This document shows positions 1 to 64,000 of a DNA stretch of 64,000 nucleotides, piece by piece. Positions within the stretch are counted from its first letter, which is position 1. Each line of letters opens with the position of its first letter. Source of the DNA: Actinobacteria bacterium IMCC25003 (GTDB lineage: Bacteria; Actinomycetota; Actinomycetes; Nanopelagicales; Nanopelagicaceae); assembly GCA_002284855.1 (NCBI GenBank), contig CP015603.1, positions 372,001-436,000 of the forward strand. The letters run 5' to 3'. The notes under the pieces were generated by a model that saw only the letters and a list, made by a program, of their open reading frames with translations, did no database searches and had not been told where the DNA came from. The position numbers and the translations under genes were made by a program.

Positions 1-2
1 TT

Positions 3-317
3 ACTAAATTCACATCAGCATTTACACCTTCCTGGACGCTTCGAGTTCCATCGCTCGGTACTTCAGCGGTAATAAGTGCCGGAACTACAACATACGGCGC
101 ATTCGCTTCTAATTCTGCAGTATCTGGGGTTATTGGGTGGAAACCAACTTCGCCCTCACTCTTACTGATCTCATTCGATAGCAAGGGTGTAATTACAGGT
201 GCATTTGGTTCAAATGAGATTACAGAACCGATTGCTTTGGCCTATGCAAAGGAATTTGGATTCATTGGTCTAGCAAAAACTCCTAGCCAATCACTTTCGC
301 TCTTTAAACTGCCTTAA
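3..317 (+). CDS. Unidentified protein, C-terminal fragment
   Basis: An open frame enters from the left edge and stops at TAA 315-317, giving about 104 C-terminal residues. The start lies outside the window. The piece is rich in Ser, Thr and Ala and ends in ITEPIALAYAKEFGFIGLAK followed by a short Ser-rich tail. I recognise no family. It runs tail-to-tail with the next gene, and the two stop codons overlap by two bases, which is typical of compact genomes and supports both ends being real. Confidence covers only the existence of a coding end, not any function. Confidence 0.5.
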   Translation, partial: TKFTSAFTPSWTLRVPSLGTSAVISAGTTTYGAFASNSAVSGVIGWKPTSPSLLLISFDSKGVITGAFGSNEITEPIALAYAKEFGFIGLAKTPSQSLSLFKLP

Positions 318-2689
318 GGGCGGAACATTGATAGTTGGCCCTTATATCCGGCCACTAAGTAACGAATGCGATCGACTACAACCCAGGCTGAATCAATCCC
401 ATCTGGATTCTGCTCTGTTGAGACCAATTTGATTGTAGGAATTGCGCGGGCGCTATCGAGAACACAGAGTCTCTGCAGACAGTTGTAGGCGATATATGTG
501 CCATCAGTATTGAGATATTTACTTGGTGCGCCATAGAGCTCGCTTGCTGCAACAAGTTGAGCAGGTGGATTTTGAATTGGGCTCCAGCGGATTCGGTTGG
601 GAGCCGGCGCAGTGGCAGGAGATGAAATCAACCATGTGGCTTGAATGCCATTGAGAGTCTTTGCTATCGAGACATCAAAGCCAGTCATTGGCGTTGCACT
701 ACCTGAGGTATCGAGATTGAAGTAACTCCATGCTTCGCCTGAGAGAGTTGTGCGCGATGCGACGCGAACTTCGCCGGAAGTTGCCTGCTTCTTCTGATTG
801 ATTGTAAGTACGGAGTCGTACACAACGTAGGTCTTCTGACCATCGAAGAGCGCTTTGAGATGGAAGGCAACATCGCCGGTGCTACGACCATCCGTCTTAC
901 GATCTCCGTCTACGAGTTCGTAGCTCCACTTAGAACTGCCCTTAACTTTGGTGGCACCTAAGAGAATTCCTTGGCTCTCATCGCGATAGAAGACTTGAAT
1001 ACCGCCCGATGTAGCAACACAAGCATTAGATACGCTGACATCGCTTCCCGTACGAACACGGACTGGATCTTTGTAATCATTTACTTGAGGGCCGTTGCCA
1101 TCGACTATCTCGTAAATAAATTTCTTTCCATCGTAAGTCGCGTAATGAAGATCGCGATCGTCGCTCTCTGAATAGAAGATATGGAGTGTTTGTGCAAGCC
1201 CTGAACCATTGACGCAGAGCGAGACAGTGCTGGAGATTGCAGACTTAGTGCGTCCTGCAGTTCCGCCAGCACCATCAACAGTCGACTTCTTCCAGGATTT
1301 TCCATCCCATTGTGCAATTTTAAGAATTCCACTCTTGCTATCGGTATATGCAAGCAGGGGCTTTCCATTAAAAATTGTGCTGGCAACATGTTTTGCATCC
1401 GCTTTATCATCGATAACAAATCTCTTCCAGCCCGCCTGCGGAGTCATAGGTGCTGTAATGACAGCATCAGACGTTCCATTGGTATTTGAGGCAACGATAC
1501 TGAAGCTGTAACTGGTGCCGTTCTTCAGCCCCGTGAAAGTAATAGGCGACTCTGTTGAACTCTTTACCTGATCTGTCTTGAGGTTACGAACTGAGTAACT
1601 TGTGATTTGAGCAGTGCGCGCATTAGCTGGTGGATCAAAGGTAATAATCGCAGAGCTATCGGCGATGACGGCAGCAGCGTTGCGAACTACTTGTGGGACA
1701 CCAATTGCTACACCAACTGGAGGCTTACGGCGGAGATCTTCCATCATGGCAAGAAGAAGAGTTCCGGGCTCTCTAAAGATTTCGCCGGCATCAAGATTGG
1801 GAGTCATAATTGAATTAGCGCCTAGGTTTGCGTAGGTGGCTTCATCGAGGTGGCTGACTGAAGAGCCTTCTTCATAACGAGCAGGTGTATAGAGAATGGG
1901 TTTCTGCCCACCATTAGCGGCGATTCCGAGCGGTCCTGCCCAGACAAGAGTTGAAGTGAGCGCTTTACCTAATTCAATCGAAGGAGATGGAAGATCGGAA
2001 AGTCGGCGACCATCTGCAAGTTGCGCATAAGCATCGTATGGGGTTGGTTGTTCGATTGTTCCGTAGCCAAAGAATTGATCATAAGAATCAGTTGAGAGAA
2101 ATCCGAGACCGTGTCCCATCTCGTGGAGAAAAACTGATTGCAAGTCATATTCGTTCGAGCGAGGCGAACCGTCATTGCGAGTATTCCAATTAGCGACCGA
2201 GTTAACTTGAATAACCATCTCTGGGTTTTCTGGGTCGAGATCTTTTCCACCAAGCGCATTTGCAAGTGCAGATGGATACCAAAGACTCTGATCTGGTGCT
2301 CCATCGAATCCTGAATAGTAATTTCCTGGTCGGGCACTTCCGAGAACTCCGTAGGAAGCAGAGCGTCCCCATGTTGCATCGATAGTTATGGGTACAGCAG
2401 ATGAGAAGTTGGCAGACCAAATATCAACAGCAGCTTGGAAATCTCGCTTTGCCCATTCTGGAAAATTTTTGTAGTTGACGACAAATTTTGATTTCTGTTC
2501 GAGATGGGCAACTTTTGGTGGTCGAGTTTGAGTTGTGCCTGTTGCCTTACCCGCATAGGTATAACCCCAGACAGTTGATGGAGCGACCTTAAAATTGGAG
2601 AGCGCAATAGATTGCGTGGGGAGAAGAAGTGAGGCGAGAAGGCCAAGAACAAGGGCAAATGTGCTGCTCTTTCTCAATTGGCCTCTCAT
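314..2689 (-). CDS. Secreted metzincin-like zinc protease candidate with FnIII domain
   Basis: The 791-residue protein opens with a signal peptide (RKSS, then a hydrophobic stretch about 10-29), so it is exported. Residues 189-193 read HEMGH and continue GLGF, the HExxHxxGF zinc-peptidase signature; H189 and H193 should bind zinc and E190 should be catalytic. The usual third metzincin ligand position (199) is Ser, so the third ligand is unclear. A fibronectin type III-like domain spans about 330-415. The 370 residues after it resemble a repetitive beta-rich region, perhaps a propeller, without a firm family. A possible TAGCGT -10 lies 8 bases before the ATG. Extracellular peptidase activity is inference; substrate unknown. 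Confidence 0.65.
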   Translation of the reverse strand: MRGQLRKSSTFALVLGLLASLLLPTQSIALSNFKVAPSTVWGYTYAGKATGTTQTRPPKVAHLEQKSKFVVNYKNFPEWAKRDFQAAVDIWSANFSSAVPITIDATWGRSASYGVLGSARPGNYYSGFDGAPDQSLWYPSALANALGGKDLDPENPEMVIQVNSVANWNTRNDGSPRSNEYDLQSVFLHEMGHGLGFLSTDSYDQFFGYGTIEQPTPYDAYAQLADGRRLSDLPSPSIELGKALTSTLVWAGPLGIAANGGQKPILYTPARYEEGSSVSHLDEATYANLGANSIMTPNLDAGEIFREPGTLLLAMMEDLRRKPPVGVAIGVPQVVRNAAAVIADSSAIITFDPPANARTAQITSYSVRNLKTDQVKSSTESPITFTGLKNGTSYSFSIVASNTNGTSDAVITAPMTPQAGWKRFVIDDKADAKHVASTIFNGKPLLAYTDSKSGILKIAQWDGKSWKKSTVDGAGGTAGRTKSAISSTVSLCVNGSGLAQTLHIFYSESDDRDLHYATYDGKKFIYEIVDGNGPQVNDYKDPVRVRTGSDVSVSNACVATSGGIQVFYRDESQGILLGATKVKGSSKWSYELVDGDRKTDGRSTGDVAFHLKALFDGQKTYVVYDSVLTINQKKQATSGEVRVASRTTLSGEAWSYFNLDTSGSATPMTGFDVSIAKTLNGIQATWLISSPATAPAPNRIRWSPIQNPPAQLVAASELYGAPSKYLNTDGTYIAYNCLQRLCVLDSARAIPTIKLVSTEQNPDGIDSAWVVVDRIRYLVAGYKGQLSMFRP

Positions 2690-2724
2690 AGCGGGTAACG
2701 CTATCAGGGTGCGAGAATGCAGTC

Positions 2725-2970
2725 ATGGTTACCGTTTACTCTCGTCACGGCTGTCATCTCTGTGAAGATGCGGTGAAAACCTTAGAGAGCATGCGCGAGG
2801 AACTCGCATTTGAGATTGAGATTATCTATATCGACGGTAACCCAGAACTCGAAAAGCTATATGGAAATGAAGTTCCAGTTATTCATATCAACGGTGAACA
2901 CCACGATTTTTACAAGGTCGATCCAGAACGTTTTAGAACTTCCCTTGAAAAACATCGTCGGCATCAATAA
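2725..2970 (+). CDS. Glutaredoxin-like family protein
   Basis: This 81-residue protein has a thioredoxin-fold redox site, SRHGCHLCEDA (C10 and C13), followed by the cis-proline segment NEVPVIHI near residue 50. Size and motifs match the glutaredoxin-like family (DUF836) common beside actinobacterial housekeeping genes. It probably works in cytosolic thiol-disulfide exchange; the partner is unknown. The last 38 bases overlap the tail of the convergent XPB helicase gene, so the two coding ends share sequence on opposite strands. An ATG 8 bases upstream is out of frame. Confidence 0.8.
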   Translation: MVTVYSRHGCHLCEDAVKTLESMREELAFEIEIIYIDGNPELEKLYGNEVPVIHINGEHHDFYKVDPERFRTSLEKHRRHQ

Positions 2971-4582
2971 TTCGATATGAATAACCTTGCTCGGCAAGGA
3001 AGCGCTGACGGTTCTGTGCAAAATCTTGATCGATAGTGTCGCGCGAAACAACAGAGTAGAACTTAGCTCCGCGGCCATCTGCCTTGGGTCGCAAGATGCG
3101 ACCGAGGCGTTGCGCCTCTTCTTGGCGAGATCCAAATGCACCTGATACCTGAATTGCAATTGTTGCTTCAGGAAGATCGACAGAGAAGTTAGCGACCTTC
3201 GAAACTACAAGACAGGTAACTTCACCGGTACGGAATGCTGCGAAGAGTCGTTCGCGTTCTTTCTGAGGTGTATCGCCCTTGATGAGTGGAACACCGAGAG
3301 TTTCTGAGAGATCATCGAGCTGATCGATGTACTGACCAATGACGAGCACTTGCTCGCCTGCATGGTGTGCGACGAGTTCTTCAACAACGTTGCGCTTTGT
3401 ACGGGTTGTCGCGCAGAATCGATATCGCTCTTCAGGTTCGGCGGTTGCATAGGAAAGACGCTCTGCCTCAGTGAGGTTGACGCGGACTTCAATACATTCG
3501 GCAGGGGCGATATATCCCTGCGCTTCAATCTCTTTCCAAGGGACATCGAAACGTTTTGGCCCGATGAGCGAAAAGACTTCGCCTTCCATTCCATCTTCGC
3601 GCACAAGAGTTGCAGTGAGTCCGAGGCGACGACGAGATTGAATATCAGCGGTAAAGCGGAAGATGGGAGCGGGAAGCAGGTGTACTTCATCGTAAATAAT
3701 GAGGCCCCAGTCATGAGTATCGAAGAGATCGAGGTGTGCGTACACACCATTCTTCTTCTTCGTCATAACTTGGTATGTAGCAATAGTTACAGGACGAATC
3801 TCTTTCTTTGATCCTGAATATTCACCAATTTCATCTTCATTAAGAGTTGTGCGCTTTAAGAGTTCATCGCGCCATTGACGAGCCGCAACTGTATTTGTCA
3901 CAAGAATGAGAGTCGTTGCCTTTGCATGTGCCATCGCTGCTGCACCGACGATTGTTTTTCCGGCTCCACATGGCAGAACGACAACGCCAGAACCACCGTG
4001 CCAGAAACCTTCAGCGGCATGTTCTTGATACTGACGAATCTTCCAGCCATCTTCCTTAAGTGCGATGTCATGTGCCTGGCCATCGACGTAACCAGCAAAG
4101 TCCTCAGCTGGCCAACCGAGGCGTAGAAGTGATTGTTTAATCTGTCCACGCTGGCTTGGATGAACTGCGATGGTTTCCTTATCGATGCGAACACCAAGAA
4201 GTGGTGCAATCTTCTTGGCACGGATTACTTCTTCAAGAACACCGGTATCGGTTGTCACAAGAATGAGTCCGTGAACGGGATCTGCTTCAAGGCGAAGACG
4301 TCCGTAACGAGACATTGTCTCGGCGACATCAACGAGTAATGAATGTGGAACTGCATAACGTGAGTACTTAATTAAAGTATCAATCACGAGTTCAGCATCG
4401 TGGCCTGCAGCGCGTGCATTCCAGAGTCCGAGGTTTGTTAAACGGTAGGTATGAATATGTTCGGGTGAACGCTCCAATTCAGCAAAAGGTGCTATTGCAC
4501 GACGGCATTCAGTAGAAAGAACGTGATCTACATCGAGAAGAAGTGTTTTATCGCTCTGGACAATCAGCGGTCCATCGGTCAT
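2933..4582 (-). CDS. XPB/Rad25-type DNA repair helicase
   Basis: A 549-residue superfamily 2 helicase. Visible motifs: Walker A GAGKT at 206-210, DEVH at 298-301, TAT at 323-325, the XPB-specific RED triad at 328-330, and motif VI QRLGRILRP near 495. The roughly 180 residues ahead of Walker A fit the XPB damage-recognition region. Bacterial XPB is a 3'-5' DNA helicase thought to act in repair. The ATG overlaps the stop of the upstream M20 peptidase gene (ATGA), so translation is probably coupled. It is the last gene of a three-gene operon whose first member is the helicase-associated 733-residue protein. Confidence 0.93.
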   Translation of the reverse strand: MTDGPLIVQSDKTLLLDVDHVLSTECRRAIAPFAELERSPEHIHTYRLTNLGLWNARAAGHDAELVIDTLIKYSRYAVPHSLLVDVAETMSRYGRLRLEADPVHGLILVTTDTGVLEEVIRAKKIAPLLGVRIDKETIAVHPSQRGQIKQSLLRLGWPAEDFAGYVDGQAHDIALKEDGWKIRQYQEHAAEGFWHGGSGVVVLPCGAGKTIVGAAAMAHAKATTLILVTNTVAARQWRDELLKRTTLNEDEIGEYSGSKKEIRPVTIATYQVMTKKKNGVYAHLDLFDTHDWGLIIYDEVHLLPAPIFRFTADIQSRRRLGLTATLVREDGMEGEVFSLIGPKRFDVPWKEIEAQGYIAPAECIEVRVNLTEAERLSYATAEPEERYRFCATTRTKRNVVEELVAHHAGEQVLVIGQYIDQLDDLSETLGVPLIKGDTPQKERERLFAAFRTGEVTCLVVSKVANFSVDLPEATIAIQVSGAFGSRQEEAQRLGRILRPKADGRGAKFYSVVSRDTIDQDFAQNRQRFLAEQGYSYRIIDADDVFQGKF

Positions 4583-5679
4583 GAGAGTAGATCCTTTATG
4601 AACGCATGTAGAAAATCGCTACGTTCTTGCATAGAAGAGATGCTGACCCATTCATTGGGAGCATGTGCACCGCCGCCTACTGCGCCGAGGCCATCAAGTA
4701 CCTGTGCACCAGCTGCCGCAGCGAAGTTTCCATCGCTTGCTCCACCAACTTCAGCGCACCCAAGTGGCTTCATCCCAATAGCTGCAGCGACTTTCTCAGC
4801 GCGTTCGTAGAGCGCCTTAGTTGAGGTCGGTTGCAGTGGTGGGCGATTAAGTCCGCCAGTAATTTCCAGGCGAGCCTTGGGATTGGCTGGCTTAAAGTTT
4901 TTGATTGCAGCATCGACTCTTTCAAGTTCAGCTTGTGAGAATGAACGAGCATCGATATCGAGCACGGCTAAATCAGGAACTGTATTTGTTGTATTTCCTG
5001 AATGAAGAAGTGTTGGCACGACTGTTGTTCCATGTTCTGCATTCTCGAGTGCGGCAAGTGCCAATATTGCATGTGCAATCTCGGTGGTGGTGTTTACGCC
5101 CTTTTCAGGTTCGAGACCTGCATGTGCAGCTAAGCCATGAACCTTAATCTGATACATCGCAGTTCCCTTGCGACCTGTCTTTACCTTGCCATCGAGTGAT
5201 GCTTCAAGAACAAGCACTGCCTTTGCCTTTGCAGATAAATCCTTAATGAGAGCCTTTGATGCGTGGCTTCCAGTTTCTTCATCTGTTGTAGCAACGAGTG
5301 CAACAGAGCCTTCTATACCTTTGAGCGCATAGAGCGCTTGAATAAATCCGGCCTTCATATCGAAAGTTCCGGGACCACGGAGAACATCACCGCTAATTTC
5401 CCAGAGAGGTTGATATGAGCCATGCGGCCACACCGTGTCGAGATGGGCGAGAACTAATACATCAGGTTGCTCTTCGCCCCACCAGAAGACGGGGCGTCCC
5501 TCAATCTCTTTAATCTGTGCAGGAACTCCGAGAACTCGCGTTGCAATATCGGTGGCTAAGCGAACAACTGAGCGGCAAGCTTCGAGATCTTCGGTGGGGG
5601 ATTCACACCGAACAAGTGCTTCGAGGGCTGCCAACATGGGCTCAAGTCTGCCGTATTCAGGTGCTTTCTCGCTCGTCAT
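4579..5679 (-). CDS. M20 family metallopeptidase
   Basis: 366 residues with the di-zinc M20 pattern: AHLDTVWP (H79, D81), GPGTFDMKAG (D107), TTDEETGS (general base and ligand E134/E135) and a later GGASDGN segment. It most resembles glutamate carboxypeptidase (CPDG2) or ArgE/DapE-type hydrolases, which remove an acyl or amino acid group from small substrates in the cytosol. It lies between two helicase-related genes and overlaps both by four bases (ATGA at each junction). That position is unusual, because the helicase-associated and XPB genes are usually direct neighbours. Substrate cannot be read from sequence. Confidence 0.88.
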   Translation of the reverse strand: MTSEKAPEYGRLEPMLAALEALVRCESPTEDLEACRSVVRLATDIATRVLGVPAQIKEIEGRPVFWWGEEQPDVLVLAHLDTVWPHGSYQPLWEISGDVLRGPGTFDMKAGFIQALYALKGIEGSVALVATTDEETGSHASKALIKDLSAKAKAVLVLEASLDGKVKTGRKGTAMYQIKVHGLAAHAGLEPEKGVNTTTEIAHAILALAALENAEHGTTVVPTLLHSGNTTNTVPDLAVLDIDARSFSQAELERVDAAIKNFKPANPKARLEITGGLNRPPLQPTSTKALYERAEKVAAAIGMKPLGCAEVGGASDGNFAAAAGAQVLDGLGAVGGGAHAPNEWVSISSMQERSDFLHAFIKDLLS

Positions 5680-7877
5680 AACGCTGCAACCCCCGTAATA
5701 CGCGCGATTCTGAAGGTCTGCACTTCACCGGTGGCATGGTCGCGCGCGATGAGCGAACCTGCAGATAATTTGAGTGGATCAATAATTCTGTGTGAGACAA
5801 GACCATTGTTATCTGCATATCCAATAGATAGAGATTTGGCTGGTTGGTTCTGCAAGTAATCACTTAATAGTTCGAGCGTTTCATTAGCTGTTGTACGCGG
5901 AAGTGAACCGAGCGCTTCTGTTGCAATGTTACGCATGGTGCTCTGCTTACGGCTCGACTTTTCACCGGTGCGAAGTGCACGGAGTGCGCCCTCGATCTGA
6001 ATCTCATCTGGCTTTTCATACTCACCGATAATGCGTGGGGGACGAGCCTTAGTTTGGGCACGTTGAATACGTGGACCACTTAACAAGAGTCCACGTGAAT
6101 CTTCTGCAGCTGGCAGATAACCGCAGCTTCGTAAAATATTCATCGCTTCGGCGGCATCGTGTCCGCAGATGAGAACTTCTGGAGCAATTTTGCGAAGTCC
6201 GAGAATATCAAGTCGCTTATCGCCAAGAATTTGAGTGATAAGGGCTGCATCTTCACAGCGGATAAATGATGCAGTGTTTCCAACTCGCAACTTGCCATGT
6301 TTCTTTGCAACATCTGCGATGAGATATTCAAGCGGTTGCGGCATCGGAGTTTTAGAAGTCTTTGCAAGGAATTTCGAAATTTCTTCACCAGTGCGACCAT
6401 GATCCAATCCGCGACGGATGGAACCTTCGGAGAATCTAAAGACCGTCGCTCCGCCGCGTGATTCAACATCAGCAATCAGCGCCAACTCTTGCGCAACTTC
6501 ATGTTCGAGCGGCCCGGGAGCGATAGCGGTGTTATCGCTCTGGATAAGAATGTGATCAACCGCTTTTGGCAGATCGCTATCGATAGCGAGGCAATCTCCA
6601 CCTGCAAGGAAAACACTTCCGTAGGAGGATAAAACGCCTTGCCCTGTAATACCGAGCCACTCTGCTTCGCGCAGAGTCCAGATGATGTAATCCTTTTGTA
6701 GGCCGCCAGCGCGTTTTGCGGGAGCTAACCACTGTGCTGCAGCGAAGAGTGAATCAATATCGACCGCGATATCAGAGTTTCCTTGCAAGATAGCGAGTAC
6801 TAAGCGACGCGTAGTTGCGGCGGAGGAGCGATCGAGTTCTGGACCAAGGGGAGCGACATTCTTACTACCTTCTTTCCCGACGAGACCAGAAAGACGTGAG
6901 GTTGTAAGCCACGCAGATGCAAGCAACTGCCACTTAGCAGATGCGCCCTGCGTTAACCAGATATCAAATTGATGAGTAGGAAGAATCTTGTCATCTGGAT
7001 CGATAGTGAGAAGTCCTGAGAGATATGCAATCTCTGCAACAAATGCGGTGCATGATTCATCAACACCTAAATGTAGCGAGAGCTCTTTGAGGTCGCGAAC
7101 TCCCAGACCTCCAGAACGAAGAGCGGTTGCGGGCTCTTGCGCCCAGAAGTTGAGTACTTCTTCAGTCCACCGTAAGAAAGTGGTGATATTTGCAATTGCT
7201 GCTAACTGCACATTTCGAGCATCGCGCTTGCTTCCTGTCACAGCAGGTTGTGCAGTTTCAAGTTCGCGATGAACTTTATTTCCGCGGAGGTAGATTGCTA
7301 CTTCGCGAGGAAGCACAACAGTCTGTTGATTAAATGGAATAAGGAAACCTTCTTCAAGTAACCATGCAACGCCAGCGCTAGGTTTCTTGATATCTGCAAT
7401 CGAGCCACGGGGAGGACCCCAGACCATTGCATCAAGAACCTTTTGTGAAGCAGCTGGAGCTTCGTCGAGTTTCTTCAACTTTAACTTAGACATTGATGCC
7501 GGCCCAAGACCTGCAATCTCATTGCCAAGTACTTCTCTAAGGGTTGTCGGTGTTCTTATGCCATCTTTATCTGCATAGAGAAGGCCTCGCTCGATAAGCC
7601 CCGGGATCACAAAGAGCGCTGATTTTTCGGTCAGCGCTGCCACATCTTTTTCAGAGAAAGGTTCAGGCAGGATGGCACAGACTTCGAGAACTTGAAGTTG
7701 CCATTTATTGAGCGCATCAACAGCGCGGGCAAGACTTGGGGCAGATGAAGCGCGCACTGCAAGGCTGGCGATATCAGGTGGAACCGGAGTTACCAGATCA
7801 GGTCGATGCGTGAACATGGAAATTAACGCGGCATCGTCGAGCCCGCGTAGATAGTCAGCGTAAGAGCGAATTTCCAT
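5676..7877 (-). CDS. Helicase-associated protein, XPB partner family
   Basis: 733 residues. The N-terminus (YADYLRGLDDAAL and RPDLVTPVP, residues 6-35) matches the actinobacterial helicase-associated family encoded beside XPB. Residues about 440-545 (SDNTAIAPGPLEHEV, FRFSEGSIRRGLDHG) fit the Helicase_C_3 region. The last 90 residues (SIGYADNNGLVSHR, then GSLIARDHATGEVQTFRIAR) look like a WYL-type beta fold. No Walker A is present, so it is not itself an ATPase; a partner or regulator of the XPB helicase is the likely role. It is first in the operon. TATCGT, 9 bases before the ATG, may be the -10 of a nearly leaderless promoter. Confidence 0.8.
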   Translation of the reverse strand: MEIRSYADYLRGLDDAALISMFTHRPDLVTPVPPDIASLAVRASSAPSLARAVDALNKWQLQVLEVCAILPEPFSEKDVAALTEKSALFVIPGLIERGLLYADKDGIRTPTTLREVLGNEIAGLGPASMSKLKLKKLDEAPAASQKVLDAMVWGPPRGSIADIKKPSAGVAWLLEEGFLIPFNQQTVVLPREVAIYLRGNKVHRELETAQPAVTGSKRDARNVQLAAIANITTFLRWTEEVLNFWAQEPATALRSGGLGVRDLKELSLHLGVDESCTAFVAEIAYLSGLLTIDPDDKILPTHQFDIWLTQGASAKWQLLASAWLTTSRLSGLVGKEGSKNVAPLGPELDRSSAATTRRLVLAILQGNSDIAVDIDSLFAAAQWLAPAKRAGGLQKDYIIWTLREAEWLGITGQGVLSSYGSVFLAGGDCLAIDSDLPKAVDHILIQSDNTAIAPGPLEHEVAQELALIADVESRGGATVFRFSEGSIRRGLDHGRTGEEISKFLAKTSKTPMPQPLEYLIADVAKKHGKLRVGNTASFIRCEDAALITQILGDKRLDILGLRKIAPEVLICGHDAAEAMNILRSCGYLPAAEDSRGLLLSGPRIQRAQTKARPPRIIGEYEKPDEIQIEGALRALRTGEKSSRKQSTMRNIATEALGSLPRTTANETLELLSDYLQNQPAKSLSIGYADNNGLVSHRIIDPLKLSAGSLIARDHATGEVQTFRIARITGVAAL

Positions 7878-7939
7878 AACCTGCCAACGATAGCCGTTGG
7901 TGAGGTTGGTGCGCTAATTGAGTTGATATGCCAGCAGGT

Positions 7940-8701
7940 TTAGCGCTTGCGCGGGGTAAGTAGAGTTCCAAATGCAGCAAGTCGACTTACGGCCGGGCCT
8001 AGTAAGCGATTGAGGAAGCGCGCTCTGCGGAAATCGTGGATTGGCCATCCTTCTGCCAATGCGCGAATTCGTAACACTGCATCAGGATTGATTGCAGATG
8101 GATGTCCAACTGCTTGCAAGAGTGGAATGTCATTATGGCTATCGGAATATGAATAGCATTCTTCTAAATCGAATCCATGTTCTCGAGCGAGTTCTTGAAT
8201 TGCAATTGCTTTCTCAATTCCGTGAAGCAACTTCCCATCCAGAGTTCCGGTGTAGACGCCATCTTCAATATGGGCCTTGCTACCAAGTGCGCCAGTAAAA
8301 CCTAAACGCTCCGAAATGATATTTGCCATATCTTGTGGAGCAGCTGTTACGAGCCAAACCTCTTCGCCTTTATCAAGATGAGCTCGAGCGATCTCGCAAG
8401 TTCCGTCCCATAACTTTGGTGATACGAATTCATCGTAAATCTCTTCACCAATTTTTTTAATATCATCGACTGCGTGGCCACCGATAAAGTCAGTGGCAGC
8501 ATTTTGAAATTTCTCGATAACTTCCTTCTTCTCGGTGCCAGTCATTCGGAAACGAATATTGGCAACTACGAAACGAGAGATATCTGCCTTGGTAAAAAAG
8601 CCACGCTGATACATGCCTCTCCCAAGGAAGTAGAGAGTTGAGCCTCGTACGAGGGTGTTATCTACATCGAAGAAGGCGGCTCGTTTCGAGGTGAGTGCCA
8701 T
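7940..8701 (-). CDS. HAD-IB family phosphatase
   Basis: 253 residues with HAD motif I FFDVDNTLVRG (nucleophile D12), motif II VTAAP near residue 118, and motif III/IV YSDSHNDIPLL near 183. This fits the HAD-IB group that includes SerB-like phosphatases of Actinobacteria. It should hydrolyse a small phosphomonoester; phosphoserine is possible but not proven. The C-terminus is basic and partly hydrophobic. It is divergent from the histidine phosphatase gene, with 50 bases between the starts. An imperfect 7-base inverted repeat (7911-7917 with 7940-7946) straddles the stop and could be a weak 3' end. Confidence 0.85.
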   Translation of the reverse strand: MALTSKRAAFFDVDNTLVRGSTLYFLGRGMYQRGFFTKADISRFVVANIRFRMTGTEKKEVIEKFQNAATDFIGGHAVDDIKKIGEEIYDEFVSPKLWDGTCEIARAHLDKGEEVWLVTAAPQDMANIISERLGFTGALGSKAHIEDGVYTGTLDGKLLHGIEKAIAIQELAREHGFDLEECYSYSDSHNDIPLLQAVGHPSAINPDAVLRIRALAEGWPIHDFRRARFLNRLLGPAVSRLAAFGTLLTPRKR

Positions 8702-8713
8702 GTCACTACCTTA
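8702..8713 (-). promoter_or_regulatory. Candidate leaderless promoter -10 of the HAD gene
   Basis: On the minus strand TAAGGT (8713-8708) is followed by six bases and then the ATG at 8701. There is no Shine-Dalgarno sequence in the gap. This spacing puts the transcription start at or next to the A of ATG, as in actinobacterial leaderless mRNAs. No clear -35 is visible. Confidence 0.5.
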
Positions 8714-8739
8714 GCGATAAGGGCGGTTTTACGACGCTT

Positions 8740-8751
8740 TATGCTTACTCC
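8740..8751 (+). promoter_or_regulatory. Candidate leaderless promoter -10 of the histidine phosphatase gene
   Basis: TATGCT (8740-8745) lies six bases before the ATG at 8752, with no Shine-Dalgarno sequence between them. It decides the start: an earlier in-frame codon at 8695 would put the promoter inside the gene and add residues without family support. Confidence 0.5.
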
Positions 8752-9372
8752 ATGAGTTCCACAGTCCACGTCATCCGTCACGGAGAAGTAGAGAATCCCA
8801 ACAAGATTCTTTACGGACGTCAGCCTGGCTGGAGATTGTCACAGCGTGGACAAGAGATGGCTCAAGTTATTGGCGAATGGTCCAAGGGAGTAAATCTCGG
8901 TGCGCTCCACGTTTCACCGCTACAAAGAGCGCAAGAGACAGCAGCGCCCATTGCACAAGCACATGGCTTGGAGATCAAAACTGATGAACGCTTGATTGAA
9001 GCAGCCAATATCTTTGAAGGTAAATCATTTGAATTAGGAAGCGGCGTTTTAAAACATCCTTCTTCCTGGCGCCATCTCTACAACCCATGGAAGCCTTCGT
9101 GGGGCGAACCGTACGAAGAACAAATCTCGCGCATGCTTGCAGCAATCTTCGATGCCAAGAAAGCCGCACAAGGAAAAGATGCAATCGTCGTTTCACACCA
9201 ACTTCCTATCTGGATTCTTCGTAGCGCCATAGAAGGTCGCTCCATGCTTCATGATCCGCGCAAACGCGAATGCACTTTGGCTTCAGTTACAAGCGTCCAC
9301 TTCGATGACGAAGGAATGATTTCAGGGACTTCTTACTCCGAGCCTGCCAAGCATCTGCTCCCACCAAAATAA
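8752..9372 (+). CDS. Histidine phosphatase family protein
   Basis: 206 residues starting MSSTVHVIRHGE, where RHG is the phosphatase signature with the phospho-acceptor His. SPLQRAQETA near residue 60 and VVSHQLPIWIL near 145 carry the other active-site Arg and His. It belongs to the phosphoglycerate mutase-like superfamily. In Actinobacteria this gene precedes resA-ccdA-resB-ccsB, as it does here (resA starts one base after its stop). The true substrate in that context is not known. The start at 8752 is chosen because the motif begins immediately and a -10 element sits just upstream. Confidence 0.88.
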   Translation: MSSTVHVIRHGEVENPNKILYGRQPGWRLSQRGQEMAQVIGEWSKGVNLGALHVSPLQRAQETAAPIAQAHGLEIKTDERLIEAANIFEGKSFELGSGVLKHPSSWRHLYNPWKPSWGEPYEEQISRMLAAIFDAKKAAQGKDAIVVSHQLPIWILRSAIEGRSMLHDPRKRECTLASVTSVHFDDEGMISGTSYSEPAKHLLPPK

Positions 9373-9373
9373 G

Positions 9374-9910
9374 ATGAAGAAAACCGCGCTCGTACTTGCA
9401 TCGCTCTTACTGCTTACTGGGTGCAGCAATGGTGGCGCATCAAAAGCTGAAGAGAGCTTTATCGCTGGTAGCGGTGCAATCACAAAGATAAAGATTGGTA
9501 ATCGAATTCCAGCACCCGCTATCTCGGGGATGACCTTGAGTGGGAAGAATTTCACATTTAATAAAGGCAGAGTTGCTGTCGTCAATGTCTGGGCATCCTG
9601 GTGTTCACCATGCCGAGCTGAAGAGCCAACTCTCTCTGCTCTTTCGCAGAAGTACTCAGATGTTCAATTTATTGGAATATTGACCCGCGATAACCCAGTC
9701 AATGCTGAGGCTTTTACGCGCAAACGTGGAACTCCGTATCCAACGCTTATCGATGACTCAATCTTGATCGGATTTAGAAAGTCGCTTCCTGCAAATGCAA
9801 TTCCTACGACAGTCATTATTGATCGCACCGGAAATGTTGCTGCGCGAATCTCAGGAGTTGTCACTGTCGCTTCTCTCTCGACTCTTATTGAAGAGGTGAG
9901 CGCAGAATGA
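9374..9910 (+). CDS. resA: ResA/TlpA-like thiol-disulfide oxidoreductase lipoprotein
   Basis: 178 residues. A lipoprotein signal peptide ends in the lipobox LLTGC (C17), so it is anchored on the outside of the membrane. The thioredoxin-fold domain holds the redox pair WASWCSPCRAEEP (C77, C80), and the cis-Pro lies near NAIPTTVII. ResA reduces the CxxCH haem-binding site of apocytochrome c before haem ligation. The gene overlaps ccdA by four bases (ATGA), and CcdA should supply its electrons. Confidence 0.92.
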   Translation: MKKTALVLASLLLLTGCSNGGASKAEESFIAGSGAITKIKIGNRIPAPAISGMTLSGKNFTFNKGRVAVVNVWASWCSPCRAEEPTLSALSQKYSDVQFIGILTRDNPVNAEAFTRKRGTPYPTLIDDSILIGFRKSLPANAIPTTVIIDRTGNVAARISGVVTVASLSTLIEEVSAE

Positions 9911-10632
9911 ACGAATTCGTCGTCAACCAACTGATGGATGGTTTCTTACTCACCGCATTTCCAATCGCGCTTCTTGCAGGCTTAATCTCTTTCATCTCAC
10001 CGTGCGTTCTTCCGCTTGTACCTGGATACCTCTCATTCGCTGCGGGATTCTCTCGATCCCGCGGTCGAGTTTTTCTTGGTTCCATTCTCTTTGTACTTGG
10101 ATTTAGCGCGCTCTTTATCTCTTACGGCGCGCTATTCGGCGAGTTAGGTGCTCGCATCTCAACAAATGAAGATGTTATTACTCGCGTGCTTGGGCTATTA
10201 ACAATTCTGATGGGCGTGATCTTTCTCGGAGTATTTCCGATGATGCCGACTCTGAAACCACGAATTTCAACGACTGGCGGATTGATTGGTGCGCCAATTC
10301 TTGGCTTCCTCTTTGGTGTGGGTTGGACGCCATGTATCGGCCCAGCTCTTGCCAGTGTTCAAGCTCTCGCTTTTCAAGAATCGAGTGCAGTACGTGGTGC
10401 CATACTCTCATTCGGTTATTGCATTGGCTTAGGCCTTCCCTTCATCGCATCAGGACTCTTCCTCGATAAATCAGAGAAGATGAGAAAAGTTCTAGTAAAG
10501 CGCGGCGACAAAGTTTCAAAAATCGGTGGAGTGCTTCTCATTCTTATCGGCTTACTTCAGTTGACCGGGCTCTGGACCAATCTCATGATTGAGATGCGCT
10601 CACTTATCTCAGATTTTGCGCCGGTGATCTAA
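9907..10632 (+). CDS. ccdA: Cytochrome c biogenesis protein CcdA
   Basis: 241-residue polytopic membrane protein with about six helices. The two redox cysteines that define the family are in FISPCVLPLVPGY (C33) and GWTPCIGPAL (C143), in matching positions of two pseudo-repeats. CcdA moves electrons from cytosolic thioredoxin across the membrane to ResA. The start overlaps resA (ATGA) and the stop overlaps resB (TAATG), so the four cytochrome biogenesis genes are translationally linked. Confidence 0.95.
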   Translation: MNEFVVNQLMDGFLLTAFPIALLAGLISFISPCVLPLVPGYLSFAAGFSRSRGRVFLGSILFVLGFSALFISYGALFGELGARISTNEDVITRVLGLLTILMGVIFLGVFPMMPTLKPRISTTGGLIGAPILGFLFGVGWTPCIGPALASVQALAFQESSAVRGAILSFGYCIGLGLPFIASGLFLDKSEKMRKVLVKRGDKVSKIGGVLLILIGLLQLTGLWTNLMIEMRSLISDFAPVI

Positions 10633-12098
10633 TGAGCAAAGAGATGGAAGTACCAGAGCTCGGATTCTTTGCGTTAGTTCGATATGCCTGGCGCCAGCTC
10701 ACAAGTATGCGTACAGCGCTGATTCTGTTGATGCTCATGGGTATTGCCGCAATTCCTGGCTCGCTCATCCCGCAGCGCATCACCAACGCAATTGCAGTGC
10801 GAGATTTCTTTGCAACAAATCCAGAGCTGGCTAAGTGGTACGACCGCTTCTCACTCTTCGACGTATATGGATCTCCGTGGTTTAGCGCAATCTATATTTT
10901 GCTCTTTATCTCGCTCATTGGCTGTGTGCTGCCAAGAACAGTCGAGCATTACAAAGCGATGCGCGCACAACCGCCAGCGACTCCCAAGAATCTTTCACGA
11001 CTGGAACATCATCAGGAATTCAGTGGTGGCGATAAATCTCTCGAGCGTGCTCAGGATTGGTTTAAAGCACATCGCTTCCGTGTTCGTGTTGAGGGCGAGT
11101 CAATTTCGGCAGAGAAAGGTTTCTTGCGTGAAACTGGAAACCTGCTCTTTCACCTCTCTCTTATTTTGATTCTGGTCGGTGTCAGTTTCGGCTCACTCTT
11201 CGGAATGCGTGGCGAAGCAATAGTCAGCACTGGAGAGCGCTTTATCAATGTTGCAACTTCTTATGACACCCTCTCTTTTGGAAAGCTCACAGGTGAGAAT
11301 TCGCTCAGCCCTTTTGAAATCAGACTCGATAAATTTGTGGGCGAATACGACCCTAAGACAAATGCACCAAAGGATTACACCGCATGGGTAACTGTTACAG
11401 ATAACGGAACTACCTATAAGAAAGTACTTAAGGTTAATGAGCCACTCACCTTTGGAAATACGCGCGTATATCTACAAGCAAATGGCTATAGCCCAGTAGT
11501 GACTGTGCGCGATTCACAAGGCAATGTTGCGCTGCAAGGTCCGATTCCATTCTTGCCACAAGATGGAAATCTCCGTTCCATCGGTGCAATAAAAGTTCCC
11601 GATGCAGAACCACAGATTGGCTTTGTTGGCTCATTTGTTCCTACAAATGCGCGCACAACAGGTCAGGGAGCGATATCAATTTTTCCGGAGCTTCTTGATC
11701 CGAAATTACTTTTCTCGATCTGGAAGGGTGATTTAGGCCTTGATTCAGGAGTTCCTCAATCTGTCTACAGAATTGATACGACAAAGCTTGAAAAAGTTGG
11801 ATTAGGTTCTGTGAAACCTGGTGAAACATTTACCTATCCTGAGGGCTCCATCACATTAGAGACCGTTGTTCCGTGGATCAACCTACAAATCGTCGAAGAT
11901 CCCGGCAAGAGTTATGCGCTCATCGGCGGTATCGTTGCTGTCCTAGGTCTCCTATCTTCACTCTATGGACGTCGTCGTCGAATCTGGATTCGCGTACAAG
12001 GTGAACGAGTAGAAGTTGCGGGACTTGCTAAGAACAGCGCGCCTGGTCTTGAAGTAGAGATACAGAAATTTGTAAGTGCAATTAGGGGAGAAAAATAA
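10632..12098 (+). CDS. resB: Cytochrome c biogenesis protein ResB
   Basis: 488 residues with three transmembrane helices in the N-terminal third (near 30, 85 and 175), a large extracytoplasmic domain and a final helix near 440. This is the ResB/Ccs1 layout. With CcsB it forms the system II synthase that exports haem and attaches it to apocytochrome c. The gene starts on the last base of the ccdA stop and ends on the first base of the ccsB ATG. Presence of system II implies membrane-facing c-type cytochromes elsewhere in the genome. Confidence 0.93.
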   Translation: MSKEMEVPELGFFALVRYAWRQLTSMRTALILLMLMGIAAIPGSLIPQRITNAIAVRDFFATNPELAKWYDRFSLFDVYGSPWFSAIYILLFISLIGCVLPRTVEHYKAMRAQPPATPKNLSRLEHHQEFSGGDKSLERAQDWFKAHRFRVRVEGESISAEKGFLRETGNLLFHLSLILILVGVSFGSLFGMRGEAIVSTGERFINVATSYDTLSFGKLTGENSLSPFEIRLDKFVGEYDPKTNAPKDYTAWVTVTDNGTTYKKVLKVNEPLTFGNTRVYLQANGYSPVVTVRDSQGNVALQGPIPFLPQDGNLRSIGAIKVPDAEPQIGFVGSFVPTNARTTGQGAISIFPELLDPKLLFSIWKGDLGLDSGVPQSVYRIDTTKLEKVGLGSVKPGETFTYPEGSITLETVVPWINLQIVEDPGKSYALIGGIVAVLGLLSSLYGRRRRIWIRVQGERVEVAGLAKNSAPGLEVEIQKFVSAIRGEK

Positions 12099-13012
12099 TG
12101 CAGACAACGTGGGCCTACGTATCAAACTACTTTGTCTACTCCGCGATGGCTGTCTTCACAATCTCCTTTATTGCCCATGCATTTGAGACTGCCTTTGCTG
12201 TTCGTGCACCTGAAATCGCAGATTCAACTGATGGCAACCTCTTAACAAAGACCCTTGATTACAAGCGCACTGAAAAGACAGCCCGCATTGCAACAGCGAT
12301 GATGATCCTTGGCTTCATCTTGCTTTTGGCCGGAGTCATTACTCGTGGAATTTCAGCAAAGCATGTTCCTTGGGGAAATATGTATGAGTTCTCCATTACA
12401 GGCGCTTTAGCTTTCACAGGCGCATATTTAGCCGCTCTTCGTAAATATGATCTTCGCTGGCTCGGACTCTTTGTCTCAATCTCAGTTCTACTTACTCTTG
12501 GCACGGCAATCACTTTGCTCTATCGCAATAGTGCGCCACTTGTTCCTGCGCTCAAATCAACATGGCTCGTAATCCACGTTATCGCAGCAATTATTTCTGG
12601 CGGAGTCTTCCTCCTGGCAAACGTTGTTGCAGCTGCCTATCTCTATCTTGAAAGAGTTGAGAAGCGCGGGGCACGTCCACTGTGGTTACAGCGAGTGCCA
12701 TCTCTAGAAGTTCTCGATCAACTTTCCTATCGTCTCGTAGCTTTCGTATTTCCACTCTGGACCTTTGCAGTTATTGCAGGTGCAATTTGGGCTGAAAGTG
12801 CGTGGGGTCGTTATTGGGGATGGGATCCAAAAGAGACTTGGGCATTTATTACCTGGGTTGCCTATGCTGCTTACTTACACGCCCGTGTAACTGTTGGCTG
12901 GCGTGGACGTCGCGCTGCTTGGCTCTGCATCTTTGCAGGATCTACATTCCTCTTTAACTACGTCTATGTAAATGTGTGGGGTACCGGCAAACATACATAT
13001 TCCGGTCTCTAA
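12098..13012 (+). CDS. ccsB: Cytochrome c synthase subunit CcsB (CcsA)
   Basis: 304 residues with about eight membrane helices. The haem-handling WWD segment, WGRYWGWDPKETWAFITW, sits at about 236-253. Candidate axial His residues flank it (H89, H160 and one near the C-terminus). It pairs with ResB to present haem to apocytochrome c on the outer face. It is the last gene of the tightly overlapping resA-ccdA-resB-ccsB set. Confidence 0.95.
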   Translation: MQTTWAYVSNYFVYSAMAVFTISFIAHAFETAFAVRAPEIADSTDGNLLTKTLDYKRTEKTARIATAMMILGFILLLAGVITRGISAKHVPWGNMYEFSITGALAFTGAYLAALRKYDLRWLGLFVSISVLLTLGTAITLLYRNSAPLVPALKSTWLVIHVIAAIISGGVFLLANVVAAAYLYLERVEKRGARPLWLQRVPSLEVLDQLSYRLVAFVFPLWTFAVIAGAIWAESAWGRYWGWDPKETWAFITWVAYAAYLHARVTVGWRGRRAAWLCIFAGSTFLFNYVYVNVWGTGKHTYSGL

Positions 13013-13026
13013 GAGTCCCGGTCTTC

Positions 13027-13620
13027 ATGTTCTCGGTCGAAATAGTCGGCTTTATTGCTGGTTCCCTTGGAATGTTCTTTGGGCTTCCACAAGCGCTCCG
13101 TGTTCGCCGACTCGGCCATGGACGCGGAGTCAGCCTCTTTACATGGCTACTTCAATTTGGGGTGGCAACTTCATGGGCAACCTACGGTTTTGATACTAAA
13201 TCTAGTTCGCTACTCATCATGAATATTGGTGCTGGTCTTATCAATGCCAGTGTCATCTTTGCGATCATGCAAAACAGATTACAGACTTTCGCGATACTTT
13301 CGACATATGTATTGGTCTTATCTACTCTGATTCTCGTTCTTCCCTCAGCCTTGGTTTCAGTCCTTTTGGTTGCACTCGTATTTTCTCAGACTCCACAAAT
13401 CTATAAATCTTTTAAGAATATTCGAAGTGAGAAGCGCTCCGCGGTTTCTATTCCCGCTCTAAGTCTTGGCGCAGCAAGCAATTTCCTATGGCTCTGCTAC
13501 GCACTTCTCATTGATGATAATTTACTCAAGGTAAGTACCTCGATTGCATTTTCAACCTATATGACTGTCATTGTCCTTGAGTTAATTGGTAAGCGAGCTC
13601 AGCTTTTAAATACTGCGTAG
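13027..13620 (+). CDS. PQ-loop (SWEET/MtN3-like) membrane protein
   Basis: 197 residues, nearly all in six or seven hydrophobic helices, with two PQ motifs: FFGLPQALRVRR near residue 22 and FSQTPQIYKSF near 125. The two halves look like a tandem triple-helix repeat, the plan of full SWEET-type sugar transporters; typical bacterial SemiSWEETs are half this size. It starts only 14 bases after ccsB. The start ATG 13027 begins the first helix directly; an upstream in-frame codon lies inside ccsB. Transport of a sugar or other small solute is possible but unproven. The last 15 bases overlap the convergent next gene. Confidence 0.78.
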   Translation: MFSVEIVGFIAGSLGMFFGLPQALRVRRLGHGRGVSLFTWLLQFGVATSWATYGFDTKSSSLLIMNIGAGLINASVIFAIMQNRLQTFAILSTYVLVLSTLILVLPSALVSVLLVALVFSQTPQIYKSFKNIRSEKRSAVSIPALSLGAASNFLWLCYALLIDDNLLKVSTSIAFSTYMTVIVLELIGKRAQLLNTA

Positions 13621-13866
13621 GAAATCTGGGTCGTCATCTGGGGGAAGAATGCGCTTCTTGCCAGGTTTTGGACCCTTAGGACCACGATTTCTTCCAATTA
13701 TTAAATAGGCAATTGGGCCGAAAATTCCAGTAAAGAGGATCACCAAGAGCCAGCCCCATTTAGGTAACTTCTTAATTTGAGTCTCATCGCGCATTGCGCA
13801 ATCAATGAATGTGTAAAGAGTCAAAGCAAGTGAGAGAAGAATTAAAAACCCTTGAACTTTAACCAT
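13606..13866 (-). CDS. PLDc_N domain small membrane protein
   Basis: 86 residues: a helix at about 5-22, then YTFIDCAMRDETQIKKLPKW, a second helix through GPIAYLIIGR, and a basic, proline-rich tail. This is the PLDc_N (phospholipase D nuclease N-terminal) fold, seen alone as a small membrane protein beside men genes in other Actinobacteria. There is no phospholipase catalytic motif. The function is unknown. It sits between the PQ-loop gene (convergent, 15-base overlap) and menA on the same strand. Confidence 0.75.
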   Translation of the reverse strand: MVKVQGFLILLSLALTLYTFIDCAMRDETQIKKLPKWGWLLVILFTGIFGPIAYLIIGRNRGPKGPKPGKKRILPPDDDPDFLRSI

Positions 13867-13883
13867 GGTCGGATTCTACTTGC

Positions 13884-14729
13884 TTAGAAAGAGAGCGCGA
13901 GTGCAAAGGTTAGGCCGAAGTGGAGCTGAAGTTGGCCCGTTCTGCCCAGAAGTGGGATGAGTTCTGCACCCTTTGCGCCTGCAAGGACTTCTCGTGCAAT
14001 GGCATAGGCCTGAGGCGCTGTTGCTAAGGTGAGAAGCGCTAACGGATGTCCAGTAAATACAGGAAAGATATAGGCAGAGATAAGAAGTAATACAAAGAAC
14101 TTACGTGAGTTCTTATCACCGAGTTTTACCGCAAGGGTCTGCTTTCCAACTAACTGATCGCCAGGAATATCGCGGATGTTGTTGATAGCAAGAAGTGCGC
14201 AAGAAAGTGATCCCATTGGGATGGATGCAGCGAATGCAGCAGCGGTAATGTGCAACGTCTGCACATAGTAAGTACCAACAGTTGCAACTACTCCAAAGAA
14301 TGTGAAGACAGAGAGTTCGCCGAATCCACGATAGCCGTAAGGGGTGTGGCCACCGGTGTAACCCCATGCAGCGAGAACAGAGGCGATACCAACAGTAAGA
14401 ATCCACCAAGAAGAGAGATAGGCCAGTGCCAATCCAGCTACGCAAGCAACAAGAAATGAAAGTTGCGCCGCACGCTTTACGGCAGCCGGCGATGCCAGGC
14501 CTGACGCAGTCAGACGAACTGGCCCAACTCGATTGTCATCAGTTCCGCGAATGCCGTCTGAGTAATCATTGGAGTAATTGACGGCAATTTGTAGTGCAAG
14601 ACTTACAACCAGAGCGAGCAGAGCTTGAAGTGGTTTCCACTCTTTTCCTGCAAGGACAGTAGCCACAACTACTGGAGCTACCGCTGCTGGAAGTGTGCGT
14701 GGACGGGCTCCCTGAATCCAAATATTAAT
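13884..14729 (-). CDS. menA: 1,4-dihydroxy-2-naphthoate polyprenyltransferase
   Basis: 281 residues if started at the rare codon ATT 14729-14727. MenA attaches the polyprenyl chain to DHNA in the membrane. The UbiA-family site NYSNDYSDGIRG (Asp-rich, Mg-prenyl diphosphate binding) is visible, with many membrane helices. The conserved leader GARPRTLPAAVAPV lies upstream of the first conventional start (GTG 14666) and in frame. Between the previous in-frame stop and that GTG there is no ATG, GTG, TTG or CTG. A Shine-Dalgarno GGAGG (14740-14736) sits six bases before ATT 14729. The start overlaps the menE stop. Confidence 0.9.
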   Translation of the reverse strand: MNIWIQGARPRTLPAAVAPVVVATVLAGKEWKPLQALLALVVSLALQIAVNYSNDYSDGIRGTDDNRVGPVRLTASGLASPAAVKRAAQLSFLVACVAGLALAYLSSWWILTVGIASVLAAWGYTGGHTPYGYRGFGELSVFTFFGVVATVGTYYVQTLHITAAAFAASIPMGSLSCALLAINNIRDIPGDQLVGKQTLAVKLGDKNSRKFFVLLLISAYIFPVFTGHPLALLTLATAPQAYAIAREVLAGAKGAELIPLLGRTGQLQLHFGLTFALALSF

Positions 14730-15819
14730 TGGGCGCCTCCATCAATAATTCGATCAACTTCTTGCGATCCACTTTACCAATTCCAATGAGTGGAAGTTCG
14801 GGGAGGTGGAGATAACCCTTTGGTTTGCTGAAATCGCCGAACTGTTCGCCGAGGTACTGCGCTACCTCTTCTTCGGATGGGAAACCATCGCCGGCAATGG
14901 CAACGTGAAGCGCATCGCCCCATTTGGAATCCTTTACCGCAAAGGCTGCAAAGGCTTTATGAGGAAAGTGAGTATGGAGTGAAGATTCAATTGCGCTCAA
15001 TGAGATGTTCTCTCCACCAGAGATGATCACATCGTCACTTCGACCTTCGACAATCAACTTCTCATTTTCAATGCGTCCAAAGTCTGAGGAGTGGAACCAG
15101 CCATCTTTACATTGTGTCTCCCAGAGCGCTTCAGCTCCGAGATATGTATGAGCAAGAACTGTTCCTTTGATTGCAATTCGATTTTCAGGAGTGATTGAGA
15201 TTGCTACTCCATCGAGCGGCACACCGTTATAGACGCAACCACCAGAAGTTTCAGTCATTCCATATGTCACGACAACGTTGATTCCAGCCTTCTCTGCCTG
15301 AAGATGGAGATCAGTGGTGAGCACAGCGCCACCAACGAGAACTGCTTTAGCGGCAGCGAGGTGTGCAAGAAGATGCTGATCCCCATTGAGCGCCTTAAAG
15401 AGTTGAGTTGGAACAATTGCAGTGAAGTCTGCGCGGGGATATTCGCCTTCGTGGTTTCGCAAATCAATCGGATTAGTTCCCAATTCAAGTGCGCGGATAA
15501 GAACGTTTATTCCTGCGATATGAGTAAGTGGAAGTAAGAGCGACCAAGAATTTCCAAAGACAGCTCCGAGCGCTTTATTTGATGCGCGAGCTGATGAGAT
15601 CAGAGCAGATGCAGAGAGAGCCACATCTTTTGAAAGTCCAGAGCTTCCGGTTGTCGAGACAACAACGCTTATTCGTGCAGGGACTTGTGTGACCGAGGCG
15701 TGGCCAAACGCGAGAGCCGGTCCATCAGAGACTAAGGCCTTGGCGATACGAGCCATCGATTCGCTGACTGTCCATTCGGGATCTGCCGTGCGAAGTTCTC
15801 GTTGTGCGTTCTGCTCCAT
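14725..15819 (-). CDS. menE: o-Succinylbenzoate-CoA ligase
   Basis: 364 residues, compact for an ANL adenylating enzyme. The P-loop-like motif VSTTGSSGLSKDVALS is near residue 54; later motifs are VTYGMTETSGG near 205, a hinge/GRSDDVIISGGENIS block near 265 and the catalytic Lys region GKVDRKKLIE near the end. MenE activates o-succinylbenzoate to its CoA thioester. It is divergent from menB, 41 bases away, and overlaps menA by five bases under the ATT start. TAGCCT lies nine bases before its ATG and may be the -10. Confidence 0.92.
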   Translation of the reverse strand: MEQNAQRELRTADPEWTVSESMARIAKALVSDGPALAFGHASVTQVPARISVVVSTTGSSGLSKDVALSASALISSARASNKALGAVFGNSWSLLLPLTHIAGINVLIRALELGTNPIDLRNHEGEYPRADFTAIVPTQLFKALNGDQHLLAHLAAAKAVLVGGAVLTTDLHLQAEKAGINVVVTYGMTETSGGCVYNGVPLDGVAISITPENRIAIKGTVLAHTYLGAEALWETQCKDGWFHSSDFGRIENEKLIVEGRSDDVIISGGENISLSAIESSLHTHFPHKAFAAFAVKDSKWGDALHVAIAGDGFPSEEEVAQYLGEQFGDFSKPKGYLHLPELPLIGIGKVDRKKLIELLMEAPN

Positions 15820-15860
15820 TGCCCGCGTAGGCTATCGCTCGTAGACCAAATGGAGGAATC

Positions 15861-16739
15861 GTGAGCAAGCCTATTAAGCGTGATTTTGGTGACCGTTCTA
15901 TCCCAGCATGGGTGACCGGTCGCGGTGGTGAGTCATTTACAGATATCACTTACGAAGTTGCTGATGGCATTGCAAAGATCACTATCAACCGTCCGGAAGT
16001 GCGTAACGCATTCCGTCCGCAAACAATTATTGAATTGAAATCTGCTTTTGATTTAGCTCGTGACAATGCCGAAGTTGGTGTCATCATCCTTACAGGTAAA
16101 GGTGATGAAGCTTTCTGCTCCGGCGGCGATATCAACGTTCGTGGAGATGACGGTTACCTCGGCGATGATTCACTTGCACAGCAAGGCGTTGGTCGTCTTA
16201 ATGTTCTCGATCTGCAAGTACAGATTCGTCGCACACCAAAACCAGTTGTTGCGATGATTGCCGGTTGGGCAATTGGTGGTGGACATGTCCTTCACGTTGT
16301 CTGCGATCTTTCTATCGCTGCTGACAATGCCAAGTTTGGTCAGACTGGGCCGATGGTTGGTTCATTCGATGGTGGCTACGGTTCAGGGTTACTTGCAGCT
16401 TCCGTTGGTCAGAAGAAGGCCCGTGAAATTTGGTTTATGACTCGTCAATACGATGCACAAGAAGCGCTTTCCATGGGTCTTGTAAATACCGTTGTTCCGC
16501 TCAAGGATCTAGAAGCTGAAACTGTTTCATGGTGCCGCGAGATGTTGCAGAACTCTCCAATGGCGCTTCGCCTTATTAAGGCTTCCATGAACGCTGCAGA
16601 TGATGGACTTGCGGGGGTTCAACAGCTTGCAGGAGATGCCACCCTTCTCTTCTACTTATCTGAAGAAGGCCAAGAAGGACGCGATGCATACAAAGAGAAG
16701 CGCAAGCCAGATTTCGGAAAGTTCCCAAAGCGTCCGTAA
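15861..16739 (+). CDS. menB: 1,4-dihydroxy-2-naphthoyl-CoA synthase
   Basis: 292-residue crotonase-fold enzyme. [20 protein letters not shown] opens the core; the oxyanion-hole and substrate segments [12 protein letters not shown] and [14 protein letters not shown] follow, then [16 protein letters not shown], all typical of MenB rather than a general enoyl-CoA hydratase. It closes the second ring of the naphthoquinone head group. Start is GTG 15861 behind a clear GGAGGA site. The next gene, menC, begins five bases after its stop. Confidence 0.95.
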
Positions 16740-16743
16740 ATTT

Positions 16744-17691
16744 ATGGATCAATCTCTGCTCGACACTATGCGCGTAGTTGCGCTGCCCACGAAGACAAAC
16801 TTTCGGGGAATCAATCTTCGAGAAGTAGCGCTATTCCGTGGTGAATACGGATGGGGTGAATTCTCACCATTTCTTGAATATGGATACGAAGAATCAGCGC
16901 CTTGGCTGATGTGTGCAATAGAGGCTGCTACAAAGCCTCGCCCGAAGCTCTATCGCAATTCAGTACGAGTAAATGGCACTATCCCTGCGCTCAATAACCC
17001 AGTGGATATTGAGCGAATCGTTGATTCATTTCCAGGAGTGCAAACATTTAAAGTAAAAGTTGGCGATAACTTGCCAGAAGATATTGCCCGCCTTGCCAAG
17101 GTGAGATCACTTCGCCCGAAAGCAAAGCTGCGTATTGATGTAAATGGAAACTGGTCTGTGCAAGAAGCAGTAACAAACCTTCGCGCCATCTACGAAAACG
17201 TTGGGCCTCTTGAGTATGCCGAGCAACCCTGCGCAACAGTGGAAGAGCTTCGCGAACTCAAAGAGAAGTTAAAGATTGATATCAAGATTGCTGGGGATGA
17301 AGTCTTGCGCAAGGCAGCAGATCCATTTGCTGTAAATCTCAGTGGGGCTATTGATATTTTGATGCTCAAGGTGCAACCATTCGGTGGAATCGCTCGCGCT
17401 CACAAATTGACCGAGCATCACAAACTCCCTGTTGTAATTTCAAGTGCCCTGGAAAGCGCAGTCGGAATCAATTACGGATTACTTCTTGCAGCATCATTTC
17501 CTGAAATGAACTTTGATTGCGGTCTGGGAACAGGGTCACTTCTTGCTGCTGATGTTGCAGCCTTGCCCATCGTTGACGGTGTCATTGAAATTGCAGATGT
17601 TGAGCCTGACTTCGCGGAATTAGAAGTGGCACCAGAGCGCTACGAATGGTGGAAGAATCGCGTTATGAAGACTGCGGAGCTCTTGCGATGA
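16744..17691 (+). CDS. menC: o-Succinylbenzoate synthase
   Basis: 315-residue enolase-superfamily enzyme. Catalytic KVKVG (K-x-K), metal ligands RIDVNGNW, EYAEQP and IAGDEV, and the second catalytic Lys in MLKVQPFGG are all in order. It dehydrates SHCHC to o-succinylbenzoate in menaquinone synthesis. The ATG at 16744 lies five bases after menB; earlier in-frame codons are inside menB. Its TGA overlaps the menD ATG. Confidence 0.93.
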   Translation: MDQSLLDTMRVVALPTKTNFRGINLREVALFRGEYGWGEFSPFLEYGYEESAPWLMCAIEAATKPRPKLYRNSVRVNGTIPALNNPVDIERIVDSFPGVQTFKVKVGDNLPEDIARLAKVRSLRPKAKLRIDVNGNWSVQEAVTNLRAIYENVGPLEYAEQPCATVEELRELKEKLKIDIKIAGDEVLRKAADPFAVNLSGAIDILMLKVQPFGGIARAHKLTEHHKLPVVISSALESAVGINYGLLLAASFPEMNFDCGLGTGSLLAADVAALPIVDGVIEIADVEPDFAELEVAPERYEWWKNRVMKTAELLR

Positions 17692-19262
17692 ATCCATCCA
17701 CTCTGCTCGCTCGCGTTATCGTCCGTCAGATCATTGAAGCTGGCGTTACTGATGTAGTGGTCTCTCCAGGGTCACGCAATGCACCGCTTTCTATGGCTTT
17801 CCATCAGGCAAGCGTTAAAGGCCTGATCAATCTTCATATCCGCATCGATGAGCGCACAGCAGCATTCTTCGCACTCGGTATAGCAAAGGCATCTGGTCGC
17901 CCAGTTCCCATCGTCTGCACTAGCGGAACAGCCGTCGCCAATTACCACCCGGCAGTTCTTGAGGCTTCACACACCAATATTCCACTGCTGGTTCTGACAG
18001 CTGATCGTCCTGCTTCCCTTCGCAAGACGGGTGCAAACCAAACAACTGAGCAAGCCCGCATCTTCGGAAAGGCAGTCCGCTACTTTGCAGATGTTTCAGG
18101 CAGCGTTTATCCCATGGAGCTTCCATTTAATTCACTGCAGAGCGGCCCAGTTCATCTCAACATTCAATTTGAAGAACCACTTGTAGGCGATAAGAGCGAT
18201 AACTGGCTCAATGATTTAACTATTGCTGCACCTAAAGTCTTTGATCGTAAAACCCCCGGAACTTTCTACACAAAATCAACTCGTGGAGTTTTGGCAATTG
18301 GGCACGACCGCGGGGGCTTAAGCGCCGAAGCTGTAAAAGAATTTGCGGAAAAACTGGGATGGCCTGTTATCGCTGAAGATCCACTGACATTTGAAAACTC
18401 AGTTTCACATGCCAGCGTCTTTCTCACATCAAAGACCATCGCCGATGATTTAGCTCCAGATACAGTCGTAGTTATTGGCCGTACAACTCTTTCTCGTTCC
18501 ATCAACGCCTTTATCAAGATGGCACGTAAGCAAATCGTTATTGATCCACGTATGGCGACAGTTGATACCGACCGTATGGCTGATCAGAAATTCACACAGC
18601 TACCTGTTGTTGAAGTACAGCCTGCTGATATGGAATATGCAGATAAGTGGAAGAAGTACTCACTGCGCGCATCAAAGCTTGTAAGCGATATTTCAACATG
18701 GTCAGAACAACTTGTTGCTCGCGAAATTGCAGCTGGTGTTCCCACCGGAACTTCCCTCTTCATCTCTTCATCCCGACCTATCCGCGATCTCGAAGGATTT
18801 GCCGCAGCCCGCACAGGCGTTGAAACCTTTGCCAACCGTGGCTTAGCGGGCATTGATGGCAATATCTCAACCGCACTCGGTATCGCTTCTCAGCGCAAGG
18901 AAACTATTGCTGTGCTTGGTGATCTTGGTTTCTTGCATGACCTCACGGGCCTCATTCATAAAGAGAAGTTCAACCTCAAGATTTTTGTTATCAACAATGA
19001 TGGCGGGGGAATCTTCTCGACTCTCTCACAGCGTGGAGTAGATGGCTTTGAAGATGTATTCGGAACACCACACGGATTAGATCCAGCAGCGATTGCTCAA
19101 TCAATGGGAATTTCTGCAAAGACAATTGCTTCACAGAAAGAGCTCATCACCGAGCTTTCGGCTCCGGTGCAAGGCATCAGTGTTGTGGTTGTAAATGTGC
19201 CAAACCGTGAAGCAAATGCAGATTTCCTCAAAGGGATTTATAACAGCGTCTCTTCGATGTAA
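17688..19262 (+). CDS. menD: SEPHCHC synthase
   Basis: 524-residue thiamine diphosphate enzyme. The N-terminal PYR domain has VVSPGSRNAPLS and the catalytic Glu in HIRIDERTAAFFALG. The C-terminal PP domain has the ThDP/Mg motif GDLGFLHD to NNDGGGIFS near residue 430. MenD joins 2-oxoglutarate to isochorismate, the committed step of the classical menaquinone route. Start ATG 17688 overlaps the menC stop (ATGA). The gene runs tail-to-tail into menF three bases later. Confidence 0.95.
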   Translation: MNPSTLLARVIVRQIIEAGVTDVVVSPGSRNAPLSMAFHQASVKGLINLHIRIDERTAAFFALGIAKASGRPVPIVCTSGTAVANYHPAVLEASHTNIPLLVLTADRPASLRKTGANQTTEQARIFGKAVRYFADVSGSVYPMELPFNSLQSGPVHLNIQFEEPLVGDKSDNWLNDLTIAAPKVFDRKTPGTFYTKSTRGVLAIGHDRGGLSAEAVKEFAEKLGWPVIAEDPLTFENSVSHASVFLTSKTIADDLAPDTVVVIGRTTLSRSINAFIKMARKQIVIDPRMATVDTDRMADQKFTQLPVVEVQPADMEYADKWKKYSLRASKLVSDISTWSEQLVAREIAAGVPTGTSLFISSSRPIRDLEGFAAARTGVETFANRGLAGIDGNISTALGIASQRKETIAVLGDLGFLHDLTGLIHKEKFNLKIFVINNDGGGIFSTLSQRGVDGFEDVFGTPHGLDPAAIAQSMGISAKTIASQKELITELSAPVQGISVVVVNVPNREANADFLKGIYNSVSSM

Positions 19263-19265
19263 CGG

Positions 19266-20489
19266 CTACCCCTGTAGTGCTGAACGCATAGGAATCATCT
19301 TTGCAGCGCTCTCTTCAAGTTCCTTATCGGGATTAGAGCCCGTAACAATTCCGCAGCCTGCATAAATGCGAATTTCTTTTCCGGTGATCTGACCTGTGCG
19401 AAGTGCAATACCTAATTCGCCATCGCCGCTTGCATCAATCCAACCGACAGGACCGGCATAACGACCGCGGTTTATTCCTTCAATTTCATCGATAATGTCG
19501 AAGGCAATATTACGAGGAGTTCCGCAGACAGCAGCTGAGGGATGCAGACTCTTCAGGAGGGAAAATGCATCTACGCGATTCTTGGTTTCGGTGAGTGCGC
19601 CAGTTACATCTGTAGCAAGGTGCATGACGTTGGCGAGGTGAAGAACAAAAGGTGATTCAGGAACGTTTGTGGAAGAGCAGAATGGTTCAAGAGCTTCAGC
19701 TACAGAGCGCACTGCATATTCGTGTTCTTCGAGATCTTTTGATGAACGCGCAAGGGAAGCTGCGAGTGCTAAATCTTTCTCGTCATCGCCTGTCTTTGGA
19801 ATTGTTCCGGCTAAAACGCGTGAGGTAACCATGCCGCGAGAAAGACGAAGCAAGAGTTCAGGTGTTGCACCAACGAGTCCATCGACAGCGAATGTCCATG
19901 TCGATGGATATTCAGCAGCGAGTTTCTTCAGAACAGGAATTGTTTGAATTTCTTCCGTTGATGTTGCAACCAAGTCACGAGCAAGAACAACCTTGTCGAC
20001 CTTTGTATCTTCAATGCGCTTGATTGCTTGTGCAACGCGCTTTTTCCATGCGGAAGTAGAGATACTTCCGTCGCCAAATGTGAAGACACCTTGAGAAAAT
20101 TGCGCGGGGGATTCGGGGAGAACAGGCTGCGGGGTATCGCCGATCCAGGTTATCCATGACTGGGCGCCCTTTTGGCCGACTATAACTTGCGGAATAACAA
20201 GGACTGACTCTTCATTGCGATCGAATGAGAAAGATGTGAAGAGAACTGGCCCTGTGCCACTTCCATGAACAGAGTTTGCTACTGAGAAAGTCTCGAGTTG
20301 GTGATGCCACCATTCGCGAGCTTTTTCAAAGCGATCTTTTCCAGTGACAGTAGTTGTTGCGTGAACTCCCCATCCCACAAGGCCCTCACCGTTTCGAACC
20401 CATGACAGAGGTGCGTCATCGGTGAGAAGTTCGAGAAGCGGAAGGTGTTCACCAATACGAGTTGTGGTGACGGGGATAAGTGAAGCCAT
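19266..20489 (-). CDS. menF: Isochorismate synthase
   Basis: 407 residues of the chorismate-utilising fold. Recognisable blocks: KVVLARDLV near 165, PELLLRLSRG near 210, EHEYAVRSV near 255, HPSAAVCGTPR near 315, GRYAGPVGW near 340 and the C-terminal IYAGCGIVTGSNPDKELEE. It converts chorismate to isochorismate for MenD, which lies convergently three bases away. It follows bioY on the same strand with no gap, so the two are probably co-transcribed. Confidence 0.93.
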   Translation of the reverse strand: MASLIPVTTTRIGEHLPLLELLTDDAPLSWVRNGEGLVGWGVHATTTVTGKDRFEKAREWWHHQLETFSVANSVHGSGTGPVLFTSFSFDRNEESVLVIPQVIVGQKGAQSWITWIGDTPQPVLPESPAQFSQGVFTFGDGSISTSAWKKRVAQAIKRIEDTKVDKVVLARDLVATSTEEIQTIPVLKKLAAEYPSTWTFAVDGLVGATPELLLRLSRGMVTSRVLAGTIPKTGDDEKDLALAASLARSSKDLEEHEYAVRSVAEALEPFCSSTNVPESPFVLHLANVMHLATDVTGALTETKNRVDAFSLLKSLHPSAAVCGTPRNIAFDIIDEIEGINRGRYAGPVGWIDASGDGELGIALRTGQITGKEIRIYAGCGIVTGSNPDKELEESAAKMIPMRSALQG

Positions 20490-21089
20490 TTAGCGATTGA
20501 GGCTACGTGAAATTTTTCGCCATACAAGCGGAAGTGAAGTTGCAGTAATTGCAATCTTGAGTGCTTCACCAAGAATGAATGGAGTAAAACCTGCCTTGAA
20601 AGTTGCAGCCCATGTCATATCAAGGGAAGCATGAAGCCAGGTAAGTCCGAATGTGAAGATGACGAGATCGCCAAGAAGGAGTGCAGGAAAAGATGTACGG
20701 AACTTCTGATCTGCTTTGCGATCTGCAAGATAACCAAGAAGAAGAGAAGCAACGAGCATTCCAACGAGGTAACCACCTGTTGCACCAGTGAGGCGCGCGA
20801 TTCCGTGATTTGCTGATGTTGCAGACGGAGCAAAGATCGGAGCTCCGGCGATTCCAGCTAATAGATATGTTGCAAAGGTAATGAATCCAAGGCGAGCGCC
20901 ATATGTTGTTCCGATAAGTAGAACAGCAAGTGTCTGACCTGTAACTGGCACAGGTGAACCCGGAACTGGAAGAGAGATTTGAGCAAGAAGAGAGATGAAA
21001 CCAACGCCACTGACAACGAAGACTGCTTGAGTAAGAGCTGTGCTACGTGGAAAGACTGCGGCACGAAGTGAGCCAGAGTGAAGTGACAT
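20490..21089 (-). CDS. bioY: Biotin transporter BioY
   Basis: 199 residues with five or six membrane helices. The family pattern includes [19 protein letters not shown] near residue 40, [19 protein letters not shown] and [11 protein letters not shown]. BioY is the S component that captures biotin. No bioM or bioN is nearby, so it either works alone or uses a shared ECF module. It lies between menF and the divergent menG and shares the operon with menF, which has no obvious metabolic link. An AGAGGG site precedes the ATG. Confidence 0.93.
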
Positions 21090-21145
21090 CAGAAATATCC
21101 CTCTTTCGTTACAAGTTGTGCGCAGAGCCTACTCTCAGCGACAAT

Positions 21146-21844
21146 ATGCCCATGTCACGCGCCAATATGGATAAGAATCCCGACGAAGTCGCCGCAATGT
21201 TCGATGGCGTCGCCAAGCGCTATGACCTGGTCAATGACCTCCTGAGCCTTGGGCGTACCAAGGCCTGGCGCAAGGCCACGACAAAGGCCATCGCTCCGCG
21301 CCCAGGGCAGAAGATCCTCGATTTAGCCGCAGGAACAGGCTCCAGCTCAGAGCCACTGGCTGCAGCAGGCGCCGATGTGATTCCAGCCGATTTCAGTGAG
21401 GGAATGCTGGCTGCAGGCCGTAAAGCCCGCCCACATTTAGCTTTTACAAAGGCTGATGCCCTCAACCTCCCCTTTGCCAACGGTGAATTCGATACCGCGA
21501 CCATCTCTTTCGGCCTGCGCAATACCCAGAACACCGAGAAGGCGCTCACTGAGATGCTCCGAGTCGTTAAATCTGGGGGACACCTCATCGTCGCTGAGTT
21601 CTCCAGCCCTACCTGGCGTCCATTTCGTACCATTTATACCAATTACCTCATGAAGGCGCTCCCATGGGTCGCCCGCAAGACCTCTTCCAATCCCGATGCC
21701 TATATCTACCTCGCGGAATCGATTCGGGCATGGCCAGATCAAAGGGCGCTCGCCGCAAAGATTGAGGAAGCTGGCTGGGTCGATGTTTCGTGGACCAACC
21801 TCACTGGTGGAGTTGTCGCAGTTCACAAAGCCCGCAAGCCATAA
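21146..21844 (+). CDS. menG: Demethylmenaquinone methyltransferase
   Basis: 232-residue class I SAM methyltransferase of the UbiE/MenG family. Signature parts: [20 protein letters not shown], the SAM motif [11 protein letters not shown] near residue 55, and later the family block [19 protein letters not shown]. It performs the last step of menaquinone synthesis. The start is uncertain: ATG 21146 is nearest a TACTCT -10 (21130-21135), with ATG 21152 as an alternative. Its codons favour GCC and are visibly more GC-rich than the neighbouring nuo genes. Confidence 0.93.
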
Positions 21845-21848
21845 CGGT

Positions 21849-21883
21849 TTGATTGGCATCTGCGAACGCTTAGGATTTCGCTC
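21849..21883 (+). promoter_or_regulatory. Candidate leaderless promoter of the nuo operon
   Basis: TTGATT (21849-21854) and TAGGAT (21871-21876) are 16 bases apart, and the nuoA GTG follows TAGGAT after seven bases. There is no Shine-Dalgarno sequence. This would start the mRNA at or next to the GTG of nuoA. It is the only intergenic gap ahead of the 15-gene run. Confidence 0.55.
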
Positions 21884-22249
21884 GTGAGCGCAAATCCATA
21901 TATTCCGATTTTAGTGATCTTCGCTATCGGCTTTGGATTTGCCGCATTCTCAGTGGGTATCGCAGCCGTTACCGGCCCAGCGCGCTACAACCGCGCAAAG
22001 CTTGAAGCATACGAGTGCGGAATCGAACCCTCACCACAAGCTCTTCAAGGCGGACGCTTCCCCGTTAAGTACTTCCTTACAGCAATGCTCTTTATCGTCT
22101 TCGATATTGAAATCGTATTTCTCTATCCATGGGCAGTTACCTTCGACAAGCTCGGACTCTTTGGATTAGTTGAGATGGCAATCTTTATCGGAACAGTTTT
22201 CGTCGCTTATGCATATGTATGGCGTCGCGGCGGATTGGAATGGGATTAA
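21884..22249 (+). CDS. nuoA: NADH-quinone oxidoreductase subunit A
   Basis: 121 residues with three membrane helices; the loop YECGIEPSPQALQGGRFPVK, containing the conserved Cys-Gly, is the hallmark of NuoA/ND3. It lies at the junction of the membrane and peripheral arms near the quinone channel. It opens the complex I operon with GTG. nuoB begins three bases after its stop. Confidence 0.95.
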   Translation: MSANPYIPILVIFAIGFGFAAFSVGIAAVTGPARYNRAKLEAYECGIEPSPQALQGGRFPVKYFLTAMLFIVFDIEIVFLYPWAVTFDKLGLFGLVEMAIFIGTVFVAYAYVWRRGGLEWD

Positions 22250-22252
22250 TTC

Positions 22253-22810
22253 GTGGGCCTAGAAGATAAATTACCAAGCGGAGTTTTACTCTCTACAGTC
22301 GAAGGTCTTGCCGGTTATATGCGCAAGAGTTCTGTCTGGCCTGCAACATTCGGTCTTGCATGTTGTGCAATCGAAATGATGGCGCTGGGTTCCGCGCCAA
22401 AGCACGACATCTCTCGTTTTGGAATGGAACGTTTCTCTGCATCTCCTCGTCAAGCAGATCTCATGATCGTTGCCGGTCGCGTTTCACAGAAGATGGCGCC
22501 AGTACTTCGTCAGATCTATGATCAAATGACAGCGCCAAAGTGGGTTATCTCCATGGGTGCATGTGCATCTTCTGGCGGAATGTTTAACAACTATGCAATC
22601 GTGCAAGGCGTCGATCACATCGTTCCTGTTGATATTTATCTTCCTGGTTGCCCACCACGTCCAGAACAGTTGATGGATGCAATTATCAAGCTACACACTC
22701 TTATTGGCGATACCAAGCTCGGCCCAAATCGCGAAGCGATTATCAAGGAAGTCGAACTTGCAGCACTCAATGCCAAGCCGACAATCCAAATGAAGGGGTT
22801 GCTCGCGTAA
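22253..22810 (+). CDS. nuoB: NADH-quinone oxidoreductase subunit B
   Basis: 185 residues. Ligands of the terminal 4Fe-4S cluster N2 are visible: ACCAIEMM (tandem Cys near residue 38), [10 protein letters not shown] near 103 and LPGCPPRPE near 132. N2 passes electrons to menaquinone. GTG start at 22253, three bases after nuoA. The stop abuts the nuoC ATG. Confidence 0.96.
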
Positions 22811-23446
22811 ATGACTCACGATCAGACAGGTATGTTCGGCGCTGCTGGCACTGGAGATACTTCAGGTTATGGCGGGCTGGTTCGCACAGCTACAACTTTT
22901 GGTTCGACTGAACGTCCATACGGCGGATATTTCGATGATGTTGCCGATGACCTCGAGCGCGCTTATCCAGATTTCGCAGATGCGATTACCCGCGTAGTAG
23001 TTGATCGCGGCGAACTCACTCTTCATGTCAAGAAGTCACGACTTCTCGAAGTTGCATTTATCTTGCGCGACAAGTTGAAGTTTGAAATGTGCATGGGTGT
23101 ATCTGGAGTTCACTACCCAGACCGCACAGGTGCAGAACTTGTTGCTCTCTACCCATTACTTTCACTCACAAAGAACCAGCGCGTTCGCCTTGAAGTTGCA
23201 ACATCAGAACTTGATCCACACATTCCTTCTCTCGTTGAAGTCTGGGCCGGAAACAATTGGCACGAGCGCGAAACATTCGACATGTTCGGAATTATTTTTG
23301 ATGGCCACCCAGGTCTTACTCGCATCTTGATGCCAGATGATTGGGATGGACATCCACAACGTAAGGATTACCCACTCGGTGGAATTGCAGTCGAGTACAA
23401 GGGCGCAACAACACCTGCACCTTCAAACCGCAGGAGCTACCGATGA
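22811..23446 (+). CDS. nuoC: NADH-quinone oxidoreductase subunit C
   Basis: 211 residues of the 30 kDa subunit family. The diagnostic motif is [16 protein letters not shown] near 155, followed by [19 protein letters not shown]. It belongs to the hydrophilic connecting module and carries no cofactor. An N-terminal Gly/Thr-rich leader of about 35 residues precedes the core. It overlaps nuoD by four bases. Confidence 0.95.
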
Positions 23447-24783
23447 CAACGCATCTAGATCCATACGCATCATCACGCGAAACCACTGAAGGTACAGTCT
23501 TCTCAGTAACAGGTGGCGATTGGGATTCACTTGTCTCTGAAATCGGTGAATCAAAAGAAGAGCGCATCATCGTCAATATGGGACCACAGCACCCATCAAC
23601 TCACGGTGTATTGCGTCTTGTTCTCGAACTCGAAGGCGAAACAGTCACAGAAGTTCGCACAGGTATTGGTTATCTCCACACCGGAATCGAAAAGAACATC
23701 GAATTCCGCAACTGGACCCAAGCGGTCACCTTTGCAACTCGTATGGATTACTTGTCACCGATCTTTAACGAGACCGCTTACTGCCTCGCTGTAGAAAAGC
23801 TTCTCGGAATTACTAACGACATCCCAGAGCGCGCATCAGTCATTCGCGTGATGATGATGGAGCTCAACCGCATCTCTTCACACATGGTTGCTCTCGGTAC
23901 GGGTGCTCTCGAACTCGGCGCGATGGGCCCAATGTTCTTCGCATTCCGCGATCGCGAAATTGTTCTTGATACCTTTGAAGAAATCACTGGCCTTCGCATG
24001 AATATGGCCTATGTCCGCCCAGGTGGAGTTTCACAAGATCTTCCTGCAGGCATGACAACAAAGATTCGCGATGTTGTGAAATCACTTCGCAAAAACTTTG
24101 AAGATAATGCAAAGCTTCTTATCGGTAACACAATTTGGATGAAGCGCACCGAAGGAATCGGATATCTCGATCTTGCAGGATGCACCACTCTCGGAATTAC
24201 TGGACCAGTTCTTCGTTCTGCCGGACTTCCTTGGGACCTTCGCAAGATGCAGCCTTACTGCGGATACGAAAATTATGAATTCGAAGTAATCACAGCTGAT
24301 ACCGCTGATGTTTACGGTCGCTTCCTGGTGCGTATGGCTGAACTCGAACAATCACTTCGCATCATCGAACAAGCTGCAGATAAGCTCGACAAACTTGAAG
24401 GACAGCCAGTGATGGTCGCCGATAAGAAGATTGCCTGGCCAGCACAGCTTGCTCTCGGTGCAGATGGACTCGGAAACTCACTCGATCACATCCGCGAGAT
24501 CATGGGTTCATCGATGGAATCACTTATCCATCACTTCAAACTTGTTACCGAAGGCTTCCGTGTTCCAGCAGGACAGGCATATGCAACAGTCGAATCACCT
24601 CGCGGTGAACTTGCAGCACACGTTGTCTCTGACGGTGGAACTCGTCCATACCGTGTTCACTTCCGGGAACCATCATTTAATAACTTGCAATCAACATCTG
24701 CAATGAGCGAAGGCGGAATGGTCGCTGACATCATCGGCGCTGTTGCATCTATCGATCCAGTTATGGGAGGCGTTGACCGCTAA
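23443..24783 (+). CDS. nuoD: NADH-quinone oxidoreductase subunit D
   Basis: 446 residues of the 49 kDa subunit. [20 protein letters not shown] near residue 46 holds the quinone-site His, and the family ending GGVDR is intact. It forms the quinone-binding pocket with NuoB. The first 40 residues are a loose leader. Overlaps nuoC (ATGA) and nuoE (TAATG). Confidence 0.96.
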
Positions 24784-25400
24784 TGACTCTTGACCGCGAT
24801 CTCATGCAGACAATTATCAAGCGCTACCCACGTAGCCGCTCTGCCATCATGCCTTTACTGCACTACGTGCAATCAGTATCTGGTTATGTCACCAACGACG
24901 GAATCGAAACAATCTCTGAACTTCTCGAAATCGAAACTGCTGAAGTCTCAGCGGTTGCTACTTTTTATACGCAGTACAAGCGCAAGCCAGTAGGCGAGTA
25001 TCACGTAGGTGTCTGCACCAATACTTTGTGTGCAGTAATGGGCGGAGATGCAATCTTCGCAGCGCTCAAGGATCACCTCGGCGTTGAAAATGATGGCGTC
25101 ACAGCAGATGGAAAAGTTTCACTCGAACATATCGAGTGCAACGCAGCGTGCGATTATGCACCTGTCGTTATGGCTAACTGGGAGTTCTACGACAACCAGA
25201 CAGTCGAATCTGCAAAGGCTCTCGTCGATGGTGCACGCGCGGGAAATCCTCCAGCACCAACACGTGGCCCAAATCGTCTTGTTACTTATAAGGAAGCATC
25301 GGCAGTTCTTGCTGGTCTCGACGATGGTCTTGCTCGCGAAGGTGTTCAAGCAGGTGAAGCAACTCTTCTCGGACTTAAGCTTTCGAAGGAAGGAAAGTAA
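24783..25400 (+). CDS. nuoE: NADH-quinone oxidoreductase subunit E
   Basis: 205 residues of the 24 kDa thioredoxin-like subunit. Its 2Fe-2S (N1a) ligands appear as GVCTNTLCAV near residue 82 and IECNAACDYAP near 120. It forms the NADH dehydrogenase module with NuoF. A C-terminal 60-residue extension past the fold is common in Actinobacteria. Overlaps both neighbours by one base (TAATG). Confidence 0.95.
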   Translation: MTLDRDLMQTIIKRYPRSRSAIMPLLHYVQSVSGYVTNDGIETISELLEIETAEVSAVATFYTQYKRKPVGEYHVGVCTNTLCAVMGGDAIFAALKDHLGVENDGVTADGKVSLEHIECNAACDYAPVVMANWEFYDNQTVESAKALVDGARAGNPPAPTRGPNRLVTYKEASAVLAGLDDGLAREGVQAGEATLLGLKLSKEGK

Positions 25401-26680
25401 TGTCAAAGTTAACTCCCGTCCTCTCAGCACATTGGGACCAACCAGATTCTTTTACTATCGAGGCCTACACACGTAATGGTGGATATACCGCTTCGAAAAA
25501 AGCCCTCGCAATGGATCCCGATGCAGTTATTCAAATGGTTAAAGATTCAGGACTTCGCGGACGTGGTGGCGCAGGCTTCCCAACCGGAATGAAGTGGGGA
25601 TTCATCCCACAAGGTGACGATAAAGATCACTACCTCGTTGTGAACGCTGACGAATCTGAGCCAGGTACATGTAAAGACACACCACTCTTAATGGCTAACC
25701 CACACGTTCTCATCGAAGGCTGCATCATCGCTTGTCATGCAATCCGCGCAAAGCATGCATTTATCTACATTCGCGGCGAAGTAACTCATGTCGTTCGTCG
25801 CGTCAACGCTGCAATTGCAGATGCATATAAAGCCGGACACCTCGGTAACGGAATCGAACTCACACTTCATATCGGTGCAGGTGCTTACATCTGTGGCGAA
25901 GAGACAGCGCTTCTCGATTCACTCGAAGGTTTCCGCGGCCAACCACGACTTCGTCCACCGTTCCCTGCGATTGCTGGTTTATACGCGCGCCCAACAGTGG
26001 TCAATAACGTCGAATCTATTTCTGCAGTTCCTGCAATCATCAACAATGGCGCAGAGTGGTACCAATCAATGGGTACAGAGAAGTCAAAGGGTGCAACTCT
26101 TTACTCACTCTCAGGCCATGTAAATAACCCGGGACAATTTGAAGCTCCACTCGGAATTACTCTTCGCGAAATTCTTGAACTCGCAGGCGGAATCCGCAAT
26201 GGACATAAGCTCAAGTTCTGGACACCAGGTGGATCATCTACTCCACTCTTCACTGACGAGCATCTCGATACGCCTTTGGATTACGAAGGCGTTGCAGCTG
26301 CAGGTTCAATGCTTGGCACAAAGGCTCTACAAATTTTTGATGAAACAACATGTGTTGTTCGCGCAGTACTTCGCTGGACCGAGTTCTACAAGCACGAATC
26401 ATGCGGAAAGTGCACACCATGTCGCGAAGGCACTTGGTGGTTGGTACAGATTCTGCGCGATCTCGAAAATGGAACTGGCACAGAAGCAGATCTCGAGAAG
26501 TTGCTCGACCTCTGCGACAACATCATGGGTCGCTCATTCTGCGCTCTTGGCGATGGAGCTACTTCACCAATTACATCTTCAATTAAGTACTTCCGCGACG
26601 AATACATCGCACACGTAACAAACGGTGCCTGCCCATTCGATCCTGTTAAGTCCACACTCTTTGCAGGGGCGGTGAACTAA
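25400..26680 (+). CDS. nuoF: NADH-quinone oxidoreductase subunit F
   Basis: 426 residues. NADH/FMN site GLRGRGGAGFPTGMKW near residue 52, second FMN segment GAGAYICGEETALLDSLEG near 163, and N3 cluster ligands ESCGKCTPCREGTWW near 335. This is the NADH-oxidising, FMN-containing subunit. The N-terminus starts with a short linker before the family core. It is one-base overlapped with nuoE and nuoG. Confidence 0.96.
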   Translation: MSKLTPVLSAHWDQPDSFTIEAYTRNGGYTASKKALAMDPDAVIQMVKDSGLRGRGGAGFPTGMKWGFIPQGDDKDHYLVVNADESEPGTCKDTPLLMANPHVLIEGCIIACHAIRAKHAFIYIRGEVTHVVRRVNAAIADAYKAGHLGNGIELTLHIGAGAYICGEETALLDSLEGFRGQPRLRPPFPAIAGLYARPTVVNNVESISAVPAIINNGAEWYQSMGTEKSKGATLYSLSGHVNNPGQFEAPLGITLREILELAGGIRNGHKLKFWTPGGSSTPLFTDEHLDTPLDYEGVAAAGSMLGTKALQIFDETTCVVRAVLRWTEFYKHESCGKCTPCREGTWWLVQILRDLENGTGTEADLEKLLDLCDNIMGRSFCALGDGATSPITSSIKYFRDEYIAHVTNGACPFDPVKSTLFAGAVN

Positions 26681-29043
26681 TGACTACAACACAAGATTCA
26701 GCAGTTGCAGTTGAGATGATCACCGTAGTCATCGATGGCTTCGAAGTTTCAGTTCCAAAGGGAACTCTCATTATTCGTGCAGCAGAGAAACTCGGAATTC
26801 AGATTCCCCGTTTCTGTGATCACCCACTTCTCGATCCAGTGGGCGCATGTCGTCAATGTCTTGTTGACGTCGAAATCAACGGGCGCGCATTCCCGAAGCC
26901 ACAGGCTTCTTGCACGATTCCTGTCGAACCAAACATGATCGTAAAGACACAACTCACCTCACCTGTTGCCGATAAGGCGCAGAAGGGTGTGATGGAGCTT
27001 CTTCTCGGCAACCACCCACTCGATTGCCCAGTCTGTGACAAGGGCGGCGAATGTCCATTGCAGAACCAGGCAATGAGTAATGGCCGTGCGGATGCACGTC
27101 TTGATGGTTATAAGCGCACCTTCGAAAAACCAATCAATATTTCTTCATCAGTTCTTCTCGATCGCGAGCGTTGTGTTCTCTGCGCTCGTTGTACTCGCTT
27201 CTCTGCACAGATCGCATCCGATCCATTTATTACTCTCAACGAACGCGGCGCTTTGCAGCAGGTCGGTATCTACGAGAACGATCCATTTAAGTCTTACTTC
27301 TCTGGCAACACTGTGCAGATCTGTCCAGTAGGTGCGCTTACTGGCGCTTCATACCGATTCCGCGCACGCCCATTCGACTTAGTTTCAACACCATCTGCCT
27401 GCGAACACTGCGCATCAGGTTGCGATATGCGCACCGATGTTCGTCGCGGCAAGACACTTCGTCGCCTTGCTGGTGATGACCCATCTGTTAACGAAGAGTG
27501 GAACTGCGATAAGGGTCGCTGGGCATTTAAATATGTCACAGCTCTCGATCGCCTTACACACCCACTCGTTCGCAACTCATCGGGTGAACTCGTACAAGCA
27601 TCATGGCCTGAAGCACTTGCCGCAGCAGCTGCTGGTCTTAAGGGAAAGCGCGCCGCTGTTCTTACTGGTGGTCGCGTTACAACTGAAGATGCATATGGCT
27701 ATTCAAAGTTTGCACGTATCGCACTTGCCACAAACGATATTGATTACCGTGCTCGCGTTACATCTGATGAAGAGCGCGACTTCCTAGCAGCATATGTTGC
27801 TGGCTCTTCAACTACATACCGCGATATCGATACAGCAGATCACGTTGCACTCATCGCCTTCGAACCTGAAGAAGAATCACCAATCGTCTTCTTGCGCCTT
27901 AATAAGAACTTTAAGAAGCGCGGACTCAAGGTTTCAGCAGTTGCAACAAAGGGCTCAATCGCAATGGATAAGCTCAAAGCTGATTTCATCAAGGTCGCAC
28001 CTGGCGCAGAAGCATCTGCAGTTGCAGGTCTTGCACTCACTGCAAAGTCAGTGATTCTCGTAGGTGAGCGCGCATCCGAAAGCGCAGGGCTCTTCTCGGC
28101 TGTTGCTGCGCTTGCTGCAAAGACTGGCGCAAAGATTGCCTACATCCCACGTCGCGCAGGCGAACGCGGTGCACTTGAAGCAGGCGCACTTGGCACCGTA
28201 CTTCCAGGCGGACGACCAGTTGTTGATGCAGCAGCGCGCGTTGATATCGCTGCAGCATGGGGAGTCGATTCACTTCCTGCAACACCAGGTCGCACATCTT
28301 CACAAATCATTGATGCACTCGCATCAGGTGATCTCGATGCAGTTGTCGTCGGTGGTGTCGATGCACACGATCTTCCACATTCTCATGCGGTACTCGATGC
28401 GCTGAAGAAGTCATTTGTTGTCTCACTTGAAATTGCACCAAGTTCAGTAACAGCTGTTGCCGATGTGGTCTTGCCAGTAGCTGCAATTACTGAAAAGAGT
28501 GGAAGCTTCCTTAACTGGGAAGGTCGCGCACGCGCATTTGATTCTGCAGTTGCTGATTCACATAATCGCAGCGATGTTCGAATTCTCTCCATGCTTGCAG
28601 ATGCGCTTGGTAATCCAATCTCACTGGGCACAGTTACTTCATCAGCTCGTGAATTTAACCAACTTGGCTCATGGGATGGAGCGCGCGTCCAGTTTGCACC
28701 TGTTGCTGCTGGAACTGCAAAGTCTGTTTCAGGAAATGACGCACTTCTTTCTTCATGGCGTCGCCTTCTCGATATGGGAACTCTGCAAAAGGGTGAAGAT
28801 AATTTGGCTGGCACGCGTCGTCCAACAGTTGCAGTGATTTCAACAAAGCGCGCTGAATCAATCGGAGTTACAACAGGTCAGCAAGTTCGTGTTTCAAATG
28901 CGCATGGCTCAATCACAATTCCAGTACTTGTCGAAGATATCCATGAAGATGCAGTGTGGATTCCACGTAATTCATTTGCATCTCAGGCACTTGTCGCACT
29001 CGATGCAGTGCATGGCGATGTAGTTACGGTGGTGAAGGCATGA
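26680..29043 (+). CDS. nuoG: NADH-quinone oxidoreductase subunit G
   Basis: 787 residues. N-terminal ferredoxin domain with [17 protein letters not shown] (2Fe-2S), then [13 protein letters not shown] and a [10 protein letters not shown] segment (4Fe-4S), then [15 protein letters not shown] opening the molybdopterin-like domain. The C-terminal domain keeps the fold but is not expected to bind molybdenum in complex I. It links NuoE/F to the rest of the chain. Overlaps nuoH by four bases. Confidence 0.95.
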
Positions 29044-30269
29044 CAACAGCACAGCTACTTGGACAAGATCCAGGTTGGCTCATCGCAGTAAAGGCTGTCA
29101 TGGTCTTTGCTATCTGCGTACTTTCGACGTTGATGGCTGTCTGGACTGAACGTCGCGTCCTTGCCAAGATGCAGCTTCGTACTGGCCCTAACCGCGTTGG
29201 CCCAGCAGGACTTCTTCAATCACTCTCCGACGGCGTAAAGCTTGCTCTTAAGGAAGACATCATTCCGGCAGCTGCCGATAAGGTCGTTTTCATCATCGCT
29301 CCCATCATCGCTACAGCGATGTGCTTCATGTCTTTCGCTGTTATTCCAATGACCGGAGTTGTAAATCTCTTTGGTCGTAAGACAGCTCTTCAGCTCACAG
29401 ATCTTCCAGTCGGCGTTCTCTACATTCTCGCTGTCACATCAATTGGCGTATATGGCGTAGTCCTTGCAGGATGGTCATCAGGATCTACCTACCCACTTCT
29501 TGGTGGTCTGCGTTCCAGCGCTCAAGTAATTTCCTATGAAGTAGCGATGGGGCTCTCACTCGTTGCAGTCTTTATCTACGCAGGTTCTATGTCGACTGCA
29601 GACATTGTCGGTTCACAACATCAACACCTATGGAACGCAATCGTTCTCTTTCCATCATTTGTGATCTATGTGATTTCAATGGTGGGAGAGACAAACCGCG
29701 CTCCGTTCGATTTAGCTGAAGCTGAAGGCGAACTCGTTGGTGGATTCCACACCGAATATTCATCTCTGAAATTTGCACTCTTCTTCCTCGCTGAATACGT
29801 CAACATCATCGCAGTTTCAGCGCTTGCATCGACCCTCTTCCTTGGCGGATGGCATGCACTTCCTGGTCTTGGCTTCACAGAGCAGTGGCTCGGTGGCTGG
29901 TTCACACTGATCTGGTTCTTCGCAAAGGTGAACTTCTTCTTCTTTATCTTTATGTGGCTCCGTGGATCACTTCCACGCCTTCGCTACGACCAATTTATGA
30001 AGTTCGGCTGGAAAGTCTTGATCCCAGTCTCACTTATCTGGATTCTGATTGTTGCTTCATTACGCGTTCTTCAGCAAGAAGGCGCTCCACGTTCAGCAAT
30101 CCTCGCATTTGCAGCTGGCGTCGTCATTATCGTGATGGCAATCAGCTCACTTGTAGAACGCAATAAAGAGAAGGTCCGCAGCGCAGATCTTCCTGAGGGT
30201 GAAGCTCCAAACTTCCCAGTTCCATCTCTTCCTAATGTGCAATCGATCAACGTCTCAGGGGGCAAGTAA
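29040..30269 (+). CDS. nuoH: NADH-quinone oxidoreductase subunit H
   Basis: 409 residues, eight membrane helices. Conserved [20 protein letters not shown] near 45 and the Glu-rich quinone-channel loop [19 protein letters not shown] near 220. It anchors the peripheral arm and contributes the quinone entry tunnel. The C-terminus extends about 40 polar residues beyond the last helix. Confidence 0.96.
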
Positions 30270-30910
30270 TGACCGACTTCAATGAGAGCGCCAATATCGA
30301 GAAGAAGATTTCTGGCCAAGCAGATATCAACTCTGTTCCATTTACAGAGGTAGAACAGCCAGGGCCAGCTTCTCTTGCACAACAAGCAAAGGGTTTCTGG
30401 GTCACCTTCTCAACAATGTTTAAGAAGAATCAGACTGTTCAATATCCTGATGTAAAGGCGCCAACTGCGCCACGTTTCCACGGTCGCCACCAACTTAACC
30501 GCCACCCTGATGGACTCGAAAAATGCATCGGTTGCGAACTCTGCGCATGGGCATGCCCAGCAGATGCCATCTTTGTGGAAGGTGGAAATAACACTCCAGA
30601 AAATCAACTTTCACCTGGCGAACGCCACGGCGCTGTCTACCAAATCAATTATCTTCGCTGCATTTTCTGCGGCCTCTGTGTAGAAGCGTGCCCAACTCGC
30701 GCACTCACAATGACCAACGAATATGAACTTGCTGACGATAAGCGCGAAAAGCTGATCTTTGAGAAGGAAGATCTTTTGGCGCCACTTCGTCAGGGAATGC
30801 TTGCACCACCACACCCAATGTATCCAGGTATGACAGATACCAACTATTACAACGGTGATGTGAAGGAAGCGCACCCATCACAGTCTGAGTCTGGTCAGGG
30901 AGTCAATTAA
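30269..30910 (+). CDS. nuoI: NADH-quinone oxidoreductase subunit I
   Basis: 213 residues with two ferredoxin-type 4Fe-4S motifs (N6a, N6b): [16 protein letters not shown] near 86 and [16 protein letters not shown] near 130. It relays electrons towards N2 in NuoB. It is longer than many homologues at both ends: about 60 N-terminal residues precede the conserved [17 protein letters not shown] block. One-base overlaps on both sides. Confidence 0.96.
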
Positions 30911-31680
30911 TGTTGACGATTCAAACCCCTGAAGCGGTGATGTTCTGGTTCTTGGCACCACTTGCAGTCATTTCAGCTATCGGTATGTTGCTAGTCAAGA
31001 AAGCAGTTCACTCTGCACTCCTGTTGGCATGGGTAATGATTACTCTTGCAATCTTTTATATCGCGCAAGATGCGCTCTTCCTTGGAATTGTGCAGATTGT
31101 CGTTTACACAGGCGCAGTCATGATGCTCTTCCTCTTCATTCTTATGCTCGTCGGTGTCGATGCTTCAGATTCGCTCACTGAAACCATTCGTGGACTCCGC
31201 CCCATTGCGATCACTGCAGCGCTTGGCTTTGGTGGACTTCTGGTTTCACTGATTGGTCGCGCAACTCTAGGTCGCGAGGCGGCCGGACTTGTAGATGCAA
31301 ATAGCGAAGGCAATGTGCAGGCACTAGCAAAACTTCTCTTCTCAACTTATGTCTGGCCATTTGAAGTTGTTTCTGCACTCCTTATTACTGCAGCTCTTGG
31401 TGCGATGGTTCTTGCCCATCACCAACGATCAGTTCCGCGCGCTACTCAGCGCGAACAAGCAATCGCACGCTTCCGTGGCGCATCACTAGGTAGCGCCGCA
31501 GGACTTCCTAATCCAGGTGTATTCGCTCGTCACAACGCAGTCGATGTTCCAGCGCTTCTTCCAGATGGCAGCGCTGCTCCTAACTCAATTTCAGCGACTC
31601 TTAAGGCTCGCGGAGATATGTTGGAATCAACGCAATTCGAACTCAGCGAAGTTGATAACACTGTGACGGAGGAGAAGTAA
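30910..31680 (+). CDS. nuoJ: NADH-quinone oxidoreductase subunit J
   Basis: 256 residues with five helices in the first 175 and the ND6-type segment [20 protein letters not shown] near residue 70. A hydrophilic tail of about 80 residues follows, as in other actinobacterial NuoJ. Part of the membrane proton-translocating arm. Confidence 0.94.
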
Positions 31681-31979
31681 TGAATCCATATAACTATCTC
31701 TACGTCTCAGCGCTGCTCTTTACTATCGGAGCAGTCGGCGTTGTAGTTCGCCGTAATGCCATCGTGGTCTTTATGTGCGTCGAGCTCATGCTCAACGCTG
31801 CAAACCTCACACTCGTAACTTTCTCTCGCATTAATGGAACTCTTGATGGACAGGTAGTGGCCTTCTTTACGATGGTCGTTGCTGCCTGCGAAGTTGTTGT
31901 AGGTCTTGCCATTATCGTGACGATTTATCGTTCCCGCCGATCAGCGTCTGTCGATGATGCTAGTTTGTTGAAGCGATAG
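31680..31979 (+). CDS. nuoK: NADH-quinone oxidoreductase subunit K
   Basis: 99 residues, three helices, the typical NuoK/ND4L size. The conserved membrane Glu is in [16 protein letters not shown] near residue 38, with a second in [11 protein letters not shown] near 70. These acidic residues take part in proton translocation. TAATG overlap with nuoJ. Confidence 0.96.
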
Positions 31980-31981
31980 TG

Positions 31982-33874
31982 ATGACTACATCTACCTCAC
32001 TCGTTTATCTGATCGCACTTCCACTCCTGGGGGCGACCATTCTTCTTCTTGCTGGACGTCGCTCAGACAAATGGGGGCATCTGCTTGCAACAGCGCTCTC
32101 TGCTAGCTCATTTGGCGTTGGTCTCTACCAACTCTCACAGATGCTCAACCGTCCAACCGAAGAGCGGGGAGTGAGTCAGAAGCTCTTCTCATGGATCAGC
32201 GTCGGCTCCTTCAATGTCGATGCCGGTCTCTTGCTCGATCAGCTCTCTATCTGTTTTGTACTACTTATTACTGGCGTTGGAACTCTGATTCATATCTACT
32301 CAATTTCCTACATGTCTCACGATGAAAACCGTCGTCGCTTCTTTGCCTATCTCAACCTCTTTATTGCAGCGATGCTTCTGCTGGTTCTCGGAGATTCCTA
32401 CCTCAACCTCTATGTCGGTTGGGAAGGCGTGGGCCTTGCTTCCTATCTTTTGATTGGTTTCTGGAACCAGAAGCCGGCATATGCCACTGCCTCAAAGAAG
32501 GCGTTTGTTATGAACCGCGTTGGCGATATGGGTCTCTCATTTGCCATCATGATTGCCTTCGCAACTCTCGGCACGGTTTCGTTTAGCGGAGTCGAGGAAG
32601 CATCACACACAGCATCTAAGGCAGCTCTTACAGCTATCGGAATTATGTTGCTCGTTGCAGCCACCGGTAAGTCAGCGCAATTCCCATTGCAGGCATGGCT
32701 TGGCGATGCGATGGCTGGACCAACTCCAGTATCGGCACTTATCCACGCAGCGACAATGGTTACTGCAGGCGTCTATCTCATCGTTCGTTCTAACTTTATC
32801 TTTGATGCTGCGCCAACTGCACAGTTGCTCGTCGTTATCGTCGGTGCAATCACCTTGATGTTTGGTGCGCTCGTCGGTACTGCAAAAGATGACATCAAGA
32901 AGGCACTTGCTGCTTCAACAATGTCTCAGATTGGCTACATGGTTTTGGGTGCAGGCCTCGGACCTGCGGGTTATGCATTTGCCATCATGCACTTGCTGAC
33001 ACACGGATTCTTTAAAGCGGGAATGTTCTTGGGTGCAGGTTCAGTGATGCATGGCATGAACGATCAAGTAGATATGCGACGTTATGGCGCGCTCCGTAAA
33101 TTTATGCCGATTACCTTTATTACCTTTGGCCTTGGCTACCTCGCAATTATTGGAGTTCCACCATTTGCTGGTTTCTACTCCAAGGATGCAATCATCGAAA
33201 CTGCATTTAACGCCGGGGGAGTAAAGGGAATCCTTCTCGGAGGAACCGCACTTCTTGGTGCAGCAATTACAGCGTTCTACATGACTCGCGTCATGGTCCT
33301 TACCTTCACCAGTAAAGAGCGCTGGGAAGATAACCAACATCCACACGAATCTCCGATTTTGATGTGGTTACCAATGGCAATTCTCGCAATTGGTTCAGTA
33401 ACGACCGGATTCCTCTTCACCCGCGGCCATGCACTCGTAAACTGGCTTTCACCAGTGGTTGGCGAACATGCGGAGAGCGAAGAGATGCTTCTTCAACCAA
33501 TGGTTGTATCTGGTCTCGCGCTCCTTGCTGTGGCTATCGGTGTAGCTATCGCCGTTATGAAGTATCAGCGTGCAGATGTTGAGACTGTAGCGCCACAGAA
33601 CGTTTCTATCTTCACCCGCATTGCCCGTAAGGATTTGATGCAGGATTCATTTAACGAAGCGGTATTTATGCGCCCAGGTCAGGCTCTTACTTCACTGCTT
33701 GTTAAGGGTGATGAAAACGTTGTCGACGGAGCAGTTCGCGGAATCGGTCGCACCGCACTCGGAGCCGGTGCATCACTGCGTAAGACACAGACAGGTTTTG
33801 CGCGCAGTTATGCGGCGCTCATTCTTATCGGCGCGATCGCTTTGATCGCTGGAATCTGGGTGGTCACACAATGA
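31982..33874 (+). CDS. nuoL: NADH-quinone oxidoreductase subunit L
   Basis: About 630 residues, antiporter-like. [17 protein letters not shown] near 148 carries the key Glu, [20 protein letters not shown] near 225 the key Lys and following loop, and [17 protein letters not shown] near 340 the conserved HGxFKA block. The long C-terminal part includes the lateral helix region. ATG 31982 is used here; a GTG at 31979 overlapping the nuoK stop is an equal alternative adding one residue. Confidence 0.95.
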
Positions 33875-35388
33875 ACGCGCTAACAAGCATGATGTTGCTT
33901 CCGCTCCTAGGTTCACTCCTTGTTGCGGTTATTCCAAGCGATCAGACTCTTCGCATTAAGCAGGCTGCGCTAGGAACTACCTTGTTAGTCGCTATTTCCG
34001 GAGTCATGGCTTGGTTTAAGTTTGATTCAGCAAATACCTCTTTCCAATTCGTTCAGATTGCACAATGGATTCCATCATTTGGAATCAACTACGCAGTTGG
34101 CGTCGATGGTCTCGCGCTCGTTCTGATTCTGATGTCAGTACTTTTGGCGCCAGTCGTGGTTCTAGCAGGGTGGAATGAATCTGAAGGCGGACGTTGGTCT
34201 GCCAAGGTCTTCTACATTCTCATCCTTGTTCTCGAAACAATGATGATCGGTGTATTCGCAGCGACAGATGTCTTCTTGTTCTACGTATTCTTCGAAGCAA
34301 TGTTGATCCCTGTCTACTTCCTTATCGGTGGTTACGGCAGCGGAGAACGCGCAGCAGCAGCCGTAAAGTTCTTGCTGTATAGCCTCTTTGGTGGCCTCTT
34401 GATGCTCGCCTCAATCATTGGCCTCTATGTCATCTCTGGAACTCACGGTGGCCATACCTTTGATATCGGGCAACTCTCCGAACTCCACAAGTTCATGAGC
34501 CCTACGACGCAGAACCTTCTCTTCCTTGGATTCTTTATCGCCTTTGCAATCAAGGCTCCAGTGTGGCCACTTCATACATGGCTTCCAGATGCTGCTGCGG
34601 CGGCAACACCAGGAACTTCAGTTCTCCTCCTTGGCGTACTCGACAAGGTTGGAACATTCGGAATGATCCGCTTCTGTCTCACACTCTTCCCAGATGCTTC
34701 AAAGACTTTCACACCAGTGATCTTGGTCTTTGCTGTCATCTCTATCTTGTACGGCGCATTCCTTGCAATTGGCGCCCGCGACATCAAGCGTTTGATTGCA
34801 TACACATCAATCTCTCACTTCGGTTTTATCACCATGGGAATCTTTGCAATGACTACACAAGGTCATAGCGGTGCAACTCTCTACATGTTTAACCACGGAT
34901 TCTCGACTGCAGCACTCTTCCTCGTTGCAGGATGGATGATTTCTCGCCGCGGCTCTTCCACAATCGCAGATTTCGGCGGATTGCAACGCGTGACCCCAGT
35001 GATGGCATGGTCATTCTTTATCGCTGGAATGTCATCTCTGGCACTTCCTGGTTTGTCCAGCTTTGTCAGCGAATTCCTTGTTCTTGTTGGTACATACACT
35101 CGCTACCCAGTTGCTGCAGTGATTGCAACATTTGGAATTGTTCTTGCAGCTCTCTATATCTTGATTCCAGTTCAGAAGGCTCTCCATGGCCCAACGACTC
35201 CGGGCAATGAAAATCTTCCAGATCTCAACCTGCGCGAAAAGATTGCGATTGCGCCTGTCATTGCAGTCATTGTTGCTTTGGGCTTCTACCCAGCACCGCT
35301 GCTCAACGTTATTAACCCAGCTTCAGCACATGTGCTGGAAGTTCAAGGTTTCACAGATCCAGTTCCATCAGAGAGCGCAGGCAAGTAA
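33871..35388 (+). CDS. nuoM: NADH-quinone oxidoreductase subunit M
   Basis: 505 residues, fourteen helices, antiporter-like. [20 protein letters not shown] near 140 bears the proton-channel Glu, and [18 protein letters not shown] near 228 bears the Lys. [17 protein letters not shown] near 310 matches the ND4 pattern. Overlaps nuoL by four bases and abuts nuoN. Confidence 0.96.
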
Positions 35389-36906
35389 ATGACATTTACA
35401 GCACCCGTATTAAATTACGCGCAGCTCGCGCCTATGTTGATCGTTCTCGGTGGAGCTCTCATCGGAGTATTGATTGAAGCCTTTGGTCCACGTGCTTCTC
35501 GCCATGCCTCACAACTTTTTATCACTGTGGCATCTCTAGTTGCTGCCTTTGCCGCTCTTGTGCGAGTACGCAATCAATCTTCAGTTGATGCGGCAATGGG
35601 CTCCGTGGGATTCGATGGCGCAGGAGTTCTTCTGCAGGGAACAATCCTGATCATCGCTCTACTTTCAGTATTTCTTATTGCAGATCAAGAGAACTTCACG
35701 GCACTTGCTGCTGCAGTTCCAGGATCAAGCGAAGAGCGCGAATCACTCCAGCTCGACCTACGCGTCACTGAGGTTTATCCGCTCACACTCTTTGCAGTTG
35801 CTGGAATGTTGCTCTTCCCAGTTTCAACTGACTTGATCACGCTCTTTGTAGCCCTTGAAATGCTCTCGCTACCTCTCTATCTCATGGCTGGTCTTTCACG
35901 CCGTCGCCGCTTGATGTCACAAGAGTCAGCGCTGAAGTACTTCTTGCTCGGTGCATTCTCATCAGCATTCTTGCTCTTCGGAGTTGCCTACCTTTACGGA
36001 TATTCAAACTCTGTCACTTTTGCAGGAATTCAAGCCAGCATCACTGGCGGTTCAGGAAACGATGTCTTCCTGCTTCTCGGAATCGCATTTATCTCTGTCG
36101 GACTTCTCTTTAAGGTCGGCGCTGTGCCTTTCCATGCTTGGTCACCTGATGTCTATCAAGGCGCACCAACTGCTATTACAGGCTTTATGGCTGCGGCAAC
36201 AAAGGTTGCAGCATTCGGTGCAATCTTACGTATCTTCTATGTCGCTTTCGCAAATGCGGAATGGCAGTGGAAGCCAGCACTTGTTCTTATTGCGATTGTG
36301 ACTATGGTCTTCGGATCAGTCGTTGCCATCACTCAGCGCGATGTGAAGCGCATGCTCGCTTACTCATCCATCGCGCATGCAGGATTCTTGCTCGCAGGTG
36401 TCATTGCCCTCAGCAAATCAGGTCTTGATGCCTCAATCTTCTACCTCTTTGCTTACGGAATTGCGACAGTAGGCGCCTTTGGCGTTGTCACACTTGTGCG
36501 CGACTCCGCCGGTGAAGTCACCGACCTCAACCGCTGGAGCGGGCTTGGAAAGCGTTCTCCGCTCGTTGCATCAGTCTTCGCCTTCTTCCTCTTGGCATTT
36601 GCTGGAATTCCATTGACTTCAGGCTTTATCGGAAAGTTCTCCATCTTCTCTGCAGCATACGAAACTGGCAGCACGGCAATTCTTATCGCCGGTGTTCTCT
36701 CTTCAGCGATTGCAGCCTTCTTCTACATCCGCGTCATCGTCTTGATGTTCTTTAAGGATCCAGTAGAAGATGGAACAAGCGTTGTCATTCCATCTGCACT
36801 CACTACAACAACGATTGCAGTCACATCCCTCATCACTTTGATACTCGGCATTTTCCCAGCGCCACTCATCAATTTCATTGAATCTTCTGCTTTCTTCATT
36901 CGCTAA
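35389..36906 (+). CDS. nuoN: NADH-quinone oxidoreductase subunit N
   Basis: 505 residues, the third antiporter-like subunit. LFVALEMLSLPLYLMAGLSR near 157, FKVGAVPFHAWSPDVYQGAP near 240 and AYSSIAHAGFLLAGVIA near 322 are typical of NuoN/ND2. It abuts nuoM; its TAA overlaps the ATG of the polyprenyl synthase gene. Confidence 0.96.
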   Translation: MTFTAPVLNYAQLAPMLIVLGGALIGVLIEAFGPRASRHASQLFITVASLVAAFAALVRVRNQSSVDAAMGSVGFDGAGVLLQGTILIIALLSVFLIADQENFTALAAAVPGSSEERESLQLDLRVTEVYPLTLFAVAGMLLFPVSTDLITLFVALEMLSLPLYLMAGLSRRRRLMSQESALKYFLLGAFSSAFLLFGVAYLYGYSNSVTFAGIQASITGGSGNDVFLLLGIAFISVGLLFKVGAVPFHAWSPDVYQGAPTAITGFMAAATKVAAFGAILRIFYVAFANAEWQWKPALVLIAIVTMVFGSVVAITQRDVKRMLAYSSIAHAGFLLAGVIALSKSGLDASIFYLFAYGIATVGAFGVVTLVRDSAGEVTDLNRWSGLGKRSPLVASVFAFFLLAFAGIPLTSGFIGKFSIFSAAYETGSTAILIAGVLSSAIAAFFYIRVIVLMFFKDPVEDGTSVVIPSALTTTTIAVTSLITLILGIFPAPLINFIESSAFFIR

Positions 36907-37895
36907 TGACAAAGATAGGCATCCCAGGATTAGCTCCTGCACTTGAGGCAGAGCTCACCGAAGGAATGGCGAAGGTCGAAAGCCTTCTCCTAAGCCATAT
37001 TCAAGGCGATTACCCGCTCGTTGAAGAGACATCTCGCCACCTGGTAGCAGCAGGCGGAAAGCGTTTACGTCCGCTCCTAACTCTTCTGGCATCGCAATAT
37101 GGAGATAAGAATAAATTTGGCATTATCGAATCTGCAGTCGTTTGCGAACTTACCCATGTAGCAACGCTCTATCACGATGATGTGATGGATGAAGCGAAGC
37201 TTCGTCGCGGAGTAGAGAGCGCCAATAACCGTTGGGGAAATACCGTTGCCATCCTTACCGGCGATTACCTCTTTGCAAAGGTTTCAGCGCTCCTTGCCGA
37301 TATCGGACCAGAAGCTGTTCGCCTACAAGCATCAACGTTTGAACGCCTTGTTATCGGCCAAATCATGGAGACGCAAGGACCACAGAATGGCGAAGATCCG
37401 CTTGAGCATTATCTTCAAGTTGTAGCCGATAAGACTGGCTCATTGATTGCTGCAAGCGCACGTTTTGGTGCGATGGTCTCTGGCGCCCCGAACGATATTA
37501 AAGAAACTCTTACAGTCTTTGGGGAGAAGATTGGTATTGCCTTCCAACTCGCTGACGACGTAATCGATATCGCAAGCGAATCTCACCAATCCGGAAAGAC
37601 TCCGGGCACTGATTTGCGTGAAGGTGTCCCAACGTTGGTAACACTCAACGTTATGAAATCTACTCGCCCCGAAGATCGCGAGCTGATTGAGTTATTGCAG
37701 GCTCCGATTAAGGATGAGGCCGTTGTTGCTCAAGTTTTGGAAACACTTCGTAGCCACCCTGCGCTGCAAGAGTCACGTGATCAGTTGCAGCAGATTGCCC
37801 GTGATGCACGTATCGCTTTAGGGCCCTTACCAGTCAACGATGTTACTGGCGCACTATTTTCGCTATGCGATGCGATTATCGACCGCTCTGCTTGA
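36906..37895 (+). CDS. Polyprenyl diphosphate synthase
   Basis: 329 residues. Both Asp-rich motifs of all-trans prenyl synthases are present: LYHDDVMDEA near residue 87 (first Asp-rich motif) and FQLADDVIDIA near 213 (second). GGKRLRPLL near 50 binds isopentenyl diphosphate. The place at the end of the nuo operon, as for grcC1 in mycobacteria, suggests it makes the menaquinone side chain. Chain length cannot be fixed from sequence alone. Its last 33 bases overlap the convergent rarD-like gene. Confidence 0.93.
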   Translation: MTKIGIPGLAPALEAELTEGMAKVESLLLSHIQGDYPLVEETSRHLVAAGGKRLRPLLTLLASQYGDKNKFGIIESAVVCELTHVATLYHDDVMDEAKLRRGVESANNRWGNTVAILTGDYLFAKVSALLADIGPEAVRLQASTFERLVIGQIMETQGPQNGEDPLEHYLQVVADKTGSLIAASARFGAMVSGAPNDIKETLTVFGEKIGIAFQLADDVIDIASESHQSGKTPGTDLREGVPTLVTLNVMKSTRPEDRELIELLQAPIKDEAVVAQVLETLRSHPALQESRDQLQQIARDARIALGPLPVNDVTGALFSLCDAIIDRSA

Positions 37896-38765
37896 TCGAA
37901 TCAAGTCAGTTCCTAAAGCGGCAAGTGCAAACCAGATCACAATAAATCCAACCCAACGCGCTGTTGGCATATCTTCATGACGCAGCCAGACACCGATAGA
38001 GAATTGGATGGTCGGTGTGATGTATTGCAGCAAGCCGATGGTGCTGTAGGGAAGACGCGTAGTTGAGCCATTGAATAGCAATAGTGGAATGGCAGTTATT
38101 GCACCAGCACTGATCAAAAGAATTGTCAGTAGCGGCTTATGGCCAAACTGGCCAGTGCCCTGATGGCCTAAGTAGAGAAGATAGAAACCATAGGGAATCA
38201 GCGAGATCAGGGTTTCAATTGCTAAACCATCGAGAGCGCCAAGCCCTAACTTCTTCTTTACCAATCCATATGTTCCCCACGAAAGTGCGAGTGACATAGC
38301 AACCCAGGGGAGTCGACCGTAATCAAAGGTAAGGATTCCAACGCCAATCGCTGCAATTGCGACAGCTAACCACTGCAAAGGCCTCATCTTTTCGCGCAGC
38401 AGAATAACTCCAAAGGCGATGATGATGAGTGGGTTGATGTAATAACCAAGAGCTGCTTCAACGACGTGGCCATTATTTGTTGCCCAGATGTATGTGATCC
38501 AGTTGATGGAGATGAGAACTGTTGTGGCACAGAGCCCCAGCAGTGTTTTAGGGTTTCGTAAAATGGCCAAAGTTGATCGCAATTGCCGAGAAATCGCGAG
38601 CACGGCCAAACAGAAGACGAGAGTCCAGACTGCGCGATGCGAAACAATTTCCCAAGGATTGGCAGGCTCAAGGAGCGGCCAGTAGAGCGGGAACAAGCCC
38701 CACATGACATAGGCACTTACGCCGAAGAGAAGGCCGAGCGAGTACTCGCTGCGATTCTTTGCCAC
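37863..38765 (-). CDS. rarD: RarD family (EamA/DMT) transporter
   Basis: 300 residues with about ten helices in two EamA repeats. YVMWGLFPLYWPLLEPA and EIVSHRAVWT at the N-terminus and GLLQYITPTIQFSIGVWLRHE near 250 are typical of RarD. The family is named for a chloramphenicol-sensitivity phenotype; the natural substrate is unknown. It directly follows the yajQ gene (one base apart) and overlaps the convergent prenyl synthase by 33 bases. Confidence 0.85.
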   Translation of the reverse strand: MAKNRSEYSLGLLFGVSAYVMWGLFPLYWPLLEPANPWEIVSHRAVWTLVFCLAVLAISRQLRSTLAILRNPKTLLGLCATTVLISINWITYIWATNNGHVVEAALGYYINPLIIIAFGVILLREKMRPLQWLAVAIAAIGVGILTFDYGRLPWVAMSLALSWGTYGLVKKKLGLGALDGLAIETLISLIPYGFYLLYLGHQGTGQFGHKPLLTILLISAGAITAIPLLLFNGSTTRLPYSTIGLLQYITPTIQFSIGVWLRHEDMPTARWVGFIVIWFALAALGTDLIRSSRAVDNRIA

Positions 38766-39254
38766 TTAGCGGAAATTTACAAACTGAACTGCAAATTCAA
38801 ATTTGCCATTCTTAATCTGCTCGATAGCTTCTTGCAGATCATCGCGGCTCTTTGAGGTAACGCGAAGTTCATCGCCTTGAATCTGAGTCTTGATTGATTT
38901 AGGACCTTCATCGCGAAGAAACTTGGCAATCTTCTTGGCATTTTCAGTAGAGATGCCTTCCTTCATTGTGCAAGCAATCTTGTAGATCTTGCCTGAAAGT
39001 TGCGGTTCGCCGGCATCGAGATGCTTGAGTGAGACTCCGCGCTTAATCAACTTATCTTTGACAACATCAAGGGTTGCCTTCGCACGCTCTTCGGTATCTG
39101 CTTCGATGGCGAGTTTGTCGCCTGAGAGTTCAATCTTCGCTCCAGTGTTCTTAAAGTCGAAGCGGGTATCAATCTCGCGGATAGCCTGATTAATTGCGTT
39201 ATCAAGCTCCATGCGGTCGATCTTTGAGACTACGTCAAAACTGCTGTCAGCCAT
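38766..39254 (-). CDS. YajQ family nucleotide-binding protein
   Basis: 162 residues starting [20 protein letters not shown], with [17 protein letters not shown] and the C-terminal [12 protein letters not shown] block of the YajQ family. Some members bind cyclic di-GMP or single-stranded nucleic acid; the role in Actinobacteria is not settled. It is first of a two-gene unit with the rarD-like gene, divergent from tRNA-Tyr. Confidence 0.92.
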
Positions 39255-39353
39255 TGTCTTTTACGGCCCTCTCGTGTGATTTTTAAAGTTCCAGTGCCTA
39301 AGGTATCGTTTGCCGCTCGCACTACCAAAGCGCCGCAACACTTGTACGACCCT

Positions 39354-39438
39354 GGCGGGTTGCCCGAGCGGCCAATGGGAGGGGACTGTAAATCCCCCGG
39401 CTCTGCCTTCGAAGGTTCAAATCCTTCACCCGCCACCA
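39354..39438 (+). tRNA. tRNA-Tyr (GTA)
   Basis: Acceptor GGCGGGT pairs with ACCCGCC (39428-39434), followed by discriminator A and an encoded CCA end (39436-39438). Anticodon stem GGGGA/TCCCC encloses a loop with GTA at 39388-39390. The long variable arm is as expected for a class II tRNA-Tyr. A strong hairpin terminator follows. Confidence 0.96.
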
Positions 39439-39440
39439 GT

Positions 39441-39485
39441 AATAAGAAAACCCCCTCACAACTGATGCGAGGGGGTTTTCTTATT
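39441..39485. terminator. Strong bidirectional rho-independent terminator
   Basis: A perfect 17-base inverted repeat: 39441-39457 pairs with 39469-39485, with an 11-base loop. The core is CCCCCTC/GAGGGGG flanked by an A-run on one side and a T-run on the other. It works in both directions: it ends tRNA-Tyr on the plus strand and the sugar transporter operon on the minus strand (last stop at 39492). Confidence 0.93.
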
Positions 39486-39491
39486 TACTTA

Positions 39492-40505
39492 CTAATGACT
39501 CGTATCACCTGAGCGACGACGGCGAACGTTATCTCCATAGACAGCGAGGAGGATAACTGCGCCTACAACGACGTACTGCCACTCTTGCTGGAGTTCGAGG
39601 ATTCGAAGTCCGTTGATCAAGACTGACATGATCAAAGCACCGATGATGGTTCCGGAGATTGTTCCCTTTCCACCGAGAAGTGAAGTACCACCGATGATTA
39701 CCGCAGCGATTGCTTCAAGTTCGTATCCAAGACCGAGATCTGGTTGAGCAGATCCTAGACGTGATGTCATAACTACAGCTGCAAGTCCGACGAAGAAACC
39801 GCAGAGTGCATATACAGCTACGAGCCAGCGATCTACCTTTACGCCAGAGAGCTTTGTCGCTTCAGTATTTGAACCAATCGCAAATGTGTAACGTCCAAGT
39901 ACTGTCTTATTGAGAATAATGGATGCCACAATCGCAGATACGAGAAGGATGAGTACAGCGTTAGGGAAATTCGGGATGATATTTCCTTGAGCGATTGAGT
40001 CCCAACCCTTTACATCGGTTGTGAAGAGGACTGGCTTAAGGTCAGAGGTGATGAGAGCCAAGCCCTGCGCACCTTTCATAGTCGCAAGAGTTGCGATAAA
40101 TGGAGGGAGTTTAAGAATTGTGATGAGAAGTCCGTTAATTGAACCCAAAATTGTTCCCACAATGACGCCTACCAAGATGCCACTCCATACATTGAGGTGC
40201 ATTGCCATCACTGTCTTACCGGTGATTACAGCAACGAGAGCCATCGAAGTACCGACGGAGAGATCGATGCCGCCGGTAATGATGACGAAGGTGACGCCGA
40301 TTGCCATCAGACCAATCACAGTTGTTGACATCAAGATTCCGCCAGAGACGTTTGCCCATGAGGCAAAGACTGGGCGCATTACGGTGAAGAAGGTAAAGAT
40401 GACTACGAGGCTGGCAAGCGCTGTTACTCGACCGATTTCTCGTCGAACAAAAGCGGCAACCTTGCTGCTCTCAGCCTTGGTGCCTGAGTTAGTTACTTCT
40501 GACAT
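39492..40505 (-). CDS. Sugar ABC transporter permease, RbsC type
   Basis: 337 residues, about ten helices, of the ribose-type (CUT2) permease family. The cytoplasmic coupling block ALCGFFVGLAAVVMTSRLGS and the following EAIAAVIIGGTSLLGGKGT are diagnostic. Last gene of the minus-strand sugar operon. With the ATPase and binding protein upstream it imports a monosaccharide; the catabolic genes suggest L-fucose or D-arabinose. An N-terminal 25-residue polar stretch precedes the first helix. Confidence 0.92.
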   Translation of the reverse strand: MSEVTNSGTKAESSKVAAFVRREIGRVTALASLVVIFTFFTVMRPVFASWANVSGGILMSTTVIGLMAIGVTFVIITGGIDLSVGTSMALVAVITGKTVMAMHLNVWSGILVGVIVGTILGSINGLLITILKLPPFIATLATMKGAQGLALITSDLKPVLFTTDVKGWDSIAQGNIIPNFPNAVLILLVSAIVASIILNKTVLGRYTFAIGSNTEATKLSGVKVDRWLVAVYALCGFFVGLAAVVMTSRLGSAQPDLGLGYELEAIAAVIIGGTSLLGGKGTISGTIIGALIMSVLINGLRILELQQEWQYVVVGAVILLAVYGDNVRRRRSGDTSH

Positions 40506-40524
40506 ATCTCTCTCTTTTCCCGTA

Positions 40525-42048
40525 TTAGTTTGCTGTCGTTACTGATTCGCTGAACTTGGTGGCAAGTTCCATGATGACGTTCTGATTGGCATCTTTATTT
40601 TCAATAATTCCGGTGAGGCGGCCATCGCACATAACCGCAATACGATCTGAAAGACGTAGTACCTCTGGAAGCTCAGAGGAGATCATGATGATCGACTTTC
40701 CTTCCTCAGCGAGCTTGGTAAGCAGGCGATAGATCTCATCTTTAGCGCCAACATCGATTCCGCGCGTTGGTTCGTCGAAGATCAAGACATCACAATCGCG
40801 GGTGAGCCACTTGGCGATAACAACTTTCTGCTGGTTTCCACCAGAAAGGTTCTTGAGGAATTGGCGCTCCGATGGCGTGCGCACGCGAAGTTGTGCAATG
40901 GCATCGCGAGTAATTCCAGCCGCCGACTTCACCTTCAGGAAGCCAAATTTACTGGCGAAGCGAGGGATGGAGGAGAGAATCACATTGAAGGTGACATCTT
41001 GATTGAGCAATAAACCAAATCGCTTACGGTCTTCAGAGAGATAACCAATACCGGCTGCAACCGCATCTGATGGTTGCTTAATCTTTACCTCATTGCCATG
41101 AAGTGTGATGGTGCCGGCAGTCTTTGGATCTGCACCCATAATTGCGCGGGCAAGTTCGGTACGACCTGCTCCCATGAGACCTGCAAAACCAAGAATTTCT
41201 CCCTTGCGAAGGTCAAAGGAGATATCGCGTAAGAGGTTTTGATCCGATAGCCCTTCAACTCGAAGAACGATTTCGTTGCCGATAACACGGTTTTCCGGAC
41301 GTTGATCTTGAGCGACCTTTCGACCAACCATGAGTGAGATGACTTCAGGGATAGATGTCTCAGAAGTCTTGAGCGTCTGCACATATTCGCCATCGCGAAG
41401 AACAGTGATTCGGTCCGTGATTTTTTCGAGTTCTTCAAGACGATGGGAGATATATACAACGCCCTTACCAGCAGCCTGAAGAGAACGAATAATCTTAAAT
41501 AGCGCGTCAGTTTCAGCTGGAGTTAAAGATGAAGTTGGCTCATCCATGATGATGACGGAGCCACGGTAAGAAACCGCCTTGGCAATCTCAACCATCTGTT
41601 GTTTTGCAATTGTGAGTTCTCCGACGATGTCATTTGGATTGAGGTTGAGCTCGAGCTCTTGAAGTAGTTCAACTGTCGCAGAAATCAACTTCTTGTTATT
41701 AAGAAAGATTCCACCAGGGAATCGATCTTCGCGACCAATAAAAATATTTTCAGCCACAGTCAGGTGTGGCATGAGGTTAAGCTCTTGGTGGATGATTCCG
41801 ATACCGAGCTTCTGCGCCTCAAATGGGTTGGGAATATTTACAGGCTTACCCTTGTAAATAATTTCCCCTGAATCTTTTTTGTAGATTCCAGAGAGAATCT
41901 TCATGAGCGTTGATTTTCCCGCTCCATTTTCTCCGACTATCGCGTGGACTTCACCGTCATTGAGATCAAAGTGCACATTATTGAGTGCTTTGACACCTGG
42001 AAACTCTTTACTTACGCCAGAGAGCGATAAGAGCTGATTTGACGCCAT
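40525..42048 (-). CDS. Sugar ABC transporter ATP-binding protein, RbsA type
   Basis: 507 residues with two ABC domains in tandem. Domain 1 has Walker A VGENGAGKSTLMK near 40 and Walker B IIMDEPTSSL near 165. Domain 2 has a degenerate P-loop GLMGAGRTELARA near 290, signature LSGGNQQKV near 405 and VLIFDEPTRGIDVG near 427. This unequal pair is standard for ribose/galactose importers. ATG 42048 is used; a GTG three codons earlier is possible. It is 117 bases downstream of the binding-protein gene, with a hairpin in the gap. Confidence 0.93.
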   Translation of the reverse strand: MASNQLLSLSGVSKEFPGVKALNNVHFDLNDGEVHAIVGENGAGKSTLMKILSGIYKKDSGEIIYKGKPVNIPNPFEAQKLGIGIIHQELNLMPHLTVAENIFIGREDRFPGGIFLNNKKLISATVELLQELELNLNPNDIVGELTIAKQQMVEIAKAVSYRGSVIIMDEPTSSLTPAETDALFKIIRSLQAAGKGVVYISHRLEELEKITDRITVLRDGEYVQTLKTSETSIPEVISLMVGRKVAQDQRPENRVIGNEIVLRVEGLSDQNLLRDISFDLRKGEILGFAGLMGAGRTELARAIMGADPKTAGTITLHGNEVKIKQPSDAVAAGIGYLSEDRKRFGLLLNQDVTFNVILSSIPRFASKFGFLKVKSAAGITRDAIAQLRVRTPSERQFLKNLSGGNQQKVVIAKWLTRDCDVLIFDEPTRGIDVGAKDEIYRLLTKLAEEGKSIIMISSELPEVLRLSDRIAVMCDGRLTGIIENKDANQNVIMELATKFSESVTTAN

Positions 42049-42100
42049 TGTTTTCACCTTAAATCTCGAAGTGCAATCTACTTATCTTCTTAAGAATAAA

Positions 42101-42134
42101 GCATGGTGGTCGAGATTGCTCCCGACCACCATGC
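42101..42134 (-). promoter_or_regulatory. Hairpin between binding-protein and ATPase genes
   Basis: A perfect 12-base inverted repeat, 42101-42112 with 42123-42134, with a 10-base loop. On the minus strand it is followed by a weak T-rich stretch (TTTATTCTT). It may act as a partial terminator or an mRNA stabiliser, so that the binding protein is made in excess over the ATPase and permease. That is a common arrangement in ABC sugar operons; the effect here is inference. Confidence 0.6.
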
Positions 42135-42165
42135 CTCAATTTCTTACAAATGAGTCAATTAAGAC

Positions 42166-43164
42166 TTATTCGTAGAGGTTACCAGCGATCTTTGGATCGG
42201 CGATGTTTGACTTATCGTAGTAGTAGAAACCTGTATCGATAAGGTTTGATGGAGTTGTCTTATTGCGTACGTAGTTAACGAGAGCTTCGACAGTCTTTGC
42301 ACCGATACCCATTGGGCTCTGTGTGATTGCACCTGACTGGAGACCAGACTTGATGTTTGCCATCTGCTGCTTTCCTGAGTCAAAGCCGATCAACTTGACT
42401 GCGCCATTCTTAAGCTTTGCAGCCTTGAATGCCTGTCCAGCGCCGATTGATACACCTTCGTTTGTTCCGTAAACGCCCTTGAGATCCTTGTTAGCAACAA
42501 GTGCTGCTGCAACGATGTCCTGAGCCTTGAGAGCGTCTCCACCTTCAGCGTACTGAGTTGTGAGGAGCTTGATGCCCTTGTACTTTGACTTGATACGGTC
42601 AATGAAGCCCTTTGCACGGTCGATACCTGTCTGGTTTGTCTGTGAGTGACCGACAACCAAAACCTTACCCTTACCGCCAACCAACTTCGCCATCCAGTCT
42701 GCAGCAAGTGAGCCAGCAGCGAGTGAGTTTGTGTATGCAACGCCAAGTGCGCAATCTGACTTAGGTCCTAGTGCAGGAACTCCGCCTGGGCAGCTTGCAG
42801 CTGTGTCGAACATGTAAACAGGAATGCCTGCCTTGTTAGCAGCCTGTAGGTGTGAAACAGACTCAGTTGTTCCGAGTGCTGCATAACCGATTGCATCTGG
42901 CTTTGTTGCAATTGCTGCATCAAGCATTTCGAGTTGCTTATCGATCATTGTTTCTGCAGCTGGGCCCTGGAAGTGAATTGTTGCATTCATCTTCGCAGCT
43001 TGCTCTTCAGCGCCCTTCTTTACTGCTTGCCAAAATTGGTGTGTTTCGCCCTTTGAGATCAATTCGATCTTGAGAGTCTTATCTGCAGCTGAAACTGGAG
43101 CAGCTGTTCCAGTTACAAGTGCCAGTGCTGACAACGCAGCAACTGTGATGAGGCCTTTCTTCAT
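42166..43164 (-). CDS. Sugar ABC transporter substrate-binding protein, RbsB type
   Basis: 332 residues from ATG 43164, which has AAGGAG upstream; a TTG 15 bases earlier lies on that site and is rejected. Signal peptide MKKGLITVAALSALALV... ends at VSAADK, a type I cleavage site without a lipobox Cys. The mature part has ribose-binding-protein features: ISKGETHQFWQAVKKGAEEQ, DAIGYAALGTTE, and VYGTNEGVSIGAGQAF. It should capture the sugar outside the membrane. A secreted rather than lipid-anchored form is unusual for a Gram-positive type cell. Confidence 0.92.
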   Translation of the reverse strand: MKKGLITVAALSALALVTGTAAPVSAADKTLKIELISKGETHQFWQAVKKGAEEQAAKMNATIHFQGPAAETMIDKQLEMLDAAIATKPDAIGYAALGTTESVSHLQAANKAGIPVYMFDTAASCPGGVPALGPKSDCALGVAYTNSLAAGSLAADWMAKLVGGKGKVLVVGHSQTNQTGIDRAKGFIDRIKSKYKGIKLLTTQYAEGGDALKAQDIVAAALVANKDLKGVYGTNEGVSIGAGQAFKAAKLKNGAVKLIGFDSGKQQMANIKSGLQSGAITQSPMGIGAKTVEALVNYVRNKTTPSNLIDTGFYYYDKSNIADPKIAGNLYE

Positions 43165-43269
43165 GTATTTCTCCTTCAAAAGCAGCGGAATTGCTGTGCC
43201 AGAATCCTATGTGCGCAAGGGAAAGCGCTCAAGAGAAATAGGGGATTTACTTGGCGGTAAAGCTAATCG

Positions 43270-44121
43270 TTACAACTTCGTTATCTTGTATGCAGAAAGG
43301 GCGTTTTTAGCCCAGAAAAGTTCATTTTCCGTTTCAGTAAATTTCTCCGTCAGTTTCTCAGCGAGCTGAACCACCTTTGAATAGGTTGAGGTGGCCAGCA
43401 GAGCGACCGGCCAATCAGAGCCAAACATCAGCCGCTGTGGCGTGAAGCTATCGATGATGTGATCAACATAAGGTGCGAAATCTTGGGTCTTCCACATATT
43501 CCACTTAGCCTCGGTAACCATCCCAGAGACTTTGCATGAGACATTATCAAAATCAGCTAATTGAGTAATCAAAGATTTCCACGGCTCTATTTCTTCTTTT
43601 GCAATGTACGGCTTTGAAATATGGTCAAGAACAAATTGCACATCAGGGCAAGCTTTCACTAATTCGATGGCCGCCTTGAGCTCTGGCGTCTTGGTAAGGA
43701 TGTCGTAGGTCAGACCCATCTTTCCAAGTTGTTTCACTGTCGCAATTGATTGTGGTTTTGCTAAGTAATTGGAATCTGGAAGGTCTTGCGCAACATCGCG
43801 AATACCTTTGAGATAACTCGATCCAGTGGCTAGTAGGTACTTTTCGCAATCTGCGATTGCGCTCGGTGAATCAATCTGCAGCCACCCAACAACGCCAATG
43901 ATGGTGGGGTCAATTTCAGCAAGTGCTAAGAGTTCAAATGTCTCATCAAGAGTTGTTGTTGCATGAACCAGCACAGTTCTTTCGATTCCGGTTCCAGCGA
44001 TTGCGCTACGAAGATCATTGGCGCCAAAGTTTCGCTTAACGGGCTCCATGCCATCGCCCACCATCCACTCTTGTGGACGGATAGATAAATCCCAGAGGTG
44101 GTGGTGTGAATCGATTCTCAT
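43270..44121 (-). CDS. Amidohydrolase family 2 lactonase, L-fuconolactonase-like
   Basis: 283-residue TIM-barrel hydrolase. MRIDSHHHLWD holds the H-x-H metal site, VLDHISKP near 168 a further His, and MFGSDWPVALL near 237 the catalytic Asp. This pattern is that of the COG3618 group, which includes L-fuconolactonase and other sugar-lactone hydrolases. In context it should open the lactone produced by the aldo-keto reductase into L-fuconate. It follows the 2-hydroxyacid dehydrogenase gene by nine bases. Confidence 0.87.
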   Translation of the reverse strand: MRIDSHHHLWDLSIRPQEWMVGDGMEPVKRNFGANDLRSAIAGTGIERTVLVHATTTLDETFELLALAEIDPTIIGVVGWLQIDSPSAIADCEKYLLATGSSYLKGIRDVAQDLPDSNYLAKPQSIATVKQLGKMGLTYDILTKTPELKAAIELVKACPDVQFVLDHISKPYIAKEEIEPWKSLITQLADFDNVSCKVSGMVTEAKWNMWKTQDFAPYVDHIIDSFTPQRLMFGSDWPVALLATSTYSKVVQLAEKLTEKFTETENELFWAKNALSAYKITKL

Positions 44122-44130
44122 GGTTGAAAA

Positions 44131-45033
44131 TTAACCTTGCGCGACTACATGTTCAAGAGGTGCGCCAGCTGCAAGTAACTTGAGTTGAGATTCAATAAGT
44201 GCTCTACCGCGAGGTTCAAAAGCTTCAGAATTTCCACCGACGTGCGGCACTATCTGAAGATTAGGTGCGGCCCACAATGGATGACCAGCTGGAAGAGGTT
44301 CTGGATCAGTTACATCAAGAGCGGCAAAGATCCGTTTTGAATTCAATTCACGAATAAGCGCTTCGGTATCGACAACAGGGCCACGTGCCACGTTGATTAG
44401 AAGGGCACCATCTTTCATCTTAGAAAGCCGTTCTGCATTAAAGAGATGGCGAGATGAATCTGAGAGAGGAAGAATCAAAATCACGATATCGAGCTGTGGG
44501 AGATGGCTATCTAGTTGATCAATAGTGAGCGAACCATCGCGGCCAGATTGGGTAAATGCGGTAACAGACACTTCAAAGCCTGAAAGATTTTGTGCAATTT
44601 TCTTACCGATAGAACCAAACCCGATAATTCCAATTTTTGAATCACTTAAAGCGGTAGTGCGATGGTGGCTCCAATTACCTGCGATTTGTTCACGCATAAA
44701 TTCTGGGAACCCACGGCGAGATGAGATGGCAAGACCAACAGCAAGTTCTGCAGTGGAGGCATCATGAACACCTCGCGCATTGCAGAGAGTTAGGCCGGGG
44801 CGAAGATAGGCGAGGGCATCGTCGTAACCTGCGTTAAGCATCTGAAGAACTTTGAGGTTCGGCATCTGTGCTGCATACGAGAGCGCTTTCGCGCCACCCA
44901 TATAAAGAGGTACATAGAAATCGATTTCTGAAAGATCGGATGAATCAAGTGGAAAGTTTTCGGGGGAGAGCAAGGTAATTCCTGGCGGCGCGACGAGATC
45001 AGACCATTGAGTCCACACCTTCATCGTCGACAC
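44131..45033 (-). CDS. D-isomer-specific 2-hydroxyacid dehydrogenase
   Basis: 300 residues. NAD-binding GFGSIGKKIAQNL near 140, LINVARGPVVDTEAL with the substrate-binding Arg near 218, the catalytic Glu near DPEPLPAGHP and the catalytic His in VPHVGGNSE near 270. It interconverts a 2-oxo acid and a D-2-hydroxy acid. Its place in the sugar operon suggests it handles a pathway acid such as pyruvate/lactate or a 2-oxo sugar acid, but the substrate is not readable. GTG start at 45033 behind AAAGG; ATG 45024 is an alternative. Confidence 0.85.
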   Translation of the reverse strand: MSTMKVWTQWSDLVAPPGITLLSPENFPLDSSDLSEIDFYVPLYMGGAKALSYAAQMPNLKVLQMLNAGYDDALAYLRPGLTLCNARGVHDASTAELAVGLAISSRRGFPEFMREQIAGNWSHHRTTALSDSKIGIIGFGSIGKKIAQNLSGFEVSVTAFTQSGRDGSLTIDQLDSHLPQLDIVILILPLSDSSRHLFNAERLSKMKDGALLINVARGPVVDTEALIRELNSKRIFAALDVTDPEPLPAGHPLWAAPNLQIVPHVGGNSEAFEPRGRALIESQLKLLAAGAPLEHVVAQG

Positions 45034-45039
45034 AGTTGG

Positions 45040-45888
45040 TTACCTTTCAGGAATAACTACAACGGGATTTGAAAGCACGCCTACGCCTGCAACATCAATT
45101 TCAACGATATCCCCGGCAGCAAGTGCAATATCCATTGGTGGAACGATGCCGGTACCTGTTGAAAGAATTATTCCGTGCGGAAAGTCTTGGCATCTAAAGA
45201 CGTAATCCACTAAATCTTCCAATGTGCGATTGAGTGCACCGAGAGATGTCTCCGCCTCCCAGACCAAGCTAGTTCCGCGGAGAATCTTTGCCTTGATGCT
45301 CATCTCCTTAGCTGCAGGTGCTAGCCATGATGGGGTGATATCTGGGCCAATTGCAGTTGAGCCGATATAGATCTTTGCTTGTGAAAGATAGAGCGGGTTC
45401 TCACCTTCGATAGAACGCGCAGTGACATCGTTGCAGATCGCATATCCAATAATTTCGCGATGCTTATTTATATAGATAGCAACTTCAGGTTCTGGCACTG
45501 ATGCTTCGCTGTCGTAACGAATACCGATATTTGCGCCAGTTCCGCGCGCGCGAACAGCAGTTGATTTGAAGAAGAGTTCTGGGCGGTCTGCCTCGTAGAC
45601 GCGTTGATAGACATCAGGTACACCGCTCTCTTCTTTACGAGCATCTCGTGAACGAAGATAAGTAACACCGGCACCCCAGAGTTCAATTTCTGATGCGATT
45701 GGTGCCGTGAGTTCGCCTGAAATTTCAGCGCCAGTCTTGGCGGTGCGTGCCTTCAACTCTTCGAGAGTGAGATGCATGGCCTCTGTGAGTGTTGGTAGGC
45801 CATCAACTTCACGATGAATTCCATCAACAGTCACGGCAAATTGATAGTGAGCAGCCGAGGTCTTAAGTACAGAAAATTTCATGGTCAT
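45040..45888 (-). CDS. FAH-family sugar-acid hydrolase or dehydratase
   Basis: 282 residues of the fumarylacetoacetase fold. The subgroup marks are YLRSRDARKEES, VYEADRPELFFKSTAVRARG, the metal-binding VPEPEVAIYI (two Glu) and CNDVTARSIEGENPLYLSQ. From memory of the family these are shared with archaeal 2-keto-3-deoxy-D-arabinonate dehydratase more than with typical diketo-acid hydrolases. In the fucose route it would cleave 2,4-diketo-3-deoxy-L-fuconate to pyruvate and lactate; alternatively it dehydrates 2-keto-3-deoxy-D-arabinonate. Both are inference. It lies six bases after the mutarotase gene. Confidence 0.85.
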   Translation of the reverse strand: MTMKFSVLKTSAAHYQFAVTVDGIHREVDGLPTLTEAMHLTLEELKARTAKTGAEISGELTAPIASEIELWGAGVTYLRSRDARKEESGVPDVYQRVYEADRPELFFKSTAVRARGTGANIGIRYDSEASVPEPEVAIYINKHREIIGYAICNDVTARSIEGENPLYLSQAKIYIGSTAIGPDITPSWLAPAAKEMSIKAKILRGTSLVWEAETSLGALNRTLEDLVDYVFRCQDFPHGIILSTGTGIVPPMDIALAAGDIVEIDVAGVGVLSNPVVVIPER

Positions 45889-45894
45889 CCCTGA

Positions 45895-46224
45895 CTACTC
45901 GAGGTAAAAGTTCTGGTGAAGGGTATGCCACCACTCGCCATCGCGCGCTTCAGGAACTTGAACCTGCATTGGCGCTGTGATCTTCCACCAATTTTGGGTT
46001 TCAGGATCTGCCGCAATGAGCGCCATATCGGCTTCGTAATCTGTGCCGGTGTACTCCATGTAAGCGAAGAGTAAGTTTTCGTAGCGAAAGATTGAATAGT
46101 TCTGGATATTGGCACGCTTAAGAGTTGCTGCAACTGTTGGCCAGATATTTTCGTGAATACGTTCGTATTCAGCAATCTCTTCCGGCTTTATACCGATTAC
46201 TTGTCCGATGCGCTTAATGCTCAT
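45895..46224 (-). CDS. L-rhamnose/L-fucose mutarotase family protein
   Basis: 109 residues of the YiiL/RhaM (DUF718) family: YERIHENIWPTV with the active-site His near 24, ANIQNYSIFRYENLLFAYME near 40, and the terminal block GEWWHTLHQNFYLE. Such proteins speed conversion between alpha and beta pyranose forms, which feeds the anomer-specific sugar dehydrogenase. It overlaps the end of the aldo-keto reductase gene by four bases (ATGA), which supports that link. Confidence 0.9.
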   Translation of the reverse strand: MSIKRIGQVIGIKPEEIAEYERIHENIWPTVAATLKRANIQNYSIFRYENLLFAYMEYTGTDYEADMALIAADPETQNWWKITAPMQVQVPEARDGEWWHTLHQNFYLE

Positions 46225-47198
46225 GCCTGAATCTTTTCAATGAGGCCTGCATCTTCTAATTCGCTCCAGATATTTGCTGGTAACTCTCGATTGAAATCTT
46301 CAGCATTGGAACGTAACTCAGCCGCAGTGCGTGGCCCCGTCAATACTGAAGTCACAGCAGGGTGGCGAAGAGGGAACTGCAGTGCAGCAGCAATTAGTGG
46401 GACGTTGCGCTCCTTTAGGAAGTCACAAATCTCTTTAGCTCTCGCGATGATTTCATCCGAGGCTGGAAGGTAGTTATAGGTAGCGCCAGGAGCTGGATTA
46501 GCTAGCACACCAGAGTTGAGAACGCCGCCCATGGAGATATCAATCTTATTTTTAAGCGCGTACGGGAATAACTCGTGCTGAGCAACTTGATCTAGGAGAG
46601 TAAAGCGACCAGCGATGAGTGCAATATCAAGATCAGTGTTCTTCATAATTTCGAGCGCAGGTTCGACATAATTCATTCCAAGGCCAATCGCTTTGATGAG
46701 TCCTTGTGAACGAAGTTCTGCAAGAACAGGGAATGCATTATTAATTGCTTCAGGGATGTAATCCTCAGCATCGTGCATTAAGACAATATCTATATGGTCC
46801 AAGCCAAGTCGTTCGAGGCTCTCTTCAAATGATCGACGAATTCCTTCAGGGGAGTAGTCATACACAGGAACGATGTCGCGAGGAGCATCGGGGAACCACT
46901 TCTCAGGTTCAACACCTTCGACATGGCGCAATACACGACCCACTTTTGTTTCAATGACAAAGGGAGTCTTTACGTTGCGAAGAACTTTACCTACACGAAT
47001 TTCAGCTACACCATGGCCATATTGAGGTGCGGTGTCGAAGTAATTGATTCCTAATTCGAGAGCTGCGTTGAGGAGGGCATCGCCTTCAGAATCGGAGACA
47101 GAGGCAAAGAGTCCGCCAAGAGGAGCAGTACCAAGACTGAATCTAGTTACTTCAAGATTTGAACGCTTTAACTTAACTTTTTCGCTATATCGCGCCAT
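46221..47198 (-). CDS. Aldo-keto reductase, likely L-fucose (aldose) 1-dehydrogenase
   Basis: 325 residues from ATG 47198. AKR tetrad residues are visible: YFDTAPQYGHG (Asp, Tyr), VIETKVGR (Lys) and VLMHDAED (His). Family resemblance and context point to a D-threo-aldose/L-fucose 1-dehydrogenase that oxidises the sugar to its lactone. First gene of the minus-strand operon. Start choice: the ATG is preceded six bases upstream by TATGAT with no ribosome site, suggesting a leaderless mRNA. Confidence 0.87.
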   Translation of the reverse strand: MARYSEKVKLKRSNLEVTRFSLGTAPLGGLFASVSDSEGDALLNAALELGINYFDTAPQYGHGVAEIRVGKVLRNVKTPFVIETKVGRVLRHVEGVEPEKWFPDAPRDIVPVYDYSPEGIRRSFEESLERLGLDHIDIVLMHDAEDYIPEAINNAFPVLAELRSQGLIKAIGLGMNYVEPALEIMKNTDLDIALIAGRFTLLDQVAQHELFPYALKNKIDISMGGVLNSGVLANPAPGATYNYLPASDEIIARAKEICDFLKERNVPLIAAALQFPLRHPAVTSVLTGPRTAAELRSNAEDFNRELPANIWSELEDAGLIEKIQA

Positions 47199-47204
47199 AA
47201 ATTC

Positions 47205-47216
47205 ATCATATATGAT
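47205..47216. promoter_or_regulatory. Palindromic -10 element shared by divergent sugar operons
   Basis: ATCATATATGAT is a perfect 12-base palindrome, so TATGAT is present on both strands (47210-47205 minus, 47211-47216 plus). On the minus strand it lies six bases before the aldo-keto reductase ATG. On the plus strand it would start an mRNA near 47223, about 40 bases ahead of the dehydratase ATG. It may also be an operator, for example of a GntR-type regulator. -35 sequences are weak. Confidence 0.55.
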
Positions 47217-47264
47217 TTTGCAGTTCAAGCGAAGAGTCAGTTTTCATACAAGTAAAGGGATGTC

Positions 47265-48563
47265 ATGCCTAAGGTAACTGGATTTAAAACTGTTGATGTT
47301 CGATTCCCAACCTCACGAGGTCTCGATGGTTCCGATGCAATGAATAAGGAACCCGATTATTCAGCAGCTCTTCTCATCCTCGAAACAGATGATCCTTCGC
47401 TACAAGGACATGGCTTTGTATTTACATGCGGTCGCGGAAATGATTTGCAATGCGACATGATTGAACAGCTTGCTCCTTACGCAGTTGGTCGCGAAGTTGC
47501 AGACCTTGCGACAAGCATGGGCGACTTCGCTCGCAGCTTGGTTCGCGATTCGCAGATTCGCTGGCTCGGACCAGAAAAGGGTGTCACTCAGATGGCAGCC
47601 GGTGCAGTCGTTAACGCTGCATGGGATCTCGTAACAAAGCATGCCAAGAAGCCACTATGGAAGTTCCTCTCCGATCTCACACCAGAACAGATTGTCGAGC
47701 TCGTAGATTTCCGTTACATCACTGATGCACTTACTCCTGAAGAAGCTCTTGAAATCCTTCGCAAGGCAGAGCCACAACGTGCTGCCAATGAAGCAAAGCT
47801 TCGCGCTGAAGGTCTTCCTGCGTACACAACAACTCCAGGATGGCTCGGCTATAGCGACGAGAAGATGGTTCGCCTTGCAAAGGAAGCAGTTGCAGATGGC
47901 TACACACTTATTAAGTTGAAGTGTGGTGGCTCTCTTGAAGATGACAAGCGTCGTCTCCGTCTTGCGCGTGAAGCTGTGGGCCCAGATATCAAGATTGCCA
48001 TTGATGCAAACCAGGTATGGGACGTTAACCAAGCTATTGAGTGGATTAAGGGCATCGGAGATGTCAATCTTCACTGGGTAGAAGAACCAACAAACCCAGA
48101 TGATGTTCTTGGCCATGCTGCGATTGCAAAGGCAATTGCACCAGTTCGCGTTGCAACAGGTGAGCACGGTATGAACCGCATCCTCTTTAAGCAGATGCTG
48201 CAAGCGAAGTCATTCTCATTTATGCAGATCGATGCAACACGTGTTGCTGGCGTCAACGAGAACATCGCAAATATCTTGATGGCTGCCAAATTTGGCGTTC
48301 CTGTCTGCCCACACGCAGGCGGAGTCGGACTCTGCGAACTCGTTCAGCACCTTGCAATGTTTGATGCTGTTGCTGTTACTGGCCACCATGCAGGACGCGT
48401 CGTTGAATTCGTTGATCACTTGCACGAACACTTTGTCGTTCCAACAAATATCCAGAAGGCCTATTACATGCCACCTGTCGATCCAGGCACTGGCGGAGAA
48501 ATGCATGCACAATCAATTGCTGACTTCACATTCCCACATGGAAAAGAATGGGCCAACGCTTAA
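47265..48563 (+). CDS. fucD: L-fuconate dehydratase
   Basis: 432-residue enolase-superfamily enzyme. Catalytic LIKLKC (K217, K219), metal ligands IDANQVWD (D247), [10 protein letters not shown] (E273/E274) and ATGEHGMNR (E300), and catalytic His in CPHAGGVGL (H350). The spacing matches the fuconate dehydratase group closely (one-residue shift from the Xanthomonas enzyme as I recall it). It removes water from L-fuconate to give 2-keto-3-deoxy-L-fuconate; family members also accept D-arabinonate. AAAGGGA lies before the ATG. TAATG overlap with the next gene. Confidence 0.92.
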
Positions 48564-49297
48564 TGTCTGAATTTAAAGGTCTCACCGCTGCAGTTACTGG
48601 TGCCGGATCAGGTATCGGTCTTGCAACCGCCAAGATGCTGGCCGATGGTGGTGCAACTGTCTTTGGTTTAGATATCGCTGAAGGTGGACTTGCAGGAGTT
48701 GGTCAGTGGATTCAATGCGATGTCAGCGATGACGCTTCAGTGGAGGCGGCATTTGCCAAGATTTCACAGTTAGACATACTTATTAATAGTGCTGCAATTA
48801 GCGCTGTAGGCAACGTTGAGGCTAATCCATCAGATGAGTGGAACAAGGTCATGAATATTAACGTTGTCGGAATTGTTCGCACTTCACGTAACGCACTTCC
48901 ACTGTTACGCAAAAGCAAGTGCGCATCAATCGTTAATGTCTGTTCCGTGGCAGCGACAGCGGGTATTCCAAAGCGCGCGCTGTACAGCTCGACAAAGGGC
49001 GCAGTTCTCTCACTCACTATGGCGATGGCAAATGATTATGTTGCCGAGGGAATTCGCGTTAACTGCGTCAATCCTGGAACAGCAGATACACCATGGGTGC
49101 AACGTTTACTTGCGCAGGCTGCAGATCCTGAAGCAGAGCGAAAGGCGCTCGAAGCGCGCCAGCCGCTCGGTCGTCTCGTCAGCGCTGATGAAGTTGCACG
49201 AGCGCTCTGTTATCTTGCAAGTCCTTTGCAGGGCTCAACAACTGCAACCTCTCTTGCCGTAGATGGCGGAATGCAGGGCCTTCGAATTCCGCGATAG
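48563..49297 (+). CDS. SDR family dehydrogenase, likely 2-keto-3-deoxy-L-fuconate dehydrogenase
   Basis: 244 residues. Rossmann motif VTGAGSGIGLA near 13, NSAAISAVG near 77, active site Ser (VCSVAAT), and YSSTKGAV (Y-x-x-x-K) near 145. Size and neighbours fit the dehydrogenase that oxidises 2-keto-3-deoxy-L-fuconate at C4 with NAD. Its ATG overlaps the TAA of fucD, so translation is coupled; an earlier in-frame start would sit inside fucD. Confidence 0.9.
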   Translation: MSEFKGLTAAVTGAGSGIGLATAKMLADGGATVFGLDIAEGGLAGVGQWIQCDVSDDASVEAAFAKISQLDILINSAAISAVGNVEANPSDEWNKVMNINVVGIVRTSRNALPLLRKSKCASIVNVCSVAATAGIPKRALYSSTKGAVLSLTMAMANDYVAEGIRVNCVNPGTADTPWVQRLLAQAADPEAERKALEARQPLGRLVSADEVARALCYLASPLQGSTTATSLAVDGGMQGLRIPR

Positions 49298-49324
49298 TTT
49301 CTTTCGCGCTACGATTAAGACATC

Positions 49325-49726
49325 ATGAGTGAAATTAATGAAGACGAGCTCAAGGCTCGCCTAGATCCTCTTTCTTATTCAGTCCTGCGCGAAGGTGCAA
49401 CGGAACGACCATTTACTGGTGAATACACCGATACAGATAAAGTCGGAAGTTATCGTTGCAAGGCATGTGGCAATGAACTCTTTAAATCTGAAACAAAATT
49501 TCACTCTGGATGCGGATGGCCATCTTTTTATGCGCCAACTGCCGATGATGCAGTCAAGCTCATCGAAGATCGATCGCTGGCTCCACGTATCCGCACTGAA
49601 GTTCGATGTGCAAATTGCGATTCTCACCTCGGCCATGTCTTTTCAGGCGAGGGATATGACGTCCCCACCGATGAGCGCTGGTGCATCAACTCTGTGGCCA
49701 TGTACCTCGAAGAGAAGCCTGCTTAG
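49325..49726 (+). CDS. msrB: Peptide-methionine (R)-S-oxide reductase
   Basis: 133 residues. YRCKACGNELF and VRCANCDSHLGHVF carry two CxxC zinc sites, SGCGWPSFY the substrate pocket, and RWCINSVAM the catalytic Cys near residue 119. It repairs oxidised methionine in proteins, in the cytosol since no signal is present. TACGAT (49310-49315) nine bases ahead of the ATG may be its -10. It separates two carbohydrate gene groups and is likely independent of both. Confidence 0.95.
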   Translation: MSEINEDELKARLDPLSYSVLREGATERPFTGEYTDTDKVGSYRCKACGNELFKSETKFHSGCGWPSFYAPTADDAVKLIEDRSLAPRIRTEVRCANCDSHLGHVFSGEGYDVPTDERWCINSVAMYLEEKPA

Positions 49727-49762
49727 CCTTCAGACCACGCTCAATCTTTACCAATTCGTTAC

Positions 49763-49781
49763 CCGAACTTCCTAGGTTCGG
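49763..49781. promoter_or_regulatory. Inverted repeat ahead of the second sugar transporter
   Basis: CCGAAC (49763-49768) and GTTCGG (49776-49781) are perfect inverted arms with a 7-base centre. A TAGATT -10 candidate lies at 49797-49802. The repeat could be an operator overlapping the -35 region, or a weak msrB hairpin. Nothing else is seen in this 150-base gap. Confidence 0.3.
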
Positions 49782-49877
49782 CACCCTTACTGGCTCTAGA
49801 TTGAGCTCCGTCGAAGATTTGTGCACCCTCACAGATCGAGGCTCGTTGAAATTTCAACCTTAGAGAAAAGGACGAAG

Positions 49878-51188
49878 ATGTCAGAAGAGAAGAACGTAGT
49901 TTCTCGTCGCTCAGTACTCAAGGGCGCAGCAATCGGTGGAGCAGCTCTTGCAACCGGTGGCGCACTCTCAGCAGAGTCAGCTAGCGCAGCAACAAGATTG
50001 AAAGGCAGCACAGTCAAGTGGACAACACGTGGCGGTGGCGCAACCGGAGACAAGATTGCTAAGGCAGTAAACGATGCCTTCACAAAGAAGACCGGTGCAA
50101 AGGTTGTAGCTCAGCAAGTTAACTCTGATGACTTCCAGAACAACTTTGCACAGATCATGCAGGGATCACCTGATGATGCATTCGGTTGGATGGCTGGATA
50201 CCGCTCAAACCACTTCGGTGAAATGGGACTTCTTGCTGACCTCACACGTGAAATCAACCGTTTGAAGTCAACACTTCCAACTGCAGCAATCCAGGGTGCA
50301 ACAAGCCCTGTAACAAAGAAGCCTTACATCCTTCCAACAACGTACTACCCATGGGGCTTGCACTACCGCAAGTCAATGGTCAAGGACATTGGAATGAACC
50401 CAGAAAAGATTAACAACTGGGATGACTTCGTTAAGTTGATGACTCTTACACAGAAGAAGGGTCTTGTTGGATACTCACTCGGCGCAAAGGGCGGCTGGGA
50501 AGCGATGGGTACATTCGACATCCTTAACGCACGTGTAAACGGCTACAAGTACCACATCGACCTTCTTAACGGTCGCGCAAAGTGGACTGATGCACGCACA
50601 AAGGAAACATTCAAGTACTTCGCACAGCTCATTCCATTTATGAACGACAACGTCATGGATATTTCATGGGACGGCATGCGCGACCTTCTTCTCCAGAAGA
50701 AGACAGGCGCAATGATGATGGGTTCATGGTTTGCTAACGACTTCAAGGCGAAGTCACAGGCAGATTACGACGATCTATGGGTCGTTCCATTCCCAGAAAT
50801 CAACCCTAAGTTCGGTGTCGACACAATTGATGCACCGCTTGATGGTATTTCAGTTGCTGCAAACGGCAAGAACGTAACAGGCGGTAAGGCTCTTGCAGAG
50901 TTCTGGGCTTCACCAGAAGGTATTACAGAAGCCGTCAAGGCAGGAGATACAAATATCTACGTATCGAAGTCATTTGATACTTCTTCATACGATGCATTCA
51001 ACAAGCAGAAGCTTGCTGTACTTGCATCAGCAAAGAACATCATGTTCTTCCTAGATCGTGATGCTCGTGGAGACTTTGCTGGTCCAGTTGTTGGTCCAGC
51101 TATCCAGAACTTCATTAAGAAGCCTTCTGATATCAACAAGATCCTCGAAAACGTACAAGCACAATGGGATGCACTTCCAAAGAACTAA
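49878..51188 (+). CDS. Extracellular solute-binding protein, family 1, Tat-exported
   Basis: 436 residues. The N-terminus has a twin-arginine signal (VSRRSVLKG, then a hydrophobic segment, cleavage after ESASA), so it is exported folded by Tat. There is no lipobox Cys. The rest fits family 1 sugar-binding proteins of CUT1 ABC systems, with GAMMMGSWFANDF near residue 280 typical of the ligand lobe. ATG 49878 is chosen because the Tat motif follows at once and AGGAC precedes it. Substrate unknown; two permease genes follow. Confidence 0.92.
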   Translation: MSEEKNVVSRRSVLKGAAIGGAALATGGALSAESASAATRLKGSTVKWTTRGGGATGDKIAKAVNDAFTKKTGAKVVAQQVNSDDFQNNFAQIMQGSPDDAFGWMAGYRSNHFGEMGLLADLTREINRLKSTLPTAAIQGATSPVTKKPYILPTTYYPWGLHYRKSMVKDIGMNPEKINNWDDFVKLMTLTQKKGLVGYSLGAKGGWEAMGTFDILNARVNGYKYHIDLLNGRAKWTDARTKETFKYFAQLIPFMNDNVMDISWDGMRDLLLQKKTGAMMMGSWFANDFKAKSQADYDDLWVVPFPEINPKFGVDTIDAPLDGISVAANGKNVTGGKALAEFWASPEGITEAVKAGDTNIYVSKSFDTSSYDAFNKQKLAVLASAKNIMFFLDRDARGDFAGPVVGPAIQNFIKKPSDINKILENVQAQWDALPKN

Positions 51189-51222
51189 TTAAATAATTAA
51201 TGATTTAGTTGTTAATTAGTTA
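51184..51222. promoter_or_regulatory. AT-rich hairpin after the solute-binding gene
   Basis: A perfect 10-base inverted repeat, AACTAATTAA (51184-51193) and TTAATTAGTT (51213-51222), with a 19-base loop, begins inside the last codons of the binding-protein gene. It may protect the 3' end of that mRNA or slow read-through into the permease genes. The low GC makes it weak. Confidence 0.4.
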
Positions 51223-51243
51223 AAGTGCTAGTAAGTTAAAGGC

Positions 51244-52155
51244 ATGAAGACGGCGGCTACGGTTAAGAAAAATCGTAGCCGCCGCTCTCTTTCCAAAACA
51301 GACCGCTTCACTCTTACCGCTTTCGTCGGAATCCCAACGCTTCTTCAAATTATTCTTCTCTGGGTTCCAGCGGTCGTGACAATTATTTTATCTTTCACAT
51401 ATTGGAACGGTATTCGCCTTAAGGATATTCAGTGGGCAGGAATTCAGAACTATAAAAATATCTTTATAAATAATCCACTTTTTTATCAGGCGCTGAAGAA
51501 CAATGCCATTTGGCTGGCATTCTTCGTAGTAGTTGCAACTCCACTCGGAATCATGTTGGCGTACCAGATTGACCGCGGCATTAAAGGCCACGCTTTCTAC
51601 GAATCCATTTATTACCTACCTGTAGTTCTCTCTCTTGCAGTCATCGGAATCATCTGGAACTTCATGCTTCAACCAGGTGGCTTCGTACAGGGCCTCATGG
51701 GTCGCGACATTGGAAATGCAATCTCAATTTATGGAAACCCCAAGATCAATACCTGGGTCATCCTCGGCATCGCATCGTGGCGCCATATCGGCTACATCAT
51801 GCTTCTCTATTTATCAGGTCTGAAATCTGTGGATCCTGCGCTCAAAGAAGCTGCGGCTATCGATGGTGCTACAGAGTGGCAGATCTTCCGCAAGATCATC
51901 TTGCCAACGATGCAGCCTGTAAACATCATCATTGTCGTTATTACCCTCATCGAATCCCTACGTGCATTCGACTTGGTCTACATCATCTACGGAAGCCCAA
52001 CAATCTTCCCGTTGCTCAACCTCTTGGTATTCCAGAACTTTGCTGGTCAGGGCATCTCGATGAAGGGCGCTGCCTACGCGGTAATTCTGCTCTTGCTCTG
52101 CATCGTTCCAATCATCACCTATCTCCGCATCACCTTTAAAGAGGATCTCAAATGA
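51244..52155 (+). CDS. Sugar ABC transporter permease, MalF/UgpA type
   Basis: 303 residues, six helices, preceded by a basic N-terminus (KKNRSRRSLSKTDR). The coupling EAA motif reads EAAAIDGATEWQIFRKIILP near residue 200. It forms the channel with the next gene product. There is a four-base overlap with that gene (ATGA). No ATPase gene is adjacent; a shared MsmK/MalK-type ATPase encoded elsewhere is likely. Confidence 0.93.
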   Translation: MKTAATVKKNRSRRSLSKTDRFTLTAFVGIPTLLQIILLWVPAVVTIILSFTYWNGIRLKDIQWAGIQNYKNIFINNPLFYQALKNNAIWLAFFVVVATPLGIMLAYQIDRGIKGHAFYESIYYLPVVLSLAVIGIIWNFMLQPGGFVQGLMGRDIGNAISIYGNPKINTWVILGIASWRHIGYIMLLYLSGLKSVDPALKEAAAIDGATEWQIFRKIILPTMQPVNIIIVVITLIESLRAFDLVYIIYGSPTIFPLLNLLVFQNFAGQGISMKGAAYAVILLLLCIVPIITYLRITFKEDLK

Positions 52156-53039
52156 GCACCGGTGTAGTTCAGAGCGAGCAGTATCGCAATAGCCAGAAGC
52201 GTAAAGACACCTTCATCTCAATCTTTATCGGAATTTTCGCCTTTGTCTGGATCTTCCCAATCCTCTGGACTGTCTGGACATCACTTCGTCCATATAACGA
52301 CATCATTTCTTACGGAATCTTCTCGTGGCCACGTCACATCACGCTCGATAACTACTTCAACGCGATACGTGAAATGCAAATTGGTAAGTATCTCCTGAAC
52401 TCACTCATCGTGACCGTGCCATCGGTCATCTTGACCCTCTTCTTTGGTTCACTTGTTGCCTTCGTTGTAACTCGCTACCAATATAAATTTAATCTCACAC
52501 TCCTGCTGCTCTTCACAGCTGGAAATATGCTTCCCATCGTTCTTACCTATATTCCAGTCTTCTGGATGTTTATCTGGGTTGGCGAGCTCTTCGGAAACCG
52601 CAACTTGTTGTACAACAACTACGGTGGATTGATTCTGGTTCACGTTGGATTCCAAGTTGGTTTTGCAACTTTCGTGCTCTCTTCCTATATGAAGACGATT
52701 CCGAAAGAGATTTCAGAGTCAGCAACAATCGATGGCGCGAACGTTTTCCGCCACTACTGGAACGTCATCTTGCCGCTCTTGCGACCAGCTCTCGCTGCGC
52801 TCAGCGTTCTTATGACCACATGGATCTATAACGAGTTCTTCTGGGCACTTGTCTTGATGTCTGACGATGCAAAGCGTCCGATTACATCAGCGTTGCGTCG
52901 TTTGCAGGGTCAGTACGTCACAGACTTCAACTTGTTGGCAGCAGGTGCAATCATCGCAGCATCGCCAACTGTGATTATGTTCTTCATTTTGCGTAAGCAA
53001 TTTATCGCTGGATTGACCCTCGGTTCTACAAAGGGTTAA
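52152..53039 (+). CDS. Sugar ABC transporter permease, MalG/UgpE type
   Basis: 295 residues, six helices. The EAA coupling motif ESATIDGANVFRHYWNVILP is near residue 195. It is the second CUT1 permease subunit and partner of the preceding gene. The N-terminal 20 residues are polar. It meets the convergent CoA-binding gene one base after its stop. Confidence 0.93.
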   Translation: MSTGVVQSEQYRNSQKRKDTFISIFIGIFAFVWIFPILWTVWTSLRPYNDIISYGIFSWPRHITLDNYFNAIREMQIGKYLLNSLIVTVPSVILTLFFGSLVAFVVTRYQYKFNLTLLLLFTAGNMLPIVLTYIPVFWMFIWVGELFGNRNLLYNNYGGLILVHVGFQVGFATFVLSSYMKTIPKEISESATIDGANVFRHYWNVILPLLRPALAALSVLMTTWIYNEFFWALVLMSDDAKRPITSALRRLQGQYVTDFNLLAAGAIIAASPTVIMFFILRKQFIAGLTLGSTKG

Positions 53040-53444
53040 TTAAACAGCTGCGTAATCAATTTTGATGCAGCGATCCATAACCACCTGTAAGCCAGCATCT
53101 GTTCCCTTTGCTTCAACTTCTGGAACATCAATTCCCAATTGCAACCAGATTGCCTTAGCGCCAATTGCAATACTTTCGGCTAGAACTTCTGGACAGTCGG
53201 CCGGTTTACGGAAGACATCCACGATGTCGATAGCTACAGGAATATCCTTCAAAGTCTTATAGACCTTCTTCCCTAAAACTTCTTCGAGAAGCGGATTGAC
53301 GAAATACAGATCGAAGTGAGAGTTCTCAATAAGGTAATGGGCTACTCCATAACTAGGACGATCTGGTTTATCGGAAATCCCCACTATTGCGACTGTCTTC
53401 GAATTGCGGAGAAGTTCTGAGATTTCTAGAGCGTTGAGAGCCAT
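53040..53444 (-). CDS. CoA-binding domain protein (YccU-like)
   Basis: 134 residues of the small stand-alone CoA-binding family: SKTVAIVGISDKPDRPSYGV near residue 14 is the nucleotide loop, followed by PVAIDIVDVFRKP, KAIWLQLGI and the C-terminal MDRCIKIDY. It has a Rossmann fold; the exact role is unknown. Divergent from the FUSC gene, with 34 bases between starts. TAGGAT six bases before its ATG suggests a leaderless mRNA. Confidence 0.88.
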   Translation of the reverse strand: MALNALEISELLRNSKTVAIVGISDKPDRPSYGVAHYLIENSHFDLYFVNPLLEEVLGKKVYKTLKDIPVAIDIVDVFRKPADCPEVLAESIAIGAKAIWLQLGIDVPEVEAKGTDAGLQVVMDRCIKIDYAAV

Positions 53445-53456
53445 GTACTCATCCTA
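53445..53456 (-). promoter_or_regulatory. Candidate leaderless promoter -10 of the CoA-binding gene
   Basis: TAGGAT on the minus strand (53456-53451) is six bases from the ATG (53444), with no ribosome-binding site in the gap. The same hexamer precedes nuoA. Confidence 0.5.
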
Positions 53457-53478
53457 GTGAGGCGTAAACTCGCTCTCA

Positions 53479-54651
53479 ATGTTTAAGCGATTGATTAAAT
53501 TATTCACGGACCGCAAGCAATGGGTCCGTCAGATCGCCGTTGCTGGATTATCTGGCGGCGTTGCTTGGTTTATTGGAGATTCAGTAGTTGACGGCGGCGG
53601 AGTTGTAGCTGCAATTGTCTCAACCCTAAGTATCCGAATCTCGCTCCATAAATCAATTCGCGAAGGTTTCGGACAGATTATTGGTACGGCAATTGGTGCA
53701 GGTACAGCCCTACTCGCGGTATCACTCTTTAACTTTGGCTTCCTTGCAATTGCATCAACCATCATTCTCTGCGCTGTTGTTGCGCGTGCACTTCATTTAG
53801 GTGAGGTTGCCTCTGTCAACGTTCCGGTTACAGCACTCATTGTTATTGGCCCCGGAATCTCACAAAACACTGCAACGCATAGATTGGGTTCCACGCTCAT
53901 AGGCGCTGCAGTTGCAATCTTTTTCTCATACTTCTCTGTACCCAATACACCGATTGATCGCGCTCGAATTCAAATCCGAAATGTATCTGAAAAGGCGGCC
54001 GAGCTACTTGCTCAGATGTCTGAAGGAGTAGCAGCCGGATACACGCAGAAGGAGGCAGGTAACTGGTTGGCAAAGGCGCGGTTACTCGTTGAAGAAATTC
54101 CAGCGATTCGTGCGCAATCTGTCGAAGCGCGAACCCATGCTCGATGGTTTCCAACTGCTGAAAAAGATATTGCAGAAGAGATGTATATCGAGGGAATTGC
54201 TACCGAACATACTTTGGTGCAGGTCCGCAGTATCGCTCGTACGCTCTTTGACTCTGCAGTTGAAGGTGGAATCGCCGATTCAACAAAGAAACAGATTGCA
54301 GTTGCCCTATCCGCTGCGAGCTATGCGATTTCTGCTCATGTTGATCTACCTGATGACATTAACGATTCTTCTTCATCGCCAACCGATGATGCCCGAGAAG
54401 CTGGTTCAGCGCTAGCAGAGACTCTGATCGAAGATGGTGTTGATGTCGACCAGGAACAGATTGTTCGCGGACTTTCCATCGTGGGCAATATCGGCGTAAT
54501 TGCGGATTCCCTTGATCAAAATTCGCCCGCACTCAAAGATGTAGTCACGCCAGATGAACCGGCTAAGGCGAAGATATTGGAAGTTTCTCCGCTCGAGCAG
54601 ACCGCAACTCTTTGGAATAGAATCAAGCAATCGGTCTCAAAGTACTTCTAA
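53479..54651 (+). CDS. FUSC/aromatic acid exporter family membrane protein
   Basis: 390 residues. The first 160 form about five helices (SGGVAWFIGDSVV, ISLHKSIREGFGQIIGTAIG, NVPVTALIVIGPG) typical of the ArAE/FUSC family. A hydrophilic, largely helical cytoplasmic part follows (about 165-390), with an acidic region near 290-320. These proteins are thought to export aromatic or other organic acids; the substrate is unknown. TAAACT lies eight bases before the ATG. Confidence 0.8.
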   Translation: MFKRLIKLFTDRKQWVRQIAVAGLSGGVAWFIGDSVVDGGGVVAAIVSTLSIRISLHKSIREGFGQIIGTAIGAGTALLAVSLFNFGFLAIASTIILCAVVARALHLGEVASVNVPVTALIVIGPGISQNTATHRLGSTLIGAAVAIFFSYFSVPNTPIDRARIQIRNVSEKAAELLAQMSEGVAAGYTQKEAGNWLAKARLLVEEIPAIRAQSVEARTHARWFPTAEKDIAEEMYIEGIATEHTLVQVRSIARTLFDSAVEGGIADSTKKQIAVALSAASYAISAHVDLPDDINDSSSSPTDDAREAGSALAETLIEDGVDVDQEQIVRGLSIVGNIGVIADSLDQNSPALKDVVTPDEPAKAKILEVSPLEQTATLWNRIKQSVSKYF

Positions 54652-54662
54652 GGAGAATCAAT

Positions 54663-54782
54663 ATGTGCAGCAAAGTTCAGTGCAAGAATTGTGGAAAGCC
54701 AACATGGCAGGGCTGCGGCGAACATATTGAAGATGCACTTCAGGGAGTAGCTCTCGAAGACCGCTGTGCGTGTTCGCGATGA
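54663..54782 (+). CDS. 39-residue cysteine-rich small protein
   Basis: Starts at ATG 54663 behind AAGGAG and ends at TGA 54782. The 39 residues contain six Cys: MCSKVQCKNCGKPTWQGCGE at the start and CACSR at the end. The MC..V.C..CGK.TW.GCG.H pattern is one I recall as common in small actinobacterial proteins, probably metal-binding. Its stop overlaps the ATG of the following oxidoreductase (ATGA), so it is translated with it. Function unknown; zinc binding is inference. Confidence 0.75.
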   Translation: MCSKVQCKNCGKPTWQGCGEHIEDALQGVALEDRCACSR

Positions 54783-55726
54783 AGGCTATCCAGATTGAGG
54801 CTTTTGGCGGCCCAGATGTAATGAGGTACGTGGATCTTGCCGATCCCGTCGCTGGTGCAGATGAGGTAGTACTCGATGTAACTGCGGTTGGTATCAACTA
54901 CGCAGATACACATCAGACAGAGAACTCATATTTATCTCCACAGACTCTGCCGATGATTCCGGGTATTGAAGTTGTTGGAACTCATGAAGGTAAGCGCTAC
55001 CTTGCAAGCGTTTCGTCTGGGGGATATGCGCAGAAAGCTATCGCTCACAAATCTGTCCTTTTCCCAATTCCTGATGCAGTAAGCGACGAACAAGCGCTCT
55101 GTATGTTGGTACAAGGCGCAACTGCATGGCATCTTCTCAAGACAATGGGCAATCTTCAGAAAGGTCAATCAGTAGTTGTGCATGCAGCAGCTGGTGGCGT
55201 TGGAACTATTGCAATTCAATTGGCAAAGATGTGGGGCGGCAAAGTAATTGCTGTGACATCTTCTGATTCGAAATCTGCTCTTGCTACTTTACTTGGCGCA
55301 GACGTTGTCGTCGATGCTAAATCAAAAGATCTCGGAGCAGCGCTTCGTGAAGCTAACGGAGGCCATGGAGTAGATCTCGTCCTCGAAATGGTGGGCGGAA
55401 CAACATTCGATCACAGCCTTGCAGCCTTAGGAAATTTTGGAAAGATCATCACCTTTGGAATGGCATCACGTACTGCGCCAACTCCAATTCATCCGGGTGC
55501 GCTGATGCACGGTTCAAATACTGTCTCAGGTTTCTGGCTGGCAAACTGCTTCGGAAGCAAAGAGATGCTTAACGATGTTGTCGCAGAACTCTTTACACTT
55601 GTTTCTAACGGAAAACTCAAGCCTGTCATTGGTGCGACTTTTCCATTGAGCGAGGCCGCCGCCGCTCATCGATCAATGCTTGCTCGTGAATCCACGGGCA
55701 AGATTGCCCTCGATCCTGCGCGGTAA
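54779..55726 (+). CDS. Zinc-free MDR-type NADPH:quinone oxidoreductase
   Basis: 315 residues. MKAIQIEAFGGPDVMRYVDL start, ATAWHLL near 120 and the nucleotide loop VVVHAAAGGVGTIAIQLAK near 135 are typical of the quinone oxidoreductase branch of the medium-chain dehydrogenases. It lacks the structural zinc Cys cluster. It should reduce quinones or enones with NADPH in the cytosol. ATG 54779 is preferred over an in-frame GTG nine bases earlier, because it overlaps the stop of the small Cys-rich gene. Confidence 0.9.
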   Translation: MKAIQIEAFGGPDVMRYVDLADPVAGADEVVLDVTAVGINYADTHQTENSYLSPQTLPMIPGIEVVGTHEGKRYLASVSSGGYAQKAIAHKSVLFPIPDAVSDEQALCMLVQGATAWHLLKTMGNLQKGQSVVVHAAAGGVGTIAIQLAKMWGGKVIAVTSSDSKSALATLLGADVVVDAKSKDLGAALREANGGHGVDLVLEMVGGTTFDHSLAALGNFGKIITFGMASRTAPTPIHPGALMHGSNTVSGFWLANCFGSKEMLNDVVAELFTLVSNGKLKPVIGATFPLSEAAAAHRSMLARESTGKIALDPAR

Positions 55727-55781
55727 TTAGGGCGAATTTTCTACTTTTCCACTAAAGCCCTAGACTCCTCTCTCTACCATT

Positions 55782-55854
55782 GCCCCCCTAGCTCAGTCGG
55801 TAGAGTGTTTCCATGGTAAGGAAAAGGTCACCGGTTCGATTCCGGTGGGGGGCT
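55782..55854 (+). tRNA. tRNA-Thr (GGT)
   Basis: Acceptor GCCCCCC pairs with GGGGGGC (55847-55853), discriminator T. Anticodon stem TTTCC/GGAAA with GGT at 55815-55817; T-arm ACCGG/CCGGT with TTCGATT loop. CCA is not encoded. A TAGACT hexamer at 55761-55766 may be the promoter -10. Confidence 0.95.
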
Positions 55855-55915
55855 CGCAGTCTGCAGTGAAGATGTAACAATTAAATATGTACTACGGAAG
55901 TCTGTTTCAACCCTT

Positions 55916-55989
55916 GGCGGGGTAGCTCAGCTTGGTAGAGCAAGCGGCTCATAATCGCTGTGTCGTGGGTTCAAATCCCGCCTCCGCTA
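55916..55989 (+). tRNA. tRNA-Met (CAT), elongator type
   Basis: Acceptor GGCGGGG pairs with CTCCGCT (55982-55988, two G-T pairs), discriminator A. The anticodon loop has CAT at 55950-55952. The anticodon stem AGCGG/TCGCT lacks the three G-C pairs of an initiator tRNA, so elongator Met (or an Ile2 tRNA) is favoured. CCA is not encoded. Confidence 0.9.
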
Positions 55990-56088
55990 CTAGTTCCACC
56001 GTGCGAAATACGCACGGATTTCACCAATGAAGGGTGCTCGGGTAATCTGAGCGCCTGTTACAGCAGCATCTACGAAGGAGTTAAGACC

Positions 56089-56259
56089 ATGGCAAGTAAG
56101 AGCGCGGACGTACGTCCAAAGATCACCATGGCATGCGTGGATTGCAAAGAGCGTAACTACATCACTAAGAAGAACCGTCGCAACGATCCAGACCGTATGG
56201 AACTCAAGAAGTTCTGTCCACGTTGCAAGTCTTCAACTCTTCACCGCGAAACCCGCTAA
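56089..56259 (+). CDS. rpmG: 50S ribosomal protein L33
   Basis: 56 residues, [20 protein letters not shown] onward. Cys pairs CVDC and CPRC show it is the zinc-binding (C+) form. It opens the rpmG-MaoC-MaoC unit, conserved in Actinobacteria. GAAGGAG stands before ATG 56089; earlier in-frame codons lie within tRNA-Met. The TAA overlaps the next ATG. Confidence 0.95.
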
Positions 56260-56648
56260 TGCTGAACCCCGATTCGGTCGGGAGTACCTTCGCTGGTACA
56301 GATTCAATTACCGTTTCACAATCTGAAATCGATGCCTTCTGCGCAGTTATCGGCGAAACTGATACAACTATCGCGCCCCCAACTTTCACCATCCGCATCA
56401 CTCTGACTCAATTTGAAGAGATTCTTACACGCCCAGAAATTGGTCTCGATTGGTCGCGCTTAGTTCATGGCGATCAGAAGTTTGAAATCTTTTCACCCGT
56501 GAAAGCAGGCGATGCACTGACATGCGCTGCAACTATCGAAAGCTATCGCGTTGCTGCTGGCAATGAAATTGTCTCTGTCCGTTCTGATCTTCATCGCGAT
56601 GGAAAGCTGGTTATCTCAGCGTGGTCCACATTGGTGGTGCGCGCATGA
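56259..56648 (+). CDS. MaoC-like dehydratase, HadA type
   Basis: 129 residues of the MaoC N-terminal-like hot-dog fold. LVHGDQKFEIFSPVKAGDAL near 70 matches the HadA/HadC subunit family, which lacks the catalytic Asp-His pair and binds the acyl chain. It begins on the last base of rpmG and overlaps the next MaoC gene (ATGA), so the two should form a dimer. In mycobacteria the pair acts in FAS-II; the substrate here is unknown. Confidence 0.9.
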   Translation: MLNPDSVGSTFAGTDSITVSQSEIDAFCAVIGETDTTIAPPTFTIRITLTQFEEILTRPEIGLDWSRLVHGDQKFEIFSPVKAGDALTCAATIESYRVAAGNEIVSVRSDLHRDGKLVISAWSTLVVRA

Positions 56649-57040
56649 TTGAAGTTGGAACAGTCCTGGAAGAGAAGGTCTTCTACCTCGATCGCGCTCT
56701 ACTTAAAGCTTATGCCGATGCATCAGGAGACCAGAATCCTATTCACCAGAATGAAGAGTTTGCCCTCTCGGTAGGCCTTCCCAACGTCATCGCCCACGGA
56801 ATGCTCACTATGGCCCTTGTCGGTAAATATGTCTCTGACTTTGCTGGTGGTTCTGCCAACGTTCTTGAATACAGCGCACGCTTTACAAAGCCGGTCATAG
56901 TTCCTGCTGGCGAAAAGGTTGACCTCACAGTCTCGGCGACTGTTGCGGAAATTGCTGATGGAAAGATTTCATTAACCTTAAACGCAACATCTGCAGGAGT
57001 GAAGGTCTTAGGGATGACAAAGGCAGTAGTCCGCAAGTGA
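56645..57040 (+). CDS. MaoC-like dehydratase, HadB type
   Basis: 139 residues. The hydratase 2 active-site motif is intact: YADASGDQNPIHQNEEFA (Asp and His near 33-38) and NVIAHGMLTMALVGKY near 56. It is the catalytic partner of the preceding HadA-like protein, removing water from a 3-hydroxyacyl substrate. ATG 56645 overlaps the upstream stop; the downstream gene starts at a GTG that overlaps this stop. Confidence 0.9.
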   Translation: MIEVGTVLEEKVFYLDRALLKAYADASGDQNPIHQNEEFALSVGLPNVIAHGMLTMALVGKYVSDFAGGSANVLEYSARFTKPVIVPAGEKVDLTVSATVAEIADGKISLTLNATSAGVKVLGMTKAVVRK

Positions 57041-57927
57041 CCGCTCCAGATTCAGTTCACGAATTAGCAAAGGCACGCCTTGCCGCTCGAGCTGAGCGAA
57101 ACTTTGCACTCTCAGATCAACTACGCGATGAAATTGCAGCGCTCGGTTTTGAAGTTGTAGATGTCGCTGGAGGATACGAACTCCGCCCTAAGAAGCGTTT
57201 TCCTACTTACGAATCAACGCGCGATATCCGCCCCATAAATTCAGGCAAATTCGAGATCACTGTCGCAATGATTATCGATGGTTTTCATGAAGATGCAGTC
57301 AAAACTATTCAATCGATTAAAGAACATAGTCAGTGTGCAATCGCAATCTTAGTAGTAGGCGATCCAGGCATATTGGTGAACGAACTCGACGCACGCACAT
57401 CTCTCGTTCAACTCACTGAAGATTTTGGCTGGGGCGAGAGCGCCAATGCCCTACTTCGTAATGTCACCAGCGAATTTATCGTCATCATGGATCCATCTAC
57501 CCGATTTACTGGTGATGCGATTACACCTGTTCTCGCTGAACTCAAGAAGCGCGAATTCGTTGCAGTGGGTTGGCGCGGGGGATTAATGAATCTCGAAGAT
57601 GAATGGCGCAGCGTTGATGACAAGGGCGCTGGCGAAGTAGATGTTCTCTTTAGCTACTTCATCGCGATGCACCGCGAAGATGCACTTGCAGCTCGTGGTT
57701 TCAGCAATCGCGCGCTCTATTACCGCAACGCAGATATTGAATTTTCGCTCAACTTGCGCCATTCAAATGGCCGCTTGCTTCAAATGGAATTACCACTTGA
57801 GCAAGATCGCCATCACGGATATCACGACACAGACCCTGAATATCGCGATGCTCAATCGAAGAAGAATTACGACCGCATTCTCGAGCGCTTTAGAGGCAAG
57901 ACTGCAATCTTGAGCCCTCGCAGGTAG
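57037..57927 (+). CDS. Glycosyltransferase family 2-like protein with CysS-type N-terminal domain
   Basis: 296 residues from GTG 57037 (overlaps the hadB-like stop, GTGA). Residues about 8-50 (ARLAARAERNFALSDQLRDE, then GGYELRPKK) resemble the C-terminal helical domain of cysteinyl-tRNA synthetase. From residue 67 the chain looks like a GT-A glycosyltransferase: FEITVAMIIDGFHEDAVKTI, a DxS-type metal-site candidate VIMDPSTRF near 150, and a later NADIEFSLNLR. Acceptor and sugar are unknown. The neighbouring murB could suggest an envelope role, which is inference. Confidence 0.75.
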   Translation: MTAPDSVHELAKARLAARAERNFALSDQLRDEIAALGFEVVDVAGGYELRPKKRFPTYESTRDIRPINSGKFEITVAMIIDGFHEDAVKTIQSIKEHSQCAIAILVVGDPGILVNELDARTSLVQLTEDFGWGESANALLRNVTSEFIVIMDPSTRFTGDAITPVLAELKKREFVAVGWRGGLMNLEDEWRSVDDKGAGEVDVLFSYFIAMHREDALAARGFSNRALYYRNADIEFSLNLRHSNGRLLQMELPLEQDRHHGYHDTDPEYRDAQSKKNYDRILERFRGKTAILSPRR

Positions 57928-57936
57928 CCTTAGTAC
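57925..57936 (+). promoter_or_regulatory. Candidate leaderless promoter of murB
   Basis: TAGCCT (57925-57930) contains the stop codon of the glycosyltransferase gene and lies six bases before the murB ATG. No ribosome-binding site is present. It would give murB its own leaderless transcript. Confidence 0.45.
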
Positions 57937-58953
57937 ATGGCCGATCTCCGCGATTACACATCACTGCGAGTAGGTGGCCCTGCAAAGAAGTTTGTTGAAG
58001 TCGGCACCGAAAGCGAAATCATTGCAGCGATTGAAGCAGCAGGAGATACACCAATTCTTATCATTGGTGGCGGTACCAATATTCTCGTTGCAGATACCGG
58101 CTTTGAAGGTACAGTCATTCGAATTACTAGCCACTCGATGCAATCAGAAATCGATGCATGCAGTGGTGCAACGCTCACAATCGGAGCTGGCGAAAACTGG
58201 GATGAATTCGTTGCTACAACGCTGGAACGAGGCTTTGCAGGATTAGAAACCCTTAGTGGAATCCCAGGCACAGTCGGTGCAGCACCTATTCAAAATATCG
58301 GTGCTTACGGCCACGAAGTATCTGAGTTCATCACTCGTGTGCGCACATATGATCGCCAAGCCAAAAGCCTAAAGACATTTACCAATTCTGAATGTGAATT
58401 CTCATATCGCAACTCGCACTTCAAGGCGCACCCTGGTCGTTACGTCGTACTTGATGTCCAGTTCAATCTTCGCCAAGGCGAGATGACGACAGCAATTACA
58501 TATGCAGAACTTGCTAAGAAGCTTGGAATTGAAGTGGGAGAGAAGGCACCTATCGCTGCAACTCGCACTGCGGTACTCGAACTTCGCGGTGCAAAAGGTA
58601 TGTTGCTCAACCCAAGCGATCGTGATTCCTGGTCTGCTGGATCTTTCTTTACCAACCCGATTGTTTCGAAAGAGATTGCCGCTCAACTTCCTGAAGGTGC
58701 CCCACAATGGCCAACATCAGATGGAATGATCAAGACGAGTGCTGCATGGCTTATTGAAAATTCAGGAGTGCATAAGGGCGATAGTCACGGTGGTGCACGC
58801 GTATCAACAAAACATGTTCTTGCGCTGACAAATGCTGGAAATGCAACAGCGACAGATATTGCAGAGTTAGCTAAGAGCGCTCAGAAGAGCGTCTTCGAGA
58901 AGTTTGGAATTACCCTCGAAGCTGAAGTAAATCTTGTCGGGATTACTCTTTAA
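57937..58953 (+). CDS. murB: UDP-N-acetylenolpyruvoylglucosamine reductase
   Basis: 338 residues. FAD-binding LIIGGGTNILVADTGF near 47, GLETLSGIPGTVGAAPIQNIGAYGHEV near 107 split here into two motifs (LSGIPGTVGAAP and QNIGAYGHE), catalytic Ser region SAGSFFTNPIVS near 230 and C-terminal Glu near EAEVN. It makes UDP-MurNAc for peptidoglycan, showing a walled bacterium. It runs tail-to-tail into aspC one base later. Confidence 0.95.
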   Translation: MADLRDYTSLRVGGPAKKFVEVGTESEIIAAIEAAGDTPILIIGGGTNILVADTGFEGTVIRITSHSMQSEIDACSGATLTIGAGENWDEFVATTLERGFAGLETLSGIPGTVGAAPIQNIGAYGHEVSEFITRVRTYDRQAKSLKTFTNSECEFSYRNSHFKAHPGRYVVLDVQFNLRQGEMTTAITYAELAKKLGIEVGEKAPIAATRTAVLELRGAKGMLLNPSDRDSWSAGSFFTNPIVSKEIAAQLPEGAPQWPTSDGMIKTSAAWLIENSGVHKGDSHGGARVSTKHVLALTNAGNATATDIAELAKSAQKSVFEKFGITLEAEVNLVGITL

Positions 58954-58954
58954 A

Positions 58955-60148
58955 TTACTCTGTAAGAAGTTTCTTGATACGTCCGATGCCCTCGACGATA
59001 TCTTCATCGCTTGTTGCATATGAGAAACGTAGGTATCCAGAAGGACCGAAAGCCTCGCCAGGAACTGCTGCAACTTCAACTTCATCCAAGATGATTGTTG
59101 CAAGCTCTGCAGAAGTATTAGCAACCTTGCCGCGAATAGTCTTTCCAAGTACACCCTTGACTGATGGATATACATAGAAAGCGCCTTGCGGAGTTGGGCA
59201 TTCAAATCCTGGAATCTCGTTAAGAAGATCAACAATCAACTTACGGCGACGGTTAAATGCTTCGCCCATCTTGTGGACTGCATCGAGGTTACCGGTAAGG
59301 GCTGCAATCGCTGCGCGCTGTGAAACGTTTGCAACGTTTGATGTGAGGTGTGACTGCAAGTTAGTTGCTGCCTTAATGACATCCTTTGGACCGACCATCC
59401 AGCCCACACGCCAACCTGTCATTGCATAAGTCTTTGCAACACCGTTGAGGATGATGCATGTATCTGCAAGTCCTGGAACTAATACAGGAAGTGAAGGCGC
59501 GGTCGCACCGTCGTAGAGCAAGTGCTCGTAAATTTCATCGCAGATAACCCAGATGTTGTTCTTGAGCGCCCATTCACCAATTGCCTTTGATTGTTCAGGT
59601 GTATAGACAGAACCTGTTGGGTTCGATGGAGAACAGAACAACAAAACCTTTGTCTTGGGTGTGCGAGCAGCTTCAAGCTGTTCGACTGTTACAAGATAGT
59701 TCTGTGTTTCATCTGCAAATACTTCAACGCTCTTTCCACCTGCAAGTTTGATTGCTTCAGGATATGTAGTCCAGAAAGGTGATGGAAGGAGAACTTCATC
59801 GCCTGGATCAACGATGGATGCGAATGCTTGATAGACAGCTTGCTTTCCACCGTTGGTAACTAGAACCTGATCAACGGTGATGTCGTAGTTGGAATCGCGC
59901 TTTGTCTTATCGACGATCGCTTGACGAAGTTCTGGCAGACCTGGTGTTGGTGTGTAGCGATGGTTTGCAACAACTTTCGTTGCAGCCGCAGCTGCTTCAA
60001 CGATGTAATCGGGAGTTGGAAAATCTGGCTCGCCAGCGCCAAAGCCAATCACTGGTCGACCAGCTGCCTTAAGCGCCTTTGCCTTTCCATCTACTGCCAA
60101 AGTGGCTGATTCTGCGATTGCTGCGATTCGTGCGGAGATTCTGCTCAT
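58955..60148 (-). CDS. aspC: Aspartate aminotransferase (class I)
   Basis: About 397 residues. [19 protein letters not shown] near 38, [13 protein letters not shown] near 102, [11 protein letters not shown] near 205 and the PLP Lys in [15 protein letters not shown] near 236 show a fold I aspartate-type aminotransferase. This gene stands beside secE-nusG in many Actinobacteria. The start is ambiguous: ATG 60148 fits the family N-terminus ([10 protein letters not shown]); ATG 60166 would add six residues. Neither has a ribosome site. Confidence 0.92.
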
Positions 60149-60214
60149 GGGGGAAGTCTGCACCATGAAAGTGGCCCCTTGCGCGCTCAGAATGAGTGGC
60201 CCTGACCACCCGGT

Positions 60215-60244
60215 TTTACTCTGTAAGGCACCTGCCTCTACACT
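60215..60244 (+). promoter_or_regulatory. Candidate promoter for tRNA-Trp/secE
   Basis: TTTACT (60215-60220) and TACACT (60239-60244) are spaced 18 bases apart, predicting a start near 60251, about 50 bases ahead of tRNA-Trp. The remaining sequence in this 130-base gap shows nothing else. Confidence 0.35.
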
Positions 60245-60299
60245 TCGACGCTCACGATGAATTTCTTCCTCGCCTTGGCGCGCCTGAAAATCGTCGCGA

Positions 60300-60373
60300 A
60301 GGGCAATAGCTCAATTGGCTAGAGTTGCCGTCTCCAAAGCGGCCGGTTGGGGGTTCGAGTCCCTCTTGCCCTG
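60300..60373 (+). tRNA. tRNA-Trp (CCA)
   Basis: Acceptor AGGGCAA pairs with TTGCCCT (60366-60372), discriminator G. The anticodon loop holds CCA at 60334-60336, stem GCCGT/GCGGC. No CCA end is encoded. It precedes secE, the standard actinobacterial arrangement. Confidence 0.96.
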
Positions 60374-60448
60374 CAAGCCGCAGTACAGATCGAGTTTCAA
60401 GAAGAAATCTAGAAAAAATCTAGAACGAAGATAGAAAAGGAAGTCACA

Positions 60449-60673
60449 ATGACTGATGCAGTTGAAGTTACCGAGGAGAAGCTCGGAATTTTTGCGCGCG
60501 TTGGACTTTTCTATCGCCAGGTAGTCAACGAGCTCAAGAAGGTTGTTTGGCCAACACGAAACATGTTGACCACCTATACAGCCGTAGTTCTCGTATTCGT
60601 AACTTTCATCATCGCTGTCGTATCCATCATCGACTTGGTACTTACCAAGGTCGTCTTCTGGGTATTCGGATAA
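60449..60673 (+). CDS. secE: Preprotein translocase subunit SecE
   Basis: 74 residues with one membrane helix near 45-70 and the amphipathic segment VNELKKVVWPTRNML near 28, the SecE hallmark. It stabilises SecY in the translocon. AAAAGGAAG lies before the ATG. nusG follows 12 bases later. Confidence 0.96.
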   Translation: MTDAVEVTEEKLGIFARVGLFYRQVVNELKKVVWPTRNMLTTYTAVVLVFVTFIIAVVSIIDLVLTKVVFWVFG

Positions 60674-60685
60674 GGACCAGAGACC

Positions 60686-61426
60686 ATGACAGACGAACTT
60701 AAGCCAGATGCATTTGAAGCAGCTCTTGCTGCCAGCGCTGAAGAAATCGCAACACCTGTAGAGGAAGTTGTCGAAGCTCCAGTCGCAGATGTAATCGTCG
60801 AAGATCTCGCGCTCGCAAGCGATGAAGATGGCGATATCGAATCAGACGAGAACGATCCCAACGCAGAATTCCGCCGCACTCTTCGCGCAGCTATTGGTGA
60901 CTGGTATGTAATCCACTCATACGCAGGCTACGAGAAGAAGGTAAAGGGCAACCTTGCTAACCGTATTCACACACTCAACATGGAGGAATACATCTTCCAG
61001 ATAGAAGTCCCTGAAGAAGAGGTTATGGAAGTTAAGAACGGCGCTCGCAAGATGGTCAAGCGCAATATCTACCCAGGTTACGTTCTTGTCCGCATGGATC
61101 TCACTGATGAGTCATGGTCAGTAGTGCGTAATACTCCTGGCGTAACCGGCTTCGTCGGTAACGCACATAACCCAAGCCCACTCAGCATGGATGAAGTCGA
61201 GAAGATTCTTGCTCCACGTCCGCAGAAGAAGGCTGATAAGGCTGATATTAAATTTGTTGATTTCGAAGTTGGCGAATCAGTCACTGTTATGGATGGCCCA
61301 TTCGCAACGCTTCCTGCATCAATCTCCGAGATCATGCCAGAGCAGGCAAAGCTCAAGGTATTGGTATCGATCTTCGGTCGCGAAACACCAGTAGAACTTT
61401 CATTTACCCAAGTACAGAAGCTTTAA
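60686..61426 (+). CDS. nusG: Transcription termination/antitermination protein NusG
   Basis: 246 residues. An acidic, Ala-rich N-terminal extension of about 70 residues, usual in Actinobacteria, precedes the NGN domain ([19 protein letters not shown]) and the KOW domain ([19 protein letters not shown]). NusG binds RNA polymerase and couples transcription with translation or Rho. Confidence 0.96.
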
Positions 61427-61451
61427 AGAAACTAAGGAAAAGAGAAGAGAA

Positions 61452-61883
61452 ATGGCACCAAAGAAGAAGGTCACCGGATTCATCAAGTTGCAGATCCAGG
61501 CTGGCGCAGCAACACCTGCACCACCAGTAGGTCCTGCGCTCGGACAGCATGGTGTCAACATCATGGAGTTCGTCAAGGCATACAACGCTGCGACTGAATC
61601 ACAAAAGGGCCAGATCATCCCTGTAGAAATCACCGTCTACGAGGATCGTTCATTCGACTTCATCACAAAGACTCCACCAGCATCACGCCTCATCCTTAAG
61701 GCAGCTGGCGTCGAAAAGGGATCAGCGATTCCTCACAAGAACAAGGTTGCAAATATCACCATGGCTCAGGTCAAGGAGATCGCAACTACAAAGATGGCTG
61801 ACCTCAATGCAAATGACATTGATGCAGCAGCTTTGATTATTGCCGGAACTGCCCGCTCAATGGGAATCACAGTCTCTGCATAA
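61452..61883 (+). CDS. rplK: 50S ribosomal protein L11
   Basis: 143 residues with the classic [20 protein letters not shown] near residue 24 and [20 protein letters not shown] near 66. L11 forms the GTPase-associated stalk base on 23S rRNA. An AAGAGAAGAG purine run stands before the ATG. About 97 bases, with hairpins, separate it from rplA. Confidence 0.97.
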
Positions 61884-61890
61884 GTAAATT

Positions 61891-61959
61891 TCTTGTCGCC
61901 ACGGTGGCGACAAGATGTGGGAGAACCGCGCTGGTTCGCTAACCACAACCCAACTGTAG
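61891..61959 (+). promoter_or_regulatory. Structured leader of rplA between rplK and rplA
   Basis: CTTGTCGCCAC is followed after one base by its exact complement, GTGGCGACAAG (61891-61913). Then GAACC-GCGCT-GGTTC is enclosed by TGTGG...CCACA up to about 61951. Such folds in L11-L1 operons are often the L1 binding site used for autoregulation. The assignment to L1 is inference; the hairpins themselves are plain in the sequence. Confidence 0.5.
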
Positions 61960-61980
61960 AAATACAGGAACGAGGAAGAA

Positions 61981-62685
61981 ATGAAGCGCTCAAAGAAGTA
62001 CAACGAAGTAGCAGCGAAGGTCATCAAGGACCACCTCTACACACCTCTTCAGGCAGTAACACTTGCTAAAGAGACAACAACAACTAAGTACGACTCAACA
62101 ATTGATGTTGCGCTCGTTCTTGGCGTTGACCCAAAGAAGGCTGATCAAGCAATTCGCTCAACTGTTAACTTGCCACACGGCACAGGTAAGACAGCTCGCG
62201 TATTGGTATTTGCAAACGGTGAGCGCGCTGAAGAAGCTCGCGCAGCTGGTGCAGATATCGTCGGTGGCGATGAATTGATCGATGAAGTTTCAAAGGGTCG
62301 CCTCGACTTCGATGCAGTTGTTGCAACTCCAGATTTGATGGCCAAAGTTGGTCGTCTCGGTAAGGTCCTCGGAACACGTGGATTGATGCCAAATCCAAAG
62401 ACAGGAACAGTGACAACAGATGTCACTAAGGCTGTTAACGACATCAAGGGCGGAAAGATTGAATTCCGCGTTGATAAGAACTCAAACCTTCACTTCATCA
62501 TCGGCAAGGCATCATTTACTGCCGAACAGCTTGCAGAAAACTATGCAGCAGCTCTTGAAGAAGTACTTCGTGTGAAGCCAAACTCTTCAAAGGGTCGCTA
62601 CATCGCGAAGGCTGTTGTCTCATCATCGATGGGACCTGGAATCGCTGTAGATCCAAACCTCACACGCGAACCAGCAGCTAACTAG
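61981..62685 (+). CDS. rplA: 50S ribosomal protein L1
   Basis: 234 residues. [20 protein letters not shown] near 40, [16 protein letters not shown] near 130 and the C-terminal [16 protein letters not shown] match L1. It binds the mobile L1 stalk of 23S rRNA and usually represses its own operon. ACGAGGAAG precedes the ATG. A hairpin with the rplJ promoter follows. Confidence 0.97.
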
Positions 62686-62692
62686 TTCTATT

Positions 62693-62727
62693 AAGCAGGG
62701 GATTTGACCAGTTCAGGTCCCCTGCTT
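62693..62727 (+). terminator. Hairpin after rplA, possible partial terminator
   Basis: AAGCAGGGGA (62693-62702) pairs with TCCCCTGCTT (62718-62727), ten base pairs with a 15-base loop. The T-run behind it is short (TTAGATTT), so termination is probably partial. The following rplJ promoter -35 lies in its loop. Confidence 0.5.
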
Positions 62728-62733
62728 TAGATT
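62704..62733 (+). promoter_or_regulatory. Promoter for rplJ-rplL
   Basis: TTGACC (62704-62709) and TAGATT (62728-62733) are 18 bases apart, close to consensus. The expected start, near 62740, falls at the beginning of the L10 leader. The -35 lies within the loop of the preceding hairpin. Confidence 0.6.
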
Positions 62734-62739
62734 TACCCA

Positions 62740-62812
62740 TAACCAAAGACCGCAGGTCTGATCTCGCAAGAGTGAAGATAATTGAGGAATCTCAGCCCGC
62801 GTAGGTGTTCAC
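62740..62812 (+). promoter_or_regulatory. L10 leader (ribosomal protein L10-L12 binding RNA)
   Basis: The conserved leader pieces AACCAAAGACCGCAGGTC (62741-62758) and CAGCCCGCGTAGGTGTTC (62793-62810) match the L10 leader pattern known ahead of rplJ. In that family the L10(L12)4 complex binds the kinked stem and switches the downstream terminator. Here the terminator hairpin starts five bases later, which fits the same mechanism. Confidence 0.75.
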
Positions 62813-62816
62813 ATTG

Positions 62817-62848
62817 ATCCGTGCGCATTTACGCGACACGGATTTTTT
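62817..62848 (+). terminator. Attenuator terminator ahead of rplJ
   Basis: ATCCGTG (62817-62823) pairs with CACGGAT (62837-62843); CGC/GCG extends the stem past one bulged A, with a six-base loop. Six T residues follow (62843-62848). This rho-independent terminator, between the L10 leader and rplJ, is the likely off-state of the leader switch. Confidence 0.82.
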
Positions 62849-62850
62849 AA

Positions 62851-62873
62851 TTCCTCCGGTCACTAACGAGGAA
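62851..62873 (+). promoter_or_regulatory. Hairpin that could hide the rplJ ribosome-binding site
   Basis: TTCCTC (62851-62856) is complementary to GAGGAA (62868-62873), which is part of the rplJ Shine-Dalgarno sequence, with an 11-base loop. Formation would block ribosome access. It follows the attenuator directly. Six base pairs is short, so the effect is a suggestion. Confidence 0.4.
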
Positions 62874-62883
62874 GGTGAACCGA

Positions 62884-63567
62884 ATGGCTCGCCCAGATAA
62901 AGCAGCAGCAGTTGCTGAAATGACTGAAGACTTCAAGTCAGCTACTGCTACATACCTCACCGAATATCGCGGTCTCACCGTGACATCGATGAAGCAGCTA
63001 CGTCGCAGCCTTGGTGCAGATACCAAGTACAGCGTCGTAAAGAACACTCTTACAAAGATTGCAGCGAAGAATGCTGGCGTAGATCTCTCAGATGATCTTT
63101 TCGCTGGTCCATCAGCTGTTGCATTCATTAAGGGCGATGCAATCGATGCTGCTCGTAACCTCAAGAACTTCCAGAAGGAAAATCCACTTCTTATCATCAA
63201 GGGTGGAATTTACGAAGGAAAGTTCGTTACAACAGCAGAGATCATGAAGCTCGCAGACCTCGAGTCACGCGAAGTACTTCTTGCAAAGCTTGCTGGTGCT
63301 ATGAAGGGATCGCTTGCTAAGGCAGCGCGTACCTTCGATGCACTTCGCATCAAGATGGAGGCAGGCGCACCAGCGGCTGTGTCCGCACCAGCATCTAACG
63401 ATGCTGTGGCAGAGGTTCCAGCTCAGGCTGAGACCACAGACGCTGTGGTTGAAACCCCAGCAGCAGTAGAAGCGGAAGCACCAGTTGCTGAAGCAGTAGT
63501 TACAGAAGAAGTTGTCGCTGAAGTTGCTGCAGAAGCAACAGATGCAGCAGAAACTCCAGCGGAATAA
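62884..63567 (+). CDS. rplJ: 50S ribosomal protein L10
   Basis: 227 residues. [39 protein letters not shown] and ALRIKMEAG at about 155 match L10. It anchors L7/L12 dimers in the stalk. Typical L10 proteins have about 170-180 residues; this one carries a C-terminal tail of some 65 residues made mostly of Ala, Glu, Val, Pro and Thr. ATG 62884 is preferred over GTG 62875, which lies in the ribosome-binding region. Confidence 0.95.
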
Positions 63568-63584
63568 GAAAAGGAAAATAAAAA

Positions 63585-63968
63585 ATGGCAAAGCTCTCAC
63601 AAGCAGATTTGATGTCACAGTTCAAGGAAATGTCACTTGTTGAACTCTCAGAGTTCGTCAAGGCATTCGAAGAAGAATTCGATGTCACAGCAGCAGCTCC
63701 AGTAGCAGCAGCAGGTGGCGCAGCAGCAGCAGGCGGCGGCGCAGCTGAAGCTCAGGACGAGTTCACAGTTATCCTCGAAGATGCAGGCTCACAGAAGATT
63801 GCAGTCATCAAGGAAGTACGTAACCTCAATGGCTCACTCGGACTTAAGGAAGCTAAGGATCTCGTTGACGCGACTCCAGCAGTTCTCCTCGAGAAGGCAA
63901 ACAAGGAGACAGCAGACAAGGCAAAGGCAGCTCTCGAAGCAGCTGGCGCAAAGGTCACACTCAAGTAA
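63585..63968 (+). CDS. rplL: 50S ribosomal protein L7/L12
   Basis: 127 residues. N-terminal dimerisation segment ([17 protein letters not shown]), an Ala/Gly-rich hinge near 38-52 and the C-terminal factor-binding domain ([36 protein letters not shown]). It recruits translation GTPases to the ribosome. An AAGGAAA site precedes the ATG, 17 bases after rplJ. Confidence 0.97.
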
Positions 63969-63981
63969 GTTCCAGTCGAAA

Positions 63982-63995
63982 AGCCCCGGCGGGCT
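63982..63995 (+). terminator. Possible hairpin after rplL, truncated by window edge
   Basis: AGCCC (63982-63986) pairs with GGGCT (63991-63995) around a four-base CGGC loop. Whether a T-run follows is outside the window. In this operon type an attenuator often separates rplL from rpoB. Confidence 0.35.
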
Positions 63996-64000
63996 AGCCT

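Follow-up and report, generated by a model that had tools for sequence, protein, structure and literature searches.

A putative AUU start codon of menA that shares a base with the menE stop codon in a clade of Candidatus Planktophila

Where does translation of menA begin in a genome whose menA frame offers no ATG, GTG, TTG or CTG at the conserved N-terminus of the protein? The gene lies on the minus strand of the window (the whole 64,000-nucleotide stretch that was analysed, positions 372,001 to 436,000 of contig CP015603.1 from Actinobacteria bacterium IMCC25003), where it follows menE. The comparisons described below make it very probable that menA in one clade of Planktophila is translated from AUU, with a strong Shine-Dalgarno sequence (SD) beside the menE stop codon. 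As the argument is based on conservation, initiation at AUU is something that we infer.

The menE-menA junction

The features of the locus are as follows.

13884..14729, minus strand: menA, 1,4-dihydroxy-2-naphthoate polyprenyltransferase, 281 codons from ATT plus the stop
14725..15819, minus strand: menE, o-succinylbenzoate--CoA ligase, the upstream neighbour of menA
14727..14729, minus strand: predicted menA start ATT, kept in 24 of 24 clade loci
14725..14727, minus strand: menE stop TAA, with T 14727 doubling as third base of the menA start
14736..14740, minus strand: GGAGG, Shine-Dalgarno sequence of menA, within menE (GAG codon 14739-14737), with a spacer of 6 nt
14664..14666, minus strand: GTG, the first ATG, GTG or TTG in the menA frame, not accepted as start codon

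Upstream, the menA frame is closed by an in-frame TGA at 14744-14742 (minus strand), which is followed by WRRPINIWIQGARPRTLPAAVAPVV; the codons after this TGA read TGG AGG CGC CCA ATT AAT ATT TGG ATT CAG GGA GCC CGT. The initial annotation had stated that the frame contains no ATG, GTG, TTG or CTG from there to GTG 14666, which is codon 22 when counted from ATT, and this was confirmed. Its description of ATT 14729, with GGAGG six bases upstream and an overlap with the menE stop, was found to be accurate as well, and the same arrangement recurs throughout the clade. The start and the stop together occupy the whole of ATTAA, so that the overlap amounts to 5 nt (-5; 14729-14725). A 16S-type end containing CCTCC is present in the genome. 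The predicted RNA fold at the menE-menA junction has nothing unusual about it (z 0.11).

Profile searches identify the protein encoded from ATT onwards as a complete MenA. It matches NF004751 with 369.4 bits (curated cut-off 264, E 1.5e-110) and TIGR00751 with 258.4 bits (curated cut-off 102.15, E 8.4e-77), in both cases over the full length, and the UbiA domain PF01040 is matched too. For MenE, the best NCBIfam models, NF005877 and TIGR01923, each score under their curated cut-offs, and the AMP-binding domain PF00501 matches above its cut-off. The menE-menA stretch has a 100% match in a single-contig genome of 1.354 Mb (G000).

Conservation of the junction among relatives

MenA was found in 191 of the 201 family genomes searched and in 126 of the 135 genus genomes, the other nine giving no match. 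The start region was inspected in 124 of the 126 MenA-positive genus genomes, G204 and G288 being excluded because their MenA matches stop short of the N-terminus. These genomes provided 126 loci, two each coming from G263 (ATT) and G284 (NTG). Within one Ca. Planktophila clade, GGAGG-N6-ATTAA is present at every one of the 24 loci from 23 genomes; the clade includes Candidatus Planktophila versatilis NZ_CP016774.1 (family Ca. Nanopelagicaceae), and its genomes are those whose MenA is most similar (68-100% identity). The start regions of the 24 loci all differ from each other, and the loci do not represent independent events. Sixteen named clade records (L051-L066) apparently duplicate contigs of genomes already counted and were not added.

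Each of the other 102 genus loci has an ATG, GTG or TTG available at the menA start. One of them, with ATG and a TGATG junction (G289), was a late addition and stands outside all counts of 101. The readable starts of these 101 loci are ATG in 84, TTG in nine and GTG in eight. When the codon at the position of ATT 14729 is compared among close relatives, it is ATT in every clade locus, always with GGAGG six bases upstream, and an aligned ATG, TTG or GTG in 87 of the 101 other loci; the start at ATT proposed in the initial annotation is thus borne out by conservation. In 14 of the 101 the aligned codon is none of these three and an NTG lies a few codons upstream; the nearest upstream NTG was taken as the start in these loci, some of which (e.g. 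L180) permit another NTG. Among 73 further loci outside the clade, with 67 different start regions, none has ATT at that codon. The GARPRTLP leader, claimed to be conserved in frame, indeed shows few changes across the genus and outgroup loci.

The ATT genomes appear to have a single origin, because a tree of an rpoB segment (18 genomes of 30 requested, 19 of which matched) places ten ATT genomes on one side of a branch and eight NTG genomes on the other with support of 100/100. A second tree, built from infC and the region downstream of it for 28 of 30 genomes, contains 14 ATT and 14 NTG genomes, the ATT branch having support of 81/76. None of the genomes examined showed a reversion of ATT. 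There are few credible ATT starts, and here the change maps to a single branch and has been kept in 23 genomes.

The SD follows the same division. GGAGG is present at 24 of 24 ATT loci versus one of the 101 other genus loci, and the mean SD pairing is -9.6 kcal/mol at the ATT loci versus -5.9 kcal/mol at the others, where three of the 101 NTG loci reach the pairing strength of the weakest ATT locus. The menA of this clade combines a better SD than that of the rest of the genus with the one overlap geometry that was thought to be ruled out. As the SD lies within menE, its codons can be compared with those of the surrounding gene. In the 22 of 24 loci that were aligned (two are 261 bases), 17 columns of menE stay within one two-fold codon class, and the third base is invariant in three. 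One of these is the GAG inside GGAGG, which is GAG in 22 of 22 although GAA beats GAG by 341 to 176; another is the last menE codon (AAT or CAT), which supplies the AT of the menA start. The third T of ATT is fixed by the menE stop anyway, so its invariance alone proves nothing. Isoleucine codon 3 serves as an internal control: it is ATT in 12 loci and ATC in 12, and codon 1 is ATT in 24. Codon 5 is ATT in 19 clade loci, ATC in three, ATA in one and GTT in one.

Two side observations concern the records themselves. Three MAGs labelled as Streptomycetaceae or Bifidobacterium breve (L053, L054, L061) carry the menA of the Planktophila ATT clade, and their names look wrong. The MAG G263 holds two different clade menE-menA junctions (L043, L212), perhaps reflecting two strains binned together.

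Other readings of the menA start

Single-base errors often give rise to odd start codons, and a sequencing or assembly error at a true G, which would make the codon ATG, must be considered for that reason. Against it, the identical ATT recurs in 23 genomes and 24 loci, each locus with a surrounding sequence of its own, and the loci come from complete genomes, MAGs and the single-cell genome SCGC AAA278-O22 (L052); moreover, an ATG at 14729 would also abolish the menE stop. It might also be supposed that menA starts at GTG 14666, the first in-frame NTG of this genome, or at another NTG downstream or upstream, ATT being an ordinary codon or untranslated. An NTG (CTG included) does lie upstream in eight of the 24 loci, but at differing positions 1-19 codons away, and in the other 16, this genome among them, it is missing. 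The first downstream ATG, GTG or TTG lies anywhere between codon 13 and codon 161 in the 22 clade loci of sufficient length; in the closest relative, G016, it is codon 161, and a TTG is found eight codons upstream. As far as the sequences themselves tell, no NTG near the menA start is conserved in the clade. A downstream start would lose GARPRTLP, a segment that matches the MenA profiles and changes little across the genus and outgroup loci, and the placement of the SD suits ATT only. Because ATT and its SD are conserved and no NTG is conserved elsewhere, both readings are very unlikely, a start at an NTG having a slight chance of being correct and a sequencing error practically none. An annotation restricted to NTG codons would misplace the start of MenA, and would do so differently in each genome.

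Two further possibilities leave the ATT in place and deny it the role of start codon. The menA frame is +1 relative to menE and an SD-like element stands ahead of the stop, so that ribosomes slipping by +1 at the end of menE could produce a MenE-MenA fusion with no separate initiation. The codons before the stop vary, however (CCC AAT, TCA CAT, ACC CAT, AAT CAT, TCG AAT), with no constant slippery motif among them, and in most other Planktophila loci an NTG start overlaps menE by -8, -4 or -1. At SD-stimulated +1 sites, of which RF2 is an example, a closer SD is required, and the 6-nt spacer suits initiation. Slippage is accordingly improbable. Initiation could instead take place at isoleucine codon 3 or 5, since both are also ATT in this genome; but codon 3 is ATC in half of the clade loci, codon 5 varies, and the two lie 12 and 18 nt from GGAGG, so that this reading, too, has little to recommend it. 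Initiation at ATT 14729 itself remains the preferred explanation.

The arrangement does not seem to be a general habit of the genome. The pattern GGAGGN{5,8}ATTRA occurs four times versus nine times for a backward-pattern control, and only the menA match joins two long frames. The window was also scanned against G073 for genes whose conservation extends above their first NTG. Of 61 conserved, nearly non-overlapping frames with a G073 counterpart, shadow frames among them, 12 were flagged, and nine of the 11 besides menA have ATG, GTG or TTG. The frames at 29220-29438 and 34162-34410 are without these codons, but they look like shadows of longer frames on the opposite strand. Further non-NTG starts may exist among the other frames of the window.

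Overlap geometry and a possible mode of initiation

With the nearest upstream NTG taken as the start in the 14 loci that lack an aligned one, a rule on which these tallies depend, the distance from the menE stop to the menA start in the 101 other genus loci is -8 in 72, -4 in 12 and -1 in four, and a gap separates the genes in 13. The -5 overlap is found in all clade loci and in none of the 101. In a survey of 2,661,236 gene pairs, -4 overlaps outnumber -5 overlaps by more than 1,000 to one, and the latter are seemingly ruled out, as start codons end in G and stop codons begin with T; the same source points out that ATT could permit them as ATTGA, ATTAG or ATTAA (PMC10666635). The ATTAA of menA is one of the geometries named there. 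Where that source treats -5 as a possibility that is not separated from annotation error, menA presents one instance conserved in 23 genomes (PMC10666635). The locus is such a -5 case, and an annotation error is hardly likely, since the overlap is conserved together with its SD. AUU starts as such are already known; what is new here is an AUU start fixed in a -5 overlap of start and stop.

This geometry might explain why the codon has stayed as it is. A T-to-G change in ATT turns the start into ATG, but the menE stop becomes a Glu codon and menE is extended by 27-62 codons (53 in this genome), as read in the 22 loci of sufficient length. One-step reversion to ATG is therefore blocked, and it would first need a new menE stop upstream; the loss of the menE stop would thus keep the weak start in place. 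An NTG start was presumably converted into ATT when the menE stop took over the third base of the start codon. On the shortest path, a single G-to-T change would turn ATGAATAA, the -8 form commonest in the genus, into ATTAATAA and so shift the menE stop upstream by three bases; the second TAA would have decayed later, codon 3 now being ATT or ATC. This path is tentative, because G198 and G232, which are sister lineages in the infC tree, have overlaps of -4 that lie in the other phase. In six further loci (L013, L015, L016, L132, L133, L214) the menA start lies one codon upstream (ATGGCTAA, -8 overlap), with the menE TAA at the same position as in the ATT clade. Such changes of start codon are exceptional: PMC5622118, which reconstructed the evolution of start codons, inferred a switch to AUU for one of 61,358 ancestral AUG starts and for one of 5,080 GUG starts.

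By combining these observations it is possible to outline how menA may be initiated. Ribosomes that end translation of menE would stay at the SD or bind to it again, or new ribosomes would bind to GGAGG, and would then use initiator tRNA to start translation at the adjoining AUU. The geometry fits a coupling of menE and menA by termination and reinitiation. According to a value cited in PMC10666635, AUU reaches about 0.3% of the efficiency of AUG in E. coli; in S. aureus it reaches about 10% (cvfC1; PMC13009471). Because AUU is this weak in laboratory tests, coupling or a low demand for MenA must be assumed. The weakness of AUU might be offset by the strong SD together with coupling; that stronger SDs offset poor starts is a known trend (PMC5622118), and strong SDs occur at other non-NTG starts (PMC13009471).

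The rarity of ATT starts, stressed in the initial annotation, stands, whereas its treatment of infC as the known case does not: E. coli pcnB and S. aureus cvfC1 also have AUU starts, and ccpN has AUA (PMC13009471). As in menA, the non-canonical starts of S. aureus are conserved and have extended SDs; unlike menA, pcnB, cvfC1 and ccpN are supported by experiment, and the account of them in PMC13009471 describes no sharing of bases between start and stop. The gene for IF3, infC, starts with ATT in E. coli and with ATC in Streptomyces (PMC5472188). It resembles menA in that a non-NTG start is chosen with an SD, and in this genus infC itself apparently starts with ATC or GTC. It differs in that its own product regulates it, whereas menA has a metabolic function, comes second after menE, and has a start that overlaps a stop codon. 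A parallel within the actinobacteria is Streptomyces sigR, whose non-NTG start is likewise conserved across the genus (GTC in 32 of 34, GTT in two) and has a strong ribosome-binding site. The weak starts of sigR and infC, like the AUU of S. aureus cvfC1 (PMC13009471), are repressed by IF3, which PMC5472188 shows for sigR; the sigR codon, however, is GTC, and no base shared with an upstream stop is described for it there. A search of the open-licence PubMed Central literature found, among the matches listed, no earlier report of an ATT start of Planktophila menA.

IF3 rejects non-NTG starts, and the output of MenA would be sensitive to it; IF3 control of menA is a prediction of this analysis. 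Going further, we tentatively suggest, while rating it as rather less probable than not, that the start is held in a suboptimal state by the overlapping stop. The -5 overlap would have arisen once, would have been compensated by a perfect SD, and would have persisted throughout the clade as single-step reversion kills the upstream stop, with IF3-dependent prenylation in menaquinone synthesis as a side effect in a widespread freshwater lineage. The menA junction offers a natural test of how an unfavourable start becomes fixed, compensated and trapped.

IF3 (PF00707) was found in 28 of the 30 genomes searched. The infC start in the genus is apparently ATC in 25 of the 27 readable cases and GTC in two, which suggests that the customary site of IF3 control is present in the organism. 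A changed IF3 is one conceivable cause of the ATT start, and in the alignment one column (142 of the compared part) separates the ATT from the NTG genomes. The two apparent GTC starts of infC (L219 and L243, in G040 and G115) use the same codon as that reported for Streptomyces sigR.
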